The notes below the pieces were generated by a model. The model was given only the letters and a program-made list of their open reading frames with translations. It had not been told where the DNA came from and made no database searches. Both the position numbers and the translations under genes were made by a program. From contig WTKD01000004.1 in assembly GCA_011524535.1 (NCBI GenBank), positions 1-64,000 of the forward strand: a stretch of DNA of 64,000 nucleotides, in the 5' to 3' direction. How positions within the stretch are numbered: the stretch's first letter is position 1; every line of letters begins with the position of its first letter. Below are positions 1 through 64,000 of the stretch, in pieces. The stretch is from Spirochaetaceae bacterium (lineage in GTDB: Bacteria > Spirochaetota > Spirochaetia > WTKD01).

Positions 1-349
1 TCTCTTATTATTGACGTATCCCGCTCTCTCCCTTCCCTTCTTCTCTCATTGATCTTATCTGACACATTTTTTGGCATATATTTCCATTGATGGTCAGATC
101 CACTATCTTACTCGAAGGAGCAGATTCATACAAGACAATTCTTTCACTATCACAAATTACCTTTATAGATCTCGTACTGCATCAAATTTTCATCTAGAAA
201 AAATGCTTAATGCTAAAAAACTATTTGAATCGGGCCGATATCATGCGATTTTGCACTAAATATTCATGAGAGAAAGTTATGATGTATACGGGAGGTAAAA
301 AACTTGATACGATGAGGCATATCAATACCACCAAGTGGAGGTCCTATCT
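1..349. other. Leader region with no convincing gene
   Basis: No gene can be supported here. A short open stretch at 71-259 could only start at TTG without a ribosome-binding site, and frame 1 from position 1 is open to a stop at 88-90, so a broken or truncated gene end is possible but unproven. A strong Shine-Dalgarno-like GGGAGG lies at 290-295. It is correctly spaced only for a TTG at 304, which opens a three-codon frame. That frame overlaps (ATGA) a 13-codon frame at 312-353, which in turn overlaps the ATG of the next gene at 350. This arrangement may be a leader cascade or chance. Confidence 0.4.
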
Positions 350-2056
350 ATGAAGAAATTTTTGGTTATTTTATTTTTATCCCTTGTTTGCTCTTTCCTT
401 AGTGCGACAGGATTTCCGGAACAGGAATCCTCTCAAGACGTTAATAATGCTGACGAATTCGGGATTACGTTCTTGCACAGCAACGATGGAGAATCAGCTT
501 TTCTAGCTAATGATTACTCAGGTTCGGTTGCACAGTTTATTCACAAAATCCAGTCCTTGCGGGACAATTCCCCCTACCCTGTGATAACTATCTCAGCCGG
601 GGATAATTTTCTCACTGGTTTGCAATATGCAGCTGCTGATGGAACGGCTGACTCACATGTTTTAAATCTCGCTGGATACGATCTATCTGCCGTTGGAAAT
701 CATGAATTCGATCTTGGCATTGACGGTTTTGAGCGCTTCTTAGCTGGGGCAAATTTCAAAGTCATTTCTTCTAATTTAGATTTTTCTGAAGAAGAATCCT
801 TAGAAAAATACATTGGAACAACAATACTCCCTTGGTATGTTATGGAGGTAGAAACTTCTTCAGGAATGAAGAAAGTTGGATTCATAGGAGCAACCACCGA
901 ATCAATCTCTTACATATCATCTCCGGGTGATGTTCAAATCTTTGATGTCGAAGAAAGTCTCACACAAGCAGTAGAGGATCTACAAAAACAAGGCGTTACT
1001 ATTATTGTTTCCTTGTCACATTTACAAAATGTAGATGAAGAAATCAAGCTTGCTTCTGCCGTCGATGGTGTCGACATATTTATCGCAGGTGGTGGTGACA
1101 ATTTGCTTGGTAATGATACCAACGATTATTTATTCCGAGAAAATCGAGACGGAGAAGTGCTCATTGATCAACCAGAAGGTCCTTACCCATACGAAACACT
1201 CTCACCCAGTGGCGAGCCGGTTCTCGTTGTATCGACAGAGGGTTCTTACAATTATATAGGTCGTTTAATGGTCACATTTGACAACAACGGTATTATTACT
1301 GGAATAGATCATCGATCTGGACCAGTCGGCATACATCCCAGCGATCCTAGCGATGCGGAAGTTGAAACTCAAATTGTTGAACCTGTTACGGAAGCCATCA
1401 CCGCTTTTCAAAGCCAAGTGATCGGTAGCACCGCGGTACATCTGGATGGAACAAGAAATCTTGTACGCAGCCAAGAGACAGATTTTGGTAATTTGATAAC
1501 AGATGCGTATGTTGCCATTAGTCGTGAAATGCACGATCAACCGGTCGATTTTGCGGTAACCAATGGTGGTGGAATCAGACAAAGTATCGTAATTCCAGAA
1601 AATAGCGACATAACAATGTTCCATGTCCTCACTGCACTTCCCTTCAGCAACACTCTTACGGTTATTGAATCTATGGGAGCAAACGAAATAAAGGATGTCT
1701 TCGAACACTCGATAGCAAATTTGCCAGACCCAAGCGGGCGATTCTTACAAGCCTCGGGCATCGAAGTTACCTATGACCCTTCACGTGAAGCAGGCGACCG
1801 AGTCAGAAGAATAAAGATTGGCACCAATGTTCTAGTCTCTAGAGGCAATGTTGTTGATCTGGAGAATAGCTACAACTTTGTCACCAACTCCTTTCTCGCA
1901 AGTGGAGGAGATGGATACGAAACACTAGCAAATCATCCATCTACACTAAAATCACAATTGGGCATATCTTACGCCAATGCACTCTACGAATTCGTGGATC
2001 AAGCACAAACAATAGACTCCTTGAGTCCTCCGAATCCTAGACTCATCGAAGAATAA
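350..2056 (+). CDS. Exported 5'-nucleotidase / metallophosphoesterase family protein (UshA-like)
   Basis: The 568-residue product begins with a signal peptide (MKKFLVILF, cleavage near residue 20) and has the two-domain layout of periplasmic 5'-nucleotidases: a calcineurin-like metallophosphoesterase domain (about residues 30-290) and a C-terminal substrate-binding domain (about 340-540) with TNGGG and GGDGYE. Metal-site signatures include AGDN, GNHEFD and SLSHLQ. The ATG at 350 is preferred over the GTG at 335 because GGAGG at 337-341 is correctly spaced for it. Two sites differ from the classical family: the first metal motif reads SNDGES, without the usual DxH histidine, and the usual GHxH is replaced by GGGDN. 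Family known: hydrolysis of nucleotides or related phosphoesters outside the cytoplasm. The exact substrate is not inferable. The gene is monocistronic, with a terminator directly downstream. Confidence 0.85.
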   Translation: MKKFLVILFLSLVCSFLSATGFPEQESSQDVNNADEFGITFLHSNDGESAFLANDYSGSVAQFIHKIQSLRDNSPYPVITISAGDNFLTGLQYAAADGTADSHVLNLAGYDLSAVGNHEFDLGIDGFERFLAGANFKVISSNLDFSEEESLEKYIGTTILPWYVMEVETSSGMKKVGFIGATTESISYISSPGDVQIFDVEESLTQAVEDLQKQGVTIIVSLSHLQNVDEEIKLASAVDGVDIFIAGGGDNLLGNDTNDYLFRENRDGEVLIDQPEGPYPYETLSPSGEPVLVVSTEGSYNYIGRLMVTFDNNGIITGIDHRSGPVGIHPSDPSDAEVETQIVEPVTEAITAFQSQVIGSTAVHLDGTRNLVRSQETDFGNLITDAYVAISREMHDQPVDFAVTNGGGIRQSIVIPENSDITMFHVLTALPFSNTLTVIESMGANEIKDVFEHSIANLPDPSGRFLQASGIEVTYDPSREAGDRVRRIKIGTNVLVSRGNVVDLENSYNFVTNSFLASGGDGYETLANHPSTLKSQLGISYANALYEFVDQAQTIDSLSPPNPRLIEE

Positions 2057-2084
2057 CTCACTGTTAATCCAAAGAGAGTGTTAC

Positions 2085-2124
2085 ACAAGGCAGGAAGAAA
2101 CATTTTTTCCTGCCTTGTTTTTTT
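2085..2124 (+). terminator. Rho-independent terminator of the nucleotidase gene
   Basis: An 11-bp perfect stem (2086-2096 with 2107-2117, CAAGGCAGGAA and its complement) with a 10-nt loop is followed by a T-run (2118-2124). It starts 29 nt after the stop codon, a canonical intrinsic terminator. Confidence 0.9.
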
Positions 2125-2212
2125 ATCTCCTCTACAAGCTGCAGAGAAACATTACACTTCCTATTTCACTCTAGCTAATGCTTATTGGTTTATTTAGAAC
2201 TAGTTCGTAGTA

Positions 2213-2641
2213 TCACGCTTCATCAGACGAAGATGTATCGGGCTTTTTTCTGTCGCGTTTTTTTTCTGCGTCTTGCTTTTTGTTCGCTTCAGACGCCTCT
2301 TCATTGGAAGATTCTGCCTTCTGAGTCATTCTTGCTTTATGAACGGCAATAGATCTCTCAACCTCCGTAATAGCGAGGACAATTTCCTTGATATCAACCT
2401 GTGACTGAGATACCGATTGTTTTGAGGTCTTAAATTTACCGAGAACGATTTCACCAAGATCCGCCACCAATCTGTCGTATTTCTTTTGTAGCTGGAATAC
2501 CTCAAAACGAGTTTTACTTTCTTTGGCTAGCTCTTTTGTTTTCTGTGAAAAAACTTTCACGACCGAAGAGGTCGTTTTTGCACTTACATTTAATGATTCT
2601 TTGAGGGCTTTTACAAACTTTCCCCATTTTTCTGACGCCAT
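2213..2641 (-). CDS. Small coiled-coil protein of unknown function
   Basis: This 142-residue soluble protein is predicted to be almost wholly helical. A Lys-rich N-terminal half (residues 1-60) is followed by a region with heptad-like spacing (about 50-105) and a highly charged, probably disordered C-terminus rich in Lys, Asp, Glu and Ser. There is no signal peptide or membrane segment. I do not recognise the family. It is divergent from the aminopeptidase P gene. No Shine-Dalgarno precedes the ATG, but a promoter is placed so that transcription would begin at the ATG itself (see the promoter entry). The composition and start arrangement support a real gene; function is unknown. Confidence 0.6.
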   Translation of the reverse strand: MASEKWGKFVKALKESLNVSAKTTSSVVKVFSQKTKELAKESKTRFEVFQLQKKYDRLVADLGEIVLGKFKTSKQSVSQSQVDIKEIVLAITEVERSIAVHKARMTQKAESSNEEASEANKKQDAEKKRDRKKPDTSSSDEA

Positions 2642-2647
2642 GAAAAA

Positions 2648-2677
2648 AGTGTAGAAGTATTAACCCCCTGATGTCAA
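2648..2677 (-). promoter_or_regulatory. Predicted sigma-70 promoter giving a leaderless transcript
   Basis: Reading leftward, TTGACA (2677-2672) is separated by 18 bp from TACACT (2653-2648). The expected start, seven bases past the -10 box, is 2641, the A of the ATG. This fits the absence of a Shine-Dalgarno. Confidence 0.5.
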
Positions 2678-2703
2678 CCAAGACTTTCTGAAGGGCTTCA
2701 ATT

Positions 2704-4473
2704 ATGCTATTCTGTATCATGCATCACACGCTTGCGAATATTCGCAACTGGCTCACCGATCATGATTCGAGTGTAGTAATATGCTCGGATAGCGACCCCC
2801 ACTGTAGCGAAATTCCTTCAAAAGCCTTCTCTTTGAGATCATATATAAGTGGTTTTGAAGGGTCTTTCGGAACTATGATCGTTACAATGCACGAAGCCTT
2901 ATTGTGGACCGACACAAGATACTATCTCCAGGTACGTGAAACATTACCTCAAGTAGGAATCACACCGCGTCTATTAACAGAATTAGACACCCCTCAACAT
3001 TGGATAGCCACTAATACACCGCACGAAACATCTTTGCATTTTTTTCATATAAGCGTTTCAGAATTCAGAAAATACGAACAGCATTGCGCTCCACGAAATT
3101 GCAAAAGTTACCTCTATTACCCTGAAGAATTATGGCCCGATCGTCCTCCCGTGGATTCAAAACCTATTCGCGTTCTCGATTCAGGCTCCTCTTCACAGGT
3201 CATCGAAACGATCGATGTGATCAGAAAACAAATGGAAAATGTTGGTTGCTCAATTCACTTGATATCTACTTTGGATGATATAGCATACATAACCAGACTC
3301 CGAGCCAGTGAATTACCCTATCAACAGGTTTTTCATGCCTTTTTGGTCATCTATCCAGATAATGTTCAGCTATTTTTACGTGATGGTGGACAGTTAACTG
3401 TTGAAGCCATGAGGCGTATAGGAGAAACTGCTATAGAAATAAAACACTATTTTGATATCGTTGAATGTGTACGTGCATTTCCTCCAGAAGCCCGTGTTTT
3501 GATCGACCCACAAAGAACGGATGCTGGTTTCATTCCGTTCATCTCTTCAGATATTGCATACAAAACCCAGCCCAGCTCGACTATCAGGGCAATAAAAACG
3601 AACGATGAAATTCAGCATCTCAAATCGACCCATATTTTGGATGGAGTAGCTATGGTTCGCACTATACAAGCTATTCACGAGGCAGATATAGACGCCATGA
3701 CAGAAATCGATGTAGCGCAAATATGCACTCAATATCGGGCACAGAATAGCGATTTTATTGAAAATAGTTTTGCTCCGATCTGTGCATCGGGCCCACATGC
3801 TGCAATGCCTCATTTTGATACCGAGAATAATTCTTCTCTGCTCAAGCACAACAGTGTTCTCTTGATCGATACAGGGGGGCAATACGAGCATGGAACAACC
3901 GATATAACCCGTGTTCTCCGTATTGGGAATAGCTCAACCGAAGTTCAGCGCGACTATACACTGGTTTTAAAAGCGCATATTCACGTGTTAACGCAGGAAT
4001 TTCCCATCGGAACAACGGGTAGAGACCTTCATATAATTTGCAAATCGTTGATGTGGCGTCAAAAAAAGAATTTCCTTCATGGAACTGGGCATGGAGTTGG
4101 ATTTGCGCTCGGCGTACACGAATTTCCTCCGAATATTTCTACCCGTAATGGTGATACAGTTCTTTCCTCTGGAATGGTTTTTTCAATAGAGCCTGGTCTT
4201 TACATTGAAGGATCACATGGTATCCGAATCGAAAATCTGGTATACGTAGCTCCGAGCGAATCTTCACCCGCGAATGCTAACTTTCTTCGACTCGTATCAC
4301 TCACTCTCTGTCCGTATGAACGTGATCTTATTTGTTTAGAAATGCTTTCTCCACAAGAAATATCTTGGATCGACTACTATCATGAAGAAGTATATTCTAC
4401 ACTCTCTGCACACCTCGAAGAGAAAGAACAAAAAAAACTTAAGAAATTAACCGACCCACTACAAACCAGCTAA
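2704..4473 (+). CDS. Aminopeptidase P family metallopeptidase (Xaa-Pro aminopeptidase, M24B)
   Basis: The 589-residue length and layout match the long, three-domain aminopeptidase P form: two creatinase-like N-terminal domains (about 1-300), the pita-bread M24 catalytic domain (about 300-520) and a short C-terminal domain ending in a Lys/Glu-rich tail. All five metal ligands can be placed: Asp in LIDTGG, Asp in TTDITR, His in GTGHGVG, Glu in IEPGLY and Glu in RIENLV. The family uses two Mn or Zn ions to remove N-terminal residues preceding proline, in the cytoplasm (no signal peptide). The chosen ATG has GAAGGG upstream; the in-frame ATG at 2719 is an alternative. A role in peptide use fits the two oligopeptide transporters in the window. 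Confidence 0.92.
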   Translation: MLFCIMHHTLANIRNWLTDHDSSVVICSDSDPHCSEIPSKAFSLRSYISGFEGSFGTMIVTMHEALLWTDTRYYLQVRETLPQVGITPRLLTELDTPQHWIATNTPHETSLHFFHISVSEFRKYEQHCAPRNCKSYLYYPEELWPDRPPVDSKPIRVLDSGSSSQVIETIDVIRKQMENVGCSIHLISTLDDIAYITRLRASELPYQQVFHAFLVIYPDNVQLFLRDGGQLTVEAMRRIGETAIEIKHYFDIVECVRAFPPEARVLIDPQRTDAGFIPFISSDIAYKTQPSSTIRAIKTNDEIQHLKSTHILDGVAMVRTIQAIHEADIDAMTEIDVAQICTQYRAQNSDFIENSFAPICASGPHAAMPHFDTENNSSLLKHNSVLLIDTGGQYEHGTTDITRVLRIGNSSTEVQRDYTLVLKAHIHVLTQEFPIGTTGRDLHIICKSLMWRQKKNFLHGTGHGVGFALGVHEFPPNISTRNGDTVLSSGMVFSIEPGLYIEGSHGIRIENLVYVAPSESSPANANFLRLVSLTLCPYERDLICLEMLSPQEISWIDYYHEEVYSTLSAHLEEKEQKKLKKLTDPLQTS

Positions 4474-4524
4474 GAAGTTACCAAGATATAAATCATTTTT
4501 GTGCTTATTCCCGTCATATAATCC

Positions 4525-5544
4525 ATGGTGCAATACGTTTTTGGCTGTTTGGTTCTCTTATCGATCTTTGGGTGCAATATAAATACACAGACATTTGCAA
4601 CCAATGTAGATTTCACTCCTCCACAATATATTTCACATGATTTTTCAGATGCGAACACATTACAAATACTGTACTCAGAGGAAATAATGTTAACCTCTGA
4701 ATTAATGGTTGATCCAGATATAGGAGTTATCCCCCAAGCAACAGAGAATCTCGTTGAATTGTCTTTTAGTGAAAAACCAAGGGCTGGAAATAAATACATA
4801 GTTTCATTGGAAGTCACTGATTCATTGGGCAACCGAAACAGGCTTCACATCCCATTTTTTGGCATAAATGAACGGCTTCCACGCTTGATTATTTCTGAGT
4901 TCAGCCCCGAAGGCAGTAAAAACAATCCAGATCGCATAGAACTCTATGTCCTTTCCGGAGGAATTATGTCAGGCATCGCATTTTATTTATCCCACCCTTT
5001 GGAAAATGATCCAGACTATATCTTTCCTGATATTGAAGTCAAAGCGGGAGAATTTATCATCATCCATGCTAAGAGCCAAAACATCCCCGGAGAAACACCA
5101 GAAATTGATAACAAATCGGTCGCATCATCAAAAGGAACCCATGATTCCGCCTGGGATGTATGGCTTCCTGAAAGCCCCGGTCTTTCAAACACAACCGGTT
5201 CGATAATCATAACCGAATACCCGAGAGGTCCGATAATAGATGCCGTCAGTTATACCGTAAAAACACTGGATGAAGCTCATCGATACTTAGGGTATGGCCG
5301 TAAAGGAGACCTGGAATTACTAGAATATCTTGTCCATAAGGAGCATTGGCAAAAACAAGAAACCCCTATAGGTCCACATTTAGCTATATTTTCAGAACTA
5401 AGCACATCAACCCGCTCGATCAACCGATACAGTGACCGTGACAAGAACTATGTAGACAGTAATTCTGCAAGCGATTGGTATATCGTTCCAAATCGATCAA
5501 GTAGTTTTGGAGAAAGAAATAACCCTGATGTGTACGCACCGTAA
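4525..5544 (+). CDS. Putative lipoprotein with lamin-tail-like domain
   Basis: The 339-residue product starts with a hydrophobic signal ending in a lipobox-like LSIFGC (Cys at residue 17), so it is probably lipidated. After an Ig-like stretch (about 30-110), residues from about 118 (LIISEFSPEG...DRIELYV) resemble the start of a lamin-tail domain, a beta-sandwich found in bacterial surface proteins. That assignment rests on pattern recognition only. No catalytic motif was seen. It follows the aminopeptidase gene by 51 bp on the same strand. TATAAT at 4517-4522 sits just before the start without a clear -35, and there is no Shine-Dalgarno, so the exact start (ATG 4525 or GTG 4528) is uncertain. 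Confidence 0.7.
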   Translation: MVQYVFGCLVLLSIFGCNINTQTFATNVDFTPPQYISHDFSDANTLQILYSEEIMLTSELMVDPDIGVIPQATENLVELSFSEKPRAGNKYIVSLEVTDSLGNRNRLHIPFFGINERLPRLIISEFSPEGSKNNPDRIELYVLSGGIMSGIAFYLSHPLENDPDYIFPDIEVKAGEFIIIHAKSQNIPGETPEIDNKSVASSKGTHDSAWDVWLPESPGLSNTTGSIIITEYPRGPIIDAVSYTVKTLDEAHRYLGYGRKGDLELLEYLVHKEHWQKQETPIGPHLAIFSELSTSTRSINRYSDRDKNYVDSNSASDWYIVPNRSSSFGERNNPDVYAP

Positions 5545-5819
5545 ATCTATCTGCTTCCTAATGAAAATATCTAGAAAAGATGGAACTATCTTCGCATTAC
5601 TTTATTTGTTGTTAAGAAAATATACTGCTAATCGGTAGAATCATACTCTTGAGCTCGAGAAGATACACTCGGGCACGCCCCCATTACCTATGCTAGAAGA
5701 AAATATATACCGATACATCATTCTTTCTCCTGTTTTTCTATTGAATGAGAATGCAATTAGTGGTGCGCTATGATTATTTCTGTCAATTACCAGAAATTGT
5801 ATCTTATTCCCAGTTTGGC

Positions 5820-6986
5820 TCAGGATCGATGAGGGTACCGAACTGGAGCCCAACTATTCGTTTCTCCGCTTTGTTTTGCGGCTTCAATTTGAGCAAGCCC
5901 ATCCAAACCATCTTCATAGGAGGGCATATCAAATTCTGAATGAGGTTCATTGTTTTTGTCGGCTTGAAGCGCTCGAAAAAACTCTACATATAAGTTTGCC
6001 AAAGCGCAAAGATATCCCTCAGGGTGACCCATCGGTAGGCGCGACCAACGCGATGATACCGGAGCATCGGAACTTCCCCGATAAATATAGGTATCACTCC
6101 CACCGAGGCCTGAAACCTGTATCCGTTCAAAATTATCTTGCTCCCAGGAAAGACTTCCCTTTGATCCATAGATGGATGTCTGAATAGAATTACGACGACC
6201 GGTTGAACATTGCGAAATACTACATTCTCCAAGGACATCCTCATCAAACCGCATAAGCATGGAGACATCGGTATCTAGAGGGTTATTGCTGACTCCTCTT
6301 CGTATTTCAGAAAATATTTCGGTGATACGCAACCCCGTTATATATGACATAAGATGAAATGCATGCGAACCTATATCACCCAGGGCAAGTGCGCCCCCAA
6401 CCGTTTTCGCATCAAGCCGCCATATATCCGGTATTTCGGGGGATTTTTCCAAAAGCTCTTGAAGCCAACCCTGTTCATATCTCACAACAACTCGATGTAT
6501 TTTACCGATTTCACCGGAAGCAATCCGAGAGGCACACTCTTTGACCATGGGGTATCCACTATAGTTATGGGTAAGCATACATCGGTGCTTGTCTATTTCA
6601 AACTTTCTGTAAGCAGAATAGGCAATTGAAAAGTTGTTGCCAAGGGGTTTATCGCAAACAACCGGAATACCAGCTTGCACCGAAGCGATAATGATAGGAA
6701 TGTGTTCATCGTTTGGTGTAGCTATGATAACAAAGTCTAGTTTGTCTTTTTCTTTTTGTAGGAGTTCGTGATAGGAATCGTATACTCGATGGGGCTCTAT
6801 TTTCCATAATTGCCCTGTTTTTTTATTTTTTTCTGAGTTTCGCGAAAATACTCCCGCAACCAGACTAGCATGCCCATCCATTGCGGCAGCCCTGCGGTGG
6901 ACTGGGCCCATAAATGAATCGAAACTCCCCCCAATAATTGCAAATTGATACATTTGCGCATGTTCTGCTGTAATCACTGTGTCCAA
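5820..6986 (-). CDS. Gfo/Idh/MocA family NAD(P)-dependent oxidoreductase
   Basis: The 388-residue protein has an N-terminal Rossmann fold (about 12-135) with the nucleotide-binding turn in AIIGGSFDSFMG, an EKP-type motif read as CDKPLG, and a C-terminal beta-sheet domain with GDIGSHAFHL near residue 205, where family members place the catalytic histidine. The family oxidises or reduces sugars, inositols and related compounds; the substrate cannot be named. A TTG start at 6986 has AAGGA at good distance; an ATG at 6953 is an alternative without a ribosome-binding site. It stands alone. The 418 bp upstream contain a -10-like TATAAT and an inverted repeat that may be its control region. Confidence 0.88.
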   Translation of the reverse strand: MDTVITAEHAQMYQFAIIGGSFDSFMGPVHRRAAAMDGHASLVAGVFSRNSEKNKKTGQLWKIEPHRVYDSYHELLQKEKDKLDFVIIATPNDEHIPIIIASVQAGIPVVCDKPLGNNFSIAYSAYRKFEIDKHRCMLTHNYSGYPMVKECASRIASGEIGKIHRVVVRYEQGWLQELLEKSPEIPDIWRLDAKTVGGALALGDIGSHAFHLMSYITGLRITEIFSEIRRGVSNNPLDTDVSMLMRFDEDVLGECSISQCSTGRRNSIQTSIYGSKGSLSWEQDNFERIQVSGLGGSDTYIYRGSSDAPVSSRWSRLPMGHPEGYLCALANLYVEFFRALQADKNNEPHSEFDMPSYEDGLDGLAQIEAAKQSGETNSWAPVRYPHRS

Positions 6987-7064
6987 ATTTAATTCCTTCT
7001 TTCCCTTTTACCAGACGTAACGCGTACTCCGCTATTCGAAAAAGTAACACGCCCATTATACACA

Positions 7065-7082
7065 AAGAATATTACTATTCTT
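7065..7082 (-). repeat. Inverted repeat upstream of the oxidoreductase -10 box
   Basis: AAGAATATTACTATTCTT is a perfect 7-bp inverted repeat around TTAC. It lies immediately upstream of the TATAAT at 7055-7060, where a -35 box or operator would be. It could be a repressor or activator site, or, if transcribed leftward, a hairpin with a GUAA loop. Confidence 0.4.
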
Positions 7083-7317
7083 CCGTATTGCTTTTTTGTA
7101 TATGCCAGTTATATTATAAAATAAATCTTAAAAATAGGTCACCCATGTAAAGAAAAGCTTAAAATGTATGTATGGCTGTAAAAATGGCGTAGTCCTGCGT
7201 CTTATCGCGCAATCCATTTTCTCAAGTGCATACGTATTGGATTACTGTTTTTGCATTCACGGCTATTCCATTGTGACCTTTGCCACGTGTTGATTTCAGG
7301 ACATCTCATAACGACCA

Positions 7318-7339
7318 GAACTAGTTTTACAACTGGTTC
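7318..7339 (-). repeat. Inverted repeat downstream of the 7405-8379 gene
   Basis: Nine-base arms (GAACTAGTT and AACTGGTTC, one mismatch) surround TTAC. On the minus-strand transcript this is a hairpin with a GUAA loop, 66 nt past the stop of the upstream gene. No T-run follows, so it is not a classical terminator. It may be a 3'-end stabilising structure. Confidence 0.4.
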
Positions 7340-7404
7340 CTTGCCTCTATTTCGCTTGATTCTATATTTACAGATTTACTGCTAGCCCCAAGCATTTCTA
7401 GGAT

Positions 7405-8379
7405 TCAATGGTTCCGAATATATCCTTCATACAGAGCATTCATAGCATCGAGTAATAAAGGTTCAGAAGAATGGAACAACTCTATATTCCATGCATGTAA
7501 TAGTCCATTTTGTAATTCCCCATATTCGTCATAGCTGGATACCATAGGTAATTCTTGTATCCTTGAATCATATTCTGCATTTTTGTTGAACGGATATAGG
7601 TATATATGCGCATCTTGCAAGAATATAGTATGCGAAGCAGATATCTCATCACAATGCATGCGTTTCGGAAGCCACGCGTTTTGCGGAGACCATCGTTCAT
7701 ATATATTACCTTTGGTTTTACTTTTCTTTACAGCGAGAGAATCTGTCATGCAGGTTCCCCAATAATTGGCATAGGGTTTAGAAAACACAAGCAATGGGAT
7801 GGAAAGACTTCGCGCCAAACGAGGGAAAGGAGTGTTTTCTTTCAATTTTATGCAATGATATTCGGTTCGATCGTCGGATTTGGTATTACTGGTTTTTTTG
7901 TCGTTATTTCCAATATCCGTTGGGCTCATTTCGAAATATTCAAAGGGAACAACAAGTGTTATTGTAAAAGGGATAATCCTTTCTTTTCTAAATTCCGCAA
8001 CAACATGCCGTATCCAAAACTCAATATCAGAAGAATCACAATCGCTATAATAATGAAACAATATGTCTCCATATTCATCCATCAGTTGTGCCAAGAGTCT
8101 ATCTTTTTGAATTATGATACTTGCATGTGAAATTATTTCCCTTGTTCGATACGCTTTTTTGTCACGAATAGTTACAATATTTCTGCGTTCAAGCTGGAAA
8201 ATGCATCCCTGGCGAAGTTTGTTATATGCCTTTTGATCTACCTCACTCGGCTGTAGTGGATTTACGCGGTCAATTTCACAATATTGCTGCGTCTGTAATT
8301 CTTGCAATAATAATTTGAATACACCATGCCATGAAGGCGCTCCCAATTTACCCATATGCTTGATTGTAGTAACCAACAA
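7405..8379 (-). CDS. Protein of unknown function
   Basis: This is a 324-residue soluble protein I do not recognise. The first 85 residues are rich in helix-forming and basic residues and could be a winged-helix-like domain (LLLQELQTQQYCEI... and LERRNIVTIRDKKAYRTREI), but this is only a visual impression. The middle has an aromatic/acidic stretch (YGDILFHYYSDCDSSDIEFW), and the C-terminal half is rich in Tyr, Asn and His. There is no signal peptide or membrane segment. It begins with TTG (alternative ATG at 8355) and has no evident ribosome-binding site. It is divergent from hisZ with only 19 bp between starts, so the hisZ promoter overlaps its 5' end. The lack of a recognisable family and the high A+T hint at accessory DNA. 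Confidence 0.6.
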   Translation of the reverse strand: MLVTTIKHMGKLGAPSWHGVFKLLLQELQTQQYCEIDRVNPLQPSEVDQKAYNKLRQGCIFQLERRNIVTIRDKKAYRTREIISHASIIIQKDRLLAQLMDEYGDILFHYYSDCDSSDIEFWIRHVVAEFRKERIIPFTITLVVPFEYFEMSPTDIGNNDKKTSNTKSDDRTEYHCIKLKENTPFPRLARSLSIPLLVFSKPYANYWGTCMTDSLAVKKSKTKGNIYERWSPQNAWLPKRMHCDEISASHTIFLQDAHIYLYPFNKNAEYDSRIQELPMVSSYDEYGELQNGLLHAWNIELFHSSEPLLLDAMNALYEGYIRNH

Positions 8380-8392
8380 CTAACCATACAAT
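8364..8392 (+). promoter_or_regulatory. Predicted hisZ promoter, leaderless geometry
   Basis: TTGTAG (8364-8369), a 17-bp spacer and TACAAT (8387-8392) place the transcript start at 8399, the A of the hisZ ATG. The GGAGG one base before the ATG is too close to serve as a Shine-Dalgarno, which supports a leaderless message. Confidence 0.45.
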
Positions 8393-8398
8393 GGAGGC

Positions 8399-9445
8399 AT
8401 GCAACTGGATCATGTAAGACTCGATCATAAAAACGACCGAGAAATTTTTCACACTCTTGAAAAAATGTATCATCTATGGGGGTATACTCTTGCATCAATC
8501 CCATTGTTTGATGAAGCTGATACGTACAGAGATCTTCTAACCAAGAAAGAATACGAAAAAACCGTTCGCTGTATCCACGGTGATGGAAGAATTCTACTCC
8601 TTCGCTCAGACATCACTCTTTTTTTGCTAAAATTCATTACATCGCAGGTTGTTCACAAATCATTGCCTTTGCGCTTGAGCTATCTCGATGAAATAGTAGG
8701 TGTGTACGATCAGAATGGAATGTATGAGAATGAAACCATTCAAAGTGGCGTAGAGCTTATTGGGCTCGGCGGAATCGAAGGTGATGCAGAAATAATTCTC
8801 CTACTTCAAGAAAGCCTGACCGTACTCAGCAAAGAACCTATATGCATCCACATTGGTTCTTGTCCAGTCGTAAAAGCAATTGCTCATTGTTATGCATGTG
8901 ATTATTCTCTCTTACTAGAAGCAGTACGTGCCCGCAATAAGACGCGTTGTACTAGCCTCCTTGAAGGAATTCCAGAGCGATCACTCGATGCGCTGATGCA
9001 GCTACTATTTTTTATTGGCTCTCTCGAAACCTTTGACTCGCTTGTCACCAAACTACATCGAGCATGTCATCAAGAAGTACTCGATGAATGTGAATATCTT
9101 ATCAAGGTGTGCACTATGGTACAGAGTTGCGGATATGATCTGGAAATGCGCATCGATATTTCAGAGCTTGGAAGACATACCTATTACTACTATTCTGGAA
9201 TTGTATTTTCAGTATACCAGCAGGGAGTCGCCTATCCCCTTGCTTATGGTGGACGATACGATGATCTATTGTCTGAACTCTCACACTGTCATACAACTGC
9301 GATTGGTTTCTCACTCTTTCCATTGAAATTGTCGTATAATCTACAGAAAAAAACCTCAGCAAAAAGGATTGAAAGCGGGACATTTGAAGAACGTTTTCAA
9401 AAAGCTCGTGAACTTCGCTCTCGAGGAAAGGCCGCGGTTCTCTGA
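8399..9445 (+). CDS. hisZ: ATP phosphoribosyltransferase regulatory subunit HisZ
   Basis: The 348-residue product is a class II aminoacyl-tRNA synthetase-like paralogue of HisRS, which family members use as the regulatory half of the HisG-HisZ enzyme. Supporting motifs are the motif-2-like RSDITLFLLKF (about residues 70-85), a YLDEIVG segment, QSGVELIGL (about 116-124) and a C-terminal YYYYSGIVFSVY...GGRYDDL. It lacks the HisRS anticodon-binding domain, as expected. Two bases separate its stop from hisG, a short-form HisG that needs HisZ, so the pairing is internally consistent. HisZ confers histidine feedback on the first step of histidine synthesis. Confidence 0.88.
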   Translation: MQLDHVRLDHKNDREIFHTLEKMYHLWGYTLASIPLFDEADTYRDLLTKKEYEKTVRCIHGDGRILLLRSDITLFLLKFITSQVVHKSLPLRLSYLDEIVGVYDQNGMYENETIQSGVELIGLGGIEGDAEIILLLQESLTVLSKEPICIHIGSCPVVKAIAHCYACDYSLLLEAVRARNKTRCTSLLEGIPERSLDALMQLLFFIGSLETFDSLVTKLHRACHQEVLDECEYLIKVCTMVQSCGYDLEMRIDISELGRHTYYYYSGIVFSVYQQGVAYPLAYGGRYDDLLSELSHCHTTAIGFSLFPLKLSYNLQKKTSAKRIESGTFEERFQKARELRSRGKAAVL

Positions 9446-9447
9446 AT

Positions 9448-10062
9448 ATGTTACGTATCGCACTACCAAAGGGGCGCCTATATTCTCGTTGTATCGACCT
9501 TTTTCGTATGTCCGGGCTAGACCTTTCGGTAAAAAGTCGGGAATTTGTAGCAACCAATGAAGAAGCAGGTATTCAAGCAATCATTGTCAAAAATCAAGAC
9601 CTTCCAAGATATGTCTATCATGGAGCTGCATCCATGGGCATCTGCGGGACAGACATTATAGATGAATATTCATATGATTTTTTCACCCTTCTATCTCTGC
9701 CCTTTGGAACAGCAAAACTATGCGTAGCAGTTCCAAAAGAAACCTATCCTCTCGATTACCGCATCTCTGGGTTAAAAATCGCAACCAAGTACGTTTCGAT
9801 TACACAACAGTACTTCTATGCCATGGGGATAATGCCCCGTATCGTTCCTCTCAATGGTTCGATCGAAATTGCACCATCTCTTGATTTAGCGCATTGCATC
9901 GTGGATATCGTAGAAACTGGCTCTACATTAAAGGCTAACAATCTCGTTATCCAGGACGAGATTAAAACTACTGAGGTTCAACTTGTTGCAAACCGTGCAC
10001 ATTACAAGTTTCACTTTCAGACCATTGATGACCTTGTCGCACCTATAGCAAAGGTATTATGA
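9448..10062 (+). CDS. hisG: ATP phosphoribosyltransferase catalytic subunit, short form
   Basis: HisG joins ATP and PRPP to give phosphoribosyl-ATP, the committed step of histidine synthesis. At 204 residues it is the short form that lacks the C-terminal regulatory domain and works as a hetero-octamer with HisZ. Visible signatures are RIALPKGRL at the N-terminus, GICGTDII (about 68-75) and the PRPP-binding loop DIVETGSTLKANN (about 152-164). It starts two bases after hisZ and ends four bases before hisB, so the three genes are almost certainly one operon. Confidence 0.95.
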   Translation: MLRIALPKGRLYSRCIDLFRMSGLDLSVKSREFVATNEEAGIQAIIVKNQDLPRYVYHGAASMGICGTDIIDEYSYDFFTLLSLPFGTAKLCVAVPKETYPLDYRISGLKIATKYVSITQQYFYAMGIMPRIVPLNGSIEIAPSLDLAHCIVDIVETGSTLKANNLVIQDEIKTTEVQLVANRAHYKFHFQTIDDLVAPIAKVL

Positions 10063-10066
10063 CATT

Positions 10067-10639
10067 ATGCACATTGATAGAAAAACAAAAGAAACATCTA
10101 TCTCATTATCAATAAAACAAAATAGATCTGATGGAATATCCATCGAAACACCCCTGCCATTTTTCTCGCATATGCTAGAAAGCATGTTTTTTCATGGTGA
10201 TTTTGCAGCGCATTTAGTAGCCGATGGCGATGTTGACGTAGATCCCCACCATCTTATTGAAGATTGTGGCATTGTTCTGGGACAGGCTATTAACCAGTTG
10301 GCTGAGGAAAAATATTTCCACATACACCGCTTTGGGTATGCAATTATTCCCATGGACGATGCTTTATGCGAAGCTATTATTGATATTGGTGGGCGTTCTT
10401 ACCTGTCTTATGGGATCAATCTTCCCCAGCAATTCGCTGGAACTTTCTATCTCCCCCTCGTTAGAGAATTTTTTCTTGGCTGCACCCAGCATGCCCATAT
10501 GAACATACACCTCTTGTCCCGATCGGGAGAAAACGGACATCATATCGTGGAAGCAACATACAAGGCCTTTGGTAGGGCGTTATCGCAGGCTTTAGGAGAG
10601 GGGCATGAAACAATTCCCTCTACAAAGGGCAGTGTATAA
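10067..10639 (+). CDS. hisB: Imidazoleglycerol-phosphate dehydratase
   Basis: The 190-residue monofunctional HisB dehydrates imidazole glycerol phosphate to imidazole acetol phosphate. Metal-binding and catalytic signatures are intact: HHLIEDCGIVLG (about 64-75), PMDDAL (about 99-104), and HHIVEATYKAFGRAL (about 165-179). There is no phosphatase fusion. It is the last his gene of the cluster; hisA, C, D, F, H and I are not in this window. Confidence 0.95.
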   Translation: MHIDRKTKETSISLSIKQNRSDGISIETPLPFFSHMLESMFFHGDFAAHLVADGDVDVDPHHLIEDCGIVLGQAINQLAEEKYFHIHRFGYAIIPMDDALCEAIIDIGGRSYLSYGINLPQQFAGTFYLPLVREFFLGCTQHAHMNIHLLSRSGENGHHIVEATYKAFGRALSQALGEGHETIPSTKGSV

Positions 10640-10679
10640 ACTGTATACGTTATACCGATAAGTATTGAAGAATACCTGT

Positions 10680-11024
10680 ATGAGTAGACTACGATCATCG
10701 AATGAATTTCTTAGAAAACCAAAAAGACCTCCACGAATCAGCAAACAGGATCGCGTCGCTCTGATTCGCAAGGCAAACGTGCTCTACAACGCCGGCAAGC
10801 ACCCCTTGGCAGAGCGTATATACGAAACAACTGGCTATGCAGATGGTCTTATCAGAATCGCAGGAAGAGAAGAAAAAGCGGGAAATTTTCTAGAAGCCCT
10901 AAGGCTTTATTGGCTTGCAAATGACCATCGAAAAACCAGTGTGATGAGCAAAAAACTGGCTCAAGGCATACGGTATTTGATGAAGAGCGATACGATGAAA
11001 GAGATGGGGAAACCTCATTCTTAG
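10680..11024 (+). CDS. Small basic protein with a TPR-like helical repeat, unknown function
   Basis: The 114-residue protein has a strongly basic N-terminus (residues 1-30, many Arg, Lys and Pro), then helical pairs such as LIRKANVLYNAGKHPLAERI and AGNFLEALRLYWLAND that look like one or two tetratricopeptide-type repeats. There is no signal peptide. The ATG at 10680 is preferred to a TTG five codons upstream. A 5-bp inverted repeat (GTATT and AATAC) with GAAG in its loop precedes the start. It follows hisB by 40 bp and may be cotranscribed, but a link to histidine synthesis is not implied. Confidence 0.6.
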   Translation: MSRLRSSNEFLRKPKRPPRISKQDRVALIRKANVLYNAGKHPLAERIYETTGYADGLIRIAGREEKAGNFLEALRLYWLANDHRKTSVMSKKLAQGIRYLMKSDTMKEMGKPHS

Positions 11025-11129
11025 AAAATTATTGGTCTACCAACCATGCCTTACCGATGCGACTAGCGCTAAATAGCTTGACCGCACACCTTAAAAATTA
11101 GCACCAATACTCTCGAGAAAGCCTGTCTT

Positions 11130-12878
11130 TTATTCCAAAACAGCCTTGATACGTCGCACTCCCTTTGAGGAAGATTGCTCTTTCTGAATACGAAATTTTC
11201 CCAATTCTGATGTATTCGAGACATGAGGGCCGGCACAAACTTCTTTTGAAAGCGTTCCTATACTGTATACAGATACAATCTCATCATATACATTATTAAA
11301 AAAGGCCAGCGCTCCGTCTTCTTTCGCTTCTTTCACCGTCATGGTCGTCGATGTGACGGGCAATTGCGCTTCAATCGCCTCATTGACCAGGGCTTCAACC
11401 CGTTTTAATTCTTCTGGTTCCAATTTTGCATGATGCGAAAAATCAAATCGAAGTCTCTCTGGGGTTATATTGCTTCCTTTTTGTTGCACATGTGATCCCA
11501 GGACGGTTCGCAATGATTGATGCAACAAATGGGTTGCTGTATGTAATGCCGTGGTTTCTCGAGTATTGTCCTGTAAACCACTTTTGAACACCCCTCCGCC
11601 CACAGTTTTTGACCGTTCTCTATGCTCTGTAAACGCTATCTCAAAGCCAGCCTGGTCAAGGGTCAAACCACGCTCGCGAGCCAATTCTTGTGTCAGTTCT
11701 ACGGGAAATCCATACGTATCATATAATCGAAACGCATCCTTGCCCGAAATAATCCCCTCATTTCCCACAGAAGACAAAATCTTTTCAAATTCTCGCTCAC
11801 CTTTGTGAAGGGTTTTCTTAAATTGTGCTGTTTCGTCGATCAAGACTGATTCAATTTCATCTTTCTTTGTTCGCAACTGTAGATTATCCCTGGAGTGAAT
11901 TCCGAGGAGCACGTCTATGAAACGGTGGAGGTTACCCGATTCATCACCCAATCGAACTAAGGACCGAACCGCGCGACGAATCAGGCGACGGAGAACATAG
12001 CCCTGTCCCAAATTTGAACAATGAACACCATCAGCAATCATAAAACAAGCTGCTCTCACATGATCGGTGATTATCCGCACGAGACGCACTGTGTTAGCAT
12101 CTTCGCGAGAAATAGTTGGAAAATCATGCCATACCGATTGATACAGAGGCGCTATGCGGTCACATTCGTACACCGATGATTTTCCCTGCAGTATCATAAG
12201 GGTTCTTTCCAAGCCCATACCTGTATCCACACAAGGAGTTTCTAGGGGCAATAAAGACCCATCTTCGATTTTTGAATACTCCATGAACACATTGTTCCAC
12301 AATTCGGTGTATCCATCGGGGAAAGAACGATCCCCACTCATTCCCAAAAACATTTCAGTGTCGGGACCACAGGGTCCTGTTTTTCCAGCGGGCCCCCACC
12401 AATTGTCTTCTTTTGTACATCGGTACAAACCACCACCTAGCCCCAAAGCTTGCCATGCACGTTCAGATGCATCGTCTCCATCGGTAGTATCATCGCCAGC
12501 AAAAACAGTAACTGCTATGTTTGCGGGGTTCAAACCAAGATATTTGTTATCGGTTAGAAACCGGTAACTCATTTCTATGGATTCTTTTTTAAAATAATCA
12601 CCCAGAGACCAATTTCCCAACATTTCAAAAAATGTCAGATGTGAATCATCACCCACCATGTCCACGTCGCCAGTGCGTACGCATCTTTGAATATTGACCA
12701 GTCTTTTCCCAGCAGGATGTGGTTTTCCTTGAATATAGGGCACAAGAGGGTGCATACCTGCCGTTGTAAACAATACGGTTGGGTCATTTTCAGGAACCAA
12801 GGATTTCCCTGATATTTCAGCGTGTCCTTGAGAGACAAAAAAACCAATATATTTTTCTTGTAGTTCTAGTGAATTCAT
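11130..12878 (-). CDS. alaS: Alanyl-tRNA synthetase, short spirochaetal form
   Basis: The catalytic class II domain (about 1-240, with TTAGMHPLVPY, GDDSHLTFFEMLGNWS and GMGLERTLMILQG), the tRNA-recognition helical domain and the editing domain are present; the editing zinc-site motifs HTATHLLH (about 445-452) and CAGPHV (about 548-553) are intact. The protein ends at residue 582, right after the editing-domain SSSKGVRRIKAV segment, so the C-Ala/DHHA1 domain of the usual 850-900-residue enzyme is absent. Short AlaRS of this kind is known from spirochaetes. The stop is natural and the reading frame is intact, so this is not a frameshift. No clear ribosome-binding site precedes the ATG. Confidence 0.95.
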   Translation of the reverse strand: MNSLELQEKYIGFFVSQGHAEISGKSLVPENDPTVLFTTAGMHPLVPYIQGKPHPAGKRLVNIQRCVRTGDVDMVGDDSHLTFFEMLGNWSLGDYFKKESIEMSYRFLTDNKYLGLNPANIAVTVFAGDDTTDGDDASERAWQALGLGGGLYRCTKEDNWWGPAGKTGPCGPDTEMFLGMSGDRSFPDGYTELWNNVFMEYSKIEDGSLLPLETPCVDTGMGLERTLMILQGKSSVYECDRIAPLYQSVWHDFPTISREDANTVRLVRIITDHVRAACFMIADGVHCSNLGQGYVLRRLIRRAVRSLVRLGDESGNLHRFIDVLLGIHSRDNLQLRTKKDEIESVLIDETAQFKKTLHKGEREFEKILSSVGNEGIISGKDAFRLYDTYGFPVELTQELARERGLTLDQAGFEIAFTEHRERSKTVGGGVFKSGLQDNTRETTALHTATHLLHQSLRTVLGSHVQQKGSNITPERLRFDFSHHAKLEPEELKRVEALVNEAIEAQLPVTSTTMTVKEAKEDGALAFFNNVYDEIVSVYSIGTLSKEVCAGPHVSNTSELGKFRIQKEQSSSKGVRRIKAVLE

Positions 12879-12954
12879 AGCAATAGCGGTGACTTATTTT
12901 ACATAATCGCTATGCTCTGGACAAATACTCTATGCGAAGAAAAGAAGCAACGAT

Positions 12955-14235
12955 TTAGACCAAATCATCATTGATACTTAGAAAATGTATGAGCCCATCG
13001 GATTCACTTTGTTCCAATTTCTGCAGAATTCTGTGCGTCGCCTGAACCTGTCGCTTTGGAGGTACTCTACCTTCGAGAACTAATTCATCCTCTATAATCT
13101 TTTTTCTACGATTCGAAATATTTGAAAAGACAAGGTTTCGTATGTCCTGTGGAGCGGAATGTAAAAATAAACTAAGGTCATCATTGGGAACTGTGTGCAA
13201 GAATTCTTTTAATTCTTTAAGAGAAATATCGTATAGCATGTCGGGGGTAAACAACCTGGAATAGATTCTCTTAGCAAGGTCTGCGTTTTGACCTTCAAAG
13301 GAAGTCAACATTTCAGCCCTTTTCTTAGGAGGCATCGTTCGCAAAATTGCGACCAATGTTTCTGTTCCATCAATCGTCATGGTTTGTTCTCGGTCAAGTT
13401 CCGATAATTTTGTTCGTATGGGTGTTGCGATTTGTTGTAATAAATCCATACTTATCTCGCGAACACAGGCAATATGCTTTACAATCTGCAATTGTTGATC
13501 GAGAGGATAGCATCGCAATGTTTCAGCAGCCTTTTTTCTAGCCACATTAGACAGCACAATTGCAACGGTAAGGGGTAATTCTTCATGTATGAGTGAGTAC
13601 AAGTCCTTGCCATCTATTGGATCAAGAAATGCAAATATATCTCTAACATTAAGTACACCAGAAGTTCTCAGTATACGATTCGCTGTACTTGTATCGAATG
13701 CTTGTTCAAGTATGGTACGAGCGGTATGTGGTCCACCAATCGCCGGGCTTTCCGCATTTGATGACTGGAATTCCATCTGAATATGAGCCATTTCCTCCGA
13801 GGAAATTGGTTCCAAGGTCGCTATCGCTGCACTAATTTTCTCTAACTCGCTGTCTGACAAGGATTTGAGCAATTGTATGGCTTCAGGCTTCGGTATAGCC
13901 ATAAGAATATATGCAGCCTTCTCAGTTTTTGTAAAGTTTTTCCTTTTCTTTGTGCCAGAGGTGGGGGCTTGTTCAATAACAAGTCCAGATCGATCCTGAA
14001 CCGCCATTATCATAGACTGAAGCACATCATTTTGTTTGCTTTGGCCAAGTGTATTTCTACTAGCGTTTTTTTTGTTCTGCGTTTTTTTTGGTTCTTTTGT
14101 CGTTTTTTGGTTTTCTTCTTTTTTAATTTTACCAGAAGTATTCGAAGTCCTTCGGGCAGACAGTGTACCTGCCTGAGCATACGCCATAGCCACTTGATTT
14201 GCTTTATTGTTTGGCTCGACCCTTCTCGCACTCAT
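12955..14235 (-). CDS. fliG: Atypical flagellar switch protein FliG (FliG1-like)
   Basis: The 426-residue protein carries a Lys/Thr/Asn-rich, probably disordered extension of about 100 residues before a FliG core of usual length (about 101-426). The core has the N-domain (KTEKAAYILMAI), the middle armadillo domain and the C-terminal domain. The middle-domain EHPQ motif is replaced by EELPL, and the C-domain charged ridge, usually DDR...EVD, reads SLK...TVP, so rotor-stator charges are altered. Spirochaetes carry two FliG proteins; the divergent FliG1 fits this description. Whether this copy forms rotors or has a positional role cannot be told from sequence. It sits alone between alaS and trxA, not in a flagellar operon. 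Confidence 0.82.
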   Translation of the reverse strand: MSARRVEPNNKANQVAMAYAQAGTLSARRTSNTSGKIKKEENQKTTKEPKKTQNKKNASRNTLGQSKQNDVLQSMIMAVQDRSGLVIEQAPTSGTKKRKNFTKTEKAAYILMAIPKPEAIQLLKSLSDSELEKISAAIATLEPISSEEMAHIQMEFQSSNAESPAIGGPHTARTILEQAFDTSTANRILRTSGVLNVRDIFAFLDPIDGKDLYSLIHEELPLTVAIVLSNVARKKAAETLRCYPLDQQLQIVKHIACVREISMDLLQQIATPIRTKLSELDREQTMTIDGTETLVAILRTMPPKKRAEMLTSFEGQNADLAKRIYSRLFTPDMLYDISLKELKEFLHTVPNDDLSLFLHSAPQDIRNLVFSNISNRRKKIIEDELVLEGRVPPKRQVQATHRILQKLEQSESDGLIHFLSINDDLV

Positions 14236-14302
14236 GTCAACATCTCAGTAAATCGAACCTTAGCGAATTTGTCAACCGTGTCACCTATAAAGCAGCTTAA
14301 TA

Positions 14303-14330
14303 TTGACCTTTCTGAGGCAAAACGTATACT
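14303..14330 (+). promoter_or_regulatory. Predicted trxA promoter
   Basis: TTGACC (14303-14308) and TATACT (14325-14330) are 16 bp apart. The expected start is 14337, giving a 12-nt leader that consists of the ribosome-binding site AAGGAG and its spacer. Confidence 0.55.
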
Positions 14331-14348
14331 TGTAACAAGGAGTAATCC

Positions 14349-14666
14349 ATGAGTGAAAACATAACTGGTAGTACATTTGAAGAAAAAGTATTGAAATCAG
14401 ATATTCCTGTTCTTGTAGATTTCTGGGCTGAATGGTGCGCTCCATGCAAAATTGTCGCCCCAGTACTTGAAGAAATCAGCACCGAATACGAGGATTCTCT
14501 ACGTGTTGCGAAAGTAAATGTGGACGAGAGCCCCGAATTGGCTGAAAAATATCAAATAGCAAGTATACCCACCCTGCTTTTGATAAAAGATGGCGAAGTA
14601 CTAAAAAAGCAAATCGGAGCTGTTCCAAAAAATACAATCGTAAACATGGTCAACGAAGTACTCTAG
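14349..14666 (+). CDS. trxA: Thioredoxin
   Basis: A standard 105-residue thioredoxin fold with the redox motif WCAPCK at about residues 29-34, the cis-proline segment SIPTLLLIK near residue 75 and the buried-Asp segment VLVDFWAEW. Alanine replaces the glycine of the textbook WCGPC, a known natural variant. It reduces cytoplasmic disulfides with thioredoxin reductase, which is not in this window. AAGGAG at 14337-14342 fixes the start. It is monocistronic and divergent from fliG. Confidence 0.96.
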   Translation: MSENITGSTFEEKVLKSDIPVLVDFWAEWCAPCKIVAPVLEEISTEYEDSLRVAKVNVDESPELAEKYQIASIPTLLLIKDGEVLKKQIGAVPKNTIVNMVNEVL

Positions 14667-14713
14667 ATACCTCGTTCACTTGTCCAATTTTCTGTACAGC
14701 TAACAATAGAAAG

Positions 14714-16216
14714 TTATATCCCAATGTTTCCCCACTGAGCTGCATAACTCAACGCTTGTTTCCAGCCTTCATAGAGACGCTCACGTTTGTCGTCACGGAC
14801 AGATGGCATGAAGGTCTTTTCAACCGTGAACAATGCCTCAATCTCCTTTTCTGATTTCCAGATGCCGAACTGCAATCCTGCCATATAAGCAATTCCTAGC
14901 ACCGTCCTTTCCCTATTTACCGGGCGAACCACAGGAATTCCCAGTATATCACTCTGGAATTGGAGCATGAGTCCATTCCTAATTGCGCCCCCATCTGCCC
15001 TTAATTCACCGATTTTTATGTCTGAGTCCTCTTCTATTTTTTCAAGAACATCTCGACTTTGATACCCCAAGGATTCCAGAGTAGCTCTGACGATATGATA
15101 TACGCAGGTATGTTGATTGATACCAAATATAGCCCCACGAGCATGCATATTCCAATGAGGAGCTCCTATTCCTACAAACGCAGGAACAAGATATACGCCT
15201 TCTGAACTACTTACACGAGAAGAGTAATACTCCGAGTCAAATGTGTCATTAATCAGATTGATATTATTTTTTATCCAGGAAATTGCCCCACCGCTCACAA
15301 ACATTGGCCCTTCAAGGGCGTATGTAGCTTCTTTTTTGGTTCCCCATGCAACAGTACTCAGAATGCCCGATTTCGTATAAAATTGTTCATTTCCAGTATT
15401 CATCATCAAAAAAGCCCCGATTCCATATGTGTTCTTTGTCATTCCCTTGCGAAAACAGCAAGAACCAAATAATGCAGCCTGCTGGTCACCCGCTACCGCA
15501 AGAATTGGAACATCATGATGTGCAAGTGAGGAGGTTTGAATACACCCGTAATTGTGCATAGTTGGACGAATATGCGGTAAACAGGATCGGGGAATACGCA
15601 TAAAATTCAGAATTTCATCATCCCAATCCAACGTCTTGATATTGAACAACATAGTCCTGGAAGCATTGGTATAATCTGTAACAAAATGCTTTCCCTTTGA
15701 AAACTGCCACATTAACCATGTATCGATAGTCCCAACAAGAATTTCTCCCTTCAACGCACGTGTATAGGCTTCGGGAATATGATCAAACAACCAGCGTATT
15801 TTTGAAGCAGAAAAATAAGGATCAATCAAAAGTCCCGTTTTTTTCTGTATCGTTTCTTCATACCCTGCCGTTTTCCATGCCTCACATATATCTATTGTAC
15901 GTCTATCTTGCCAAGAAATGGCGTTGTGAACCGGGCGACCTGTTTCTTTCTCCCACATAACAACCGTCTCTCGCTGGCTTGCTATACCTATACAAGCAAT
16001 TTCATTGGGAGCAATACGTTTTTGTTTTAGGGCACGCTCAACCAAACTAATTTGAGTTGCCCATAAAGACAATGGGTTTTGTTCCACCCAACCTATTTGC
16101 GGAAAATTCTGTATCACATCTTGTTGCGCAATGGAAATAATTTCTCCATTTGCATCAATGATTGCTACTCGAAGTGTTGCTGTTCCGCAGTCAAACGCAA
16201 GAATATATCGTTTCAT
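14714..16216 (-). CDS. glpK: Glycerol kinase (FGGY family)
   Basis: The 500-residue protein has the FGGY-kinase two-domain ATPase fold, with the N-terminal phosphate loop in LAFDCGTATLRVAI, the glycerol-binding segment DYTNASRTMLFNI (about 180-192), and the ATP-binding KNTYGIGAFLMMNTG (about 260-274). These motifs point to glycerol rather than other FGGY substrates. It phosphorylates glycerol with ATP to glycerol-3-phosphate. The ATG at 16216 (MKRYILAFD) is chosen because homologues begin there; upstream in-frame ATGs at 16231 and 16243 would add unsupported residues. No glycerol facilitator or glycerol-3-phosphate dehydrogenase lies beside it. Confidence 0.93.
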   Translation of the reverse strand: MKRYILAFDCGTATLRVAIIDANGEIISIAQQDVIQNFPQIGWVEQNPLSLWATQISLVERALKQKRIAPNEIACIGIASQRETVVMWEKETGRPVHNAISWQDRRTIDICEAWKTAGYEETIQKKTGLLIDPYFSASKIRWLFDHIPEAYTRALKGEILVGTIDTWLMWQFSKGKHFVTDYTNASRTMLFNIKTLDWDDEILNFMRIPRSCLPHIRPTMHNYGCIQTSSLAHHDVPILAVAGDQQAALFGSCCFRKGMTKNTYGIGAFLMMNTGNEQFYTKSGILSTVAWGTKKEATYALEGPMFVSGGAISWIKNNINLINDTFDSEYYSSRVSSSEGVYLVPAFVGIGAPHWNMHARGAIFGINQHTCVYHIVRATLESLGYQSRDVLEKIEEDSDIKIGELRADGGAIRNGLMLQFQSDILGIPVVRPVNRERTVLGIAYMAGLQFGIWKSEKEIEALFTVEKTFMPSVRDDKRERLYEGWKQALSYAAQWGNIGI

Positions 16217-16332
16217 ACAGTATATTAACATATATATACGCATGTTTGTAAAGTTATTTAAATGATTATTTTCTTTTTCTTTGCAATTCTGCGGATATGG
16301 GAAACAACGAAAGCTAGTATATAGATGTGGTG

Positions 16333-16362
16333 TTGACCTTTTGCGCCAAGATCGAACATACT
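16333..16362 (+). promoter_or_regulatory. Predicted tRNA-Phe promoter
   Basis: TTGACC (16333-16338) and CATACT (16357-16362) are 18 bp apart. The expected start near 16369 leaves a 9-nt leader before the tRNA. Confidence 0.55.
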
Positions 16363-16377
16363 GGTTTATACAATTTA

Positions 16378-16450
<73 letters not shown>

Positions 16451-16528
16451 TTCACCCCTACTAATAAAAGTCCTAAAATATCATTGCTTTTTGAATTATT
16501 TCTTATTGTATTAGAAGGTTTGGTGCCG

Positions 16529-19189
16529 CTACGATGCGGCGCCCAAATCTTTAATCACGCTCTGCCCAGCAACAAGACGTGCTTGCGGTACTCGCAGAGG
16601 AGAACAGGAAACATAGTCAAATCCCTGTTTATATACGAATTCAATAGAGTCAGCATCTCCTCCATGCTCTCCACAGACACCAATTTTTAGGTCCTTCTTT
16701 ACAGAACGCCCTTTTTTGAGTCCTATATGTATCAAAGAACCAACGCCGTCTGCATCGAGGGTCTGAAAAGGGTCTTTTGTGAGAATACCTTTTTCAAGAT
16801 ATTCTGGGAGAAAAGAGTTGATGTCATCACGCGAATATCCATAGGTCAATTGAGTAAGATCATTGGTACCAAAGGAAAAGAAATCTGCATGTTCCGCAAT
16901 TCGATCGGCGGTCAACGCAGCTCTAGGAATTTCGATCATTGTACCAATAACATAGTCGATATCCTTGTTTCCTTCGAGTGTTTCACTGGCAATGGCTTCT
17001 GCACGAGCTCTCAAATCTTTGAGTTCTGCTTCTGTCCCAACCAATGGAATCATAATTTCTGGTCTCACCGGTATCTCTTTTTTTGACACAGAGAGAGCGG
17101 CTTGCAGAATCGCACGGACCTGCATATCGTAAATTTCCGGGTAGGTAATTCCTAATCGACATCCACGATGTCCTAACATTGGATTCATTTCGTGGAGTGA
17201 TGCGATGGTCGCACGAATATCGCTTTCTCCGACCCCCGTTATGTTCGCTAATTCTTTTATTTGGTCAGCATCTTGCGGCAAAAATTCATGCAATGGGGGG
17301 TCAAGCAAACGGATCGTTACTGGAAACCCTTCCATCACTTCAAAAAGATCTTCAAAATCCTTTTGTTGATATTTAAGCAAAACAGCAAGTGCTGCTTTTC
17401 TTTCTTCTACAGATGATGAAATAATCATCCTTCGAAAATGAAGTATACGTTCTTCACTAAAGAACATGTGTTCGGTTCGGCACAGTCCAATACCTTCTGC
17501 CCCAAGCTTGCGTGCATTTTCAGCCTGCTCCCTGGTGTCGGCGTTTGCTCGGACATTGATATTTGGTCTCGAAGCGCGAGGGCTCTTTTTCCTGTACTCA
17601 TCAGCCCATCGCAGAACAATGTTTAGTTCTTCACTTACCTTGGGCTCTTCCAGAGGAAGTTCTCCTACAAAAACTTCGCCCGTATTTCCATCAATGGTGA
17701 AATAATCTCCTTCATTGTAAATGGTATCTCCGATGATGAGTTTTTTATCCTCAATGCGGATATCTCGACATCCAGCCACACAAGGGCGCCCCATCCCTCG
17801 GGCAACAACCGCTGCGTGAGATGTCATTCCACCCGTCGCTGTTAGAATACCTTGAGCAACATTCATTCCACCAATGTCTTCAGGAGATGTTTCATTTCTA
17901 ACCAGCAGAACTTTTTTTCCTTGTTGTACCCAGTCTTCTGCATCTTCTGCAGAAAAAACGACCTGACCAGCGGCGGCGCCCGGTGAGGCATTCAACCCCT
18001 TAACTACCGATCTAAAGTTTTTTCTTTTCGATGCATCAATCATGGGATGAAAGAGTTGATCGAGGTGCGCACTAGTCACGCGGAGTACTGCTGTTTCTTT
18101 TGAAATAAGACCTTCAGAAACCATGTCTACAGCAATTTGCACTGCAGCCTGTCCAGTCCTCTTCCCGTTTCTGGTTTGAAGAATATACAAAACACCTTCT
18201 TCGATGGTAAATTCAATATCTTGCATATCTCGATAATGTTGTTCTAATTGTTTTTTCACCGCGACAAGTTCTTTATATTGCTGCGGTTTAACCTCTTCAA
18301 GCTTTGCAAGTGGTTCTGGGGTACGGATTCCTGCAACAACGTCCTCGCCCTGAGCATTTATAAGATACTCACCATAGAAATAATTTTCTCCCGTAGAAGC
18401 GTCTCGTGAAAAACATACCCCGGTTCCCGAATTATCCCCAAAATTCCCAAATACCATAGCTTGGATATTCACTGCCGTCCCCTGCAAACCAGAAATATCG
18501 TTTATTCTGCGATACTTGATGGCGCGATCGTTATTCCACGAACCAAAAACAGCCAAAATAGCGCCCGTTAACTGGTCAATTGGGTCGCTTGGAAAGCTGG
18601 TTCCGGTCTTTTTGAGAACAACGGCTTTGTAACGCCTGATCAATTCTTCCAGATCATCCACCGTAAGATCGGTATCAAGTTCTATAGATCGTTCTTTTTT
18701 GAGAGATGAAATTTCATGTTCAAAATCTCCATGTGTCATGCCCAAAACGACATTCCCATACATATTAATAAATCTCCTATAGGCATCCATCGCGAACCGT
18801 CTGTTCTTTGATCGCTTCGCTAACCCTTCGGTTGTCTTATCATTGAGCCCAAGGTTTAGAACCGTGTCCATCATTCCCGGCATGGAAACAGCTGCTCCTG
18901 AACGCACGGATACTAGGAGTGGATTTTCTTCATCTCCAAACCCTTTTTCTGTCAGGCGTTCAAGTAATGCAAGGTTCTTCTGTATTTCATTCAGAAGCCC
19001 CTCTGGCATAGTTTTGCCAAGTTCATAATACTCAGCGCAGGTATCGGTGGTAATTGTAAACCCCGGTGGCACCTGTATGCCAAGCGATGTCATCTCGGCG
19101 AGATTTGCACCCTTACCACCAAGAAGATTCTTATCCTCTGCTGACCCTTCTGTATGTCCTTTTCCAAAAAAATAAACCCTTTTACTCAT
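16529..19189 (-). CDS. ppdK: Pyruvate, phosphate dikinase
   Basis: The 886-residue length is standard. The N-terminal ATP-grasp domain (GGKGANLAEM, SVRSGAAVSMPGMMDT) is followed by the swivelling phosphohistidine domain (GGMTSHAAVVARGMGRPC, His near residue 455) and the C-terminal TIM-barrel with GLCRTEHMFF, FSFGTNDLTQ and the catalytic Cys in GVCGEHGG. The enzyme interconverts pyruvate, ATP and phosphate with PEP, AMP and pyrophosphate, giving a reversible, pyrophosphate-linked glycolytic step. The ATG at 19189 is chosen over a TTG one codon earlier because AGAGGA is correctly spaced for it. PEP made or used here connects to the fructose PTS operon nearby, although the genes are not cotranscribed. 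Confidence 0.97.
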   Translation of the reverse strand: MSKRVYFFGKGHTEGSAEDKNLLGGKGANLAEMTSLGIQVPPGFTITTDTCAEYYELGKTMPEGLLNEIQKNLALLERLTEKGFGDEENPLLVSVRSGAAVSMPGMMDTVLNLGLNDKTTEGLAKRSKNRRFAMDAYRRFINMYGNVVLGMTHGDFEHEISSLKKERSIELDTDLTVDDLEELIRRYKAVVLKKTGTSFPSDPIDQLTGAILAVFGSWNNDRAIKYRRINDISGLQGTAVNIQAMVFGNFGDNSGTGVCFSRDASTGENYFYGEYLINAQGEDVVAGIRTPEPLAKLEEVKPQQYKELVAVKKQLEQHYRDMQDIEFTIEEGVLYILQTRNGKRTGQAAVQIAVDMVSEGLISKETAVLRVTSAHLDQLFHPMIDASKRKNFRSVVKGLNASPGAAAGQVVFSAEDAEDWVQQGKKVLLVRNETSPEDIGGMNVAQGILTATGGMTSHAAVVARGMGRPCVAGCRDIRIEDKKLIIGDTIYNEGDYFTIDGNTGEVFVGELPLEEPKVSEELNIVLRWADEYRKKSPRASRPNINVRANADTREQAENARKLGAEGIGLCRTEHMFFSEERILHFRRMIISSSVEERKAALAVLLKYQQKDFEDLFEVMEGFPVTIRLLDPPLHEFLPQDADQIKELANITGVGESDIRATIASLHEMNPMLGHRGCRLGITYPEIYDMQVRAILQAALSVSKKEIPVRPEIMIPLVGTEAELKDLRARAEAIASETLEGNKDIDYVIGTMIEIPRAALTADRIAEHADFFSFGTNDLTQLTYGYSRDDINSFLPEYLEKGILTKDPFQTLDADGVGSLIHIGLKKGRSVKKDLKIGVCGEHGGDADSIEFVYKQGFDYVSCSPLRVPQARLVAGQSVIKDLGAAS

Positions 19190-19214
19190 CAATTCCTCTT
19201 TTGTTGTTTTGTAT

Positions 19215-19244
19215 ACTGTAGCTTTTGAAGTAAGGCCCAGTCAA
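19215..19244 (-). promoter_or_regulatory. Predicted ppdK promoter
   Basis: Reading leftward, TTGACT (19244-19239), an 18-bp spacer and TACAGT (19220-19215) give a start near 19208 and a leader of about 20 nt. A perfect 12-bp palindrome, CAGATATATCTG (19265-19276), lies 20 bp upstream and could be an operator. Confidence 0.4.
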
Positions 19245-19364
19245 GATATATTTGAATAGACACACAGATATATCTGATATTTTTCTCTTCATTAATTATG
19301 AATTATTAGCAAATTTTTATATCTTCATAGTGCATTCTTCAGAGATACTGGAAACTACTTCACA

Positions 19365-19393
19365 TTGACATATATCGTTTATATAGATAGCAT
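19365..19393 (+). promoter_or_regulatory. Predicted groES promoter
   Basis: A perfect -35 TTGACA (19365-19370) is followed after 17 bp by TAGCAT (19388-19393), giving a start near 19400 and a 31-nt leader with GGAGG. No CIRCE element (TTAGCACTC-N9-GAGTGCTAA) is present, so HrcA control is not indicated. Confidence 0.5.
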
Positions 19394-19430
19394 TATCTAA
19401 TAAACAAACAAGAACATAACGGAGGAAATT

Positions 19431-19697
19431 GTGAAGATTACACCACTTGGTGATAGGGTGCTGCTAAAGCCATCCCTCGAAGAAACAAAAACCACGTCCG
19501 GAATCATCATTCCTGACACCGCTAAAGAAAAAACTCAAACCGGTGAAGTGCTTGCTATTGGTGACGATTCGGATAAGATCAAGATAAAAAAAGGGGATCG
19601 AGTTTTGTACGACAAGTACGCGGGAACACAAGTAACCCTGGATGATGAAGAATATTTGGTCGTAAAAGTAGAAGATGTACTCGCCGTTATCGGTTAA
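19431..19697 (+). CDS. groS: Co-chaperonin GroES (Hsp10)
   Basis: This is an 88-residue GroES starting at GTG, with CGGAGGAAATT immediately upstream. Family signatures are PLGDRVLLKP at residues 4-13, the mobile loop ETKTTSGIIIPD (about 17-28) that binds GroEL, and GDRVLYDKYAGT (about 60-71). It caps the GroEL ring during folding. groEL is not adjacent: the gene is followed by a terminator and a convergent PTS gene. Separation of groES and groEL is also known in Treponema pallidum and Borrelia burgdorferi. Confidence 0.96.
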   Translation: MKITPLGDRVLLKPSLEETKTTSGIIIPDTAKEKTQTGEVLAIGDDSDKIKIKKGDRVLYDKYAGTQVTLDDEEYLVVKVEDVLAVIG

Positions 19698-19727
19698 TTG
19701 TCTCATTAGCTAGTATCTAAATATTTA

Positions 19728-19774
19728 GAACGTAAAAAACAGCGCCCCTGGCGCTGCTTTTTACGTTCTTTCTC
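19728..19774. terminator. Bidirectional terminator between groES and fruA
   Basis: A long stem (19728-19746 with 19750-19768) has a GC core, CAGCGCC with GGCGCTG, flanked by an A-run on one side and a T-run on the other. Either strand therefore reads as a GC hairpin followed by U residues, terminating groES rightward and the fructose operon leftward. Confidence 0.88.
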
Positions 19775-19837
19775 CAACATTTTTTACTATGGAGAAAAAT
19801 TACAGTAAGGTAGCTTCAAACCACCACAATTACTTAC

Positions 19838-21211
19838 CTAAGCCGTCTGTTGATTTTTGGCACCTTTTTTTAATGAACCAACCATCACCGCCGTGACAAC
19901 GGTACCTATGAGAATAGCCAATACATATGGAAACAACCCATTTATAACATTTGGAATAGCCAAGACAAATATGCCCCCATGCGGTGCTTGCAACGTTACA
20001 TTAAAGAGCATAGATAAGGCTCCCGTAACCGCAGAACCTACCATGATCGATGGTATGACTCTGAACGGATCTTTAGCAGCAAAAGGTATTGCTCCTTCTG
20101 TTATGAAAGAAATCCCCAAAAACAGTGCTGGTTTCGCAGCTTCTTGTTCAGCAGGATCGAATCTATTTCGATACATGAGCGCAGCAAGTGCAAGTCCAAG
20201 CGGAGGAGTCATACCTGCAGCCATTACAGCCGCCATAGGCTCGAGAACACCACTCGCGATTAATCCGGTTGCAAAGGTATAGGCTGCCTTGTTTACAGGA
20301 CCTCCCATATCAAATGCCATCATAGCACCTAGCAATAACCCTAATAACACCGAGTTTGTACCGCTGAGATTTTCGAGCATCCCAACCATCGCATTGTTCA
20401 AAGCGGTTACAGGTCCACCAATAACATAAATCATCAATAGTCCAATTACAGAAACAGCGATAACGGGAATGATCAAGACTGGCTTCATTCCATCAAGGCT
20501 TTTAGGAAGTTTGATCGATTGTTTTAAAAATTTGGCAATATATCCAGCCAAAAAGCCAGCAATGATACCGCCAAGGAAACCGCTTCCTCCCGATGCCGCA
20601 AGCATACCACCAACCATACCAGGCGCTATTCCTGGTCTGTCGGCTATCGAATACGCAATGTAACCAGCAAGTATTGGAATCATAAGCGCAAACGCCGAAC
20701 CACCTCCAATTTCCATTAGGGCGGCTGGAAATGTTCCCTCATTTCTAAATGCCTCTATGCCAAAAGCAAATGAAATGGCGATAAGGACTCCTCCAGCAAC
20801 CACGAACGGTATCATAAAGGAAACTCCTGTCAAAAGATGCCTATATGCACCCGTAGTTTTTGATTTTCTTTCAGATTTTATACTCTCAACCTTGGAAATG
20901 AAATCCTGTGCAGAAGAAAATGCTTCTTCAATCACCGATGCCGGTGATTTGACTGCTTTACTAACTGAAGTTTCATAGATTTTCTTTCCTGAAAACCTGC
21001 TCTTATCCACATTGGTATCTGCGGCAATGATCACAACATCAGCCTGAGCTATATCTTCCTCGCTGAATGTATTTTCAGCCCCAACTGACCCTTGCGTTTC
21101 AACCTTGATAGAATATCCCGCGTCTGCTGCAGCTTTACGCAATGCTTCTGCAGCCATAAATGTATGTGCTATTCCTGTTGGACAAGAAGTAATAGCAATA
21201 ATCTTTTTCAT
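19838..21211 (-). CDS. fruA: Fructose PTS permease, IIBC components
   Basis: The 457-residue protein joins an N-terminal fructose-type IIB domain (about 1-95; phospho-accepting Cys in ITSCPTGIAHTF) to a multi-spanning IIC domain (about 120-455, with GVSFMIPFVVAGG, GPVNKAAYTFATG and EGAIPFAAKDP). It imports fructose as fructose-1-phosphate, taking phosphate from a IIA domain. It has no IIA of its own; that domain lies in the fusion protein encoded two genes upstream. The ATG at 21211 is set by AGGAGGGAGT directly before it. It is third in the leftward operon, after an unusually long 466-bp gap from fruK. Confidence 0.94.
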   Translation of the reverse strand: MKKIIAITSCPTGIAHTFMAAEALRKAAADAGYSIKVETQGSVGAENTFSEEDIAQADVVIIAADTNVDKSRFSGKKIYETSVSKAVKSPASVIEEAFSSAQDFISKVESIKSERKSKTTGAYRHLLTGVSFMIPFVVAGGVLIAISFAFGIEAFRNEGTFPAALMEIGGGSAFALMIPILAGYIAYSIADRPGIAPGMVGGMLAASGGSGFLGGIIAGFLAGYIAKFLKQSIKLPKSLDGMKPVLIIPVIAVSVIGLLMIYVIGGPVTALNNAMVGMLENLSGTNSVLLGLLLGAMMAFDMGGPVNKAAYTFATGLIASGVLEPMAAVMAAGMTPPLGLALAALMYRNRFDPAEQEAAKPALFLGISFITEGAIPFAAKDPFRVIPSIMVGSAVTGALSMLFNVTLQAPHGGIFVLAIPNVINGLFPYVLAILIGTVVTAVMVGSLKKGAKNQQTA

Positions 21212-21243
21212 ACTCCCTCCTAGTAATGAAGTACCTGTTCCTT

Positions 21244-21276
21244 GTTTATTTCTCCCGTACAACGGTTGAAATAAAC
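21244..21276 (-). promoter_or_regulatory. Structured hairpin in the fruA leader
   Basis: On the minus strand, nine perfect pairs (GTTTATTTC with GAAATAAAC) enclose a two-by-two internal loop (AA/GA) and a second four-pair stem, CCGT with ACGG, closed by TGT. It lies 32 nt upstream of the fruA start, just before the Shine-Dalgarno. No T-run follows, so it is more likely an RNA control element or a palindromic operator than a terminator. Confidence 0.5.
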
Positions 21277-21378
21277 CCTATCTTGTTATGAGCGAATTTC
21301 TGTGATACTAGTCATATCCACAGTCGTATTGAGGATCTCATTATCCAGTTTTTTAGACTGTAAGAATCGCTCTTTCCT

Positions 21379-21522
21379 TTATTTAAAGAGTACCACCTGC
21401 AAATGCTCACAGTGACGGCTTGTGTTTACAGGTATCACTGAATATGTTTCTGCTTCTGAATATTTTTGCTCTGCACGATTAATGTATAGTGTGATTATTT
21501 TGATTCGCAGCTCTACAGTCAT
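21379..21522 (-). CDS. Possible 47-residue protein between fruK and fruA
   Basis: An ATG at 21522 opens 47 codons ending in TAA at 21381-21379. TGGAA lies about nine bases upstream. The predicted peptide (MTVELRIKIITLYI...) has a balanced composition but matches nothing I recognise. It may be a real small gene, a decayed remnant or chance. Confidence 0.25.
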   Translation of the reverse strand: MTVELRIKIITLYINRAEQKYSEAETYSVIPVNTSRHCEHLQVVLFK

Positions 21523-21677
21523 GCGAACAATTCCATTGAAAAAGCAGTAACCATAATACCCCCAAAGCTCTCGGCATCTGAGTAGTACAGATCGTTTACC
21601 CTAAATGAACTCTCGAAGAGCTTTCTTTATTATAACACTGACCGCAATGCTAACACAATGCGGTATATTTTTCTTAG

Positions 21678-22622
21678 TTAGTGTAATTCAGTTAGATGCA
21701 AGCTCTGTCCATAGGTCACAATCTCCGACCATGAGCCTGTTTCCATTTCATTGCGAGAAACCCGAAATGTGGCTGTTGCAACCGCTGTACGTAGACAGTC
21801 CATCGGGGTCATCCCTGTCTCAAGAGCATGTGCTAGAGCAGCTACCATGGAATCACCAGCTCCCACCGTATTGCGAACTTCTACCTGCGGTGCCGTACAC
21901 AGCGCTGCGCGCCTATCATGCACGAGCAAAGCTCCTTCAGAACCCAATGAAACCAATACATGCATATTTTGAGGAATAGAACCTACTATCGCCCAATACA
22001 ATTCATCGACAGTGCAGTTTTCAGTCAATTCAAAGTATTCACAAAGTTCGTGTTTGTTTGGCTTTATCCAATCAACACCCTCGTCTATCAACGTTCTGAG
22101 GTGTTCTCCAGACATGTCCCCAATGATAGTAGCTTTTGGTACATAATCACGAATAATACAGATGCATGTTTTTAAAAAATCGTCTGGCACATTTGAAGCC
22201 ATCGAACCAGAAAATATACAATATTTTGTTTGGGCTACATTACTCTGCAGTTTTTTCTGAAATTCTTCGTATTCTTCTATCTCTGGTGGTAAGACTTGCT
22301 CGTTTATCTCCGTACATATTCCATCTTTTTCTTGTTCTATAATTTTAAGATTGGTTCGGACTCTACCCTTGCCGACAACGAACGTGGCATCGATATCGTT
22401 TTTTCTTAATTCAGAAAGAAATTCGGAAGCTCCAAACTTGCCCATGATTCCCATGCACAGTGTTTTATGTCCCCAGTTTTTTAAAAATCGAGCCACATTT
22501 ATTCCCTTGCCTGCAGCGTGCACAGGCCCCTGAGCCACTCGATGCAAGGTGCCTGATACCCATTGTGGTATCGTTATATACCGATCAAAGGAAGGAGAAA
22601 ATGTTACTGTGACTGTTTCCAT
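21678..22622 (-). CDS. fruK: 1-phosphofructokinase
   Basis: The 314-residue PfkB-family kinase phosphorylates fructose-1-phosphate to fructose-1,6-bisphosphate. Visible signatures are the N-terminal TVTFSPSFDRYI, the sugar-binding GKGINVARFLKNWG (about 38-51) and the C-terminal PfkB motif NTVGAGDSMVAALAHAL with the catalytic Asp (about 260). Its position between the IIA-HPr-EI protein and the fructose IIBC favours 1-phosphofructokinase over tagatose-6-phosphate kinase. Its start overlaps the end of the upstream gene by 19 bp, indicating translational coupling. Confidence 0.92.
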   Translation of the reverse strand: METVTVTFSPSFDRYITIPQWVSGTLHRVAQGPVHAAGKGINVARFLKNWGHKTLCMGIMGKFGASEFLSELRKNDIDATFVVGKGRVRTNLKIIEQEKDGICTEINEQVLPPEIEEYEEFQKKLQSNVAQTKYCIFSGSMASNVPDDFLKTCICIIRDYVPKATIIGDMSGEHLRTLIDEGVDWIKPNKHELCEYFELTENCTVDELYWAIVGSIPQNMHVLVSLGSEGALLVHDRRAALCTAPQVEVRNTVGAGDSMVAALAHALETGMTPMDCLRTAVATATFRVSRNEMETGSWSEIVTYGQSLHLTELH

Positions 22623-25114
22623 TCATACAACAGCTGGTCAACTTCTTCTACCCGCAAACAGTTCATAGCATTATGAGCAAGATCACGACAACTCTCGTAG
22701 GAATAAGCTCGAATATTTTCTTTTATAACGGATACAAGCGAAGGGAGCATGCTCAATTTTTGAAATCCGAGACCAACAAGAAGTGGTGCTACCTGCACAT
22801 TCCCACCCATAGCACCGCAAATACTGAGCGGTTTTCCACCTGCTCCTTCTACACATCGAAACAAAGCTCTAAGGACTGCAGGATGATGATCGGGAAAAGC
22901 CAGTTCGGGGGCATCATTTCCTCGGCCAGCAGCAAACAGGTATTGAATGAGGTCATTTGTTCCTATCGAGAAAAAATCTACTTCTTTTGCCATTTCGGGC
23001 AAACAAAACAGTACCGAGGGAACTTCGATCATAACACCAACGTTGCATGCGTTGCCACCTTCTTCCACACGTATCGTTTCAACACGTTCTTTTGCCCGGA
23101 GATATTCATCCACGGTACTAATCATTGGAAACATAATATCTATGTTCCCGGATTGATTTGCACGAAAGATAGCACGCAATTGGTCATCGAACAGGTTTGG
23201 ATAGCGAAAACACAAACGGATTCCTCTCACCCCTAAGAATGGATTATCTTCCGGCGGTAATGAAACATAGGGAATCATTTTATCTCCACCTATATCCAGT
23301 GTTCGAATAACTACTCTGTATGGAGCCGCAACTTCAGAAATAGTTTGATATATCTTTGTCTGTTCTTCTATATTTGGTGCACTGTCTCTGTCGAGGAACA
23401 AAAATTCTGAACGGAAAAGCCCTACCCCTTCTGCTCCAGATGTTTCAAGTTGAGTGCTATCCGCTACGGAACCTAGATTTGCCTGAACAGTAATGGTAAC
23501 GTCATCTTTTGTTGTTGCAGAATCATGCGCATGAGATCGCGCCTTGGTCACAAAACTCAAATAGTCTTTTTCTCTTTTGGTCGCCAGTTTTTTATCTTTT
23601 TCGGTAGGATCAAGCACAAGACAGGATGCTAGTGAATCAAAAACGATAAGTGCATCATCATATTTTTCGATGAGTTCCTGATCCTTTGGATGCAATCCTA
23701 TGAGGGTTGGGATCGCCTTGGATCGAGCTATTATGGCTGCATGCGAAGTGGCTCCACCCGACAGAATTATGAGCCCCTTGGTCACATTTCGATCGAGGTG
23801 CACGGCTTGAGAAGGGAGCAAATCTTTACAAAGCAAGATACAGGGCTTTGAAGGCATTGGGGTCGCTGCGCTGTGCGTTCCAATTTTTACCCCAACTCGC
23901 AGCAACAAATCATCAAAATCCGCAGCTCGTTCATTGAACAAAGGATCGTCCATTGCGAGAAATGTTTGTTTTTGTTCTTCCATCACTATTTCCCACGCGA
24001 CGCCTGCTCCCATTTTTTTATCAAAAATTTTCTGCTTTATCGCCGCTAGAAGTTCTTCATCTTCTAGTATGTCTATATGACTTTCAAAGATATCCGCCAG
24101 CGAACTATCGGAGTTCATATCTTTGATAAGCGATCTGATCTCATCCTTGACCGATTCTAAACCCACTTCAAAAATGCTCCATTCTTTTTCCGGACTGGAT
24201 ACTTTTTTTGTTTTCAGTTTTCTCGCAGCATGAACAATATAAATACGTTCTTGTGTAACTCCATCATATACCGAGGTTGCCGATATCATAGACCCTTCAT
24301 ATTCCACCTCGTTGCGCTGATCAAACACTGGTTCATTCGCAGAAGACTCTGAGAGGGTTTTATGGTCTACTTTTGTCGCATCATTAGATGTTGAGTCATA
24401 TTCATTTCGAAGAAAAGCTTGAATGGTCTCCATCGCCTCTTGCGCATCCTCCCCCTTGGCTCCCACATAGATTTCTGTTCCGCTTTGTGCCGCCAATCGC
24501 AATATCTGAGGCAAACTTTTTGCGTTTGCACGACCTTTTCCATTTGCAATTGCTATTTCAGAAGTAAAGCGTTTTGCCAAGCGAGAAAATAGCGAGGCTG
24601 GTCTTGCGTGCAGGGCTTCGGTTTCTGGAATGGTTTGCTGTGTTACATGGTCATACTCCGACAACAATTCTTTAGGATCACTTTCTGGTTCTTTTTCTTT
24701 CTCGTCCGAAAGCGCACGTAAGAAATCTTCTTTGCTTGTTGTTTTGGTAAGAGAGGTTGCTAATGCGCCATCAAGTACAATATGGGTTAATTTTCTTAAA
24801 ATTGGGAGGTGTTCATCGTTGTTGGCGGCAATCGCAGCGACGATAGAAACATCATTGTCTCCCCATCGAATAGGCTTGGCGCATTGAATGACAATGACCC
24901 CTGTTTTTTTCACTAGGTGAGAATCTTCTCTCACTCCGTGTGGAATAGCTATACCATTGTCAAGGTAAGTTTCCGTTTGTTTTTCTCTTTTTTTTAAACT
25001 GCGTAGATAATTTTTATGCGTTAATTCTTGTTCGTATAATTTCTCCGCAGCAAATTTTAACGCCTCTTCCTTGTTCCTCAGTGGAACAGAAAGAAAGATG
25101 TGATCCTTCTTCAT
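22604..25114 (-). CDS. fruB: Multiphosphoryl transfer protein: IIA-HPr-Enzyme I fusion
   Basis: This 836-residue fusion holds all soluble PTS steps. A fructose-type IIA domain (about 1-140; phospho-His59 in AIPHGV) is followed by HPr (about 160-240; phospho-His169 in ALHARPAS, with a regulatory-type Ser200 in NAKSLP). Enzyme I fills about 275-836, with phospho-His458 in GGATSHAA, RSEFLF, IGTNDLIQYL and the catalytic Cys in SICGAMGG. Phosphate therefore passes from PEP to IIA within one chain and then to the IIB of FruA. It heads the operon fruB-fruK-fruA. Fusion of the three modules is known in fructose systems of proteobacteria, where module order varies. Whether the genome also has separate EI and HPr cannot be seen here. 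Confidence 0.95.
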   Translation of the reverse strand: MKKDHIFLSVPLRNKEEALKFAAEKLYEQELTHKNYLRSLKKREKQTETYLDNGIAIPHGVREDSHLVKKTGVIVIQCAKPIRWGDNDVSIVAAIAANNDEHLPILRKLTHIVLDGALATSLTKTTSKEDFLRALSDEKEKEPESDPKELLSEYDHVTQQTIPETEALHARPASLFSRLAKRFTSEIAIANGKGRANAKSLPQILRLAAQSGTEIYVGAKGEDAQEAMETIQAFLRNEYDSTSNDATKVDHKTLSESSANEPVFDQRNEVEYEGSMISATSVYDGVTQERIYIVHAARKLKTKKVSSPEKEWSIFEVGLESVKDEIRSLIKDMNSDSSLADIFESHIDILEDEELLAAIKQKIFDKKMGAGVAWEIVMEEQKQTFLAMDDPLFNERAADFDDLLLRVGVKIGTHSAATPMPSKPCILLCKDLLPSQAVHLDRNVTKGLIILSGGATSHAAIIARSKAIPTLIGLHPKDQELIEKYDDALIVFDSLASCLVLDPTEKDKKLATKREKDYLSFVTKARSHAHDSATTKDDVTITVQANLGSVADSTQLETSGAEGVGLFRSEFLFLDRDSAPNIEEQTKIYQTISEVAAPYRVVIRTLDIGGDKMIPYVSLPPEDNPFLGVRGIRLCFRYPNLFDDQLRAIFRANQSGNIDIMFPMISTVDEYLRAKERVETIRVEEGGNACNVGVMIEVPSVLFCLPEMAKEVDFFSIGTNDLIQYLFAAGRGNDAPELAFPDHHPAVLRALFRCVEGAGGKPLSICGAMGGNVQVAPLLVGLGFQKLSMLPSLVSVIKENIRAYSYESCRDLAHNAMNCLRVEEVDQLLYEWKQSQ

Positions 25115-25150
25115 ATTCGGGTACGGCTCTCTTATTGTCTAATTTGTTGT

Positions 25151-25179
25151 ATTTTACTACACGGCTGAAACCTCCACAA
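25151..25179 (-). promoter_or_regulatory. Predicted promoter of the fructose operon
   Basis: Reading leftward, TTGTGG (25179-25174), a 17-bp spacer and TAAAAT (25156-25151) give a start near 25144 and a leader of about 30 nt to the fruB ATG at 25114. The -10 box is good and the -35 weak, as in activator-dependent promoters. Confidence 0.4.
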
Positions 25180-25283
25180 GATATAGTATTCTTCCCACCT
25201 GGGGCTATTTAAGCCGCAGGATTATCTTCACACTTCAGTAGGCAAAACAGATCCTCATCTCACCATCCCTTGAGGAATCTCTC

Positions 25284-27695
25284 CTACTCTTCGGGGTGTA
25301 TTGCCCCAAAGGAATCTAGGAATCCACGCACCTTTATTGCCATGTCTGCAGAATCGCGAATACACAATTTTGAATGTGACAAAGCGTCTGTGAATTCTTT
25401 CCACATCAAAACGCGCCTATCCCCAATAACGATTACACCAAAATCCTCTTCTGTTCGTATGAGTCGCCCAATCCCCTGTTTTAGTTTCTGCACCGCCTCG
25501 GGTACACTAAGGCTTCGAAAAGGATCGAGCATTTGCGCTCTGATGTGCTCGTGTCTTGCTCTTGAGTACACACCTCGGGGAGCCTTGAAAGGTAAGCGTG
25601 CAATGATCAGCATCCGAAGCGTGTCTCCGGGAAAATCGATACCCTCCCAAAATGTATCGACACCAAATAATATACATGCTGTTTCTGTTTTGAATCGACT
25701 GATCAGTCGTTCTCTTGTTTCTTTTTTGCTCTGGATGAGCAAGGTAAATCGCTTTTCTATGCCTCCAGCCTTTAGTTGTTGTATGCAGTCAAGCATCATA
25801 TTGTAAGAAGTAAACAGCACTAGGGTTGATCCTTCTAACATCGATGCAAATGCATTGATCATACCAGATAAAAAGCCGGTGTATCCTTGGACGTCCTTCT
25901 TTATATTGGGGGCATCCTGGGGAATCGCTATCAATTGTTGCTCGTCATAGAGGAAGGGAGAGGCAACCCGAATAATCTTTTTTTGTGATGGATCAAGATT
26001 ACGCTGCCACATATGGAGTACCGAACTGTCGCTGAGTGTTGCGCTTGTACACACTATGGTTCTAATCGGTTCGAGTAGAATACGATACATTGTATCGCTC
26101 AAATCGAGAGCCATACGATGCATCTCAATTTTCTCTTCTTCTTCTCGAACAAAGAGAACGTGGTTTTCGACCTCATCCGGATTACCAAGTTCTTTAAAAA
26201 AAGAATGCATGGTTCTCACGCTCTCAACACACCGTTCCCAGAGATATTGATCATGCACCGATACATCCGCAAAATCCTTCGAGAATTTCTTTACATCTCT
26301 AAAAAGCGCTCGCAATCTATCCAATGAGATAGAAATACTCTCAATAAGTACAGCAATGGGTTTCTTTACGATACAATCAGCGATCAAGAGTTCTTTTGTA
26401 TGTAGATCTTCAACGCGTTTTATCGAGGTCCGTATTTCTTTTCTAACAAGATCCTCATACTCATTCAAAGACTTTAGGATGTAATCCATAAGTTTCCGAA
26501 CGCGGGCGGTGATATTACGAGCTTGCTTCCGTTCTTCATTTCCACCAGAAGAAGGGCGCAAAATAGTAGTTAACCGCGTTTTTTTTGATTTTCCATGAAT
26601 CCGTGCAAACACACGTTCGATGGTAGATTTGCTCATACTATTAGAAAATACCGATACTCCTATCTCAGACAATCTATGGGCTTCATCGACAATGACATGA
26701 GAATATTCAGGAATAGCACCACCCGATTCATTCGAAATACTTCGAATATTACGATCCATAAGAAATAGATTATGATTCGTAACAATGATTTTTGCTTCTT
26801 CCATCCTCTCTCTTGCTTTTCGTAAAAAACATTTTTCGATATGGGGACAGGCATGACGACTACAATGATCATGGCTTGCTGTCACCTCTTTTATTATCTT
26901 TTCTGCCCCAGATAGCGACATTTCCACAATATCACCTGTGTTTGTTTTAGATATCCAGTCAAACACCTCCCCAGCAAGAGAATCCTGAGCTATCGCCAGC
27001 GCCCCCTGTCTTTCTATATATTTTTTATAGCACACATAATTATTTATACCCTTTGCAATACTCGCCGTGATGGGAGCATTCAATGCCTGCAGAACCATGG
27101 GAATATCTTTTTCTATCAACTGCTGCTGAAGGGAGATACCCGCGGTTGAAATAAGTACGCGTGTATCATTTAATACAGCAAAATATATGGCCGGCACAAG
27201 ATAGGCCAAGGATTTTCCAACCCCTGTTCCTGCTTCTATTTGAACAACATTGCCCGTGTTTAATGCGTTAATGACATGTGAAGCCATCGCGAGTTGCCCT
27301 TCACGAACCGAAAATTTTGAAAGTAATCTCGAAAAGGTCCCATCTTCCGCGAAGACATGCAATATCTCATCGGGTTCTAGGGCTCGCCATTGTGTTGTGT
27401 CGATTGAGACGCATTCACAATTCTTATCGATAAAGGCTACTGGTATGGGGAAATCTTTTTCTTGGAATAGGTCTAGCTTGGATAGCGATCCTTTTTTTAG
27501 TGTTGGGAGATACACGACCAAAAAGGCAGAAGAAAATTGTAGGGTCGATATATCATGGCCAAAAAAAGAGACCACCGACAATACATCCTTTTCATCAAAG
27601 TCAACTCCAAACTGACAAAAATAATCCTTATGTGTTTGGCAAATGTTCTGTATATATTCGCAGGCCTCCTGCGAAACCATTTCAGAAAGGTTCAT
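25284..27695 (-). CDS. dinG: DinG-family ATP-dependent DNA helicase (XPD-like)
   Basis: The 803-residue superfamily 2 helicase has Walker A in AGTGVGKSLAYLVPA (about 157-171), a DEAH box (VIVDEAHRL) and C-terminal motif VI in RLIRTEEDFGVIVIGDRR. Four cysteines between motifs I and II (one in NNYVCYKK and three in DHCSRHACPHIEKC) match the 4Fe-4S cluster of DinG/XPD helicases. An N-terminal extension of about 130 residues precedes the helicase core; in some relatives this region is an exonuclease domain, but I see no exonuclease motifs here. It unwinds DNA, probably in repair. The ATG at 27695 is chosen because upstream codons run into the divergent asd promoter. The start has no ribosome-binding site. 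Confidence 0.9.
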   Translation of the reverse strand: MNLSEMVSQEACEYIQNICQTHKDYFCQFGVDFDEKDVLSVVSFFGHDISTLQFSSAFLVVYLPTLKKGSLSKLDLFQEKDFPIPVAFIDKNCECVSIDTTQWRALEPDEILHVFAEDGTFSRLLSKFSVREGQLAMASHVINALNTGNVVQIEAGTGVGKSLAYLVPAIYFAVLNDTRVLISTAGISLQQQLIEKDIPMVLQALNAPITASIAKGINNYVCYKKYIERQGALAIAQDSLAGEVFDWISKTNTGDIVEMSLSGAEKIIKEVTASHDHCSRHACPHIEKCFLRKARERMEEAKIIVTNHNLFLMDRNIRSISNESGGAIPEYSHVIVDEAHRLSEIGVSVFSNSMSKSTIERVFARIHGKSKKTRLTTILRPSSGGNEERKQARNITARVRKLMDYILKSLNEYEDLVRKEIRTSIKRVEDLHTKELLIADCIVKKPIAVLIESISISLDRLRALFRDVKKFSKDFADVSVHDQYLWERCVESVRTMHSFFKELGNPDEVENHVLFVREEEEKIEMHRMALDLSDTMYRILLEPIRTIVCTSATLSDSSVLHMWQRNLDPSQKKIIRVASPFLYDEQQLIAIPQDAPNIKKDVQGYTGFLSGMINAFASMLEGSTLVLFTSYNMMLDCIQQLKAGGIEKRFTLLIQSKKETRERLISRFKTETACILFGVDTFWEGIDFPGDTLRMLIIARLPFKAPRGVYSRARHEHIRAQMLDPFRSLSVPEAVQKLKQGIGRLIRTEEDFGVIVIGDRRVLMWKEFTDALSHSKLCIRDSADMAIKVRGFLDSFGAIHPEE

Positions 27696-27709
27696 TGATT
27701 GTGTATAAT
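27681..27709 (+). promoter_or_regulatory. Predicted asd promoter
   Basis: TTCAGA (27681-27686) and a consensus TATAAT (27704-27709) are 17 bp apart. The expected start is 27716, 19 nt before the asd ATG. Confidence 0.5.
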
Positions 27710-27734
27710 AACACCAGTATATACAATATCCAAT

Positions 27735-28766
27735 ATGAAACGTATCCCCGTTGGCATACTTGGCGCAACAGGCGCAGTAGGTCAAAAATTTGTGAGACTC
27801 CTTGAGCATCACCCACAATTTTTTTGTGCTGAATTGGTCGCATCTGAGCGTTCTTCTGGAAAACGCTACACCGACGCCTGCAATTGGATAGAAGACACCG
27901 ATATACCAGAACAGGTACGTTCCATGACAGTAAAGGGAGTAGACGAACCTCTAGAATCGCCTTTGCTATTCTCGGGCCTCGATTCATCGGTTGCAAGGGA
28001 TTTCGAGCGCACGTATGCAGAAAAAGGGCATATTGTCATAAGTAACGCGTCATCGCATCGTATGGAGTCGGATGTCCCCTTACTCATACCCGAAGTAAAT
28101 ATAGATCACCTACGTCTGATTGAAAAACAGACCACCCCGGGGAAAATCATCACCAATAGCAATTGTGTTACAATGTTCCTGGCGCTGGTATGCGCCCCTA
28201 TCCATCGCGAACTTGAAATAACGAGTATATACGTAAGCTCTATGCAAGCGGTTAGCGGTGCCGGATTTCCAGGAGTGGCATCCCTGAGTATTCTCGATAA
28301 TGTCATTCCATACATTAAAAACGAAGAAGAAAAATTGGAAACCGAACCCAGGCGCATTCTGGGAACATTGAAAGAAGACAGGGTTGTTCCCGCCTCATTT
28401 CCCATAAGCGCACAATGCAATCGAATTCCCGTCATTAATGGTCATGTCATGACGCTCAATATATCGGTTAAAAATTCTGTACCCGTCGAAGACCTGTCCA
28501 CTCTGCTCTCTGAATTCAGCGGATACCCACAGAAACAAAAACTTTTTTCCGCTCCTACATCTCCAGTCATCGTCCACAAGGATCCCTTTTCTCCACAAAT
28601 CCGGAAATGCATCTCTCACTCGATGTCTGCATCGGTTGGGCGAATACGATCATGCTCCAATGTTGATTACAAAATGGTTGTTGCTGGCCACAACACCGTA
28701 CGTGGTGCAGCAGGAGCAGCTTTGTTGAACGCAGAAGCCTATCTCGCAAAAGGATATACTCTATGA
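27735..28766 (+). CDS. asd: Aspartate-semialdehyde dehydrogenase (archaeal/fungal-type)
   Basis: The 343-residue enzyme makes aspartate semialdehyde from aspartyl phosphate for lysine, threonine, methionine and cell-wall diaminopimelate. The N-terminal NADP-binding GILGATGAVGQ (residues 6-16), the catalytic Cys in TNSNCVTM (about residue 148) and SMQAVSGAGFPG (about 180) identify it. The SGAGFPG segment and the PVINGHV region are characteristic of the archaeal/fungal branch rather than the classical bacterial one. The ATG at 27735 fits the start of the Rossmann fold. It is followed by lysC, the preceding enzyme of the pathway, so the two form a functional pair. Confidence 0.94.
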   Translation: MKRIPVGILGATGAVGQKFVRLLEHHPQFFCAELVASERSSGKRYTDACNWIEDTDIPEQVRSMTVKGVDEPLESPLLFSGLDSSVARDFERTYAEKGHIVISNASSHRMESDVPLLIPEVNIDHLRLIEKQTTPGKIITNSNCVTMFLALVCAPIHRELEITSIYVSSMQAVSGAGFPGVASLSILDNVIPYIKNEEEKLETEPRRILGTLKEDRVVPASFPISAQCNRIPVINGHVMTLNISVKNSVPVEDLSTLLSEFSGYPQKQKLFSAPTSPVIVHKDPFSPQIRKCISHSMSASVGRIRSCSNVDYKMVVAGHNTVRGAAGAALLNAEAYLAKGYTL

Positions 28767-28770
28767 ATTC

Positions 28771-28815
28771 ATCCCTGAATGATATCTATCATTTTGGGAT
28801 CGAGTAAGATTTTTT
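28771..28815 (+). promoter_or_regulatory. Hairpin between asd and lysC
   Basis: Two stacked stems (ATCCC with GGGAT, then AATGATA with TATCATT) form an interrupted hairpin at 28771-28800, starting four bases after the asd stop. A six-T run follows after nine bases (28810-28815). It may be a partial terminator or processing site that sets the asd:lysC ratio. Confidence 0.45.
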
Positions 28816-28833
28816 CTGTACCAAAATGACCCC

Positions 28834-30150
28834 ATGATCGTATTAAAATTTGGTGGAACTTCAATAAGAAATTCCACCATGATCCAAAGAACCCTTGAAA
28901 TTGCATCAAAAAAACTCCCCAAAAAAGTCGTCATTGTCTATTCTGCGAGTGGGAAAACAACAGATCATCTGGTAACCATTGGAGAAGCTGCCCGCAATGG
29001 AAATAAGGAAGCCTATGAATCAACCCTCGAACAAATCATCACTCACCATAAGAATATATGCAACGACTTATCCATATCACAGGAAACGGCAGACGATTTA
29101 TTAGAAGAACTCAGGCATTTTACTCAAGGGTTATTGCTACTTAAAGAAGTCACCAAACGTTCCTTCGATTCCCTTCTTTCTTTTGGTGAATTTCTTTCCA
29201 CTCGTCTTGTTTACGCCTATGCGATGTCAAAAAATCTTTCCGTAGAATATCATGACAGCCGAACTTTCTTAAAAACAGATAATACCTTTGGAAATGCCCA
29301 ACCAAATATGCCCCGAACCAAGGAACTTTTGAAGCAGCGAATTGGATCATCTTCCGCCTCGATCCACATAGTCCAGGGCTTTATAGGAAGCACCGAAGGA
29401 GGTGTTTGCACCACCCTTGGTCGCGGAGGATCAGACTATACCGCTTCATTATGTGCCGCGGCACTTGATGCTGAGGTTTTAGAAGTCTGGACCGATGTAC
29501 CTGGAATCATGACCAGTGACCCTAGAATAGTTTCAGATGCCCAGCCTTTATCCGCGCTATCCTATCAAGAAGCAGCCGAACTCGCCTATTTTGGAGCAAA
29601 AGTTCTCCATCCTGCGACCATCCAGCCTGCTGTTGAGAAAGCAATACCTGTTGTGATAAAAAACACGAACGAGCCCGAACTTCCAGGAACAAATATCGGT
29701 CCAAACCACACCCCTACGATAAAAGCCCTCACCTCAAAGTCGTCGCTCACCCTCGTTCAGGTTCATTCATCACGCATGCTCAACAATCATGGATTCCTTA
29801 GCGGCATGTTCACCATTTTTAATGAGCACAAAATATCCGTGGATATCGTTGCAACCTCGGAGGTGTCAATCACTGTCAGTTTAGAAATTGCCCCAGACGA
29901 TAAGCTACTCAACGAACTCTCGCGTATCGGGAAGATAATTGTTCTACAAAACCAAACCTGTTTATGCGCGGTCGGTTACCGGGTGTGGCGAAACGCCAAC
30001 CTACTTTCGAAGGTTTTTTCTGCGTTCGGAAAAGATATTCCCATAACCTTGATTTCACTCGGGGGTTCTGAGAACAATCTTACCATCGTCATACCAGATT
30101 CAAAACAACAAATAGCTCTTGAAAGATTACACACCGTTCTCTTTGGTTAA
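28834..30150 (+). CDS. lysC: Aspartate kinase
   Basis: The 438-residue protein phosphorylates aspartate, the first step of the aspartate amino-acid family. The N-terminal amino-acid-kinase domain (about 1-270) shows KFGGTSIRN and the nucleotide-binding LGRGGSDYTASL. Two ACT domains (about 300-438) begin at LTLVQVHSSRMLNNHGF and are the usual site of feedback by lysine or threonine. It is monofunctional, with no homoserine dehydrogenase fusion. It follows asd by 67 bp. Its stop codon directly abuts the stop of the convergent atoC-like gene, with no terminator between them. Confidence 0.95.
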   Translation: MIVLKFGGTSIRNSTMIQRTLEIASKKLPKKVVIVYSASGKTTDHLVTIGEAARNGNKEAYESTLEQIITHHKNICNDLSISQETADDLLEELRHFTQGLLLLKEVTKRSFDSLLSFGEFLSTRLVYAYAMSKNLSVEYHDSRTFLKTDNTFGNAQPNMPRTKELLKQRIGSSSASIHIVQGFIGSTEGGVCTTLGRGGSDYTASLCAAALDAEVLEVWTDVPGIMTSDPRIVSDAQPLSALSYQEAAELAYFGAKVLHPATIQPAVEKAIPVVIKNTNEPELPGTNIGPNHTPTIKALTSKSSLTLVQVHSSRMLNNHGFLSGMFTIFNEHKISVDIVATSEVSITVSLEIAPDDKLLNELSRIGKIIVLQNQTCLCAVGYRVWRNANLLSKVFSAFGKDIPITLISLGGSENNLTIVIPDSKQQIALERLHTVLFG

Positions 30151-31491
30151 TCATTCAAGATGATGGCTAATAATTTTATTGTGTAATGTCTTACGACCAA
30201 TCCCCAATATCTCAGCGGTCTTACTTTTGTTTCCGTCATAGGTCATCAGGGTCATTTTGATCATTTCGCGTTCGGCTTCTGCTAGAGTTGATCCAATTCT
30301 CAGTTCAATACTAGATTCTTTTTCATTATTTCTCACCGATGCCGGTAGATCCTCAATTTCTATAATATTTCCCTGACATAATACTACGGCGGATTCAATA
30401 CAATTACGTAGTTCACGAATATTACCAGGCCATTGATATTCTTCCAATGCTGTTCGAGCCTTGCGAGTGATGCCCTCCACCTGTTTGCTGTTTTCTTTGG
30501 CTGCTACAGAGAGAAAATGCGCAATAAACAATGATGTATCTTCTTTTCTTTCTCTCAGTGGCGGAACATGCACATGCACAACATTCAACCTATAGAATAG
30601 ATCTTCTCGAAAACGCCCTTCCTGCACCTCTTTATACAAATCTCGATTGGTAGCCGAGACAATGCGAACGTCTACCACCAACGTTTCTTCTCCACCAACA
30701 CGTTCGAATGATTTTTCTTGCAATACTCTGAGTATCTTTACTTGTGTACTCTGGCTGATTTCCCCAATCTCATCGAGAAAAATAATCCCCCCGTCGGCCA
30801 GTTCAAACCTTCCGCGTTTTCTTTGGATCGCTCCAGTAAAAGCCCCTTTTTCATGACCGAATAATTCACTTTCCAACAAAGATTCGTTCAAAGCAGCGCA
30901 ATGAACCTTCACAAGTGGTTTGTTTTTTCTATCAGAATGTGCGTGTAAAGCATTAACAACCTCTTCCTTTCCAACGCCACTTTCACCAGTAACAAGCACC
31001 GAAGCTCTGGTCAATGCAATCTGCTGTATCGAAATCATGAGGTGCTGCATCGCAGCGCTCTTACCAATCATGATACGATCTTTTTTGTGTTGATTGAGTT
31101 CGTTTACCAATTGTTGATTTTCACGGATAGTTTTGCGAAATTGCAATGCCCTTTTCACGATTAAAGAGAGTCGTTCTAGATTTATTGGCTTGGTGGCAAA
31201 ATCATAAGCTCCCCTCTGCATAGATTCAACGGCCACTTCTACACTTCCAAACCCTGTAAGAATTATGACAGGAATTAATGGGTAATCTTGCAAAACACGT
31301 TTCAGCAATCGATCTCCCGACATACGCGGCATTTTTAAATCTGATAACACAATATCAATATCTTCGACGGCGAGAATATCCAAGGCTTCCTGGCCATCTT
31401 CGGCCTGTACCACATCAAACCCCTCGATTGAAAACGCATCGGCTATGCCGATACGGATGTTTTTTTCATCGTCTACTACGAGAATTTTCAT
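30151..31491 (-). CDS. atoC: Sigma-54-dependent response regulator (AtoC/NtrC family)
   Basis: The 446-residue regulator has a receiver domain (1-120; VVDDE acid pocket, phospho-Asp in VLSDLKMP, conserved Lys in ATKPI), an AAA+ domain (about 140-370) with Walker A GESGVGKEE, the sigma-54-contacting GAFTGA loop, Walker B FLDEIGE and the arginine-rich FREDLFYRLN. A Fis-type helix-turn-helix ends the chain (SKTAEILGIGRKTLHNKI). With GAFTGA intact it should activate sigma-54 promoters. It overlaps its partner kinase gene by four bases. It resembles the AtoC/AtoS pair annotated in Treponema pallidum. Targets are unknown; a sigma-54 promoter occurs in this window upstream of hsp20. Confidence 0.94.
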   Translation of the reverse strand: MKILVVDDEKNIRIGIADAFSIEGFDVVQAEDGQEALDILAVEDIDIVLSDLKMPRMSGDRLLKRVLQDYPLIPVIILTGFGSVEVAVESMQRGAYDFATKPINLERLSLIVKRALQFRKTIRENQQLVNELNQHKKDRIMIGKSAAMQHLMISIQQIALTRASVLVTGESGVGKEEVVNALHAHSDRKNKPLVKVHCAALNESLLESELFGHEKGAFTGAIQRKRGRFELADGGIIFLDEIGEISQSTQVKILRVLQEKSFERVGGEETLVVDVRIVSATNRDLYKEVQEGRFREDLFYRLNVVHVHVPPLRERKEDTSLFIAHFLSVAAKENSKQVEGITRKARTALEEYQWPGNIRELRNCIESAVVLCQGNIIEIEDLPASVRNNEKESSIELRIGSTLAEAEREMIKMTLMTYDGNKSKTAEILGIGRKTLHNKIISHHLE

Positions 31492-32669
31492 ACTGGATGC
31501 CCTTCTTTTTCTATCAATGGATTTGCCGATTGCGGTACGGGAAATAGCAAAGTAACCGAGGTTCCTTCTCCCTTTTTTGAGCGAATTGCAACATCTCCAC
31601 CATGATCTTTTACGATCTTATACACCATGGTTAATCCAAGTCCACTACCCGATTCTTTTGTTGTATAAAATGGCTGGAAAATATTTTTCATCGTTTCAGG
31701 ATCAATACCAATGCCATTATCCACTATAGTGATTCTAATGCTTCCCTTTTCTTCCTTGGTGGTTACTGAAATGCTTGCCTTGCCCTCGGTCATCGCAGAT
31801 ATTGCGTTTTTTAGAATACTGAGTAAGGATTGTTTTACGTATCGATCATCTATCGCAATCTCCGGGAGCATCTCAGCAAGGTCAGATTGCACCCGTATCG
31901 AATGTTCTTCAAACTCATATCGTAAGAATTCGAGAACTTCTATAATCACTGTGTTGATATTCTGCTTCACCGGCTGAATGTTTACAGGACGTGCCGCAAA
32001 AAGAAAATCGACAATTGTTCTATTCAAGCGATCGATTTCTTCGCTGATAACATCTAGATGCTCATAGATAATATTTGCTATTGAAACATCCTGTATCTTT
32101 AATTTTTTTTGAATTAACTGGAGATGAATACTCATAGATGCAAGGGGGTTTTTTATTTCATGCGCAACCCCAGCCGTCAATGTCGTTAACGAAGCAAGAT
32201 GTTCGGCTTGCTGCAACTGAACTTCCTTCATTCTCTTCTCGGTGATATCGCGTATGGTTATCAATGTGCCCACTATCGTTCCATCCTGCACCAGGGGTAA
32301 TACACTGAGTGAAATAATGCGCGCCCCTTTTCTGTCGTTGGTTATGCTAAATTCTTTCTCAATAACGTTTGATTGCTCTGCGACAGCGGTTTTTAGAAAT
32401 AATCCGATATCCGGATCAAGAATCCCCTCTTCTATTGGAATATTGGTTTTTTTGCTCATCGAGATAAGACGCTGAGCCGGTATATTTACAAATTGTATCA
32501 AATGATCTTCAGTCAGAACCACTATTCCCTCCTGCAAGGAATGTAGCACTATTTTCATCTGCTCACTCTCCTGCATCATTTCTATGATGAGGGTCTGTAC
32601 CTGTTCTTTATCTATCCGATGTATGTTTTGAGCAAGTTTTAAAACAAATTTCTTGTCGCTATTTGACAT
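31488..32669 (-). CDS. atoS: PAS-domain sensor histidine kinase (AtoS/NtrB type)
   Basis: The 393-residue cytoplasmic kinase has no membrane segments. A PAS domain (about 40-160) precedes the dimerisation helix with the phospho-His in VAHEIKNPLASM (about residue 174) and an ATPase domain with N box LKNAIS, DNGIGID and GSGLGLTMVY. It should autophosphorylate and pass phosphate to the adjacent AtoC-like regulator. The ATG at 32669 (MSNSDKK) is chosen because it sits 11 bp inside the end of the upstream gene, typical of translational coupling. As a soluble kinase it likely senses a cytoplasmic cue or a partner protein. Confidence 0.92.
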   Translation of the reverse strand: MSNSDKKFVLKLAQNIHRIDKEQVQTLIIEMMQESEQMKIVLHSLQEGIVVLTEDHLIQFVNIPAQRLISMSKKTNIPIEEGILDPDIGLFLKTAVAEQSNVIEKEFSITNDRKGARIISLSVLPLVQDGTIVGTLITIRDITEKRMKEVQLQQAEHLASLTTLTAGVAHEIKNPLASMSIHLQLIQKKLKIQDVSIANIIYEHLDVISEEIDRLNRTIVDFLFAARPVNIQPVKQNINTVIIEVLEFLRYEFEEHSIRVQSDLAEMLPEIAIDDRYVKQSLLSILKNAISAMTEGKASISVTTKEEKGSIRITIVDNGIGIDPETMKNIFQPFYTTKESGSGLGLTMVYKIVKDHGGDVAIRSKKGEGTSVTLLFPVPQSANPLIEKEGHPV

Positions 32670-33816
32670 GCTGGTATACTTCTTCAATAGCGCTACGCGA
32701 AGACACATTACGTTCATGTATGTTCTGCAAAGATTCTTTGCACACCCTTATGAGAGCCGGTAGCTTCGGTGCGTATTTACCGGTGGCCTTGGATGGAAGT
32801 TTTTTTAATATAGCCAGAGAAATTTCTTCTGATTTTTTCAAATCCATGGTATGCATCAGCCTCCAAAATTCTCCATTTTGATTGTCTAATTCTACAAAAA
32901 AAGAATCACATAGCTGTTCAACAAAGGTCGAAGTGTCAGCATCTACCAACAGGGCCTGTAAGGAAGATGCCTCTTTTCCAAAATATGACGTGCTTACCAT
33001 TTTTTGTTCCTCATCACTGCGTGTGGACAAATACAACCAGTGAAATCGAGATGCCAAATTCTGGGCATGTCTAGGGCGTTCTTGGGCCGTGGCGATGATA
33101 TGCAGACTTTCTGGTGGTTCTTCGACAAATTTCAATAACGTATGCATTACAGTCATGGACAATGTGTTTAGGTTTTCAATCAACACAAGTTTGTGCTTGT
33201 TAGATCCCCTGTAATAGCATTGTTCCTGAACCAGCCTGATCGATTCTACGTCTGGGGTTTGATATGCCGCTATGCTATTCACCCCTCGGTGTATGCTTTC
33301 CAGTGAAATAGGAAATTCATCTGATAATGGTGTGTGGAGGCATTCAAATAGCTGTTGATATACCGTCTCTACCTGGCTTTTTCTTTTCTTTGACAAAATT
33401 ATTGTATCAAAACGTTTCAGAAAAATTGCCAATCGCAGCATAACCATCTGTTTTAATGTGTTACGTCTCTTATTATGATTTTCTGTACTTATAGTTTCGC
33501 CATGCGCTTGTGCGCTTGTTCCCTGTGCATTTGCCAACGCTTTCAAAAAATAATGAATATCTTCAAGCGTGCTTCTCTCGCCAATAATGTACAGTTCCTG
33601 ATTTCTAAGCAGTTGGTGCTGAACGCAGCGACGGCATGAACATGCAGCTGCTCCGTGTTCATCGCAATGGAGCAATCGAGCCAATTCAAGCGCCATGGTC
33701 ATTCGAGCACTTAGGGGTGATCCAGAAAACACCAAGGGTGTTTGTATAGTGCCCTGTTTTATGTCTTCTTTTAAATGGCGTTTTATCTCCGCATAGCCAA
33801 CAATGTGGTCAAACAT
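32659..33816 (-). CDS. holB: DNA polymerase III delta'-like clamp-loader subunit
   Basis: The 385-residue AAA+ protein has a Cys-rich zinc module (CDEHGAAACSCRRC, about 51-64) and a sensor-1 region, LLKFVEEPPE, as in DnaX and HolB. The phosphate-loop position reads GSPLSARMT, lacking GK[ST], so it should not hydrolyse ATP; this matches delta' rather than tau/gamma. It helps open the sliding clamp at primer ends. At 385 residues it is longer than E. coli HolB, with an extra stretch around 100-180 not assigned to any domain. The gene ends within the start of atoS and begins six bases past cvpA, in the murG-cvpA-holB-atoS-atoC operon. Confidence 0.82.
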   Translation of the reverse strand: MFDHIVGYAEIKRHLKEDIKQGTIQTPLVFSGSPLSARMTMALELARLLHCDEHGAAACSCRRCVQHQLLRNQELYIIGERSTLEDIHYFLKALANAQGTSAQAHGETISTENHNKRRNTLKQMVMLRLAIFLKRFDTIILSKKRKSQVETVYQQLFECLHTPLSDEFPISLESIHRGVNSIAAYQTPDVESIRLVQEQCYYRGSNKHKLVLIENLNTLSMTVMHTLLKFVEEPPESLHIIATAQERPRHAQNLASRFHWLYLSTRSDEEQKMVSTSYFGKEASSLQALLVDADTSTFVEQLCDSFFVELDNQNGEFWRLMHTMDLKKSEEISLAILKKLPSKATGKYAPKLPALIRVCKESLQNIHERNVSSRSAIEEVYQHVK

Positions 33817-33822
33817 AGGGTT

Positions 33823-34290
33823 TCATACATTCCACAATCGGAATAGCCATGGTAAGAACGGCCCCAAGATAGCGTATGTAATACTTTGTTCAAGCACATC
33901 ATCCAAAATAACATAGGGCTGAATAAACAAACCCGCAAGTAATACATACCCAAACAAAACAGCTTCACAAAGACCAATGAGAAACCCCAGCACATGATCT
34001 ATCTGTACCAAGGATTCATTTGAATGTAGCCATTCGCGAAGAACATTACCCACCAAGCGCAACAGCAAATATGCCACCACGAATACAATAATGAAACTCA
34101 TCATCGGCGTATTTTGGAACGTACTTCGATTTGATATAGCGGTGGAGAGCAAAGGAGACAGAAATAATGCCCCTAGCAGTGCAAACAACAAAGAGCCCAG
34201 TCCAAACACTTCTCGTACCGAACCACGTATGCTCGCACGTACAACCAGTAACACGCCAACAATCAATACACCAAGGTCAAACCAATGCAT
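33823..34290 (-). CDS. cvpA: CvpA family membrane protein
   Basis: The 155-residue protein has four predicted membrane helices (about 5-25, 30-50, 65-85, 105-130) and the family's N-terminal WFDLGVLIVGVLLVVRASIRG segment start. CvpA proteins are widespread inner-membrane proteins first linked to colicin V production; their general role is unclear. A strong AGGAGG six bases before the ATG gives good translation. It lies between murG and holB in one leftward operon. Confidence 0.85.
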   Translation of the reverse strand: MHWFDLGVLIVGVLLVVRASIRGSVREVFGLGSLLFALLGALFLSPLLSTAISNRSTFQNTPMMSFIIVFVVAYLLLRLVGNVLREWLHSNESLVQIDHVLGFLIGLCEAVLFGYVLLAGLFIQPYVILDDVLEQSITYAILGPFLPWLFRLWNV

Positions 34291-34352
34291 ACAAACCTCC
34301 TATCCTGTACCATACCGCTTCTTCTCATCATACTGTATATCGAATACGCACA

Positions 34353-35447
34353 CTATCGTCTTGTATACACTGAATTAATCAATTCCGCGATATTACGAGA
34401 AGCTTCGGGCATCGCAGACTCTCGCATACGCCCTCTCATCTGCGCGTAGACCGATGGGGAAGAAATAATATCATGAAAAACAGATAAAAATTCTTCCGCA
34501 CTTGGGTGGATCAACATACGCGCTGCTCCAACCGATTGCATCAATTTTGCGTTCTCAACTTGCTCTCCTCTACTGATAGCTCCCGAAAGAGGAATAAATA
34601 TCGCTGGGATTCCCATCGACGCTACCTCACTGACCGTTCCTGCACCAGATCTTGAAACGATTATATCTGCTGACTGGAGCGTTGGTATGAAAGAAGAATC
34701 GTATTGGGACATAGGGACATAATTTTCTGCTGTACGAGAAGGTGTCCACCCGGCGCCGTGCTGGTGAAACACTTTGTGGCAGAAATCAAGTTTTTTGAGC
34801 ACATCGGAAACCAACGTGTTTATCTCAAGCGCCCCGAGACTCCCTCCCAAGAAAATGACGATCGGCTTTTTTCGCGGTTTCTGATCTTCTTGATCTTTTG
34901 TGGGCGTACAAAAGAATTCTTTTCGAACGGGAGACCCCGTGTGCACTATTCGAGCATGGAACCTATATTTTTTCATGGGTCGCCAAGATACACAGATGAT
35001 TTTTGAAAACAGTGCATTTATACGATTCGCTAATCCAAAACTCGCATCGGATTCGTGCGTTATAACGGGGATTTTCAACATCGCAGCGGCAACAACGACC
35101 GGGACCGTTACGAATCCTCCCTTCGAAAACACAACCCTAGGTTTGAGTCGTATCAACAAAAAAAATGCCTGTATACACCCAAAAACTACCTTGAAACCCT
35201 CAGTAAACAATCGAAAAACACTTTTTCGATCTAATTTCCCCGCTGTAATGCCGTGATACGGCATGTCGTGATTATGTACTATCGAACGTTCTATCCCATG
35301 CCTTCTTCCTATCCAGGCAAGAAAATACTTTGCCTCTAAATGCATTGCAACGGCCAAGGCAGGATACACATGACCACCCGTTCCGCCACCGGTGAAGACG
35401 ATCAGATTTTTTGTCTTATGTAAATCTTTTGCTACTCGATTAGGCAT
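34353..35447 (-). CDS. murG: UDP-N-acetylglucosamine transferase MurG
   Basis: The 364-residue GT-B glycosyltransferase adds GlcNAc to lipid I to form lipid II on the cytoplasmic face of the membrane. The N-terminal glycine-rich FTGGGTGGHVYPALAVA (about 18-34), the KGGFVTVPVVVAA loop and the C-terminal donor-binding SRSGAGTVSEVASMGIPAIFIPL (key residues SGAGT and E) are all present. It heads the murG-cvpA-holB-atoS-atoC operon, with 62 bp to cvpA. Confidence 0.95.
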   Translation of the reverse strand: MPNRVAKDLHKTKNLIVFTGGGTGGHVYPALAVAMHLEAKYFLAWIGRRHGIERSIVHNHDMPYHGITAGKLDRKSVFRLFTEGFKVVFGCIQAFFLLIRLKPRVVFSKGGFVTVPVVVAAAMLKIPVITHESDASFGLANRINALFSKIICVSWRPMKKYRFHARIVHTGSPVRKEFFCTPTKDQEDQKPRKKPIVIFLGGSLGALEINTLVSDVLKKLDFCHKVFHQHGAGWTPSRTAENYVPMSQYDSSFIPTLQSADIIVSRSGAGTVSEVASMGIPAIFIPLSGAISRGEQVENAKLMQSVGAARMLIHPSAEEFLSVFHDIISSPSVYAQMRGRMRESAMPEASRNIAELINSVYTRR

Positions 35448-35787
35448 ATCCTAGAACACGTACCTATTTTGAATTTTGAAGCATTGGATATGCCCACGCT
35501 CGGATTGAATAAGTCTATTTTTCATACAACCTCATCTATGTAGTATAGTGATCGACTCTTCACACCAGTAGTTAAGAATTCTATTCAAATACAAATAGTC
35601 ATTTTCCAAGCTCTCTTTGCATCGCAAACATCCTCTTGAGTAGGGTGTGTTTTTTACTTTTGCAAAATCATGACGCTTTTTCTATAGAAAACATACACAA
35701 AATAGATAGAAATCGTAATTAATCAGCCACATTCCATACTCATATCCTATATTTGACCTGTAACCTTGCAAGATATTAGTATAGGGC
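35448..35787. other. 340-bp divergent intergenic region
   Basis: This A+T-rich region separates the leftward murG operon from the rightward exported-protein gene and should hold both promoters. No gene is seen in any frame. A rightward promoter is listed separately at 35753-35782. Confidence 0.5.
35753..35782 (+). promoter_or_regulatory. Predicted promoter at the edge of the 35788 gene
   Basis: TTGACC (35753-35758) and TAGTAT (35777-35782) are 18 bp apart. The expected start is 35789, within one base of the GTG at 35788, so the message may be leaderless. Confidence 0.4.
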
Positions 35788-36525
35788 GTGTTTTCAAAAA
35801 TATTATGTATAATGGCATGCGCTACAGTCGTTGCGTTTTCGCAAACAGTCCCTCTTCCACGCGAATTACGAGACGATCCTGTACGTTATAGAAATTTTGT
35901 ACAACCGCAGAATAACCGAAGCGCCCGCGTTTCGAATGCCTACGTACAAGAAAAAATACGCGAATACGACACTCAGATAGGGGCAGAGGCCACCGTCGAA
36001 ATCCAAAAACCAGAAGGCTTTTCACTAGCCAGTATCACAAACAACGTCCTCAACGTATCTTTGCTAGCAGAACTAGAAGCCTACAATAGCGAAGAGGAAG
36101 AGTTTGAGGTCTTCATTAGGGATGCGTATAGATTCATAGGCAAGAGAAGCCGTATTGGAGCTCCTGTATTTGCAAGCGTGCCAGATGAATACACCCAGCA
36201 AATCGTAATGGATACCGAAGCCTATGGTGAAGCTGAATACGGATATACCCTAAAAAAAGAAGGAAATGGTATCGTTGTGGAGATAATTAATACAACCGAT
36301 CTGAGATTACGTGCGTTTTCGTTGATACGGATTGCAAAAAAAGAAGAATACAAAAAACTCATGTATATCGAAGAAAGAGAAGATTCTCTCATCTTGTATG
36401 CATTCACTGGAATACATAGCGATCAACTCAAACCCGATAAAAGACTTGCCCCAAAAGAAACTATCCGAGACACCCTGACTAGTCAGGCAATAGCATTAAT
36501 CTCTTGGGTGAAGAGCAATTTGTAA
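35788..36525 (+). CDS. Exported protein of unknown function
   Basis: The 245-residue product has an N-terminal signal peptide (cleavage near AFSQT, residue 19) and a mixed alpha/beta body with an acidic patch (EEEEFEVF, about 108) and a C-terminal basic region. Similar exported proteins occur in treponemes; I cannot name the family with certainty and see no catalytic motif. The GTG at 35788 is the first possible start after an in-frame stop, and it has no usable ribosome-binding site. The predicted promoter starts transcription at about this codon. The pst operon follows 98 bp downstream; a functional link is not evident. Confidence 0.65.
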   Translation: MFSKILCIMACATVVAFSQTVPLPRELRDDPVRYRNFVQPQNNRSARVSNAYVQEKIREYDTQIGAEATVEIQKPEGFSLASITNNVLNVSLLAELEAYNSEEEEFEVFIRDAYRFIGKRSRIGAPVFASVPDEYTQQIVMDTEAYGEAEYGYTLKKEGNGIVVEIINTTDLRLRAFSLIRIAKKEEYKKLMYIEEREDSLILYAFTGIHSDQLKPDKRLAPKETIRDTLTSQAIALISWVKSNL

Positions 36526-36562
36526 TTTTAATAACTCAGCGGGAGGTGATGTTATAATTTTT

Positions 36563-36590
36563 TTGAGACGCACTTAACTAGACATATATA
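36563..36590 (+). promoter_or_regulatory. Possible pst operon promoter
   Basis: TTGAGA (36563-36568) and TATATA (36585-36590) are 16 bp apart, 33 nt before the pstS ATG. A TATAAT at 36553-36558 lacks a -35 partner. No repeated Pho-box-like direct repeats are evident. Confidence 0.3.
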
Positions 36591-36623
36591 CAAACAAATA
36601 TTCTTTAGAAGAGGTAATCTTAT

Positions 36624-37610
36624 ATGAAAAAATTTATTACAAAATCTATTATTGTTGCTTTAATCATCTCCTTTCCTGCTTTTGCGGGTGGATCAAATGA
36701 GAATATTCAATCCGATGAAATGGCTTGGAAACTTTCAGAGTCAGACGATGACATTCTCCCTGGCGTTGACCCTTCGCTTGTAGTCGGAGACATAATTTCT
36801 GCTGGCAGTTCAACGGTTTTCCCCCTTGCTGAAGCTCTTGGAACCCGTTTTCGTGATGATGGGTATGCATATAATCTGACAATCGACAGTATCGGAAGCG
36901 GTGCTGGGTTTGAACGGTTTACCGTCGCTGGAGAAACAGATATTTCAAACGCAAGCCGGGCTATAAAATCAAGTGAGATTGAGCAGGCTCGTACCATAGG
37001 ACGCGAACCCATCGAAATTCGTTTGGGCACCGATGCCCTAACCGTCATTGTGCATCCCGATAACACATGGTCCCAGGATCTCAGCATGGAACAACTTGTA
37101 CAATTGTTCACCGCCGATAACTGGAGAGATCTTGATCCTTCATGGCCAGACGCTCCTGTTCTTAAATTCATCCCAGGAACAGACAGCGGGACATTTGACT
37201 TTTTTATAGAAGAAGTATTCGACAAAGATCCTGAACCACTCCTTTCATCTTCAAACATTCAGGCATCAGAAGACGATAATGTTCTCGTGCGCGGTGTTGT
37301 AAACAACATCAACGCGGTTGCTTTCTTTGGTTATGCATACTATGCGGAATCCGCCGATGTCTTACAGGCTATTTCTATCGATAGAATTGCACCCACACAA
37401 GAAAATGTTGATTCAAACACCTATCCTCTTTCGCGACCTCTATTTATGTACACCGATGCAGATATCATCAAAGAAAGGCCACAGGTTGGAGCTTTCTTGA
37501 TTTATGCGTTAACCTATGTAAATGACGAAATACTCAATGTTGGTTATTTCCCTGCGCCAGAAGCAGACTTAACCGAAGCAAAGAGAAAACTTCTCGCCAT
37601 ATTACAATAG
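36624..37610 (+). CDS. pstS: Phosphate-binding periplasmic protein PstS
   Basis: The 328-residue protein has a signal peptide (cleavage after FPAFA, about residue 21; no lipobox Cys) and the PstS-type fold. Phosphate-contact loops are AGSSTVFPLAEAL (about 58-70), DSIGSGAG and the central GTDSGTFDFF. It delivers phosphate to PstCA. GAGG upstream supports the ATG. It leads pstS-pstC-pstA-pstB-phoU, all on the plus strand with short or negative spacing, so the set is a single operon. Confidence 0.93.
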   Translation: MKKFITKSIIVALIISFPAFAGGSNENIQSDEMAWKLSESDDDILPGVDPSLVVGDIISAGSSTVFPLAEALGTRFRDDGYAYNLTIDSIGSGAGFERFTVAGETDISNASRAIKSSEIEQARTIGREPIEIRLGTDALTVIVHPDNTWSQDLSMEQLVQLFTADNWRDLDPSWPDAPVLKFIPGTDSGTFDFFIEEVFDKDPEPLLSSSNIQASEDDNVLVRGVVNNINAVAFFGYAYYAESADVLQAISIDRIAPTQENVDSNTYPLSRPLFMYTDADIIKERPQVGAFLIYALTYVNDEILNVGYFPAPEADLTEAKRKLLAILQ

Positions 37611-37619
37611 GACTTACAC

Positions 37620-38552
37620 ATGGCAGATAGCACTACCAATTTCTCACAAAAACAAGCTTCGCTTGAAAAGAAAACAAGAATTGGAGAATCTTTAATTCAT
37701 GTAGTGCTATTTGCCTGTGCCCTATGTTCGATCTTTACTACTGTCGGGATCGTCGTAATACTTGCAAGCCAATCAGCCTTATTTTTCGCCGACCCGCAGG
37801 TAACCTTATTAGGGTTCTTCACATCTTTCGAGTGGCAGCCTAGCATAGGAAAATTTGGCATCCTTCCACTCCTCAACGCAACTCTTCTTACCAGTTTTAT
37901 TGCCGTTGTATTTGCAACTCCCTTTGCAATACTCGTTGCTATTTTTCTCAGTGAATTCACCAAACCACGAATCAAAGCAATAATAAAACCCATCCTAGAA
38001 GTACTTGCGGGTATTCCTTCGGTCGTTTATGGATATTTTGCCGTTGGGACGGTGACTCCTGTACTTCAGAGAGTCTTCGGTTCTGATACCGTTGAATTTT
38101 ACAATACCGCTTCTGCCGGTATAGTCATTGGCATCCTTATTCTTCCAATACTCATCACAATGATTGATGATTCACTCACCAGTGTTCCAAATAATCTTCG
38201 TGAGGCGTCATTTGGACTGGGAGCAACTCGTCTGCAAACCTCTTTCGGCGTAGTTATTCCAGGCTCCTTCTCGGGAATAGCCGCAGCATTTATTCTCGGA
38301 TTCTCACGAGCTATCGGTGAAACAATGATTGTTGCGCTCGCTGCGGGTGCAGGTTCGGCATTGACTTGGAACCCCTTTCGGGGAGCAGAAACGATGACTG
38401 GGTACATCGTTCGAATAAGCGGTGGTGATATCAGTTATAATTCGATCGACTACAACAGCATCTTTGCCATAGGACTGGTGTTGTTCTTGGCCACTTTAGG
38501 ATTAAATATCATTAGCAGACGTATTGTGAAAAAGTATCAATGGAACGTATAA
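37620..38552 (+). CDS. pstC: Phosphate ABC transporter permease PstC
   Basis: The 310-residue membrane protein has six predicted helices and the coupling-helix motif EASFGLGATRLQTSFGVVIP (E and G residues of the EAA loop, about 197-216). It forms the phosphate channel with PstA. The stop overlaps the pstA start by 13 bp, indicating coupling. Confidence 0.93.
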   Translation: MADSTTNFSQKQASLEKKTRIGESLIHVVLFACALCSIFTTVGIVVILASQSALFFADPQVTLLGFFTSFEWQPSIGKFGILPLLNATLLTSFIAVVFATPFAILVAIFLSEFTKPRIKAIIKPILEVLAGIPSVVYGYFAVGTVTPVLQRVFGSDTVEFYNTASAGIVIGILILPILITMIDDSLTSVPNNLREASFGLGATRLQTSFGVVIPGSFSGIAAAFILGFSRAIGETMIVALAAGAGSALTWNPFRGAETMTGYIVRISGGDISYNSIDYNSIFAIGLVLFLATLGLNIISRRIVKKYQWNV

Positions 38553-39823
38553 CTTCTCATTCCTCTAAACACAGCGAAGATATAAACAAGGCTCTGCAAT
38601 GGCAGCCAAAACCATTACGCACACGAAAAAGAAACGAAACGATAATGCGCACGCTCATGCTTATCGCGCTTTACTGCACTATATCGTTTTTATTCATACT
38701 TGCGGGCAGCATCATAAACAATGCATTCGGATATGTTCTATTTACGTATGAAATTCATCCGACCGAATTTTCTCAAGGTGGAGAAATAAATGAACTCTCA
38801 CATGCTAAAAAAATAGCAATCCTAAAAGAGAACCTTCGGGAAAGGGTTTATATCACCCTAGACAGAAAAAAACCGATGGAAAAACGATCTAGCCAAGACC
38901 TCTCTGCTATCATTTTCTCTCGTGTACTAAAAGCCTCCGTGCTTGAGGCTTACTCTCTATTTGAATCACTTTTCCAACGAGGTCAACTAATTGAAAACGC
39001 ACTTACATATCCTAATGCAGACTTGATATTTCGATCTTGGATTTCTCCACGCTTCATCCGGGGCGAACAAAGCACAAACCCCCTAGAAAGTGGTATTTGG
39101 GGAGCAATTACCGGCTCCGTGGGCGTTATTTTGGTCACTATTTTGTTTAGTTTTCCTCTAGGCATTGGCACTGCGGTGTATTTATGTGAGTACATGCCTC
39201 GATCCCGCTGGAAAAATCTCCTGCAAATAAATATCTACAACCTTTCCGGAGTCCCTTCAATTATTTATGGATTGCTCGGACTCGTTGTATTTGTGCGTGT
39301 GTTTTTACCCATCACAAGCGGACAATTATTTGGATTTACATCGGGTGCTGCTACCGATAGCGGTAGAACAATCTTGTCTGCTGGACTCACCCTTACTTTG
39401 CTCATACTTCCCGTAATCGTTATCAACACACAAGAAGCCATACTTTCGGTTCCAACGTATATAAAACAGGCTAGTTACGGACTTGGAGCAACCAAATGGC
39501 AAACCGTATGGCATCATATTATTCCTTATTGTATAGGACGTATTCTCACGGGGACAATCTTATCGGTATCCAGAGCCATAGGTGAAACCGCACCCTTGGT
39601 GGTGGTCGGAGCATCCACATTTCTAACCATTGTCCCAAATTCTATTTTTTCGAAATATACCACATTACCCATACAAATATATCAATGGTCAGCCCGCCCA
39701 CAACAAGAGTTTCAAAACCTTGCCGCTGGTGCCATCCTCGTATTGTTAACAATTATGCTCACGTTGAATTTTATTGCAATCATGTATAGAAAAAGAGTTC
39801 AGAAAAAATTGGCGAGACTATGA
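38540..39823 (+). CDS. pstA: Phosphate ABC transporter permease PstA, with a large N-terminal periplasmic insert
   Basis: The C-terminal 240 residues are a normal PstA permease, with the EAA-type loop [19 protein letters not shown] (about 310-328) and [15 protein letters not shown]. The protein is 427 residues, against about 280-300 in classical PstA. The first membrane helix (about 34-62) is followed by about 120 residues of probably periplasmic sequence before the second helix near 190. PstA proteins with such inserts exist in other bacteria, but its role is not known to me. The stop overlaps pstB by four bases (ATGA). Confidence 0.9.
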
Positions 39824-40569
39824 AATCGATAATACAAATAAAAAACTTCAACTTCTTTTATGGAGAATCACAGGCTTTACACGATGTCACATTAGATTTT
39901 AATGAAAACCAGATAAGCGCATTGATTGGCCCCTCGGGTTGTGGGAAAACAACTCTTCTTCGCTGTATCAACCGTATGAATGATCTCATAGATGATACAC
40001 GTTCGGAGGGAAACATAACAATACACGAAAAAAACATCTATCTTGCGGAAGTCGACCCTGTGGAAGTAAGAAGAAAAGTAGGTATGGTATTTCAAAAACC
40101 AAACCCCTTTCCAAAAACAATCTGGGATAACATCGTCTGGGGCGCAAAAATAAATGGATATACCGGAAATCTAGAAGAGTTGGTAGAGAGTACTTTGACC
40201 CGGACCGCCCTATGGGACGAGGTGAAAGATAAACTCCACACGAATGCCCTTTTTCTCTCTGGAGGCCAACAACAACGACTGTGCATTGCTCGCGCAATCG
40301 CAATAAAACCAGATGTTATATTGATGGACGAGCCAACCTCAGCCCTCGACCCCGTAGCAACCGCACGCATAGAAAGCCTCATTACCGAATTAAAAAAACG
40401 CTATTCCATCGTGATAGTTACACACAACATGCAACAGGCAGGAAGGATATCCGACTGCACATCATTTTTATTAAATGGCGTTGTTGTCGAGCATGGAAGA
40501 ACAAAAGAAATATTTCTGAATCCCAAAGAAAAGAAAACAGAAGAGTATATTTCGGGAGAATTCGGTTAA
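39820..40569 (+). CDS. pstB: Phosphate ABC transporter ATPase PstB
   Basis: The 249-residue ATPase has all nucleotide-site motifs: Walker [10 protein letters not shown] (about 37-45), Q loop FQKPNPFP typical of PstB, signature LSGGQQQR, Walker [13 protein letters not shown] and the switch His in IVTHNMQQA. It powers phosphate import through PstCA. Confidence 0.96.
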
Positions 40570-40640
40570 TAAATTACAAAAACATACTCACTTACCCCAT
40601 ATGCACTAGCAGTATGTACTTAAAACAATAATAATAAGAG

Positions 40641-41306
40641 ATGATGCAAATGAAGACCCCTTTAGAAACGGAAATCACACATATTGATAAAGCTGTACAA
40701 CAACTTGGAGATATGGTGCTTACGAATGTACAAAAAGTTATGACTATGGTAAAAACACAATCCACAGAAAAATATGATTCTCTGATTGAAAGCGACAAAA
40801 AAATAGATAAAAAAGCTATTGATACTGAAGAAATGTGTACTTCTCTGATTGCAAGAGGTAACCCAGTGGCATCAAACCTGCGTCATATCGTCAGTATTCT
40901 GAAGGTTTCAAGTGAACTTGAACGTATTGCGGATTATGCAAAATACATTATCCGAGACCTTAAAAAAGTATCGCCCGACTTCTTTATGCAAATGAATATA
41001 TTAGTGGGTGAGATGCTTGAGATTGGCACCCATATGGTTCAAACTTCGATCACAGCATTTAAAGAAGATAACATAAAAAAAGCAATTGAATCCGCAAAGG
41101 AAGACGATCGATTGGATACATTGCATAGATCGCTCTACAAAAGAATAATAAAAATCACCAAGAACACCGAAAACGATCACATCCTCGAAGAAGCTTCTTC
41201 GATGTTTTTTATAAACCGTTTTCTTGAGCGCATCGGAGATCATTCTACAAATATCTGCGAATGGTTATATTATGCGAAAACCGGCGAGCGAATCAATCTA
41301 AATTAG
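40641..41306 (+). CDS. phoU: Phosphate signalling protein PhoU
   Basis: The 221-residue all-helical protein has the two three-helix PhoU bundles, with metal-binding acidic motifs such as ERIADYAK (about 94-101) and ERIGDHSTNICEW (about 196-208). PhoU damps phosphate uptake and PhoR-type signalling. Three in-frame ATGs (40641, 40644, 40650) are possible; AAGAG at 40636-40640 best fits 40650. It closes the pst operon, 71 bp after pstB. No phoB/phoR pair is in the window. Confidence 0.93.
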   Translation: MMQMKTPLETEITHIDKAVQQLGDMVLTNVQKVMTMVKTQSTEKYDSLIESDKKIDKKAIDTEEMCTSLIARGNPVASNLRHIVSILKVSSELERIADYAKYIIRDLKKVSPDFFMQMNILVGEMLEIGTHMVQTSITAFKEDNIKKAIESAKEDDRLDTLHRSLYKRIIKITKNTENDHILEEASSMFFINRFLERIGDHSTNICEWLYYAKTGERINLN

Positions 41307-41309
41307 CCG

Positions 41310-41339
41310 TTGCAAAACATCTCCTTTAACAAGTATACT
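41310..41339 (+). promoter_or_regulatory. Predicted ilvE promoter
   Basis: TTGCAA (41310-41315) and TATACT (41334-41339) are 18 bp apart, with an expected start near 41346 and a 31-nt leader that contains GGAGG. Confidence 0.5.
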
Positions 41340-41376
41340 CTTTTTATTATATTTTTAGAAAAATGTCGGAGGTTAT

Positions 41377-42453
41377 GTGAGTTTTTCTGTTTCTGTGAAT
41401 CCATGGGTGTGTCATGCAAAATACAGCGAAGGTCTTTGGCCAACAACGTGGCAAATGAAGCCCTACTCAACCCTTGAGAAGGAGGGGAAAGCCCAATCAG
41501 GTCATGATCCCATCGATCGTAATTCGTTTCCTGAGTTACCACTTATAAACTATACTACCCAATACGGACTGGGCTGCTTTGAAGGAATCAAAGCCTATCC
41601 TCAGCAAGACGGCTCACTGCGCATATTTAGATCAGACAAGAGCGGTGAACGTATGAAACGTTCGATGGAAGGTCTGATGATGCCGGGATTTCCTGTAGAC
41701 AAATACGTAGAAACCATAACCAAATTGTGCAAGCAAAATCTTGAATTTTCACCATCCTACCAACCGGAATGGGAAGCAAACAATTTTGGGGCTGCTGGAT
41801 CCTTGTACATACGCCCTTTCAGCTACACAGAGGCTGGCATCGGAGTTAATATCAGTTTTAATCCGTGGGTGGTATTTGTGACCACCAATGTTGGATCATA
41901 TTTCACCAATAATGAACAGGCTCGTGGTACAACGGTATTAACCTGTCGCGCGACACCGGGAGGTACCGGCTCACTAAAATGTGCTTCGAATTATGTAATA
42001 TCTGCAATAGAACGTGAAAAAGCATTGCGAAACGGGTTCATGGAAGTTGTCTTTTTGGATGCATTCACGAAAACTTCTATCGAAGAAGGGTCTTCTTCAA
42101 ATTTCTTTGCCGTAATGAAAGATGGCACTTTGGTCACCCCTTCCCTAGGGGATACCGTTCTTGCGGGGATTACCCGAGATTCCGTGTGTATACTAGCAAA
42201 GGATCAGGGAATACGCGTAGAAGAGCGAGAACTACCATTGCAAGAAGTTCTGGAAAACGCAAAAGAAGTGTTCCTAACTGGAACAGCTGCTGGAATATCT
42301 CATTTGTCTTCGTTGACCCATCAAGGAAAAGAATACACCTTTGGGGACGGCACCATCGGTGAGCTAACTCTCTCGCTGAAAAAAACTTTGAAAGGTATTC
42401 AATACGGTCTGTTGGAAGATAAATACGGGTGGACTATTCCTGTCCATCCCTAA
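41377..42453 (+). CDS. ilvE: Branched-chain amino acid aminotransferase
   Basis: The 358-residue class IV PLP enzyme shows the substrate loop YGLGCFEGIKAY (about 64-75), LYIRPF (about 145), the PLP-binding Lys in GSLKCASNYV (about residue 200) and SSSNFFAV plus LTGTAAGIS. The length and N-terminus (NPWVCHAKYSEGLWP) match the longer BCAT group that includes eukaryote-like enzymes. It interconverts leucine, isoleucine and valine with their 2-oxo acids, for synthesis or breakdown. The GTG start has GGAGG nine bases upstream. No ilv or leu genes are adjacent. Confidence 0.93.
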   Translation: MSFSVSVNPWVCHAKYSEGLWPTTWQMKPYSTLEKEGKAQSGHDPIDRNSFPELPLINYTTQYGLGCFEGIKAYPQQDGSLRIFRSDKSGERMKRSMEGLMMPGFPVDKYVETITKLCKQNLEFSPSYQPEWEANNFGAAGSLYIRPFSYTEAGIGVNISFNPWVVFVTTNVGSYFTNNEQARGTTVLTCRATPGGTGSLKCASNYVISAIEREKALRNGFMEVVFLDAFTKTSIEEGSSSNFFAVMKDGTLVTPSLGDTVLAGITRDSVCILAKDQGIRVEERELPLQEVLENAKEVFLTGTAAGISHLSSLTHQGKEYTFGDGTIGELTLSLKKTLKGIQYGLLEDKYGWTIPVHP

Positions 42454-42479
42454 AGAGATTACTTTCTTTCTTCAAGCAT

Positions 42480-45400
42480 CTATTGCGCAAAAGAATACGC
42501 AGATTCTGGCAATTGCTCGGAAATAAATTGATCAAATTGTATCTCGGATAAGCTTGCTGGGAGAACATTATCAATCGAAACATCAAAGGAATCTTGCGGG
42601 TATAGAACTTCACGCAAGTTTACATAGGGTAAACTTTTTGCCAAAGAACGTTGAAGATTTTCTTGTGATCGATTGAAATCTTCGAATAGACGAATCGCCT
42701 GTTCGAGCGCAAGTACCGCTTGCGCCTCTCTTCTTGGATCCTGTTTTCTCTCAGCAATTCTGTATCGAGAAACTCCAAGGCCATTGTATGCCTTTATCAT
42801 GTACAATATCAGCGAATTGTGTTCGGCATTTTCAAAGGGAGAAAACAATCGAATTGCATCTCGTTTTTCATCTAATAATTCGGTAAGCTGGAAAAAATAA
42901 GCTTCGGAGGCAGAGTAATTTTCGAGATGGTACAATGCGCTTGCCGTAGCGAGTAATCCAGCTGCATCGCGCGGGGGATGTGTCTCGGTATTGAGAAATA
43001 GTTCGACAGCAAGAGCATAATCCTCTTCTCTGTACATAGTATTTCCCGTCTTATAAAACAGTTCCCTCGAGGAACGCCCTTCTTCGAGCGCTCGCTCAAA
43101 ATACCTTCTTGCTTCTTCAAAATTCTTGCTATAAAAATAGCGTATATCCCCAAGACCTTCATAGAACCGCGCAAGGTGCGCATCTTTTTCTAGAGTATTG
43201 GTCTCTAATCCAAGAACATATCTTTCGAGCGATTTTTGATACAGCGATTCAGCCTCAAGTGCGCGATCTCTGTCGTATGCCAACTCAGCAATACGATTGT
43301 TGGAATCGATATACATCGACAATTTATCCCAGCGAAGGGGTTCGGAGGCTTCCAAAATAGCTATCGTATTTTCTAATTCGACACGCTCTTCTGTCAGCAT
43401 CCCAATCATACGAAAATATTGTGCCGACCAATAATGTCCTCCAGCCTCGTAAGGGTATTCGTCCCTCAATTCTTTTAGCAAGGGGGCTACATAGGCAAGT
43501 TCATTGTTCTCCATGAGGTATTGAGCAATATCCGTAAAGATAGGTATGACAATTGGTGTATCCGACAGCCGATCGGTTATTCTTGGCAATAACTCTCGGA
43601 GACCAACAAGATTATCAGATTTTTGCGCATACCATGCTAGGCGTATGTTTAATTCATTATCGATTCCATGCTCTTGGATAATTCGCTGATACACTGTGCC
43701 CGCATTCAATAATTGACTAGGATCTTCCTCTGACCACCGGACATAGTTGTCACCTTGCAAAATCAATGCATTCCGCTCGTATGGCTCTTCCACAAGGACA
43801 ACAGATAACAAATCATCGGCGCGAGCAAAATCATGAAATTCATTTGATTGCAGGAGCGAATGTTCAAAAATGCCCGTTTTGTTCACATTAACAAGATCAA
43901 TCAGTCTAACGGTCTCACTCCCGAGATCGTATTGATCAAGTAAAACCCTTTCCTTGGTTTTTTGCTTCAACAAGTCACTCAGGTCTGTATCTATTCCATA
44001 AATCAGCTCATCATATTTTTTTGATGCAAGAAAATATTCGTGTATCTCTGTATAGCTTTGCGCATAGCGGAGTGCCCAAGAATCATTCTCCCACTCCGTC
44101 CAGGCTTCCTCAAATAATGCATCACTTTCGCTATACTCTTCCGCCAACAGGGCCTCATGACCTTTTTTATACAAGGACCTGGCTAAGAGGGGGCGATAAA
44201 CAAAATTGAACAATATCAGCGAAAACAAAATCATTGCCGCAAGGCTTCCGGTGGTCACGGCAAGTTTTCTTATAAACTTTCTTGCAGGACTATTTTTCTT
44301 TTCTTCGGTTTCGCGGAAATACTCTGCCGCGGTACCTTTTTCGTATCCATACGGAAGTTGCAGGTGACTACCAGTATATCTATTGAGCATACGCACAATG
44401 AGATTTTGGCGACCTCCATTCTTTAGAAGGGTTACAATATTTGAAACATGCTCTTTTTCGCTTTCTGGGTTTGAAATGAATTCTGCACACGCGGCTCGGA
44501 CATCAAAGGGTAATGAATCTACATTTTTTAGAATTCGATTGTATTCTTCTTCTGTAAACGTTTCTCCTTCTTTTTTCTCATGTTGTTCTCTCGCGTAAAC
44601 ATTCGATGTATCGGCACCCTCAGCTTTTTTACTCATTCCCTGGGTGGAGGATACCCCCGAAAAGTTTAGGTCGAGCGAGCTTTCTATGTCCGAATCGATT
44701 TCAGGAGCGCCCAGTCTGAAATCTTCACTTGTGCTTGCGGGTGCGGGCTCTTCAGAAAATTCTTCTTGAAATTTATCTAGCGATTCCTTCCTATACGTTG
44801 CACTTGCAGACTGTATATCATCACTCTGCAGATCTTGCTCACGCATAAGTTCAATTAGAGATTCAAGGTCTTCACCGCTTTCTCCCTCAATAGGAGATTC
44901 CTGTTCCTTGGGAGGATCAGTTTCAAATCCGGCAAAATCATCTTCTATCTCGGGAATAGATTCAGAACCGCCCTGGTCCATTCCGGTGGAGCTAATCTCA
45001 AAAGATTCTTCCTCTTGGACATTAGGTTTATCGTTTGTTTCGATACGTTCATCATCCCCAATAGATTCTGAATCCGATGATTCTGCAAAGAGATTAGACA
45101 AATCAAAATCATCGCTCTCAGATTGACTATTTGCATCAGAAATTTCTTCGATTTTTTCTGGAGGAGAAAATTCTACAGGTTCATCCCGATTAACACTGGA
45201 AGCAACCTCTCTCACCGAGGGGTTTTCTTGAGAAGACAACAAATCAGCAATTTCCGATTGCCCAATGCCAAGACGGGACTGAGAATGGGAACTCGAAGAT
45301 GGTGTATTTTCTAGTTGTGATTCCTGAAATTGTCTTGAATAATCAGAAGCCTGTTGCCGTTCTATGTCGGTTGAAGGACCTGCTGACGTGTCCGAAGAAA

Positions 45401-45530
45401 ACTCCATTTGTTCGTATTTTGGAAGTTCAACCTTTGCAACTTCTTCCCCACGTTCTCTAAGGACTTCTGGTTCTTTTGCAATTTGAAATAACTTTTGTGA
45501 AAATTCTTCTACTTCGCGTATTGATGGCAT
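42480..45530 (-). CDS. Large single-pass TPR protein, candidate flagellar collar protein FlcA
   Basis: The 1016-residue protein has three parts. Residues 1-330 are cytoplasmic, acidic and Ser/Glu/Asp-rich, apart from a conserved-looking start (MPSIREVEEFSQKLF). A small helical domain (about 335-400, DVRAACAEFISNP) precedes one membrane helix (about 425-448). The remaining 560 residues are periplasmic and consist of repeated helix pairs of TPR type (for example ARRYFERALEEGRSSRELFYKTGNTMY, aromatic and small residues at TPR spacing). This topology matches FlcA (BB0326) of Borrelia burgdorferi, which builds the spirochaete-specific flagellar collar. The identification is by topology, size and TPR content only, with no alignment. 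Both ends are intact; the start codon lies 90 bp from a divergent exported-protein gene. Confidence 0.75.
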   Translation of the reverse strand: MPSIREVEEFSQKLFQIAKEPEVLRERGEEVAKVELPKYEQMEFSSDTSAGPSTDIERQQASDYSRQFQESQLENTPSSSSHSQSRLGIGQSEIADLLSSQENPSVREVASSVNRDEPVEFSPPEKIEEISDANSQSESDDFDLSNLFAESSDSESIGDDERIETNDKPNVQEEESFEISSTGMDQGGSESIPEIEDDFAGFETDPPKEQESPIEGESGEDLESLIELMREQDLQSDDIQSASATYRKESLDKFQEEFSEEPAPASTSEDFRLGAPEIDSDIESSLDLNFSGVSSTQGMSKKAEGADTSNVYAREQHEKKEGETFTEEEYNRILKNVDSLPFDVRAACAEFISNPESEKEHVSNIVTLLKNGGRQNLIVRMLNRYTGSHLQLPYGYEKGTAAEYFRETEEKKNSPARKFIRKLAVTTGSLAAMILFSLILFNFVYRPLLARSLYKKGHEALLAEEYSESDALFEEAWTEWENDSWALRYAQSYTEIHEYFLASKKYDELIYGIDTDLSDLLKQKTKERVLLDQYDLGSETVRLIDLVNVNKTGIFEHSLLQSNEFHDFARADDLLSVVLVEEPYERNALILQGDNYVRWSEEDPSQLLNAGTVYQRIIQEHGIDNELNIRLAWYAQKSDNLVGLRELLPRITDRLSDTPIVIPIFTDIAQYLMENNELAYVAPLLKELRDEYPYEAGGHYWSAQYFRMIGMLTEERVELENTIAILEASEPLRWDKLSMYIDSNNRIAELAYDRDRALEAESLYQKSLERYVLGLETNTLEKDAHLARFYEGLGDIRYFYSKNFEEARRYFERALEEGRSSRELFYKTGNTMYREEDYALAVELFLNTETHPPRDAAGLLATASALYHLENYSASEAYFFQLTELLDEKRDAIRLFSPFENAEHNSLILYMIKAYNGLGVSRYRIAERKQDPRREAQAVLALEQAIRLFEDFNRSQENLQRSLAKSLPYVNLREVLYPQDSFDVSIDNVLPASLSEIQFDQFISEQLPESAYSFAQ

Positions 45531-45620
45531 ACCACTACGATCTTATAGTCGACAACTTAAGCATCCAGTTGAATAGAATACCTCTATTCATATTCATAAA
45601 CATTCCGATACTGACGTGTA

Positions 45621-46385
45621 ATGAAAAAGAGCGTATTTTATCTCCTGTTATGCCTCACATCTCTTGGAATGACTGCAGAAACATACACCCCTCGAACAGA
45701 TGATATCACATTATACTTGTATCTTGCCGAGCTCAGTGGAGCAAGCGCTCCTTATATACAACAATCGCACGTAATTTTTACGTATCATACCAAAAGACAT
45801 ATACGAGGGATAGCTGTTTCATTTAAACATGAATCTTTTCGCAATCGCTACGTATTTACCAAGAGTTCCACTACGAGCGGTTTATATTACCTGGCACTCC
45901 CCATGCAAGATTTCCCCTCTACCGAGATCTATTATCAATACATTGTAGATGGGGTAAGAATACATGATCCTAAAAACGAACAGATGATGCTTCTCTCTTC
46001 CGGCGCCAAAATCTCGGAATTCACATTTTCTGAAACTAAAAACCAGCTTTATGGCGATATCAATGAATCTCCTCGAACACAATTCACTATTGATTTCTCC
46101 GAACGAAGCAATACTGCGGTGAAAACTATCTTCGATACTTATTATATTTCTCAGGACGCCCCTTCGTATGTGTCGGTAGTGGGTAATTTTAACGGGTGGG
46201 AGCCATTTTTTACCCCTCTTACCAAGGAATCAGCGAAGCAGTTTTCGGTAAACGTACCAAGGTTATCTGGAACAATTTATTATTATTTCTTCGTTGATGG
46301 AGAGAGAATTCTAGACCCACAAAATACAAATATCGCACTCGATAGGGTTAGAGGACATCGAGTATCTGTTTTAAAATTGCCATGA
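45621..46385 (+). CDS. Exported protein with a carbohydrate-binding CBM48/AMPK-like domain
   Basis: The 254-residue protein has a signal peptide (MKKSVFYLLLCLTSLGM; cleavage about residue 19) and two similar beta-sandwich halves. The second (about 180-254) carries SVVGNFNGWEPFFTPLTK and YYFFVDGERILDPQN, the signature of the glycogen-binding domain of AMPK-beta and branching enzymes. The first half has the corresponding YYQYIVDGVRIHDPKN. There is no catalytic domain. It probably binds a glucan or glycan in the periplasm; the partner is unknown. It overlaps the next gene by four bases, so the two are coupled. Confidence 0.7.
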   Translation: MKKSVFYLLLCLTSLGMTAETYTPRTDDITLYLYLAELSGASAPYIQQSHVIFTYHTKRHIRGIAVSFKHESFRNRYVFTKSSTTSGLYYLALPMQDFPSTEIYYQYIVDGVRIHDPKNEQMMLLSSGAKISEFTFSETKNQLYGDINESPRTQFTIDFSERSNTAVKTIFDTYYISQDAPSYVSVVGNFNGWEPFFTPLTKESAKQFSVNVPRLSGTIYYYFFVDGERILDPQNTNIALDRVRGHRVSVLKLP

Positions 46386-46858
46386 CCATTCGATTGCGTA
46401 TAAAACATAAAGATGACCACCAACTCATCGCAACTTTACATCCTTATTTTCGGGTGATATGTGGAATTTTGGCTGTAGTGCTGAGTGGTGTAAATATTGT
46501 GTCTGGCACCATTACTTTCCTCCCGGCCACTTTGTTTGTTTTTTCCTGTCTCTCTATGTGTTATCACGAGACATGGGTCTGTGACCGTGACAGGCGCATT
46601 CTCACACAAAAGATCGGTGTAATTCTTCCATTTAGAAAAAAGACCATCCCCATCGAAACTATAAAGAAATTCGGATGTATAACTATCTCACAAAAAAGGG
46701 CATTTAGATCGAGACCCCTTTCACGCTCACTCATATACACACATGACGGGAGATTGATAACCATAGAGATAGTTCCGAAGGAAACTCCTTCGATGGCAGA
46801 ACTATTTGCCCAGTTTCTTGACCTCGAATTCGATGAGCAAAGCAACATCGAAAAATAA
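46382..46858 (+). CDS. Membrane protein with PH-like C-terminus, unknown function
   Basis: The 158-residue protein has two closely spaced membrane helices (about 25-45 and 48-65) and a cytoplasmic, beta-rich tail (about 70-150; WVCDRDRRILTQKIG...IETIKKFGCITI) that resembles bacterial PH-like domains. It is translationally coupled (ATGA) to the exported glycan-binding-like protein, so they may form one membrane complex. I do not recognise a named family. Confidence 0.55.
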   Translation: MTIRLRIKHKDDHQLIATLHPYFRVICGILAVVLSGVNIVSGTITFLPATLFVFSCLSMCYHETWVCDRDRRILTQKIGVILPFRKKTIPIETIKKFGCITISQKRAFRSRPLSRSLIYTHDGRLITIEIVPKETPSMAELFAQFLDLEFDEQSNIEK

Positions 46859-46874
46859 AGTATCTACAGTGAAT

Positions 46875-47894
46875 CTATTCAGAATTGCTAAAATCAACGC
46901 GACTGTGGTGCAAAAAACAAGCAACTTTATGATTGTCTGTCATTCGAGCTCGATACGGTTTCTCATTCTTGCAGCGTTCCATCCGGTTTGCACAGCGCTC
47001 ATAGAACACACACCCTTTATGCAATTTGTTCGGTGATGGAACTTCTCCTTCTAGGGGTATTCGTTTTCTCTTTGACTCTAATTTTGGATCGGGAACAGGA
47101 ACAGACGACAAGAGTGCTCTTGTATAGGGGTGCAAGGGATTATTGAACAATTCTTCGGTGTCTCCCTCTTCAACAATTCGCCCTAAATACATTACTGCAA
47201 CACGATTTGTTATATATCTGACTACTGCGAGGTCGTGCGCAATAAAAATATACGTAAGTTTGAAGTCTTCTTGAAGTTTACGGAGTAGATTGATAATTTG
47301 CGCTTGAATCGACACGTCGAGCGCACTTACCGCTTCATCTGCAACCAACAATGTGGGGTCAAGAGAAAGAGCCCGCGCGATACCAATCCTCTGTCGCTGA
47401 CCTCCAGAAAATTCATGAGGATACCTGTTTTCATAATGTGGGGAAAGCCCAACCATGGTCATAAGCTCTTTGACGCGCGAACGTATCTCACTTCCGCTCA
47501 TCGATGCTTGAGCCCTTTTATTATATATGTGCAGAGGCTCTGCAATGATTGAACCTGCGGTCATACGAGGGTCCAAAGAAGAATAGGGGTCTTGGAAGAT
47601 CATCTGTATTTCTTTGCGAATGGGGAGCATTTCACGAAAAGAAAGAGGTAAAATGTCCGTTCCTTTCCAGAATACGCTTCCAGAATGAGCAGGTACAAGT
47701 TTGACGAGCGATCGTGCAGCACTTGATTTACCACAGCCAGATTCACCTACAAGCCCGAGGATATCTCCTTCTTCCAAAGTGAACGAAATAGAATCTACTG
47801 CGTATATATGACCCACCGTACGTTTAAACACAGTCCCGCTAAGAATTGGATATCTCACGGAAAGGTTCTGTACTTCTAATAATTTTCTACTCAT
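46875..47894 (-). CDS. oppF: Oligopeptide ABC transporter ATPase OppF (system 1)
   Basis: The 339-residue ATPase has Walker A GESGCGKSS (about 45-53), signature FSGGQRQRIGIARAL, Walker B LLVADEAVSALD and the switch His in FIAHDLAVV. The C-terminal oligopeptide-type extension with four cysteines (GCVFYERCANRMERC...CFL) is present. The ATG at 47894 is chosen because it overlaps the oppD stop by eight bases and has GGGG upstream. It is the last gene of oppA-B-C-D-F (system 1), transcribed leftward. Confidence 0.95.
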   Translation of the reverse strand: MSRKLLEVQNLSVRYPILSGTVFKRTVGHIYAVDSISFTLEEGDILGLVGESGCGKSSAARSLVKLVPAHSGSVFWKGTDILPLSFREMLPIRKEIQMIFQDPYSSLDPRMTAGSIIAEPLHIYNKRAQASMSGSEIRSRVKELMTMVGLSPHYENRYPHEFSGGQRQRIGIARALSLDPTLLVADEAVSALDVSIQAQIINLLRKLQEDFKLTYIFIAHDLAVVRYITNRVAVMYLGRIVEEGDTEELFNNPLHPYTRALLSSVPVPDPKLESKRKRIPLEGEVPSPNKLHKGCVFYERCANRMERCKNEKPYRARMTDNHKVACFLHHSRVDFSNSE

Positions 47895-48870
47895 TTGCGT
47901 CATCCCCATATAACCAACAGTGTACGTTTCGTTCATGCGAAAAATTGCTAATCGGCGGATAACTTACCGTACATTCAGAACGAACAAATTCGCAGCGAGG
48001 GGCGAATGGACAACCATCAGGAAGAGAAACTAACAAAGGAGGCTGACCAGGAATTGTATACAATTCTCCCTTTATTTCGCTGTCTGCCCGTGGTATGGAT
48101 TTCAAAAGCCCCTTTGTATAGGGGTGTTTTGGGTCCTCAAATAATTCATTTGTCGATGCTTTTTCAACGATCTTTCCAGAATACATTACGTGCACACGAT
48201 CACAGAATCCTGCAACTACACCAAGATCATGGGTGATGAGGATAATAGATGTATCTAGTTGGTCTTTCAATTTGTGCAGTAGTTCCATTACTTGCGCTTG
48301 AATAGTGACGTCGAGCGCTGTTGTTGGTTCATCTGCAATGATAAGAGATGGATCACAACTGATAGCCATGGCAATCATTATTCTTTGCCGCATACCTCCC
48401 GAGAACTGATGAGGGTAATCATCAACTCGTTGTTTTGGCTGTGGGACACCGGTCAATTGCAATAATTCTATCGCTCTGTCTTTTGCATCCTGCTTCGATA
48501 TATCAAGATGACGGCGCATTATTTCGATGAGCTGTGTTGAGATACGCAAGAATGGGTTCAATGAGGTCATTGGGTCTTGAAATATCATGGCTATTTTCTT
48601 GCCGCGAATATCTCTCATATACCGCTCTTTTTTTTCGATCAAGTTCTCGTTACCAAAAATAACATCACCGCTAACCGAGACATTCTTACCAATCGGAAGC
48701 AGCCCCATAATACTCATCCCCATTACGGTCTTTCCGGAGCCAGATTCACCAACAATTCCCAAAACTTCGCCCTTCTTCAGATCAAAACTCACATCGTCAA
48801 CTGCCTTAACAATACCAATATCCGTTTTAAATTGGGTGCGTAGATGCTTTACTTCAAGTATTGGTTTCAT
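47887..48870 (-). CDS. oppD: Oligopeptide ABC transporter ATPase OppD (system 1)
   Basis: The 327-residue ATPase has Walker A GESGSGKTV, signature FSGGMRQRIMIAMAI, Walker B LIIADEPTTALD, the switch His in LITHDLGVV, and a C-terminal four-cysteine extension (GCPFAPRCEFVRSEC...CWL). It pairs with OppF to drive peptide import. Its ATG overlaps the oppC stop by one base (TGATG). Confidence 0.95.
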   Translation of the reverse strand: MKPILEVKHLRTQFKTDIGIVKAVDDVSFDLKKGEVLGIVGESGSGKTVMGMSIMGLLPIGKNVSVSGDVIFGNENLIEKKERYMRDIRGKKIAMIFQDPMTSLNPFLRISTQLIEIMRRHLDISKQDAKDRAIELLQLTGVPQPKQRVDDYPHQFSGGMRQRIMIAMAISCDPSLIIADEPTTALDVTIQAQVMELLHKLKDQLDTSIILITHDLGVVAGFCDRVHVMYSGKIVEKASTNELFEDPKHPYTKGLLKSIPRADSEIKGELYTIPGQPPLLVSLPDGCPFAPRCEFVRSECTVSYPPISNFSHERNVHCWLYGDDANE

Positions 48871-49973
48871 CAGTTTTCATACCTACTCTTTGGATCAAAT
48901 GCATCACGAACACCATCACCCAAAAAATTGATCGACAGCAAAAATGCAGACATTATCACAGACGGGAAAAAGAGCCTCCAAGGGGCCACGTCCATAGCAG
49001 GAACAGCGTCAGCGATTAATGTCCCCCAAGATGCACTCGGCGCGGAAATACCAAGCCCTAAAAATGATAAGAATGACTCAAGCAGAATGAATACTGGGAT
49101 ACGCAAGGTTCCAAAAATGATTATCACACCAATAGAATTCGGCAGGAGATGTTTCCAAATAATTTGAAATACAGAAGCTCCAGAGCAGCGCGCAGCGTGT
49201 ACATATTCAAGGTTCTTTATACTCAAAACCTGTCCTCTCACAACCCGTGAAGCGGTGAGCCAACTCATGATAGCAAGCGCAAAAAATAAATTGAATACAC
49301 TACTGCCAAACATAGACATAAAAATGATAACTAAAAGCATGTAGGGAAGACCATATAGAATATCAACAACACGCATAATCATTGTGTCTAAAAATCCACC
49401 AAAATAGCCCGCAAGAGAGCCAAAAAAGACCCCTATGACCATAGAAGTTAATGCTCCTATAATTCCAACGGCGATGGATACCTGACTTCCAAAAATAACA
49501 CGACTGAGCAAATCACGCCCAAGGTAATCGGTTCCAAAGAAATATACGCGATGGTGAACCAATACCTCTTCTCCATCAATGATCGCTGTTTCGGTATCGA
49601 TTCGTGAACGAATATCGGCAAGTTTTGCCTGCTCTTCTTCGGTCAACTCGCGGTTTTCTTTTTCTGCAAAACGTGTCAAAAGGTCTTCTTCTCGTTCGTA
49701 CCACAACTCACCTGCAATCTTTCCAAATGAAGGAGGAAGATCACGGTGTTCAATAACCTGATATCGATACGAGTATAGCGGTAGTATCGGAGCAAATATG
49801 GCTATGAGAATATATATCACTACGATAGCCAGTCCAACCATCGCCAAAACATTCTTGCTAAGGCGTCTGAACGCCTCCATGGTCAAACTGCGCTGAGGGA
49901 TGTTAGATTCTCCAACGATCTGTGCAGCCCTTTCTTTATTTGATGATCCAGTCATTTCGCTTGGTTTATTCAT
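48870..49973 (-). CDS. oppC: Oligopeptide ABC transporter permease OppC (system 1)
   Basis: The 367-residue permease has an N-terminal helix (about 43-65), about 75 mostly charged periplasmic residues, and the C-terminal permease domain with five helices and the EAA loop HAARCSGASVFQIIWKHLLP. The GTDYLGRDLLSRVIFG motif is typical of DppC/OppC. Start and stop both overlap neighbours (four bases with oppB, one with oppD). Confidence 0.94.
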   Translation of the reverse strand: MNKPSEMTGSSNKERAAQIVGESNIPQRSLTMEAFRRLSKNVLAMVGLAIVVIYILIAIFAPILPLYSYRYQVIEHRDLPPSFGKIAGELWYEREEDLLTRFAEKENRELTEEEQAKLADIRSRIDTETAIIDGEEVLVHHRVYFFGTDYLGRDLLSRVIFGSQVSIAVGIIGALTSMVIGVFFGSLAGYFGGFLDTMIMRVVDILYGLPYMLLVIIFMSMFGSSVFNLFFALAIMSWLTASRVVRGQVLSIKNLEYVHAARCSGASVFQIIWKHLLPNSIGVIIIFGTLRIPVFILLESFLSFLGLGISAPSASWGTLIADAVPAMDVAPWRLFFPSVIMSAFLLSINFLGDGVRDAFDPKSRYEN

Positions 49974-50899
49974 GAGTAGCTTATCCTGGGGTCCAATATA
50001 CCGTATATAATATCAACCAAAAGATTCATTACTATAAGAACTGTAGAATAAATAATGACAGTCCCCATGATCATTGTATAATCTCGATTGAAGGCAGACT
50101 GTACAAAGAACACTCCTATCCCGGGAACACGAAAAATAGTTTCAATTACAACCGATCCAGTGAGCATTGCAGCAAAAGTTGGGCCAAAATAGCTCGCAAT
50201 GGGTAACAATGCGCCCTTTAAAACATGTTTTGTCAAAATATACGAAGGGGAAAGCCCCTTTGCATTCGCGGTTCGTATATAATCGCTTTGTAACACTTCG
50301 ATCGTGCTTGCTCGAGAAAGCCGGGCCATGGTCGCAACATAGTATAAAGCCAGTGATATCACCGGTAGAACGAGTGTAAGAACGCCCGCGCGCCCACTCA
50401 ACCAGCCGGATGTCGGTAATAATCCCCATTGCAAAGAAAAGAAATACATGAACAAGGGTCCTATCACAAAACTTGGAACAGAAACCCCAAACACAGCAAA
50501 CAACATAAACGAATAATCATAGAGCGTATTTCGCTTATACCCCGCAATAACCCCTGAAGAGATCCCTATCATCAAGGCAATCCCCATGGCAAGGCTCGCG
50601 AGAAGCATAGAGTTGGGGAGGCTTCTAAATAAGTATTCGCTAACACTCCTGTCTGCATATCTAAAAGATGGTCCCAAATCACCGCGTAAAAGGCTGTATA
50701 CATAACGTGCATACTGCACGACTATTGGTTCATCAAGATTGTATTTTTCTTCTATATTTCGAAGGATATTTTCTGGAATCGCCTTCTCTCTATCAAATGG
50801 ACCACCCGGGGCCAATCGGATGAAAAAGAAACAGATCGTCACAATAATAAACAGAGTGGGGATTGTCCCCAATATTCTTCGTATTACATAACCGGACAT
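49970..50899 (-). CDS. oppB: Oligopeptide ABC transporter permease OppB (system 1)
   Basis: The 309-residue permease has the standard six helices, N-terminal GYVIRRILGTIPTLF, and the EAA loop TANAKGLSPSYILTKHVLK. It forms the channel with OppC. It is separated from oppA by 144 bp that include a hairpin terminator, so its expression is likely lower than that of oppA. Confidence 0.94.
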   Translation of the reverse strand: MSGYVIRRILGTIPTLFIIVTICFFFIRLAPGGPFDREKAIPENILRNIEEKYNLDEPIVVQYARYVYSLLRGDLGPSFRYADRSVSEYLFRSLPNSMLLASLAMGIALMIGISSGVIAGYKRNTLYDYSFMLFAVFGVSVPSFVIGPLFMYFFSLQWGLLPTSGWLSGRAGVLTLVLPVISLALYYVATMARLSRASTIEVLQSDYIRTANAKGLSPSYILTKHVLKGALLPIASYFGPTFAAMLTGSVVIETIFRVPGIGVFFVQSAFNRDYTMIMGTVIIYSTVLIVMNLLVDIIYGILDPRISYS

Positions 50900-50984
50900 A
50901 GAAACTTACTAAAAGTATGACACCCTGCGAGAAGGATGACAATAAGTATCCTTAAAAGAATTCACCACCCCTTCTTATTAATAT

Positions 50985-51026
50985 ACACAAAAAAGCCTCC
51001 CTTATATAAAAGAGGGAGGCTTTTCT
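50985..51026 (-). terminator. Hairpin between oppA and oppB
   Basis: A perfect 12-bp stem (AAAAGCCTCCCT at 50991-51002 with 51013-51024) with a 10-nt loop is followed, reading leftward, by further T residues. It lies 20 nt past the oppA stop. Partial termination here would give an excess of the binding protein over the permease. Confidence 0.85.
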
Positions 51027-51043
51027 TTAGCTTGTTCTAATTT

Positions 51044-52609
51044 CTAGTAAGAAGCTACGTGACCAACTGGGTGTTGATCCATTACGTTTCGATACCAACC
51101 TGACCATTCATTAAGATCAATAAGGTTGTTAACCGCGTAGTAATATATCGGAATAATCGCTTGATCTTCTCCGATCAAGAGAGATTCTGCTTCATTAAGC
51201 ATTTCAAGACGTGATGCATCATCTGTCTGCTGCAATGCCTCGGTGATTAATCTATCGTATTCTAGATTTGAATAACGACCACCATTCATGCTATTACCCG
51301 AAATAAACAGATCAAGGAATGTGTTTGGATCGTAGTAGTCACCTGCCCAACCAGCACGTGCGATTTGAAAAGTACCTTCTCGACGTGTGTTAAGATAGGT
51401 TGCCCATTCTTCATTCTTCAAAACTACGTTTATGTTCAAAGTTTCAAGCCATTGCTGCTGAATGTATTCTGCAACTTTTTTGTGTCCTTCGCTTGTGTTG
51501 TACAAAATTTCAAGTTCAGGAAATCCTTCACCATTCGGATAGCCAGCTTCGGCGAGTAATTCTTGCGCCTCTGCAACATTGAGCCTGTTTCCTTTCACTT
51601 CTCCATAACCCGAGATCGGTGGAACGAGTCCATCAGCAGGAACCTGTCCTCCGCGTGTGACTTCGTTTACAAGTTTGACTCGATCGATAGCCTTTGACAA
51701 AGCAATTCGAACCCGTGGGTCATCCAATGGTGGTACTTCGGTCTGCAACACGTAGTAGTAAGTAATGAAAGCCGGATTGTTGTGGTAGTCATCCTGAACT
51801 TTCAATTCATCAATTTGCTCACTTGGAACCGTAGTTGCCCAATCCATTTCATCATTTTGGTACATGGCAAGCATGGTACTTTCAGATTCAACTGGCAAGA
51901 ACACTATTTGATCCGTTGAGGCTTTGTTTGCATCCCAATATGAATCGCTCTTTTCGAGGACCAATCGCTCTTGTGGTGACCATTCTGCCAATGTGTATGG
52001 TCCATTCGAGACTATATTTTCTGGTCGAGTCCAATCACTACCAAACTCTTCTACAGTGTGGGTTGGTACCGCCCAGAATGAATAATGGGTCAATGCTTTC
52101 ACTACATATGGAGCTGGTCCTAATGTTTCAAATTGGAAAGTCTTCTCATCTAGGGCTCGAGCCTGAACCGCTTCAGGACCTGCTTCTCCACTGTTGTATG
52201 CTTCAGCACCTGCAATTAATTGTGCAGGAAACCAAGCATAGGGAGCCGCTGTCTCAGGGTTCAAAATTCTCAACCATGAATCAACAAATTGCTGTGCGGT
52301 TACGGGTACTCCATCGCTCCATACCGCATCATCCCGAAGGGTGAAGGTATAGGTCTTGGCATCATCGCTAATTGTCCAACTCTCAGCAACGCCAGGAACG
52401 GGCAAGGCTGTCTCTGGATTGGTGGTTACCAAACCCTCGAACAAGCCCATTACGATTCTGTGTTCAGGAACACCACTCATAAGGTGGATATCTAGAGTTT
52501 CGGGCTCTGTTCCGTTACCAAGTATAAAAGGTTCTTCGGTTTCTACGCTTCCTGGTGTACAAGCAGAAAAAGCCAAAAGAATAAGAATAAAAATAATTGC
52601 TTTTTTCAT
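51044..52609 (-). CDS. oppA: Oligopeptide-binding lipoprotein OppA (system 1)
   Basis: The 521-residue SBP_bac_5 family lipoprotein has a signal ending in lipobox FSAC (Cys17), then family segments LGNGTEPETLDIHLM (about 30-44) and YTFTLRDDAVWSDGVPVTAQ (key residues LR and W, about 90-110). It captures peptides in the periplasm for OppBCDF. AGGAGGAACTAT immediately precedes the ATG, and a hairpin abuts that site. It leads the system 1 operon. Confidence 0.95.
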   Translation of the reverse strand: MKKAIIFILILLAFSACTPGSVETEEPFILGNGTEPETLDIHLMSGVPEHRIVMGLFEGLVTTNPETALPVPGVAESWTISDDAKTYTFTLRDDAVWSDGVPVTAQQFVDSWLRILNPETAAPYAWFPAQLIAGAEAYNSGEAGPEAVQARALDEKTFQFETLGPAPYVVKALTHYSFWAVPTHTVEEFGSDWTRPENIVSNGPYTLAEWSPQERLVLEKSDSYWDANKASTDQIVFLPVESESTMLAMYQNDEMDWATTVPSEQIDELKVQDDYHNNPAFITYYYVLQTEVPPLDDPRVRIALSKAIDRVKLVNEVTRGGQVPADGLVPPISGYGEVKGNRLNVAEAQELLAEAGYPNGEGFPELEILYNTSEGHKKVAEYIQQQWLETLNINVVLKNEEWATYLNTRREGTFQIARAGWAGDYYDPNTFLDLFISGNSMNGGRYSNLEYDRLITEALQQTDDASRLEMLNEAESLLIGEDQAIIPIYYYAVNNLIDLNEWSGWYRNVMDQHPVGHVASY

Positions 52610-52620
52610 ATAGTTCCTCC

Positions 52621-52636
52621 TGAGTATTACTACTCA
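52621..52636 (-). promoter_or_regulatory. Hairpin abutting the oppA ribosome-binding site
   Basis: TGAGTATTACTACTCA is a perfect 6-bp inverted repeat. In the oppA mRNA it is a hairpin capped by GUAA, a GNRA-type tetraloop, and its 3' arm ends at the first base before GGAGG. It could shield the message from decay or tune initiation. It also fits a DNA operator. Confidence 0.5.
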
Positions 52637-52794
52637 ATCAAAATAATATCAAAAAACAAGCACAGTGGATAGCTGCTTTTTTTCTTTTTTTTTTACGATC
52701 AATCCAACATGTTATCATTTCTAATTCTGGAATTTTGCGCCCTTGTTTATATTCTTTTGCATATAAATAAGGGGAAATCAATGATCTGCATTTT

Positions 52795-53985
52795 TTATTC
52801 TGAAGCTATTGGAGTCAATCTCACAACAACATCTCTATTGTTCTGACCTCTGAGATCTCCATTTGAAGTTCCTATATATAAGCTTCCTCTGTCATCACTG
52901 CCAACCGCACGAATGCGCCCAAACGTTCCTTCGAGCAAAAATTCCTGATCGATAACTCGATCTTCTGTTATTTTCAGCCTAAGCAGGGATTGTCCTCGAA
53001 GATTCGCAACGAATAAATCGTTTGTCCACCAAGGCGCAACCCGAGATGTATAAAAAATGCCTGCACTCGGAGCGGTTGCGGGAGTGTACTCGACCATGGG
53101 GGTCACCATGTTTCTTCGCTCGAGTTTGTGATGTATGATGGGCCATCCAAAATTCTCACCCGGAGAAAGGAGGTTTATTTCATCTCCTCCTCCAGCTCGG
53201 TCATAGCCAGAAGGACCGTGTTCAATGGCGTATACTCGACCCGTCTCTGGATGAACCGCAAGTCCTTGCGGATTCCGATGTCCATAGGTGTAGATTTCAT
53301 TCAGTGCATTTTCATTCTTTATAAAAGGATTGTCACGGGGGACTCTGCCATCACGAGTTAAGCGAATTGTTTTACCATGCAACGTTCCCAAATTTTGAGC
53401 GAGGTCTAAGTTCCCCCTTTCTCCTAGAGAGAATAAGAGGGTTCTATCTGGCAAAAGAGTCACCGCACTACCATAATGTTTATTCGCCCCGACAGGATCA
53501 GCATCATACAGTATAACTTCGTTGGTCCACCCCTCTGTAGTATCGGTAAACCGTGATAGGCGTGTCACTACTCCTTTTCGCGTTTCGGTTGTGTAGACAA
53601 CAAAGAGGATACCCGTATTGCTATAATCTGAACCCAGGGCAATATCCAACAGTCCCCCCTGTCCAACTGCATATATATTCTCTATCGTATGATGTTCTTG
53701 AACGGCAGCTTCTGTTGGAGGGTTTTCTCCGATAGTCACATGCAATACCCTTCCACCCCGCTCAGCAACCATAAGCACATCGCTATTGATTTGTTCGATA
53801 TCACCAACTACATGTAATCCTTCAACAATGACATCTGTTTCAAATAATTGGTCACCAGAAATGGTTCGGGAAACACCGGTTTCCTGCGCTGACAATATCT
53901 GCATTATGCAGAAAAATAATACTAGACTTAAGAAGTGCCAGTTCATTTGTATTTTAGACTTGTACTCAATATTCTTACTAACCAT
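52795..53985 (-). CDS. Exported PQQ-type sugar dehydrogenase (soluble glucose/aldose dehydrogenase family)
   Basis: The 396-residue protein has a signal peptide ending near LSAQE and a six-bladed beta-propeller with segments typical of the family: VAERGGRVLHVT, GGLLDIALG, GHRNPQGLAVHPETGRVYAIEHGP (key residues HRNPQG and EHGP) and NFGWP. Relatives oxidise aldose sugars with PQQ in the periplasm; related proteins without PQQ activity also exist. The start is ATG 53985 or, 13 codons in, 53946; neither has a ribosome-binding site. The longer form gives a better positively charged n-region. No PQQ synthesis genes are in the window. Confidence 0.85.
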   Translation of the reverse strand: MVSKNIEYKSKIQMNWHFLSLVLFFCIMQILSAQETGVSRTISGDQLFETDVIVEGLHVVGDIEQINSDVLMVAERGGRVLHVTIGENPPTEAAVQEHHTIENIYAVGQGGLLDIALGSDYSNTGILFVVYTTETRKGVVTRLSRFTDTTEGWTNEVILYDADPVGANKHYGSAVTLLPDRTLLFSLGERGNLDLAQNLGTLHGKTIRLTRDGRVPRDNPFIKNENALNEIYTYGHRNPQGLAVHPETGRVYAIEHGPSGYDRAGGGDEINLLSPGENFGWPIIHHKLERRNMVTPMVEYTPATAPSAGIFYTSRVAPWWTNDLFVANLRGQSLLRLKITEDRVIDQEFLLEGTFGRIRAVGSDDRGSLYIGTSNGDLRGQNNRDVVVRLTPIASE

Positions 53986-54231
53986 ACATAATCATAACCT
54001 AAACTCCTCGAGAGTAGTACGGAGCCGGTTTTTTGGCTCTTTTGTGCATATTATCCCTTCAGAAATACTTCATACTCTATAAGTCAGACTTTCTCACGAA
54101 TACTATCCGTTTTTAACGTGATTCTTTGCATAGCTTTGTAGGATATATTCCCGAATCCCTGACTATTTTCATATATAGATCGAAACTTAATCGAAACTTA
54201 TTTGATAATACTCAATCATGGTCTCCTAAAA

Positions 54232-54248
54232 TGTGTCAAATTGACACA
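54232..54248. promoter_or_regulatory. Candidate enhancer or operator palindrome
   Basis: TGTGTCAAATTGACACA is a perfect 8-bp inverted repeat around one A. It lies about 158 bp before the expected hsp20 start, a usual distance for a sigma-54 activator site. The cognate protein is unknown. TTGACA inside it could instead be read as a -35 box. Confidence 0.5.
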
Positions 54249-54370
54249 GTATTTTTACCTCGATGAGCTCGATTGCGAGAAAATGACCCAGCCCCATATA
54301 TGACACGGAAGAGAATAATTGGCGAGCGCATCTAACTATATATAACAATTACAGTTAAAGATTTTTTTAT

Positions 54371-54388
54371 TTGGCATGAATATTGCAT
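54371..54388 (+). promoter_or_regulatory. Sigma-54-type promoter of hsp20
   Basis: TTGGCATGAATATTGCAT matches the -24/-12 consensus (TGGCACG-N4-TTGCA). The invariant GG (54373-54374) and GC (54385-54386) are separated by exactly 10 bp. The expected start is near 54398, giving a 27-nt leader with AAAGGAGG. No good sigma-70 promoter competes in this position. Confidence 0.72.
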
Positions 54389-54424
54389 ATACATATATAT
54401 AAGTGATACCAAAGGAGGTAAAAA

Positions 54425-54871
54425 ATGGTATTTACCAAAGTCATAAGTCCTTTTAGAGGACCAGTATTTAGAAAGAATGTTGATGATTTGCTTCACAATA
54501 TGTTTGATTCTCATGGTTTCGATAGCAGTTGTTGCACCACATTTGATTCAGGCATCGATATAGAGGAACGCGATGATTCTTATGTTATGTCGGCGAATTT
54601 ACCTGGTGTAAACGAAGAAGATATAGAGATCACGATTGAAAATAATCGATTAAAATTATCGGTTGAACAAAAAAATGCAGGAAGCGATGAGAACAAGCGG
54701 TACATCCTTCGTGAAAGAAGAGATGTGAAACTTCAAAGAAGTTTTCCATTGGCATCAAATGTTGACGCTGAAAATGTGGAAGCACAGTTTGACAATGGGG
54801 TGCTTGAGGTTGTTGTTCAAAAAAAGGAGGAAGATAAGCCCAAAAAAATTGAATTAAAGAAAAAAAACTAA
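54425..54871 (+). CDS. hsp20: Small heat-shock protein, Hsp20/alpha-crystallin family
   Basis: The 148-residue chaperone has the alpha-crystallin domain at about 38-130 (IDIEERDDSYVMSANLPGV, LRERRDVKLQRSFPL, ENVEAQFDNGVLEVVV) and a C-terminal IEL segment in place of the usual IXI motif. It holds unfolding proteins in an ATP-independent way. AAAGGAGG fixes the start. It is monocistronic, between a sigma-54 promoter and a terminator. The sigma-54 signal is unusual for a stress chaperone, although a sigma-54 promoter has been described for E. coli ibpB. Confidence 0.95.
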   Translation: MVFTKVISPFRGPVFRKNVDDLLHNMFDSHGFDSSCCTTFDSGIDIEERDDSYVMSANLPGVNEEDIEITIENNRLKLSVEQKNAGSDENKRYILRERRDVKLQRSFPLASNVDAENVEAQFDNGVLEVVVQKKEEDKPKKIELKKKN

Positions 54872-54898
54872 GAAACAGTAAACCTAGATAACGAAAAT

Positions 54899-54934
54899 AA
54901 ATCGAGAGGTCCTTTTGGGCTTTTCGATTTTTTT
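54899..54934 (+). terminator. Terminator of hsp20
   Basis: AAATCGA (54899-54905) pairs with TCGATTT (54924-54930). The stem continues inward with GC and GU pairs to a TTTT loop, and is followed by T residues, 28 nt past the stop. Confidence 0.8.
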
Positions 54935-54966
54935 CTACTTTAACAACACCTTGTAGCAGGCTAACT

Positions 54967-55590
54967 CTAGTATTGTACCGAGTGCGGGTCGAGCGACCGC
55001 CAGAAATACCAGGTGGCCACGGTTCGAAATGGTTTCCACCGCTCCGAAAAATCAATCGCATCCTTTTTCGTGAGCTTTTTGTCATACCATTTGTTCAATG
55101 CACGTACGAGCCCAAGATCACTGATGGGAAAAATATCTGGATAATTGAAATGGAAAATGCCAACCATCTCAACGGTCCATTCGCCAACTCCCTTGATGCT
55201 TAGTAAATCTTTAGCGACATTTGGATAATCGTCTCGATCCATATTCGAAAGCTGCGGGTTTTCCAAAAACGCCTGCGCAACGGTGTGGAAATACAATGCT
55301 TTTTGACGCGATAGACCGAGACTCCGCAGAACATCTTGAGAAATTGCTATTACTGTTTTCGGTGACAGAGGATTCATACGAGCAAGGAGTCGCCCCCAAA
55401 TAGCCGCCGCCGCTTTCACCGAAATTTGCTGGCCATTGACCGATTTTAGCGTTACTTCGAAGGCATCGGGGTTGCATTTCAAAGAATCATCAGAAAATCG
55501 ATGGATGATATCTGCGAGAACGTCATCGTTTTTCGCAAGGACCTTGCAGGCCTCGTCCCAATATTCTGGTTTTTTGTCTATGATGCTCAT
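54967..55590 (-). CDS. DNA-3-methyladenine glycosylase II-like protein (HhH-GPD)
   Basis: The 207-residue protein has the HhH-GPD base-excision fold. VNGQQISVKAAAAI (about 50-63) precedes the helix-hairpin-helix LLSIKGVGEWTVEMV (about 130-144), followed by the catalytic Asp in FPISDLGLVRAL (about residue 157). It lacks the four-cysteine FeS loop of endonuclease III and MutY, which favours AlkA-type glycosylases that remove alkylated purines. It stands alone, convergent to hsp20. Confidence 0.88.
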   Translation of the reverse strand: MSIIDKKPEYWDEACKVLAKNDDVLADIIHRFSDDSLKCNPDAFEVTLKSVNGQQISVKAAAAIWGRLLARMNPLSPKTVIAISQDVLRSLGLSRQKALYFHTVAQAFLENPQLSNMDRDDYPNVAKDLLSIKGVGEWTVEMVGIFHFNYPDIFPISDLGLVRALNKWYDKKLTKKDAIDFSERWKPFRTVATWYFWRSLDPHSVQY

Positions 55591-55653
55591 AATTCTATTG
55601 TTTTTCTGAACGTTCTGTAGAAAATATTCGATATCCGATACTATCGGTTATGA

Positions 55654-56700
55654 TTATTCTGATGATTGCTCGGTGGTTCCTAAGGCCTCCAACGCTGCAT
55701 AGGGATCAAAATCCTTTCCATCCAGTTCCTCAAACGCTGCAATAGCATTGATTGTTGTCACTAGTTTTGATCCAAGCCTCACATGTGCACGCATAAACGC
55801 ATCTTTATTACCAAAATAGATCGAGTATAAATCGATAAATGCGTTGTTTATCTGTATGGATGGGAGATTGCTAAAACGATCGGTCTCAAATGTTTCGGAA
55901 TAATTTCTTGTGAAATCCGCCTTGAAAGCTGCTATTACTCGTTCTTTTTCGGAACGTTTTGCGGTTGTTCCAAGATCGGATTCGTATACTTCTTCTAGTT
56001 GTTCACGCAAAGATAATATCTCTTCAACAAAACGTTCAAAATCCCGCAAGAAAACCTCGTTGTCTGTAAGAAGTTGCGCATCACTCCCGTATGTTTCAGT
56101 GATATAGAGTTTTGCACCCTCCATACCTACAAAACTTGCAAATTCTTCGTTGAACTGGATGTTTTTATCCAACCATAACTTTGAATGCGCTAATTCATGC
56201 AGGACAAGTTCTGCAATTCTAAATTCTGTGTAGGATGCCATAAAGGAATACACAAGCTCTGGAAAATAACCATGCGAACTAAACGCGTCTACCTGACGAA
56301 CATAGACATCGTATCCGTTTTCTTCCAAGCGCTCAGCCTCAGCCTGAGCATCTTTTAATCGATAATAGCCACGATAGGGTAAATCCCCGAATATTGGATA
56401 CCACCAGGTATGTCTTTCGAAGGAATCAGTTTTTACTGCGGACACAACATCCACCAAATAGGATCGATCCACATCAACATACTTTGTATAGCTCTTGGTC
56501 TTTTTCAAATCAAGAATATCTAAGCCAAAAGTCCTTACACGGTCTACTCGATCAAAAAGTTCTTGAACATGCTTGGTTGGTTGAACTTTGTCAAATTCGA
56601 CCGCATCAGAATGGTGCGATAAGTACTCGCTTGCTTGTGCGGTCAAATAGCAAGAAGAGCACAATACAGCTACTAGTGTTACGATGCATACTTTAATCAT
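55654..56700 (-). CDS. Lipoprotein of the putative aminopeptidase family (PF10023-like)
   Basis: The 348-residue protein has a lipoprotein signal (lipobox LCSSC, Cys near residue 16) and the zinc-peptidase motif HELAHSKLW (about 165-173), followed by a downstream Glu in NEEFASF, as in the predicted aminopeptidase family PF10023. The segment WWYPIFGDLPYRGYY is also characteristic of this family. It would act on peptides in the periplasm or on the inner membrane. The ATG at 56700 has TGGGA upstream and starts 33 bp after the stop of the second peptide transporter, so it is the likely last gene of that operon. Activity has not been inferred beyond the motif. Confidence 0.85.
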   Translation of the reverse strand: MIKVCIVTLVAVLCSSCYLTAQASEYLSHHSDAVEFDKVQPTKHVQELFDRVDRVRTFGLDILDLKKTKSYTKYVDVDRSYLVDVVSAVKTDSFERHTWWYPIFGDLPYRGYYRLKDAQAEAERLEENGYDVYVRQVDAFSSHGYFPELVYSFMASYTEFRIAELVLHELAHSKLWLDKNIQFNEEFASFVGMEGAKLYITETYGSDAQLLTDNEVFLRDFERFVEEILSLREQLEEVYESDLGTTAKRSEKERVIAAFKADFTRNYSETFETDRFSNLPSIQINNAFIDLYSIYFGNKDAFMRAHVRLGSKLVTTINAIAAFEELDGKDFDPYAALEALGTTEQSSE

Positions 56701-56733
56701 TTGATATCCCACTATTGATTGTACTCGACTCAA

Positions 56734-57681
56734 TCAATAAGCACTATTGTATCTATGCGATATTGTATGCCCATTTCCAAAATCGACCCTTTTTTCTTCT
56801 CTTGTTCCAGATTCTAATGCCTGTTCATAAGCAGCCATATCTTCTGTAGGATCAAATTGCGTTGTATCGATGGGAACTACCTTGGGGCTTTTTAACATTT
56901 TTGGCACCGATTCATATAGACGTCGAGTATATTGGTGGCGATGATTAAAACTAATTTGTTCAGCAGACCCTTCTTCAACCAATACACCCCGGTACATGAC
57001 TCCAATACGATCCGCCACGTAGAGCACGTTGGAAAGATCGTGTCCGATAAACAGGATAGATATTCCGTATGTTTTGCGTAACGTGAGGATTATTTCAAGG
57101 ATCTGCTTTCTTATTGTTGAATCCAAAGAGGAAGCAATTTCATCACAAATTATAAGTTTTGGGCGCGTCAGTAAGGCTCGAGCAAGAGAAATACGTTTGC
57201 GTTGTCCTCCCGAAAGGGCTATGGGTGATCGTTCAAGAAACGATTCTTCGAGAGTTAAAAGGTCGAACAAGGAGGCTATCTCCTTATTTGCTTTATTTTT
57301 TCCTTCCCATCGCGATGTGTAACGAATGCTATCATATAGTATAGTACGCACCGAAAGGCGTGAATTTAATGATGTTGCAGGATCTTGAAATACATATCTA
57401 ACCTGTTGCCGGTATTCTTTTTTTTCCTTGCTTACGTAGGGGCTCCATTGCCTTCCTTTGCCGTTTTCCAATACTATCGTTCCGATATCCACAGGCACCA
57501 ATCCAACAAGCATAGACGCAAGTGTTGTTTTCCCCGAACCGCTTTCTCCAACAAGTCCGTATATCTCACCTGGGGATATGCTCAAACTCACCCCATTTAC
57601 AGCGTATACATGCTTCAAAGAACTGCTAAAATATCCCGATGCAAGATTGTACCTATGAAAAACATTATCCACCCGCAGCAT
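56734..57681 (-). CDS. Oligopeptide ABC transporter ATPase, OppF-like (system 2)
   Basis: The 315-residue ATPase has Walker A GESGSGKTT, signature LSGGQRKRISLARAL, Walker B LIICDEIASSLD and the switch His in FIGHDLSNV. Walker B reads CDEIASSLD instead of the usual DEPTSALD. The C-terminal four-cysteine extension seen in system 1 OppF is missing, replaced by a short polar tail. GGAGGGGAG precedes the ATG at 57681, which overlaps the preceding ATPase gene by 17 bp. Confidence 0.92.
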   Translation of the reverse strand: MLRVDNVFHRYNLASGYFSSSLKHVYAVNGVSLSISPGEIYGLVGESGSGKTTLASMLVGLVPVDIGTIVLENGKGRQWSPYVSKEKKEYRQQVRYVFQDPATSLNSRLSVRTILYDSIRYTSRWEGKNKANKEIASLFDLLTLEESFLERSPIALSGGQRKRISLARALLTRPKLIICDEIASSLDSTIRKQILEIILTLRKTYGISILFIGHDLSNVLYVADRIGVMYRGVLVEEGSAEQISFNHRHQYTRRLYESVPKMLKSPKVVPIDTTQFDPTEDMAAYEQALESGTREEKRVDFGNGHTISHRYNSAY

Positions 57682-58471
57682 TTTTTCTCCCCTCCATGGA
57701 TATGACATTACTCAGTAGCATTTTTGTATATACATGTTCGGGTTCTGTTATCAATCGTTTTGTTTCATTTAATTCCCGAATATTACCCGCTTCCATGACC
57801 ATTATTCTGTCTGCAATACCGCTCACTAAGGAAATATCATGAGATATAAATATGATACTAAGCCCATGCTTTTTTTTGAGTTCAAATACCAATTGTACGA
57901 TTTCTGCTTGAATGGTTACATCCAAAGAAGTTGTAGCCTCGTCGGCAATGAGAATTTCTGGTTTCTGAGCCAAGGCCAATGCAATCATCACCCTCTGGAG
58001 CATACCCCCCGAAAATTGATGCGAATAGTTCTTGATTCTGCGCTTGGGCTGGGGGATGTGCATCTCTTTCAAAAGTTCTACCGCACGATCTTCCAATATA
58101 TCTGGTGATTCATCCTCATATGTATTACGTAATGTTTCTATCATAGTTTTTCCGATCGGATATATCGGATCGAATGCTGGTCTCGGTTCTTGAAAAATGT
58201 ATCCGATTCTTTTCCCTCTGAAGGTCCGAATATGCGGAGTAGAAAGCAAATCGGTGCCGTCAAACAACGCGGTGCCTTGTATTATTTCTGCTGCAGGGGG
58301 AGTCAACTGGAGCAAGGCAAGACAACTAAGTGTTTTTCCGCTACCACTTTCTCCAATGATCCCCAGAATTTCTCCTTTTTGTAGTTCCCAGCTCACATTG
58401 TCGACAACAATTCTTTTTTTTTCTTTTTTTCCAAATGCGATACTAATATTTTTGACACTCAAAACGGGCAT
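57665..58471 (-). CDS. Oligopeptide ABC transporter ATPase, OppD-like (system 2)
   Basis: The 268-residue ATPase has Walker A GESGSGKTL, signature FSGGMLQRVMIALAL, Walker B LIADEATTSLD and the switch His in FISHDISLV. At 268 residues it is about 60 shorter than OppD of system 1 because the C-terminal cysteine extension is absent. AAAGGA upstream supports the ATG at 58471. Confidence 0.92.
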   Translation of the reverse strand: MPVLSVKNISIAFGKKEKKRIVVDNVSWELQKGEILGIIGESGSGKTLSCLALLQLTPPAAEIIQGTALFDGTDLLSTPHIRTFRGKRIGYIFQEPRPAFDPIYPIGKTMIETLRNTYEDESPDILEDRAVELLKEMHIPQPKRRIKNYSHQFSGGMLQRVMIALALAQKPEILIADEATTSLDVTIQAEIVQLVFELKKKHGLSIIFISHDISLVSGIADRIMVMEAGNIRELNETKRLITEPEHVYTKMLLSNVISMEGRKNAAGG

Positions 58472-58516
58472 TTTTCTATTCCTTTTTCTACACAACCGGT
58501 GCTAGACATTCCTTGT

Positions 58517-59587
58517 TTACGCATGATGCGGGTCAAAATAATCACGGAGAAATTCACCAAAAAATGTGAATCCGAGCGTTGCTAGTAAGAGCATGATTCC
58601 TGGGGTTAATAGCCAAGGGAAGTTTTGAAGAGTACTCAAAGTCGTTGCTTCTCGACTCAACAAAGACCCCCAACTCACTGCGGGTTCTGTAATACCAAGC
58701 CCAAGATAGCTCAGCAATACTTCACCAAGAATAAAGCCCGGAATACTGAGCGCCGCACTTACGATCAAAATTGAAGATAAATGGGGCATGATGTATACGA
58801 ATAGAATTCGAATGGTCGGGATTGATTCCAGCTCTGCGTTAACAACAAAATCCTCTCGTTTTATGCTGTGTACCATTCCCCTCACCAGACGTGCTGATCC
58901 TGGCCAGCCAACAAACGACAGTATCGCGGTAATAACAAGATATGTTTGTCCTGAGTTTAGCTCGCTCGACAGGACAGATCTCAAAAATAGGATCAAGTAT
59001 AGCCCGGGAATTAAAATAATCAATTCTGCCAAGCGCATGATAACCCAATCTACTGCTCCTCCAAAATACCCTGACAATCCCCCAAGCAATAAGGCTAAAA
59101 ATGTGGATATACTTATCCCAACGAATCCTATCGAGAGAGAAATACGTGATCCGTAGAGAATACGAGAAAACACATCCCTTCCTAGTCCATCCGATCCCAG
59201 TAAAAACACCGGATAAGACAAAGATTCTTCTTCATTATAAGAGGTCGTTGTACCAAAAAGATGAATATTCGCCGGTAAAAGTCCAAATAATCGTATTGGC
59301 GCTCCACTCGTGAATATTCGGACCGGGTGATATTTTTCTGGAACACGTGCATACCGCATGTCTAGCGGTCTAATGAGTACAGTTTCTTGTACTTGTAGGC
59401 GGAATCCTAATTCTTTCGAATAAAAACTTAGGTTCGGTGGATGATATACATGTTCAGAAAACTGGGTTTGAGAAGTATAGGGAGCAAGAAATTCGGCAAA
59501 TAGTAGCCCCGAATAGAGTATAACGAGTATTGCCAGAGAAGTTATGGCGAGTTTGTTTCCTAATAAGAGCGTCTTGAATGGTTTCAT
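58517..59587 (-). CDS. Oligopeptide ABC transporter permease, OppC-like (system 2)
   Basis: The 356-residue permease has an N-terminal helix (about 15-33), an insert of about 95 residues, and the permease domain with GSDGLGRDVFSRILYG and the EAA loop ELESIPTIRILFVYIMPH. It ends 45 bp before the ATPase genes and overlaps oppB-like by four bases (ATGA). Confidence 0.92.
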   Translation of the reverse strand: MKPFKTLLLGNKLAITSLAILVILYSGLLFAEFLAPYTSQTQFSEHVYHPPNLSFYSKELGFRLQVQETVLIRPLDMRYARVPEKYHPVRIFTSGAPIRLFGLLPANIHLFGTTTSYNEEESLSYPVFLLGSDGLGRDVFSRILYGSRISLSIGFVGISISTFLALLLGGLSGYFGGAVDWVIMRLAELIILIPGLYLILFLRSVLSSELNSGQTYLVITAILSFVGWPGSARLVRGMVHSIKREDFVVNAELESIPTIRILFVYIMPHLSSILIVSAALSIPGFILGEVLLSYLGLGITEPAVSWGSLLSREATTLSTLQNFPWLLTPGIMLLLATLGFTFFGEFLRDYFDPHHA

Positions 59588-60672
59588 TTGTTTTTGCTAA
59601 ACCTAATACGCGGATCGACCAGCGCGAGACAGATATCCGATACAATTATACCAAATAACACCAAGAAACTAACAAACATTATGCTCGCGAGCACAAGATT
59701 TACATCTTCAGAAACGACAGCCTGATAGGTCAATCGTCCAATACCTGGATATGCAAAGATAATTTCTAGTATCAATGATCCAGAAAATAAACTAGCCAAA
59801 AGGTTTGCACTTGAGGTGATATAGGGGTTCATCGTATTTCTAAATGCGTGCATCCATCTAATACGTGATTCATTAATGCCCCTTGAACGCAATGAAGTTA
59901 CATAGGGTTTACCCAGTTGATCCAGCATAGTGGCTCTTATAACACGGAGCGAAGAACCTATCCCAGATAGAAATGCGCCTATTAATGGGAGTAAGATATG
60001 ATGTATATAGCTAAATACAAACTGAATACGTCCTTCGGAGGCTGGAACAGAGGGATACGCCGTCACTGGAAATAATCCGGTTGTTGCGGCAAATAACTGC
60101 AATAAAATCAACAACAATAGGCCTGGAAAGGCGTGAAGAAATAATGCACCGATGCCCACCCCTACATCCAGTTTTGTTCCTGCCTTGGAAGAAAGATAGA
60201 CACCCATCGCAAACGAAATAACAGTCAAGAAAACAAGGGAGATGAGATTAAGGATTAGAGAATTAACCAATCGTTCTCGTATCAGAAACAGTATCGGCGC
60301 TCGCGTAATGAGGCTTCTCCCAAGATCTCGATCGACAACGACACGTTTGAGCCATAATACGTATTGAACATAAAAGGGTCTGTCTAACCCCAATCTCGCC
60401 CGAGTTTCTTCGATCGCTTCATCACTAACGTTTGTATCGCGTTGATAATCTTGGCTTTCAAGCAAATAACTCAATACAAACCTATCCACGATATCGCCTG
60501 GCGCCAAACTCATGAGTGCAAATACAAGAAATCCAAGCACAAAAAGAGACGTGCAGAGTGCGAGCAATCGCCAAAAAACAAACGGGACGAGAGGGTATTT
60601 ACGAATGAATTCCCTGTATACATGTAGCAGACGATTCAATCCATTTGCCTGTTCTTTGCTATGGGTGTTCAT
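59584..60672 (-). CDS. Oligopeptide ABC transporter permease, OppB-like (system 2)
   Basis: The 362-residue permease has a 35-residue cytoplasmic N-terminus before the first helix, a periplasmic segment (about 65-125) and five further helices. The EAA loop reads SLRSRGINESRIRWMHAFRN. It forms the channel with the downstream OppC-like protein. It lies 52 bp after the binding protein gene. Confidence 0.92.
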   Translation of the reverse strand: MNTHSKEQANGLNRLLHVYREFIRKYPLVPFVFWRLLALCTSLFVLGFLVFALMSLAPGDIVDRFVLSYLLESQDYQRDTNVSDEAIEETRARLGLDRPFYVQYVLWLKRVVVDRDLGRSLITRAPILFLIRERLVNSLILNLISLVFLTVISFAMGVYLSSKAGTKLDVGVGIGALFLHAFPGLLLLILLQLFAATTGLFPVTAYPSVPASEGRIQFVFSYIHHILLPLIGAFLSGIGSSLRVIRATMLDQLGKPYVTSLRSRGINESRIRWMHAFRNTMNPYITSSANLLASLFSGSLILEIIFAYPGIGRLTYQAVVSEDVNLVLASIMFVSFLVLFGIIVSDICLALVDPRIRFSKNK

Positions 60673-60724
60673 ATTCTATTCACTAGACATTTTGAAAAAA
60701 TTCCGAACTCAAATCATTTCAATG

Positions 60725-62524
60725 CTATTCAAGATACAGTCGACTCGGTCTGTAAGCGCCAAGTGCATCAAAATATACGTTTCCCCATTTCGAGCGGATG
60801 GCTAAAAAGGAATTGGGATATACTATGTAAAATAATGGCAGTTCTTCCAATATAATACGCTGATACTCATCGTAAATGTCTTTTGCTCTCTCTCGATCTA
60901 TCGTGAATCTTCCCTCATTGTACAATTCGTCAATCCTACGTTCCCAATCGGTTGCTGGTGATTCCTGCAGAGGATACCAGAGGTGGAAATTGCCAGAAGA
61001 TTGCCAGACATTGCTTCCACCACTCGGCCAGTAATTGGCGCCTAGTGTAACAGTCACCATATCCCAATCATAAGTATTTGTAAGGCGCCCAACCAAATTC
61101 TGAAAATCTATGGGTTTCTGAACCGCTGTGATTCCTAACTTGCGGAGTTCTTCAACAAAGATCGCAACTATTTTTGTTCCTACATCGTTTTCTACACCGT
61201 GCGCAATATCAAATGTTACGTGGTTCCCATCTTTGTCGTACAAAAGATCGTCTTCTCTTTTTTCCATTCCCATATCTTCAAGCAAAGACATCGCCTGCTC
61301 AAGATCATAGGTATACTGCAATTTTATTTCTGGATTGAACATGGGATTTGCGGATATGAAAAAATAATCAGCAGGAACTGCCAATCCTCGATACACATCT
61401 CTCGCAACACGTTCGCGATGGAGAGCAGAGCTCATTGCCTGTCTGAATTTCTTATTGCTAAACCACGCAAATTTCACCGGGTCGACGGTATTAGGGTTTT
61501 GGTTCAAGACAAAAAAGGAGGAAGTAAGCGAAGCTCCTCCATCGTATACATCGAAATCACGATTTTCTATCTCCAACAGGGGTATCAAATCTTCTGGACG
61601 AGGGCTGTAAGAATCGGTTTCACCGTTGCGAAAAACCAAGTATTCTGTGTTATTGTCGGGAACAATACGAATAATTAGTTCTTCAGAATAGGGTAGCCCT
61701 GTTCCTTGATCATCTTTTTTCCAATAGTTCTCATTTCTTTTCAAAACGACGCGGACACCGGGGGTATACTCACCTATATGGTAGGGCCCCATAGATGGAA
61801 TATCAACAACATCTGTTTCCACACTAAGTGCGTCTAACATTGCTGCAGCCCCATCGTTTTCTTTTATTTCTTTGAAAATAAAGGCCGGTCCAAATCTCGC
61901 CATATTGCTCGATAAAACAGGATTTGCAATAATTCTTGGAAAATTGAATGCAAAAGTTAATCTGTCTATTTTTTCGATAGATATCCGTTCTTCTGATCCA
62001 TCTGGCATGGTCACGAATTGAGAAGCATATCCGGGTTGCTGGAGGGTTCTATCTCCAGCAACTTCGTCGTACCAAAACACAATATCATCGGCGGTGACCT
62101 GCACCCTTTGTTCTGATTCTACAAAAGTCCAATAGAGATCATCTCGCAACGTATACACTACTTGCACCTTATCGAGTGCTTCATCGACGATTATTTCAAA
62201 ATCTGCAATGTTTGGAATGAATTCACGCGTATACGGGTCGTAATCAGCAAGTGATTCACCAAATAAAGCTGTAACTACCGCAGCCGTGTCTGCATCACGT
62301 GCGGTCATTGGATTAAAGGATTTTGGATCGTCATTGATGACAGAAACCCTAAAACCTCCCACGGTTCCGTCGGTAAATTCAGGCGGCCCAGGCCTACGTA
62401 TGGTTTTTGAAAGAACCGGATGATCTTGCGTATCTTGATCAATTTCATCAATAGTATCTATACAACCAATTAAGGCAATTAGAGTTAAAGAAACAACACC
62501 AAAAAAAATAACGTAACGTGCCAT
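60725..62524 (-). CDS. Oligopeptide-binding lipoprotein, SBP family 5 (system 2)
   Basis: The 599-residue lipoprotein has a lipobox ALIGC (Cys21), then the family segment DDPKSFNPMTARDADT (about 65-80) and YTLRDDLYWTFVE (about 130-142), with the C-terminal lobe ending in YIVYPNSFLAIRSKWG. It is larger than system 1 OppA and quite different in sequence, so a different substrate (longer peptides or another oligomer) is likely but unproven. It leads the operon SBP-OppB-OppC-OppD-OppF-aminopeptidase lipoprotein. Confidence 0.92.
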   Translation of the reverse strand: MARYVIFFGVVSLTLIALIGCIDTIDEIDQDTQDHPVLSKTIRRPGPPEFTDGTVGGFRVSVINDDPKSFNPMTARDADTAAVVTALFGESLADYDPYTREFIPNIADFEIIVDEALDKVQVVYTLRDDLYWTFVESEQRVQVTADDIVFWYDEVAGDRTLQQPGYASQFVTMPDGSEERISIEKIDRLTFAFNFPRIIANPVLSSNMARFGPAFIFKEIKENDGAAAMLDALSVETDVVDIPSMGPYHIGEYTPGVRVVLKRNENYWKKDDQGTGLPYSEELIIRIVPDNNTEYLVFRNGETDSYSPRPEDLIPLLEIENRDFDVYDGGASLTSSFFVLNQNPNTVDPVKFAWFSNKKFRQAMSSALHRERVARDVYRGLAVPADYFFISANPMFNPEIKLQYTYDLEQAMSLLEDMGMEKREDDLLYDKDGNHVTFDIAHGVENDVGTKIVAIFVEELRKLGITAVQKPIDFQNLVGRLTNTYDWDMVTVTLGANYWPSGGSNVWQSSGNFHLWYPLQESPATDWERRIDELYNEGRFTIDRERAKDIYDEYQRIILEELPLFYIVYPNSFLAIRSKWGNVYFDALGAYRPSRLYLE

Positions 62525-62675
62525 TTTTTTAGCCTAGACCTCAGATCGCATCTGTGCAATAAAAAATGATACTTTTTCTATAAAAAGATTTTCGGTATTT
62601 GAATGACGGCGATTGCGTTTTCGAATCACTTTTCTATCCATTGTTGCATTGATATTCATCATGATACTATTGTAC

Positions 62676-63371
62676 ATGAATATAGTAATAACCGGCACAT
62701 CGCGTGGCATTGGTCATGCTCTCGCCGAGCGATACCTCGAAGCTGGTGATACAGTATATGGCAGTGCTCGCTCGAGTGATCCCGAAGGACATCGAACACT
62801 GAGCGAACGATATCCAAACAATTTTTTTCCAACAGTTTTGGATATAACCAACGATTCTTCGGTTGCTCTTGCAAAAACATTTATTGAATCACATTGTGAT
62901 TCAATCGATGTTCTCGTAAATAATGCGGGAATTTATCCCGATCACAATTTGTATCCATTTGATAAAAGTAACTTAGCAGCCTTGTCAGAATCATTCGAAT
63001 GCAATGCCGTAGGTAGTATGCGATTTTCTATGGCGATGTATTCCCTATTAAAACGAGCAGATGATCCAAAAATATGCAATATTTCTTCGATGATTGGAAG
63101 CATAGCTTTTCACAAAACAGAATACGAATACTCGTATACCACTTCCAAGGCTGCTTTAAATATGATTACCCGTCTTATGCAGCTTCAATTGAGGAAAGAC
63201 GGCATATCGGTACTCGCCATGAGTCCAGGCTGGGTACAAACCGATATGGGTGGTCCAAAGGCTCCTCTGACACCATTACAATCCTCCAAAAGAATTTATG
63301 AACAAATTACCGCTTGGGATAACAATGACCACCCGTTTATCGCACAAACCGGTAAAGCAATTGATTGGTAG
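62676..63371 (+). CDS. Short-chain dehydrogenase/reductase
   Basis: The 231-residue SDR has the cofactor loop TGTSRGIG (residues 6-13), NNAG (about 82-85), a catalytic Ser in CNISSMIGS and the Tyr-Lys pair in YSYTTSKAAL (about 145-154), and the SPGWVQTDM segment after it. It is an NAD(P)-dependent oxidoreductase of unknown substrate. The ATG at 62676 (MNIVITG) is chosen by the Rossmann start; an ATG at 62661 is possible. There is no ribosome-binding site, and GATACT at 62663-62668 would start transcription at the ATG. Confidence 0.9.
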   Translation: MNIVITGTSRGIGHALAERYLEAGDTVYGSARSSDPEGHRTLSERYPNNFFPTVLDITNDSSVALAKTFIESHCDSIDVLVNNAGIYPDHNLYPFDKSNLAALSESFECNAVGSMRFSMAMYSLLKRADDPKICNISSMIGSIAFHKTEYEYSYTTSKAALNMITRLMQLQLRKDGISVLAMSPGWVQTDMGGPKAPLTPLQSSKRIYEQITAWDNNDHPFIAQTGKAIDW

Positions 63372-63378
63372 TTTCTAC

Positions 63379-63399
63379 AAGAATCAAGGAATTCTTTTT
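63379..63399 (+). terminator. Weak terminator after the SDR gene
   Basis: AAGAAT (63379-63384) pairs with ATTCTT (63391-63396) over a six-base loop, followed by a short T-run, seven bases past the stop. The stem is A+T-rich, so efficiency is doubtful. Confidence 0.4.
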
Positions 63400-63400
63400 C

Positions 63401-63730
63401 TCACTCATGGGTCTTTTTGTAAGATTTTGAGTCATCGATGTGTTCTATAACGCCCATAACGGTAGAAAAATCATCGTGTGGCGTATTCGCAGACCAGCCG
63501 TATTGTTGTTAGCCGAGATTGTGCAACTCCGCGGTCAGCGATTTGGCTTCGGTATCAAGAATTCTTACGGGCATTGCCAGTAATAGTCAGAATATAATAC
63601 CGCTCCGCACTTTTCTAAAATGTGTGCACCGAAAAGGTACATTCGATGTAAAAATTGGCATTGTCTGCGCAATAGAAGTCACATTAGACTATACAAACCT
63701 TGCCTTCACTGAGCTCGTTTTATTCTTCAC
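63401..63730 (-). pseudogene. Decayed protein-coding gene, family not recognised
   Basis: Reading leftward, protein-like sequence runs across this region but is broken. One frame gives NELSEGKVCIV, stop, CDFYCADNANFYIEC..., stop, KSAERYYILTITGNAR. The text then continues in the next frame as ILDTEAKSLTAELHNLG, stop, QQYGWSANTPHDDF...GVIEHIDD, ending in TGA at 63403-63401. That is three in-frame stops (two TAA, one TAG) and one frameshift. The amphipathic and charged segments look like real protein, but this rests on reading, not on a database match. The opposite-strand open frame (63519-63749) is then a shadow. Confidence 0.45.
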
Positions 63731-63870
63731 GCGGTTTTCCGGATATTAATCAGTTGCGTTCTACTCCACTATGTCGTCTGTATCGTGTTCACGCCCACTA
63801 TAAGATAGAAATTCAGCGGATGTCTTTGGTTGATGCCGAGTTAATCGGCTAACTAAGGCATTATTTTGTT

Positions 63871-64000
63871 CTAATTATCCAGCTGCCATTTCAGGATCGG
63901 CCATTTTCCATTGCCTAGCCAATGCCAATCTTCATATTTATCATCTCCGTCAAAATCCCAGTCGACAAAATCTTCCCTTGTAAAGTCCTTTCCCACTCCG
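63871..64000 (-). CDS. C-terminal end of a surface-protein-like gene (partial)
   Basis: The last 42 codons of a gene that enters from beyond the right edge are visible, ending in TAG at 63873-63871. The sequence (FTREDFVDWDFDGDD, then WLGNGKWPILKWQ) has the Trp/Asp/Gly pattern and terminal PILKWQ seen at the ends of GLUG-type or similar repeat surface proteins. The assignment is tentative because only the tail is present. Confidence 0.55.
   Translation of the reverse strand, partial: GVGKDFTREDFVDWDFDGDDKYEDWHWLGNGKWPILKWQLDN

What the first reader, a model, noticed from the sequence alone, without database searches (positions are those of the whole stretch)
42480..45530. Candidate FlcA, the flagellar collar scaffold
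The topology (acidic cytoplasmic N-terminus, one membrane helix near 435, long periplasmic TPR array) matches the Borrelia collar protein FlcA, a spirochaete-only structure that recruits stators. If correct, the 330-residue cytoplasmic acidic arm would be a distinctive feature worth comparing.
Basis: partly seen in the sequence, partly recalled or inferred. Interest (0 to 1): 0.55.

Follow-up and report, generated by a model that had tools for sequence, protein, structure and literature searches.

The report
FlcA collar protein, with conserved neighbour
This gene encodes a genuine but divergent copy of FlcA, a known scaffold of the spirochaete flagellar motor, and right beside it lies an uncharacterised secreted gene that keeps company with FlcA in most relatives of its class and may be a missing part of the same motor.

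Summary
Supported. The 1016-aa minus-strand ORF at 42480-45530 is FlcA. It passes both curated FlcA models (C-terminal 415.4 bits, cut-off 300; N-terminal 38.6, cut-off 28), has no rival in its genome (next hit 29.7 bits), and is the only gene hit by a BB0326-type protein. The genome also encodes FlbB, FliL, MotA/B and FliF. The cytoplasmic side has a conserved 38-residue tip, a ~287-residue disordered acidic arm, and a conserved, non-acidic helical domain before the membrane helix. The acidic arm is not distinctive: all 42 relatives measured beside it have one, and only five have their membrane helix nearer the start. The arms are enriched in D[LF]xx[LF] (37 of 40 above shuffled expectation). 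The unexpected result is the divergent neighbour (45621-46385 +), a secreted tandem-CBM48 protein: same divergent place in 72 of 86 distinct flcA loci (69 of 75 in the class, 3 of 11 outside), and present or absent together with FlcA in 212 of 214 class genomes. It is a candidate for an unassigned motor or collar part; that is inference.

The parts
42480..45530 (-). flcA, periplasmic flagellar collar protein FlcA, 1016 aa
   Evidence: NF047371 415.4 bits (cut-off 300), NF047372 38.6 bits (cut-off 28); unique in genome
45417..45530 (-). FlcA residues 1-38: conserved cytoplasmic tip (FlcA_NTERM), predicted helices 4-18 and 20-26
44556..45416 (-). FlcA residues 39-325: disordered acidic arm (net -55) with D[LF]xx[LF] motifs at 143, 198 and 221
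44286..44546 (-). FlcA residues 329-415: conserved membrane-proximal cytoplasmic helical domain, the best conserved of the eight regions compared (0.546; last TPR third 0.540)
44190..44264 (-). FlcA residues 423-447: single transmembrane helix
42546..44189 (-). FlcA residues 448-995: TPR-type solenoid, periplasmic by homology
45531..45620 (.). 90-bp divergent intergenic region between flcA and its neighbour
   Evidence: one promoter-like site found in 45480-45680 against 0.8 expected, so no evidence of a promoter
45621..46385 (+). conserved divergent neighbour: secreted tandem-CBM48 protein, 254 aa; proposed, not shown, to belong with the collar or motor

Best explanation
The gene is the FlcA orthologue of a small-genome flagellated spirochaete. 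By homology to Borrelia FlcA, the TPR solenoid stands in the periplasm at the rim of the collar and contacts FliL and MotB, so that stator units stay at the motor; the single helix anchors it in the inner membrane. Inferred here: the cytoplasmic side is a tether, in which the conserved N-terminal tip and the D[LF]xx[LF] motifs of a flexible acidic arm bind one or more cytoplasmic partners of the motor, and the conserved membrane-proximal domain fixes the arm to the membrane helix. Shown here: family membership, uniqueness in the genome, sequence topology, and acidic arms in the sampled relatives. Inferred by homology: periplasmic orientation and stator stabilisation. Inferred from anatomy only: tethering.
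For: Two curated models passed. Single strong locus in the genome. A separate contig has a flagellar operon in which FliF, MotB and FliL, MotA (Pfam) and FlbB (NF047368, 186.9 bits, cut-off 110) are supported by family matches. BLASTP to the BB0326-type protein E 8e-30 over 721 columns, 22% identity. Top Foldseek hit is the solved TPR domain of Leptospira LIC11990 (E 2.7e-9), with the longest alignment among the VIA rows shown (Z 18.3, rmsd 6.1, 477 aligned, model 448-995). In Borrelia FlcA is assigned to the S-shaped peripheral density, interacts with FliL and MotB, and without it one class of motors lacks stators and another keeps some (PMC11750108 passages; PMC8609358 passages). Arm length varies widely while tip and proximal domain are conserved, and D[LF]xx[LF] is enriched, as expected of a tether.
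Against: The copy is divergent: 415 bits, where the class matches listed (a list cut at 549 bits) score up to 849; its best BLASTP relative among those compared is 28% identical. No localisation, interaction or phenotype was tested for this organism. FlcB, FlcC and FlcD were not searched for with real models. Positive charge lies on both sides of the membrane helix, so orientation rests on homology. Unrelated TPR proteins score higher by fold over shorter stretches (LGN, Z 24.8, 316 aligned), so the fold shows TPR, not FlcA. The tip is mainly a class feature: outside the class only 6 listed genomes match it. The motif pattern was chosen after looking at this arm, and other hydrophobic spacings are raised too. 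The tip's lower mean conservation (0.380) is partly from relatives cut before their start.
Confidence: 0.93

Rival explanations
1. It is a generic membrane-anchored TPR protein, not FlcA; the resemblance comes from TPR repeats alone.
For: At E <= 10 NF047371 gives sub-cut-off hits in 12 of 14 control genomes (11 of 14 at the stricter threshold) through shared TPR character; Pfam TPR matches are all below cut-off; other TPR proteins score higher by fold over shorter stretches.
Against: Over the cut-off in none of 14 controls but in the window gene; the non-TPR parts also match: N-terminal motif over cut-off with 0 of 14 controls hit, and conserved proximal domain and membrane helix in the same order.
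Confidence: 0.03
2. The acidic arm is a passive spacer: a charged polymer with no specific partner, that only keeps the cytoplasmic face clear.
For: Sequence conservation of the arm is low (0.188) and length varies, with the membrane helix starting from 339 to 985. The tip is not detected in most genomes outside the class, while loci measured there still have arms.
Against: A conserved tip at the far end in 175 of 392 genomes, and D[LF]xx[LF] above shuffled expectation in 37 of 40 arms, are not expected of a mere spacer.
Confidence: 0.35
3. The divergent tandem-CBM48 neighbour is an envelope or glycan-binding protein unrelated to the motor, kept beside flcA by chance or shared promoter DNA, and lost together with flagella in reduced genomes.
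For: CBM48 is a carbohydrate-binding fold. The gene is not beside flcA in 14 of 86 distinct loci, and outside the class it is beside flcA in only 3 of 11 assessable loci. In Borrelia-type genomes it lies about 11 kb away. Joint absence is mostly one family (36 of 42, five of them assumed).
Against: Joint absence also in one genus of f9 and two of f13, of which other genera keep both; where the gene has moved away from flcA, as in Borrelia- and T. putidum-type genomes, it is still kept; the protein looks exported.
Confidence: 0.6

Closest known systems
Borrelia burgdorferi FlcA (BB0326)
   Same: Same two curated domains over cut-off (L043: 664 and 42.5 bits), one membrane helix, TPR part, acidic arm.
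   Different: 22% identity over 721 columns; this protein is 85 aa longer, with a longer arm (membrane helix at 424 against 339); the gene beside it differs.
Leptospira interrogans LIC11990 C-terminal TPR domain (PDB 8EBF)
   Same: Top Foldseek hit, E 2.7e-9; Z 18.3, rmsd 6.1, 477 aligned over model residues 448-995.
   Different: Whether LIC11990 is the Leptospira FlcA was not established here; 17% identity; rmsd is high.
AMPK beta / CBM48 domains (for the neighbour)
   Same: Residues 39-137 match CBM48 of a feruloyl esterase (Z 12.1, rmsd 2.1, 92 aligned) and 167-253 match AMPK beta-1 CBM (Z 11.2, rmsd 1.5, 77 aligned).
   Different: Tandem, apparently secreted, no enzyme domain; in NCBIfam only branching-enzyme-type and T9SS-plug models match, at most 7 of 52 members, none for the window protein at E <= 0.001.
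FimV/HubP polar hubs (recalled, from no call)
   Same: Periplasmic part, one membrane helix, long acidic cytoplasmic region ending in a short conserved motif.
   Different: Opposite order along the chain and no sequence link tested; an analogy only.

Membership tests
FlcA | FlcA_CTERM model over curated cut-off | tested here: met
   415.4 bits, cut-off 300, residues 329-992
FlcA | FlcA_NTERM model over curated cut-off at residue 1 | tested here: met
   38.6 bits, cut-off 28, residues 1-38
FlcA | best and only match in the genome; reciprocal with BB0326-type protein | tested here: met
FlcA | single internal membrane helix followed by TPR solenoid | tested here: met
FlcA | genome encodes flagella and the collar base FlbB | tested here: met
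FlcA | spirochaete lineage | tested here: met
   genomes of its class and phylum share it; the 80 named relatives are titled Spirochaetes or genera within them
FlcA | location at collar rim; stator stabilisation through FliL and MotB | not testable with these tools
   known from Borrelia in the passages seen
FlcA | presence of FlcB, FlcC, FlcD partners | not tested
   two guessed family numbers proved unrelated; not pursued
CBM48 (divergent neighbour) | CBM48/AMPK-CBM sequence and fold | tested here: met
   AMPK1_CBM 34.6 bits, cut-off 26.8, in the window protein, and matched by 52 of 52 members; both halves match by fold
CBM48 (divergent neighbour) | glycan binding | not testable with these tools
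   Trp193 of the second domain is kept in 52 of 52; position 113 is Trp in 51 of 52 but Arg in the window protein; binding unknown

The most novel reading that the evidence does not exclude
The secreted tandem-CBM48 protein encoded divergently from flcA is an unrecognised periplasmic part of the spirochaete flagellar motor or collar, perhaps filling one of the unassigned densities or anchoring the collar rim to a cell-wall glycan, and FlcA's cytoplasmic arm is a multivalent tether to a cytoplasmic motor partner. Together they would make FlcA the link between a periplasmic glycan-facing element, the stators and the cytoplasm.
Probability: 0.35. Interest if true: 0.75.

Novelty: new member of a known kind. 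Interest (0 to 1): 0.5.

Why it matters
FlcA is known, so the identification is ordinary. What is useful: the published Borrelia collar model still has large unassigned densities (PMC11750108 passage); the FlcA construct and fit described in the passages seen concern its C-terminal, periplasmic part; and this locus points to two concrete, testable items, a conserved uncharacterised secreted partner gene and conserved cytoplasmic modules of FlcA.

Tried and rejected
Generic TPR protein: rejected. Distinctive arm: rejected; all 43 proteins measured (42 relatives and this one) have acidic arms, and so do 19 of the 25 more divergent loci (the other six could not be measured: masked bases, cut or uncertain start, or membrane helix not found). 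An alignment of 18 divergent FlcAs was too variable for the search for related loci. A scan with the window protein alone gave 20 pattern matches and no relative. A scan with a closer alignment kept 80 of 130 relatives. Guessing NCBIfam numbers next to FlcA's for other collar proteins gave two unrelated toxin-antitoxin families without a match. The divergent intergenic region shows no more promoter-like sites than shuffled DNA. The solved-structure sequence search with the FlcA profile found TPR proteins and designed or fusion constructs that hold TPRs, best natural one 8EBF. The first neighbour clustering reported 62 of 80 named loci for the neighbour's cluster; rechecked, 21 of its 76 ORFs did not match the neighbour's profile (they look like antisense frames of flcA), and the profile finds the gene in 55 of 80. 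The other clusters were not rechecked.

Paper searches: the term BB0336 found 0 papers; p26 with enolase, oppA and Borrelia burgdorferi 0; glycogen-binding domain with spirochete and flagellar 1, a termite-gut paper by its listing; CBM48-type terms with spirochaete terms gave 72 papers, none of the 10 listed holding the CBM terms. So no print on the neighbour was found in this open library only. On FlcA's cytoplasmic part: searches listed no paper that I could see treating it, and PMC11750108 has no occurrence of 'disordered' or 'cytosol'; the original BB0326 paper is not held. Whether the Borrelia orthologue was among the eight candidates deleted in PMC8609358 could not be seen (its list is not in the passages).

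Dropped before counts: one search used 43 of 54 proteins (10 loci were cut before the start, one longest frame was probably not FlcA); four of the 43 are cut at the start. One search dropped six loci (masked, contig-cut, or uncertain helix or start) and thinned the treponeme family to four arms. further dropped the tandem-repeat arm L054 and L068 and L076. leave out 35 of 126 loci with under 900 bp upstream (8 of those 35 do have the gene). In one search genome handles were read by eye and typed in; five unlisted handles were inferred from gaps in the numbering; genomes with only weak hits (FlcA E above 1e-12; neighbour E above 1e-13) were counted as lacking, the next stronger ones being below 1e-50 and 1e-37.

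Full report
Observation. The ORF is real: window 42480-45530, minus strand, ATG to stop, 1016 aa. It has one membrane helix (best hydropathy window starts at 423; model helix 415-462), an acidic N-terminal stretch and a helical-repeat C-terminal part.

Identity. NCBIfam FlcA_CTERM matches at 415.4 bits (cut-off 300, residues 329-992) and FlcA_NTERM at 38.6 bits (cut-off 28, residues 1-38). In its own genome the next FlcA_CTERM hit is 29.7 bits, and FlcA_NTERM matches once. FlcA_CTERM is over cut-off in 204 of 392 genomes of the phylum sample and in 0 of 14 control genomes. FlcA_NTERM matches at E <= 0.001 in 175 of 392 and 0 of 14 controls, one match in each genome listed with a match; only six of these lie outside the class. 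L043 from a Borrelia-like genome is 931 aa; the peptide encoded by the published BB0326 construct primer starts exactly at its residue 360 and its last residues match the other primer. L043 searched against the window's genome hits only this gene (two segments, E 1.5e-17 and 9e-17); BLASTP gives E 8e-30 over 721 columns at 22%. The copy is divergent for its class: the matches listed, a list cut at 549 bits, reach 849.

Context in the genome. A separate contig (L060) carries a flagellar operon that I read as flgB, flgC, fliE, fliF, fliG, fliH, fliI, fliJ-like, flbB, fliK-like, flgD, flgE, motA, motB, fliL, fliM, fliY-like. Family matches support FliF, MotB and FliL and MotA; FliJ is below its cut-offs; FlbB passes its curated model (186.9 bits, cut-off 110); the other names are by recognition. 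So rotor, stator and collar base are present.

Anatomy. A 57-member alignment gives mean conservation 0.380 for residues 1-38 (30% gaps, as some relatives were used from the proximal domain on), 0.188 for 39-325, 0.546 for 329-415, 0.483 for 424-447 and 0.494-0.540 for the solenoid thirds. The model (57 sequences, mean pLDDT 74.8) shows helices 4-18 and 20-26 (pLDDT 79-88), very low confidence for most of 40-322, five helices in 327-412 (pLDDT 70-87 up to 390, then 56-68), the long membrane helix, then the solenoid to about 976. The membrane-proximal cytoplasmic domain is thus at least as conserved as the solenoid. In the passages seen, the Borrelia construct (360-931) and the tomogram fit concern the C-terminal part.

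The acidic arm is a family feature. In 43 proteins (this one and 42 relatives) the membrane helix starts at 339-985 (here 424; five are shorter), the arm has 19-47% D+E (here 26%) and 0-7% K+R (here 7%, the highest of the 43). Of 25 more divergent loci, 19 could be measured and have arms of 213-519 residues with 24-47% D+E; many of them have no detectable tip motif. In 43 arms with the treponemes thinned, D[LF]xx[LF] occurs 158 times against 50.4 in shuffles. After removing a tandem-repeat arm and two others, 37 of 40 arms are above shuffled expectation, and in the 26 low-repeat arms there are 75 against 20.2. This arm has three, reached by 0 of 500 shuffles. The pattern was picked after seeing this arm, and other hydrophobic spacings are raised too, so part of the signal is clustering; no other acidic disordered proteins were used as a control. 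A multivalent tether is the reading I prefer; a passive spacer is not excluded.

The divergent neighbour. Ninety bases upstream, on the other strand, lies a 254-aa protein with a signal-peptide-like N-terminus (by eye) and an AMPK1_CBM match (34.6 bits, cut-off 26.8). A profile finds it in 55 of the 80 named FlcA loci (a number of the others end near the gene). Among 91 loci with a complete FlcA start and at least 900 bp upstream, 77 have it, all divergent; reduced to distinct FlcA sequences, 72 of 86, namely 69 of 75 in the class and 3 of 11 outside it. Three further loci outside the class have it but with less upstream DNA. The small 1.1-Mb treponeme-like genome (L036) has it too. So adjacency is the rule in the class and the exception outside. 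Sampling leans to Spirochaetaceae and Treponema because searched with such sequences.

Co-occurrence. In the window's class, 170 of 214 genomes have both a strong FlcA and a strong match to this family, 42 have neither, and one each has only one. The one without strong FlcA (G305) has the FlcA N-terminal motif, so probably a split flcA; the one without a strong neighbour (G343) has weak matches. Four of the 42 (G260, G326, G361, G370) have weak CBM matches that I counted as absent. The 42 are 36 of family f12 (five of them unlisted handles assumed to belong there), four of genus g13 in f9, and two genera of f13, while G297 in f9 and G245 and G307 in f13 keep both; this suggests at least three joint losses. 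I did not test whether those genomes lack flagella altogether, which would explain joint loss without any specific link.

In a Borrelia-type genome the orthologue (251 aa, E 1.5e-55 with my profile) lies between genes I recognise as oppF and enolase, about 11 kb from flcA. In the window the neighbour is followed by a 158-aa ORF and then the opp genes in convergent orientation (names by recognition). Inverting the Borrelia opp block would restore the window's order, so the displacement could be one inversion. The label BB0336/P26 for the Borrelia gene is recalled and comes from no call. In T. putidum-type genomes the gene sits elsewhere but is kept.

Fold of the neighbour. The model (52 sequences, mean pLDDT 82.8, pTM 0.55) has two domains. 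Residues 39-137 match the CBM48 of a feruloyl esterase (Z 12.1, rmsd 2.1, 92 aligned) and 167-253 match the AMPK beta-1 CBM (Z 11.2, rmsd 1.5, 77 aligned). AMPK1_CBM is matched by 52 of 52 members; in NCBIfam at most 7 of 52 match any one model. Trp193 is invariant; position 113 is Trp in 51 of 52 but Arg in the window protein.

Verdict. FlcA: confirmed, known kind, divergent member. The arm is ordinary for the family. The new element is a conserved uncharacterised secreted partner gene whose role in the motor is a hypothesis from linkage and co-occurrence only; the 2025 collar model reports large unassigned densities (PMC11750108 passage), which is why it is worth testing.

Noticed in passing
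window 45621-46385 (+): Secreted tandem-CBM48 protein, divergent from flcA in most class loci and co-occurring with it across the class; uncharacterised.
   Followed up: yes
window 41377-42453 (+): Branched-chain aminotransferase (ilvE), convergent with flcA; tblastn finds it in 36 of the 128 flcA loci searched (some are the same genome twice), reason unknown.
   Followed up: partly
window 46382-46858 (+): 158-aa protein, hydrophobic in part by eye, no family match, between the CBM48 gene and oppF; only two weak relatives among the flcA loci.
   Followed up: no
G149, G238, G265, G316 (genus g13 of family f9) and G361, G370 (family f13): Genomes that lack a strong match to both FlcA and the CBM48 partner although other genera of their families keep both; good places to study loss of the motor.
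   Followed up: no
L054, FlcA residues about 111-233: The acidic arm of this FlcA is a long tandem array of a six-residue EIDNLD-like repeat, an extreme form of the arm motif.
   Followed up: no
window 37620-41306 and 46875-50899: Phosphate-uptake genes (pst-like, phoU-like) on one side and an oligopeptide ABC transporter on the other side of the flcA pair; named by recognition.
   Followed up: no

Follow-up and report, generated by a model that had tools for sequence, protein, structure and literature searches.

Putative sigma-54 control of hsp20 genes in Spirochaetia, with a conserved upstream activator site

The stretch of DNA analysed here, 64,000 nucleotides long and called the window throughout, belongs to the genome of a Spirochaetaceae bacterium (1.42 Mb in 14 contigs, 96% complete). 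Towards its end it hosts a gene encoding a small heat shock protein, surrounded by the following features:

54232..54248, no strand assigned: predicted upstream activator site (enhancer) TGTGTCAAATTGACACA, a perfect palindrome with a motif score of 24.0
54274..54290, no strand assigned: possible second, weak activator site TGCGAGAAAATGACCCA, score 9.5, 42 bp from the first
54371..54388, plus strand: predicted -24/-12 sigma-54 promoter of hsp20, TTGGCATGAATATTGCAT, an exact match to TGGCAYRNNNNTTGCW, with the predicted +1 at about 54398
54413..54418, plus strand: Shine-Dalgarno sequence AGGAGG of hsp20, read directly from the sequence
54425..54871, plus strand: hsp20, small heat shock protein of 148 aa (Pfam HSP20, 6e-20)
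54899..54930, plus strand: terminator-like hairpin 3' of hsp20, detected by pattern scan

The hsp20 ATG is located at 54425, and transcripts starting near 54398 would carry a 27-nt leader including the AGGAGG tract. The hairpin found past the coding sequence suggests that hsp20 is transcribed as a single gene. A sequence-only reading of this DNA had assigned to hsp20 a -24/-12 consensus with exact GG-N10-GC spacing, a strong Shine-Dalgarno sequence and a perfect 17-bp palindrome about 158 bp upstream of the predicted start, and sequence, position and symmetry of these elements all proved correct. The spacing within TTGGCATGAATATTGCAT is GG-N10-GC. TGTGTCAAATTGACACA is made of perfectly matching 8-bp arms; measured from its centre, the -24 element is 134 bp and the predicted +1 is 158 bp downstream.

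By pattern search, on which all whole-genome promoter counts are based, only four sequences in the genome fit the strict pattern TGGCAYRNNNNTTGCW; two of them are non-coding, the hsp20 site included. This site, which conforms to the TGGCA...TTGC consensus with GG-N10-GC spacing, is also the best sigma-54 match within the window. Relatives of the same order, suitable for a base-by-base alignment of the promoter, were missing among the genomes compared, and a scan of hsp20 genes in named genomes similarly gave no match; hsp20 promoters have been therefore compared across the class. The kinship of the genome was judged from the named sequences that best match its activator. DNA upstream of 72 hsp20 genes, belonging to 50 genomes and 29 families of Spirochaetia, was scored with a sigma-54 matrix that approximates the known consensus and does not derive from a curated set of sites. 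Sites scoring at least 12 on the coding strand were found upstream of 70 of the 72 genes, a count in which genes of the same genus are not independent, so that the 29 families are the safer figure. Most sites are located 37-60 nt before the start codon. Matches dropped to 0/72 on the opposite strand, and to 1/72 with the reversed matrix. GG-N10-GC is thus kept in relatives, as a functional element was expected to be, and the view that stress chaperones are rarely under sigma-54 does not hold for Spirochaetia, where this arrangement of hsp20 appears to be the norm.

The palindrome proves little when taken alone, and had to be evaluated at the class level as well. TGTGTCAAATTGACACA occurs once in the genome, and any other copy has at least 3 mismatches; near-copies are found in the genome at chance level only, and no second copy within 3 mismatches is present in the window. 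The palindrome would be by itself unremarkable, and its reality rests on a motif independently found upstream of hsp20 throughout the class. A dyad search run without any seed recovered GTCA-N3-TGAC from 18 of the 70 regions; in ten shuffled sets no dyad occurred in more than 9. A 17-bp motif was then seeded from the palindrome and trained leaving out the window site. This motif, TGTGTCA-WWW-TGACACA, is present in 69 of the 70 hsp20 promoters bearing the -24/-12 element, and the window palindrome, excluded from training, ranks second among the 70 with its score of 24.0. When the promoters were split at random six times, 33-34 of the 34 held out exceeded the 5% shuffle threshold. Sites differing from the palindrome at no more than 4 positions number 133, in 68 of 69 sequences, versus 4-11 in shuffled DNA. 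Most hsp20 promoters of the class feature two or three such sites, whose spacing peaks sharply at 40 bp. Ahead of hsp20 the motif reaches 5.7 sites per kb, about a thousand times the density (0.004 per kb) measured over 249 kb of class DNA lying elsewhere. By sequence comparison these sites thus show what is expected of an enhancer: dyad symmetry, location 80-200 bp upstream, frequent repetition and conserved position. The second window site, TGCGAGAAAATGACCCA, is weak alone, because it is only the eighth best motif match in the window; its distance from the first site is about the one usual in relatives. Both elements were found at all three named spirochaete hsp20 loci inspected, one having a weak activator site.

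RpoN is encoded by the genome hosting the window (PF04552, 5.8e-36), and rpoN was found in 59 of 60 genomes. Both hsp20 promoters lacking a strong -24/-12 element come from one Borrelia-like genus (g19), which gene order suggests to be, as we presume, relapsing-fever Borrelia. The three members sampled differ in their rpoN. G041 has an intact rpoN frame of 438 aa, and its hsp20 gene keeps GG-N10-GC. In G018 rpoN is reduced to a fragment interrupted by many stops, and hsp20 has no -24/-12 element; in G058 rpoN is split, and the spacing upstream of hsp20 is GG-N9-GC. Joint loss of rpoN and of the -24/-12 element is what dependence on RpoN predicts. A palindrome resembling the activator site persists in G018 despite the broken rpoN; the loss of the element may be therefore recent, or the site may be reused. 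In this genus rpoN, whole in one member and broken in the other two (loci L364, L362 and L363), lies beside a conserved ptsH-hpf block, about 5 kb from hsp20. An hsp20 gene has been reported in two relapsing-fever species, in a comparison with the Lyme group (PMC2525819). Conservation of the two elements, along with the loss of the -24/-12 sequence where rpoN is broken, strongly supports the control of hsp20 by sigma-54 and an upstream enhancer that had been proposed from the window.

Promoter and palindrome may be read in other ways. TTGGCA agrees with the -35 box in 5 of its 6 bases and is followed, 17 nt downstream, by TATATA, so that the -24/-12 sequence might be a coincidental feature of a sigma-70 promoter, leaving hsp20 under housekeeping control. 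Across the class, however, -10 hexamers at the matching distance are not enriched (21 versus 24.3 expected), while GG-N10-GC is nearly invariant; no sigma-70 promoter was called by a promoter scan at the hsp20 element, and the association of element loss with broken rpoN is at odds with housekeeping transcription. This reading is highly improbable, and has been rejected on account of the missing -10 enrichment. Being located between two divergent genes, the palindrome might rather serve the sorbosone/glucose dehydrogenase gene (52795-53985) found on the other side or, as it scored terminator-like with a T run after it, work as a transcription terminator. Either role is hardly credible for a motif that recurs at similar distance upstream of hsp20 in 69 of 70 promoters of the class, and is nearly absent elsewhere. 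Control by HrcA was also considered, but the CIRCE operator TTAGCACTC-N9-GAGTGCTAA is not found upstream of hsp20: the 72 upstream regions yielded one weak match, with 5 mismatches, and none in the window region.

Two adjoining genes of the window plausibly encode the protein acting at the palindrome and its partner kinase:

30151..31491, minus strand: candidate activator, NtrC/AtoC-like (Response_reg, Sigma54_activat with GAFTGA, Fis-type HTH)
31488..32717, minus strand: histidine kinase gene overlapping the activator gene, predicted soluble product, probable partner (HisKA, HATPase_c, weak PAS)

The first had been singled out from the window as an NtrC-family activator with an intact GAFTGA loop, and both the domain organization and the GAFTGA sequence could be confirmed. 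The protein has to be regarded as AtoC-like only, since it scores 480.7 bits against the NCBIfam AtoC equivalog, below the 714-bit cut-off. The description of its neighbour as a soluble PAS kinase stands in part: no membrane-spanning stretch is present (Kyte-Doolittle maximum 1.53 over 19 residues), while the PAS match is sub-threshold. Full-length orthologues of the activator, 53-63% identical, are found in 58 of 60 genomes, its own included, and the recognition helix IGRKTLH is invariant in the 30 best of them. A homologous kinase gene adjoins the orthologue at most loci in the class. In one relative, a good match to the activator site, TGGGTATATTTGACACA (L312:257-273), is located directly before the kinase-activator gene pair, and could mediate self-control there.

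The genome encodes two strong sigma-54 activators, the 30151-31491 protein and a second AAA+ protein, denoted C7 (G000:C7; L239:2750-4294, minus strand). In family f12 (G011, G036, G055) and in genus g19 no sigma-54 activator other than the window-type orthologue is encoded, its recognition helix is unchanged, and hsp20 is preceded by both the -24/-12 and the activator site in f12 and in G041. Being alone in genomes whose hsp20 control region is complete, the window-type protein is the best candidate. Elements upstream of hsp20 are present also in G057, an 89% complete draft in which no clear orthologue was found.

C7 might alternatively be the protein that recognizes the palindrome at the sigma-54 promoter. 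Its relatives in the same family bear a GAF domain, and its recognition helix, IQRTYLSRL, is a different one. Of the 60 genomes, 35 encode C7; every one of these also has hsp20, and C7 is missing from all 8 genomes without hsp20 (Fisher p 4e-4, uncorrected for kinship); since its presence is nested within hsp20-positive genomes, C7 could contribute to the regulation. Among NCBIfam models NorR fits C7 best, with a score under the cut-off (350.1 vs 476 bits), and NorR sites share a GTCA-N3-TGAC core. C7 was favoured at first on these last two grounds, and was demoted because three genomes with the full control region have only the window-type activator. Moreover, 17 hsp20-positive genomes lack C7, and the activator motif is retained at most of their hsp20 promoters; C7 is missing in f12 and g19, where the window-type protein is alone. 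The assignment of the palindrome to C7 is accordingly unlikely. C7 features GAFTNA in place of GAFTGA (GAFTDA in relatives), and its N-terminal domain no longer scores as GAF, a domain clear in its relatives. The 30151-31491 protein is the simplest reading for the activator of hsp20, most likely the actual one, and C7 could have a helper role.

We favour, with a probability of about 0.82, a model in which hsp20 is transcribed from the sigma-54 promoter by means of an enhancer-bound AAA+ activator, most likely the 30151-31491 protein, switched on by the adjacent kinase. Sigma-54 RNA polymerase would sit in a closed complex at 54371-54388, and the activator would bind a TGTGTCA-N3-TGACACA site whose centre precedes -24 by about 134 bp. 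By DNA looping the bound protein would touch the polymerase and, using ATP, open the promoter. Sequence comparison shows the promoter element, the conservation of the activator site and their link to rpoN through joint loss of rpoN and the element; the identity of this NtrC/AtoC-type response regulator as the activator, the phosphorelay by which the neighbouring kinase would switch it on, and the inducing signal are inferred.

For ibpB of E. coli a sigma-54 promoter is reported next to one recognized by sigma-32. Like spirochaete hsp20, ibpB is a small heat shock gene preceded by a -24/-12 promoter, but it is a single case in which sigma-32 is the main control, whereas in Spirochaetia the -24/-12 element and the activator site are common to the class. 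In a 2025 survey, the sigma-54 regulons predicted for Planctomycetota and Bacteroidota include IbpA-type COG0071 genes (PMC12316311). There too small heat shock genes are predicted to be under sigma-54, but in other phyla; for Spirochaetia the survey names the chaperone-related COG0533, and it gives no hsp20 activator site (PMC12316311). Sigma-54 scores of at least 12 were obtained for 7 of 27 hsp20 loci from non-spirochaetes, the weakest (12.2) in Gemmatimonadetes, and none of the 7 has a convincing copy of the spirochaete activator site. Strong -24/-12 elements upstream of hsp20 were noted at L368, L393, L370, L371, L373 and L388, in Balneolaceae, Chitinispirillales, UBP4, Lentisphaerae and an unassigned bacterium.

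In Leptospira interrogans, much as in the genome studied here, RpoN is accompanied by two activators, one of GAF type and the other NtrC-like, of receiver type. Reported targets of its EbpA/EbpB-sigma-54 systems are an ammonium transporter and lipoprotein genes, and hsp20 is not mentioned among them in the accessible text of the source (PMC12655853). In the Rrp2-RpoN-RpoS pathway of Borrelia burgdorferi a response-regulator activator similarly works with RpoN, the target being rpoS; the accessible portions of the two sources describe neither an hsp20 target nor a comparable upstream binding site (PMC4014564; PMC12655853). Activators of the Borrelia-like genus g19 are, by one-way search, 55% identical to the window protein over their full length, are the sole activators of their genomes and have a kinase neighbour; Rrp2 is thus probably the same orthologue. 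The other strict non-coding -24/-12 site of the genome (L132:1501-1516; G000:C9:2252-2267) is found just before a gene (L132:1528-2319) for a sigma-70-family factor, RpoS/RpoH-like and below every named cut-off, an arrangement recalling the Borrelia RpoN-to-RpoS cascade; a different palindrome, CATAACATGTTATG, and no hsp20-type site, lies upstream. No report of sigma-54 control of hsp20 in spirochaetes was found in the searchable, mostly open-access literature. It is an evenly balanced proposition that Hsp20 of Spirochaetia was ancestrally governed by a sigma-54 circuit whose dedicated enhancer code is TGTGTCA-N3-TGACACA, in copies some 40 bp apart, that the activator is the ancestor of Borrelia Rrp2, and that chaperone control was an original task of the Rrp2 family, the rpoS cascade being a later rewiring.

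Sigma-54 control of stress chaperones is usually deemed an exception. For hsp20 of Spirochaetia it seems to be the usual arrangement, and a control circuit previously seen in scattered cases only appears, from the sequences compared, to be the rule for a whole class. The genus in which broken rpoN accompanies the lost promoter element provides a natural experiment linking the two. The activator site can be written down and tested, and offers a concrete candidate DNA target for a class-wide NtrC-like activator, to which Borrelia Rrp2 probably belongs.
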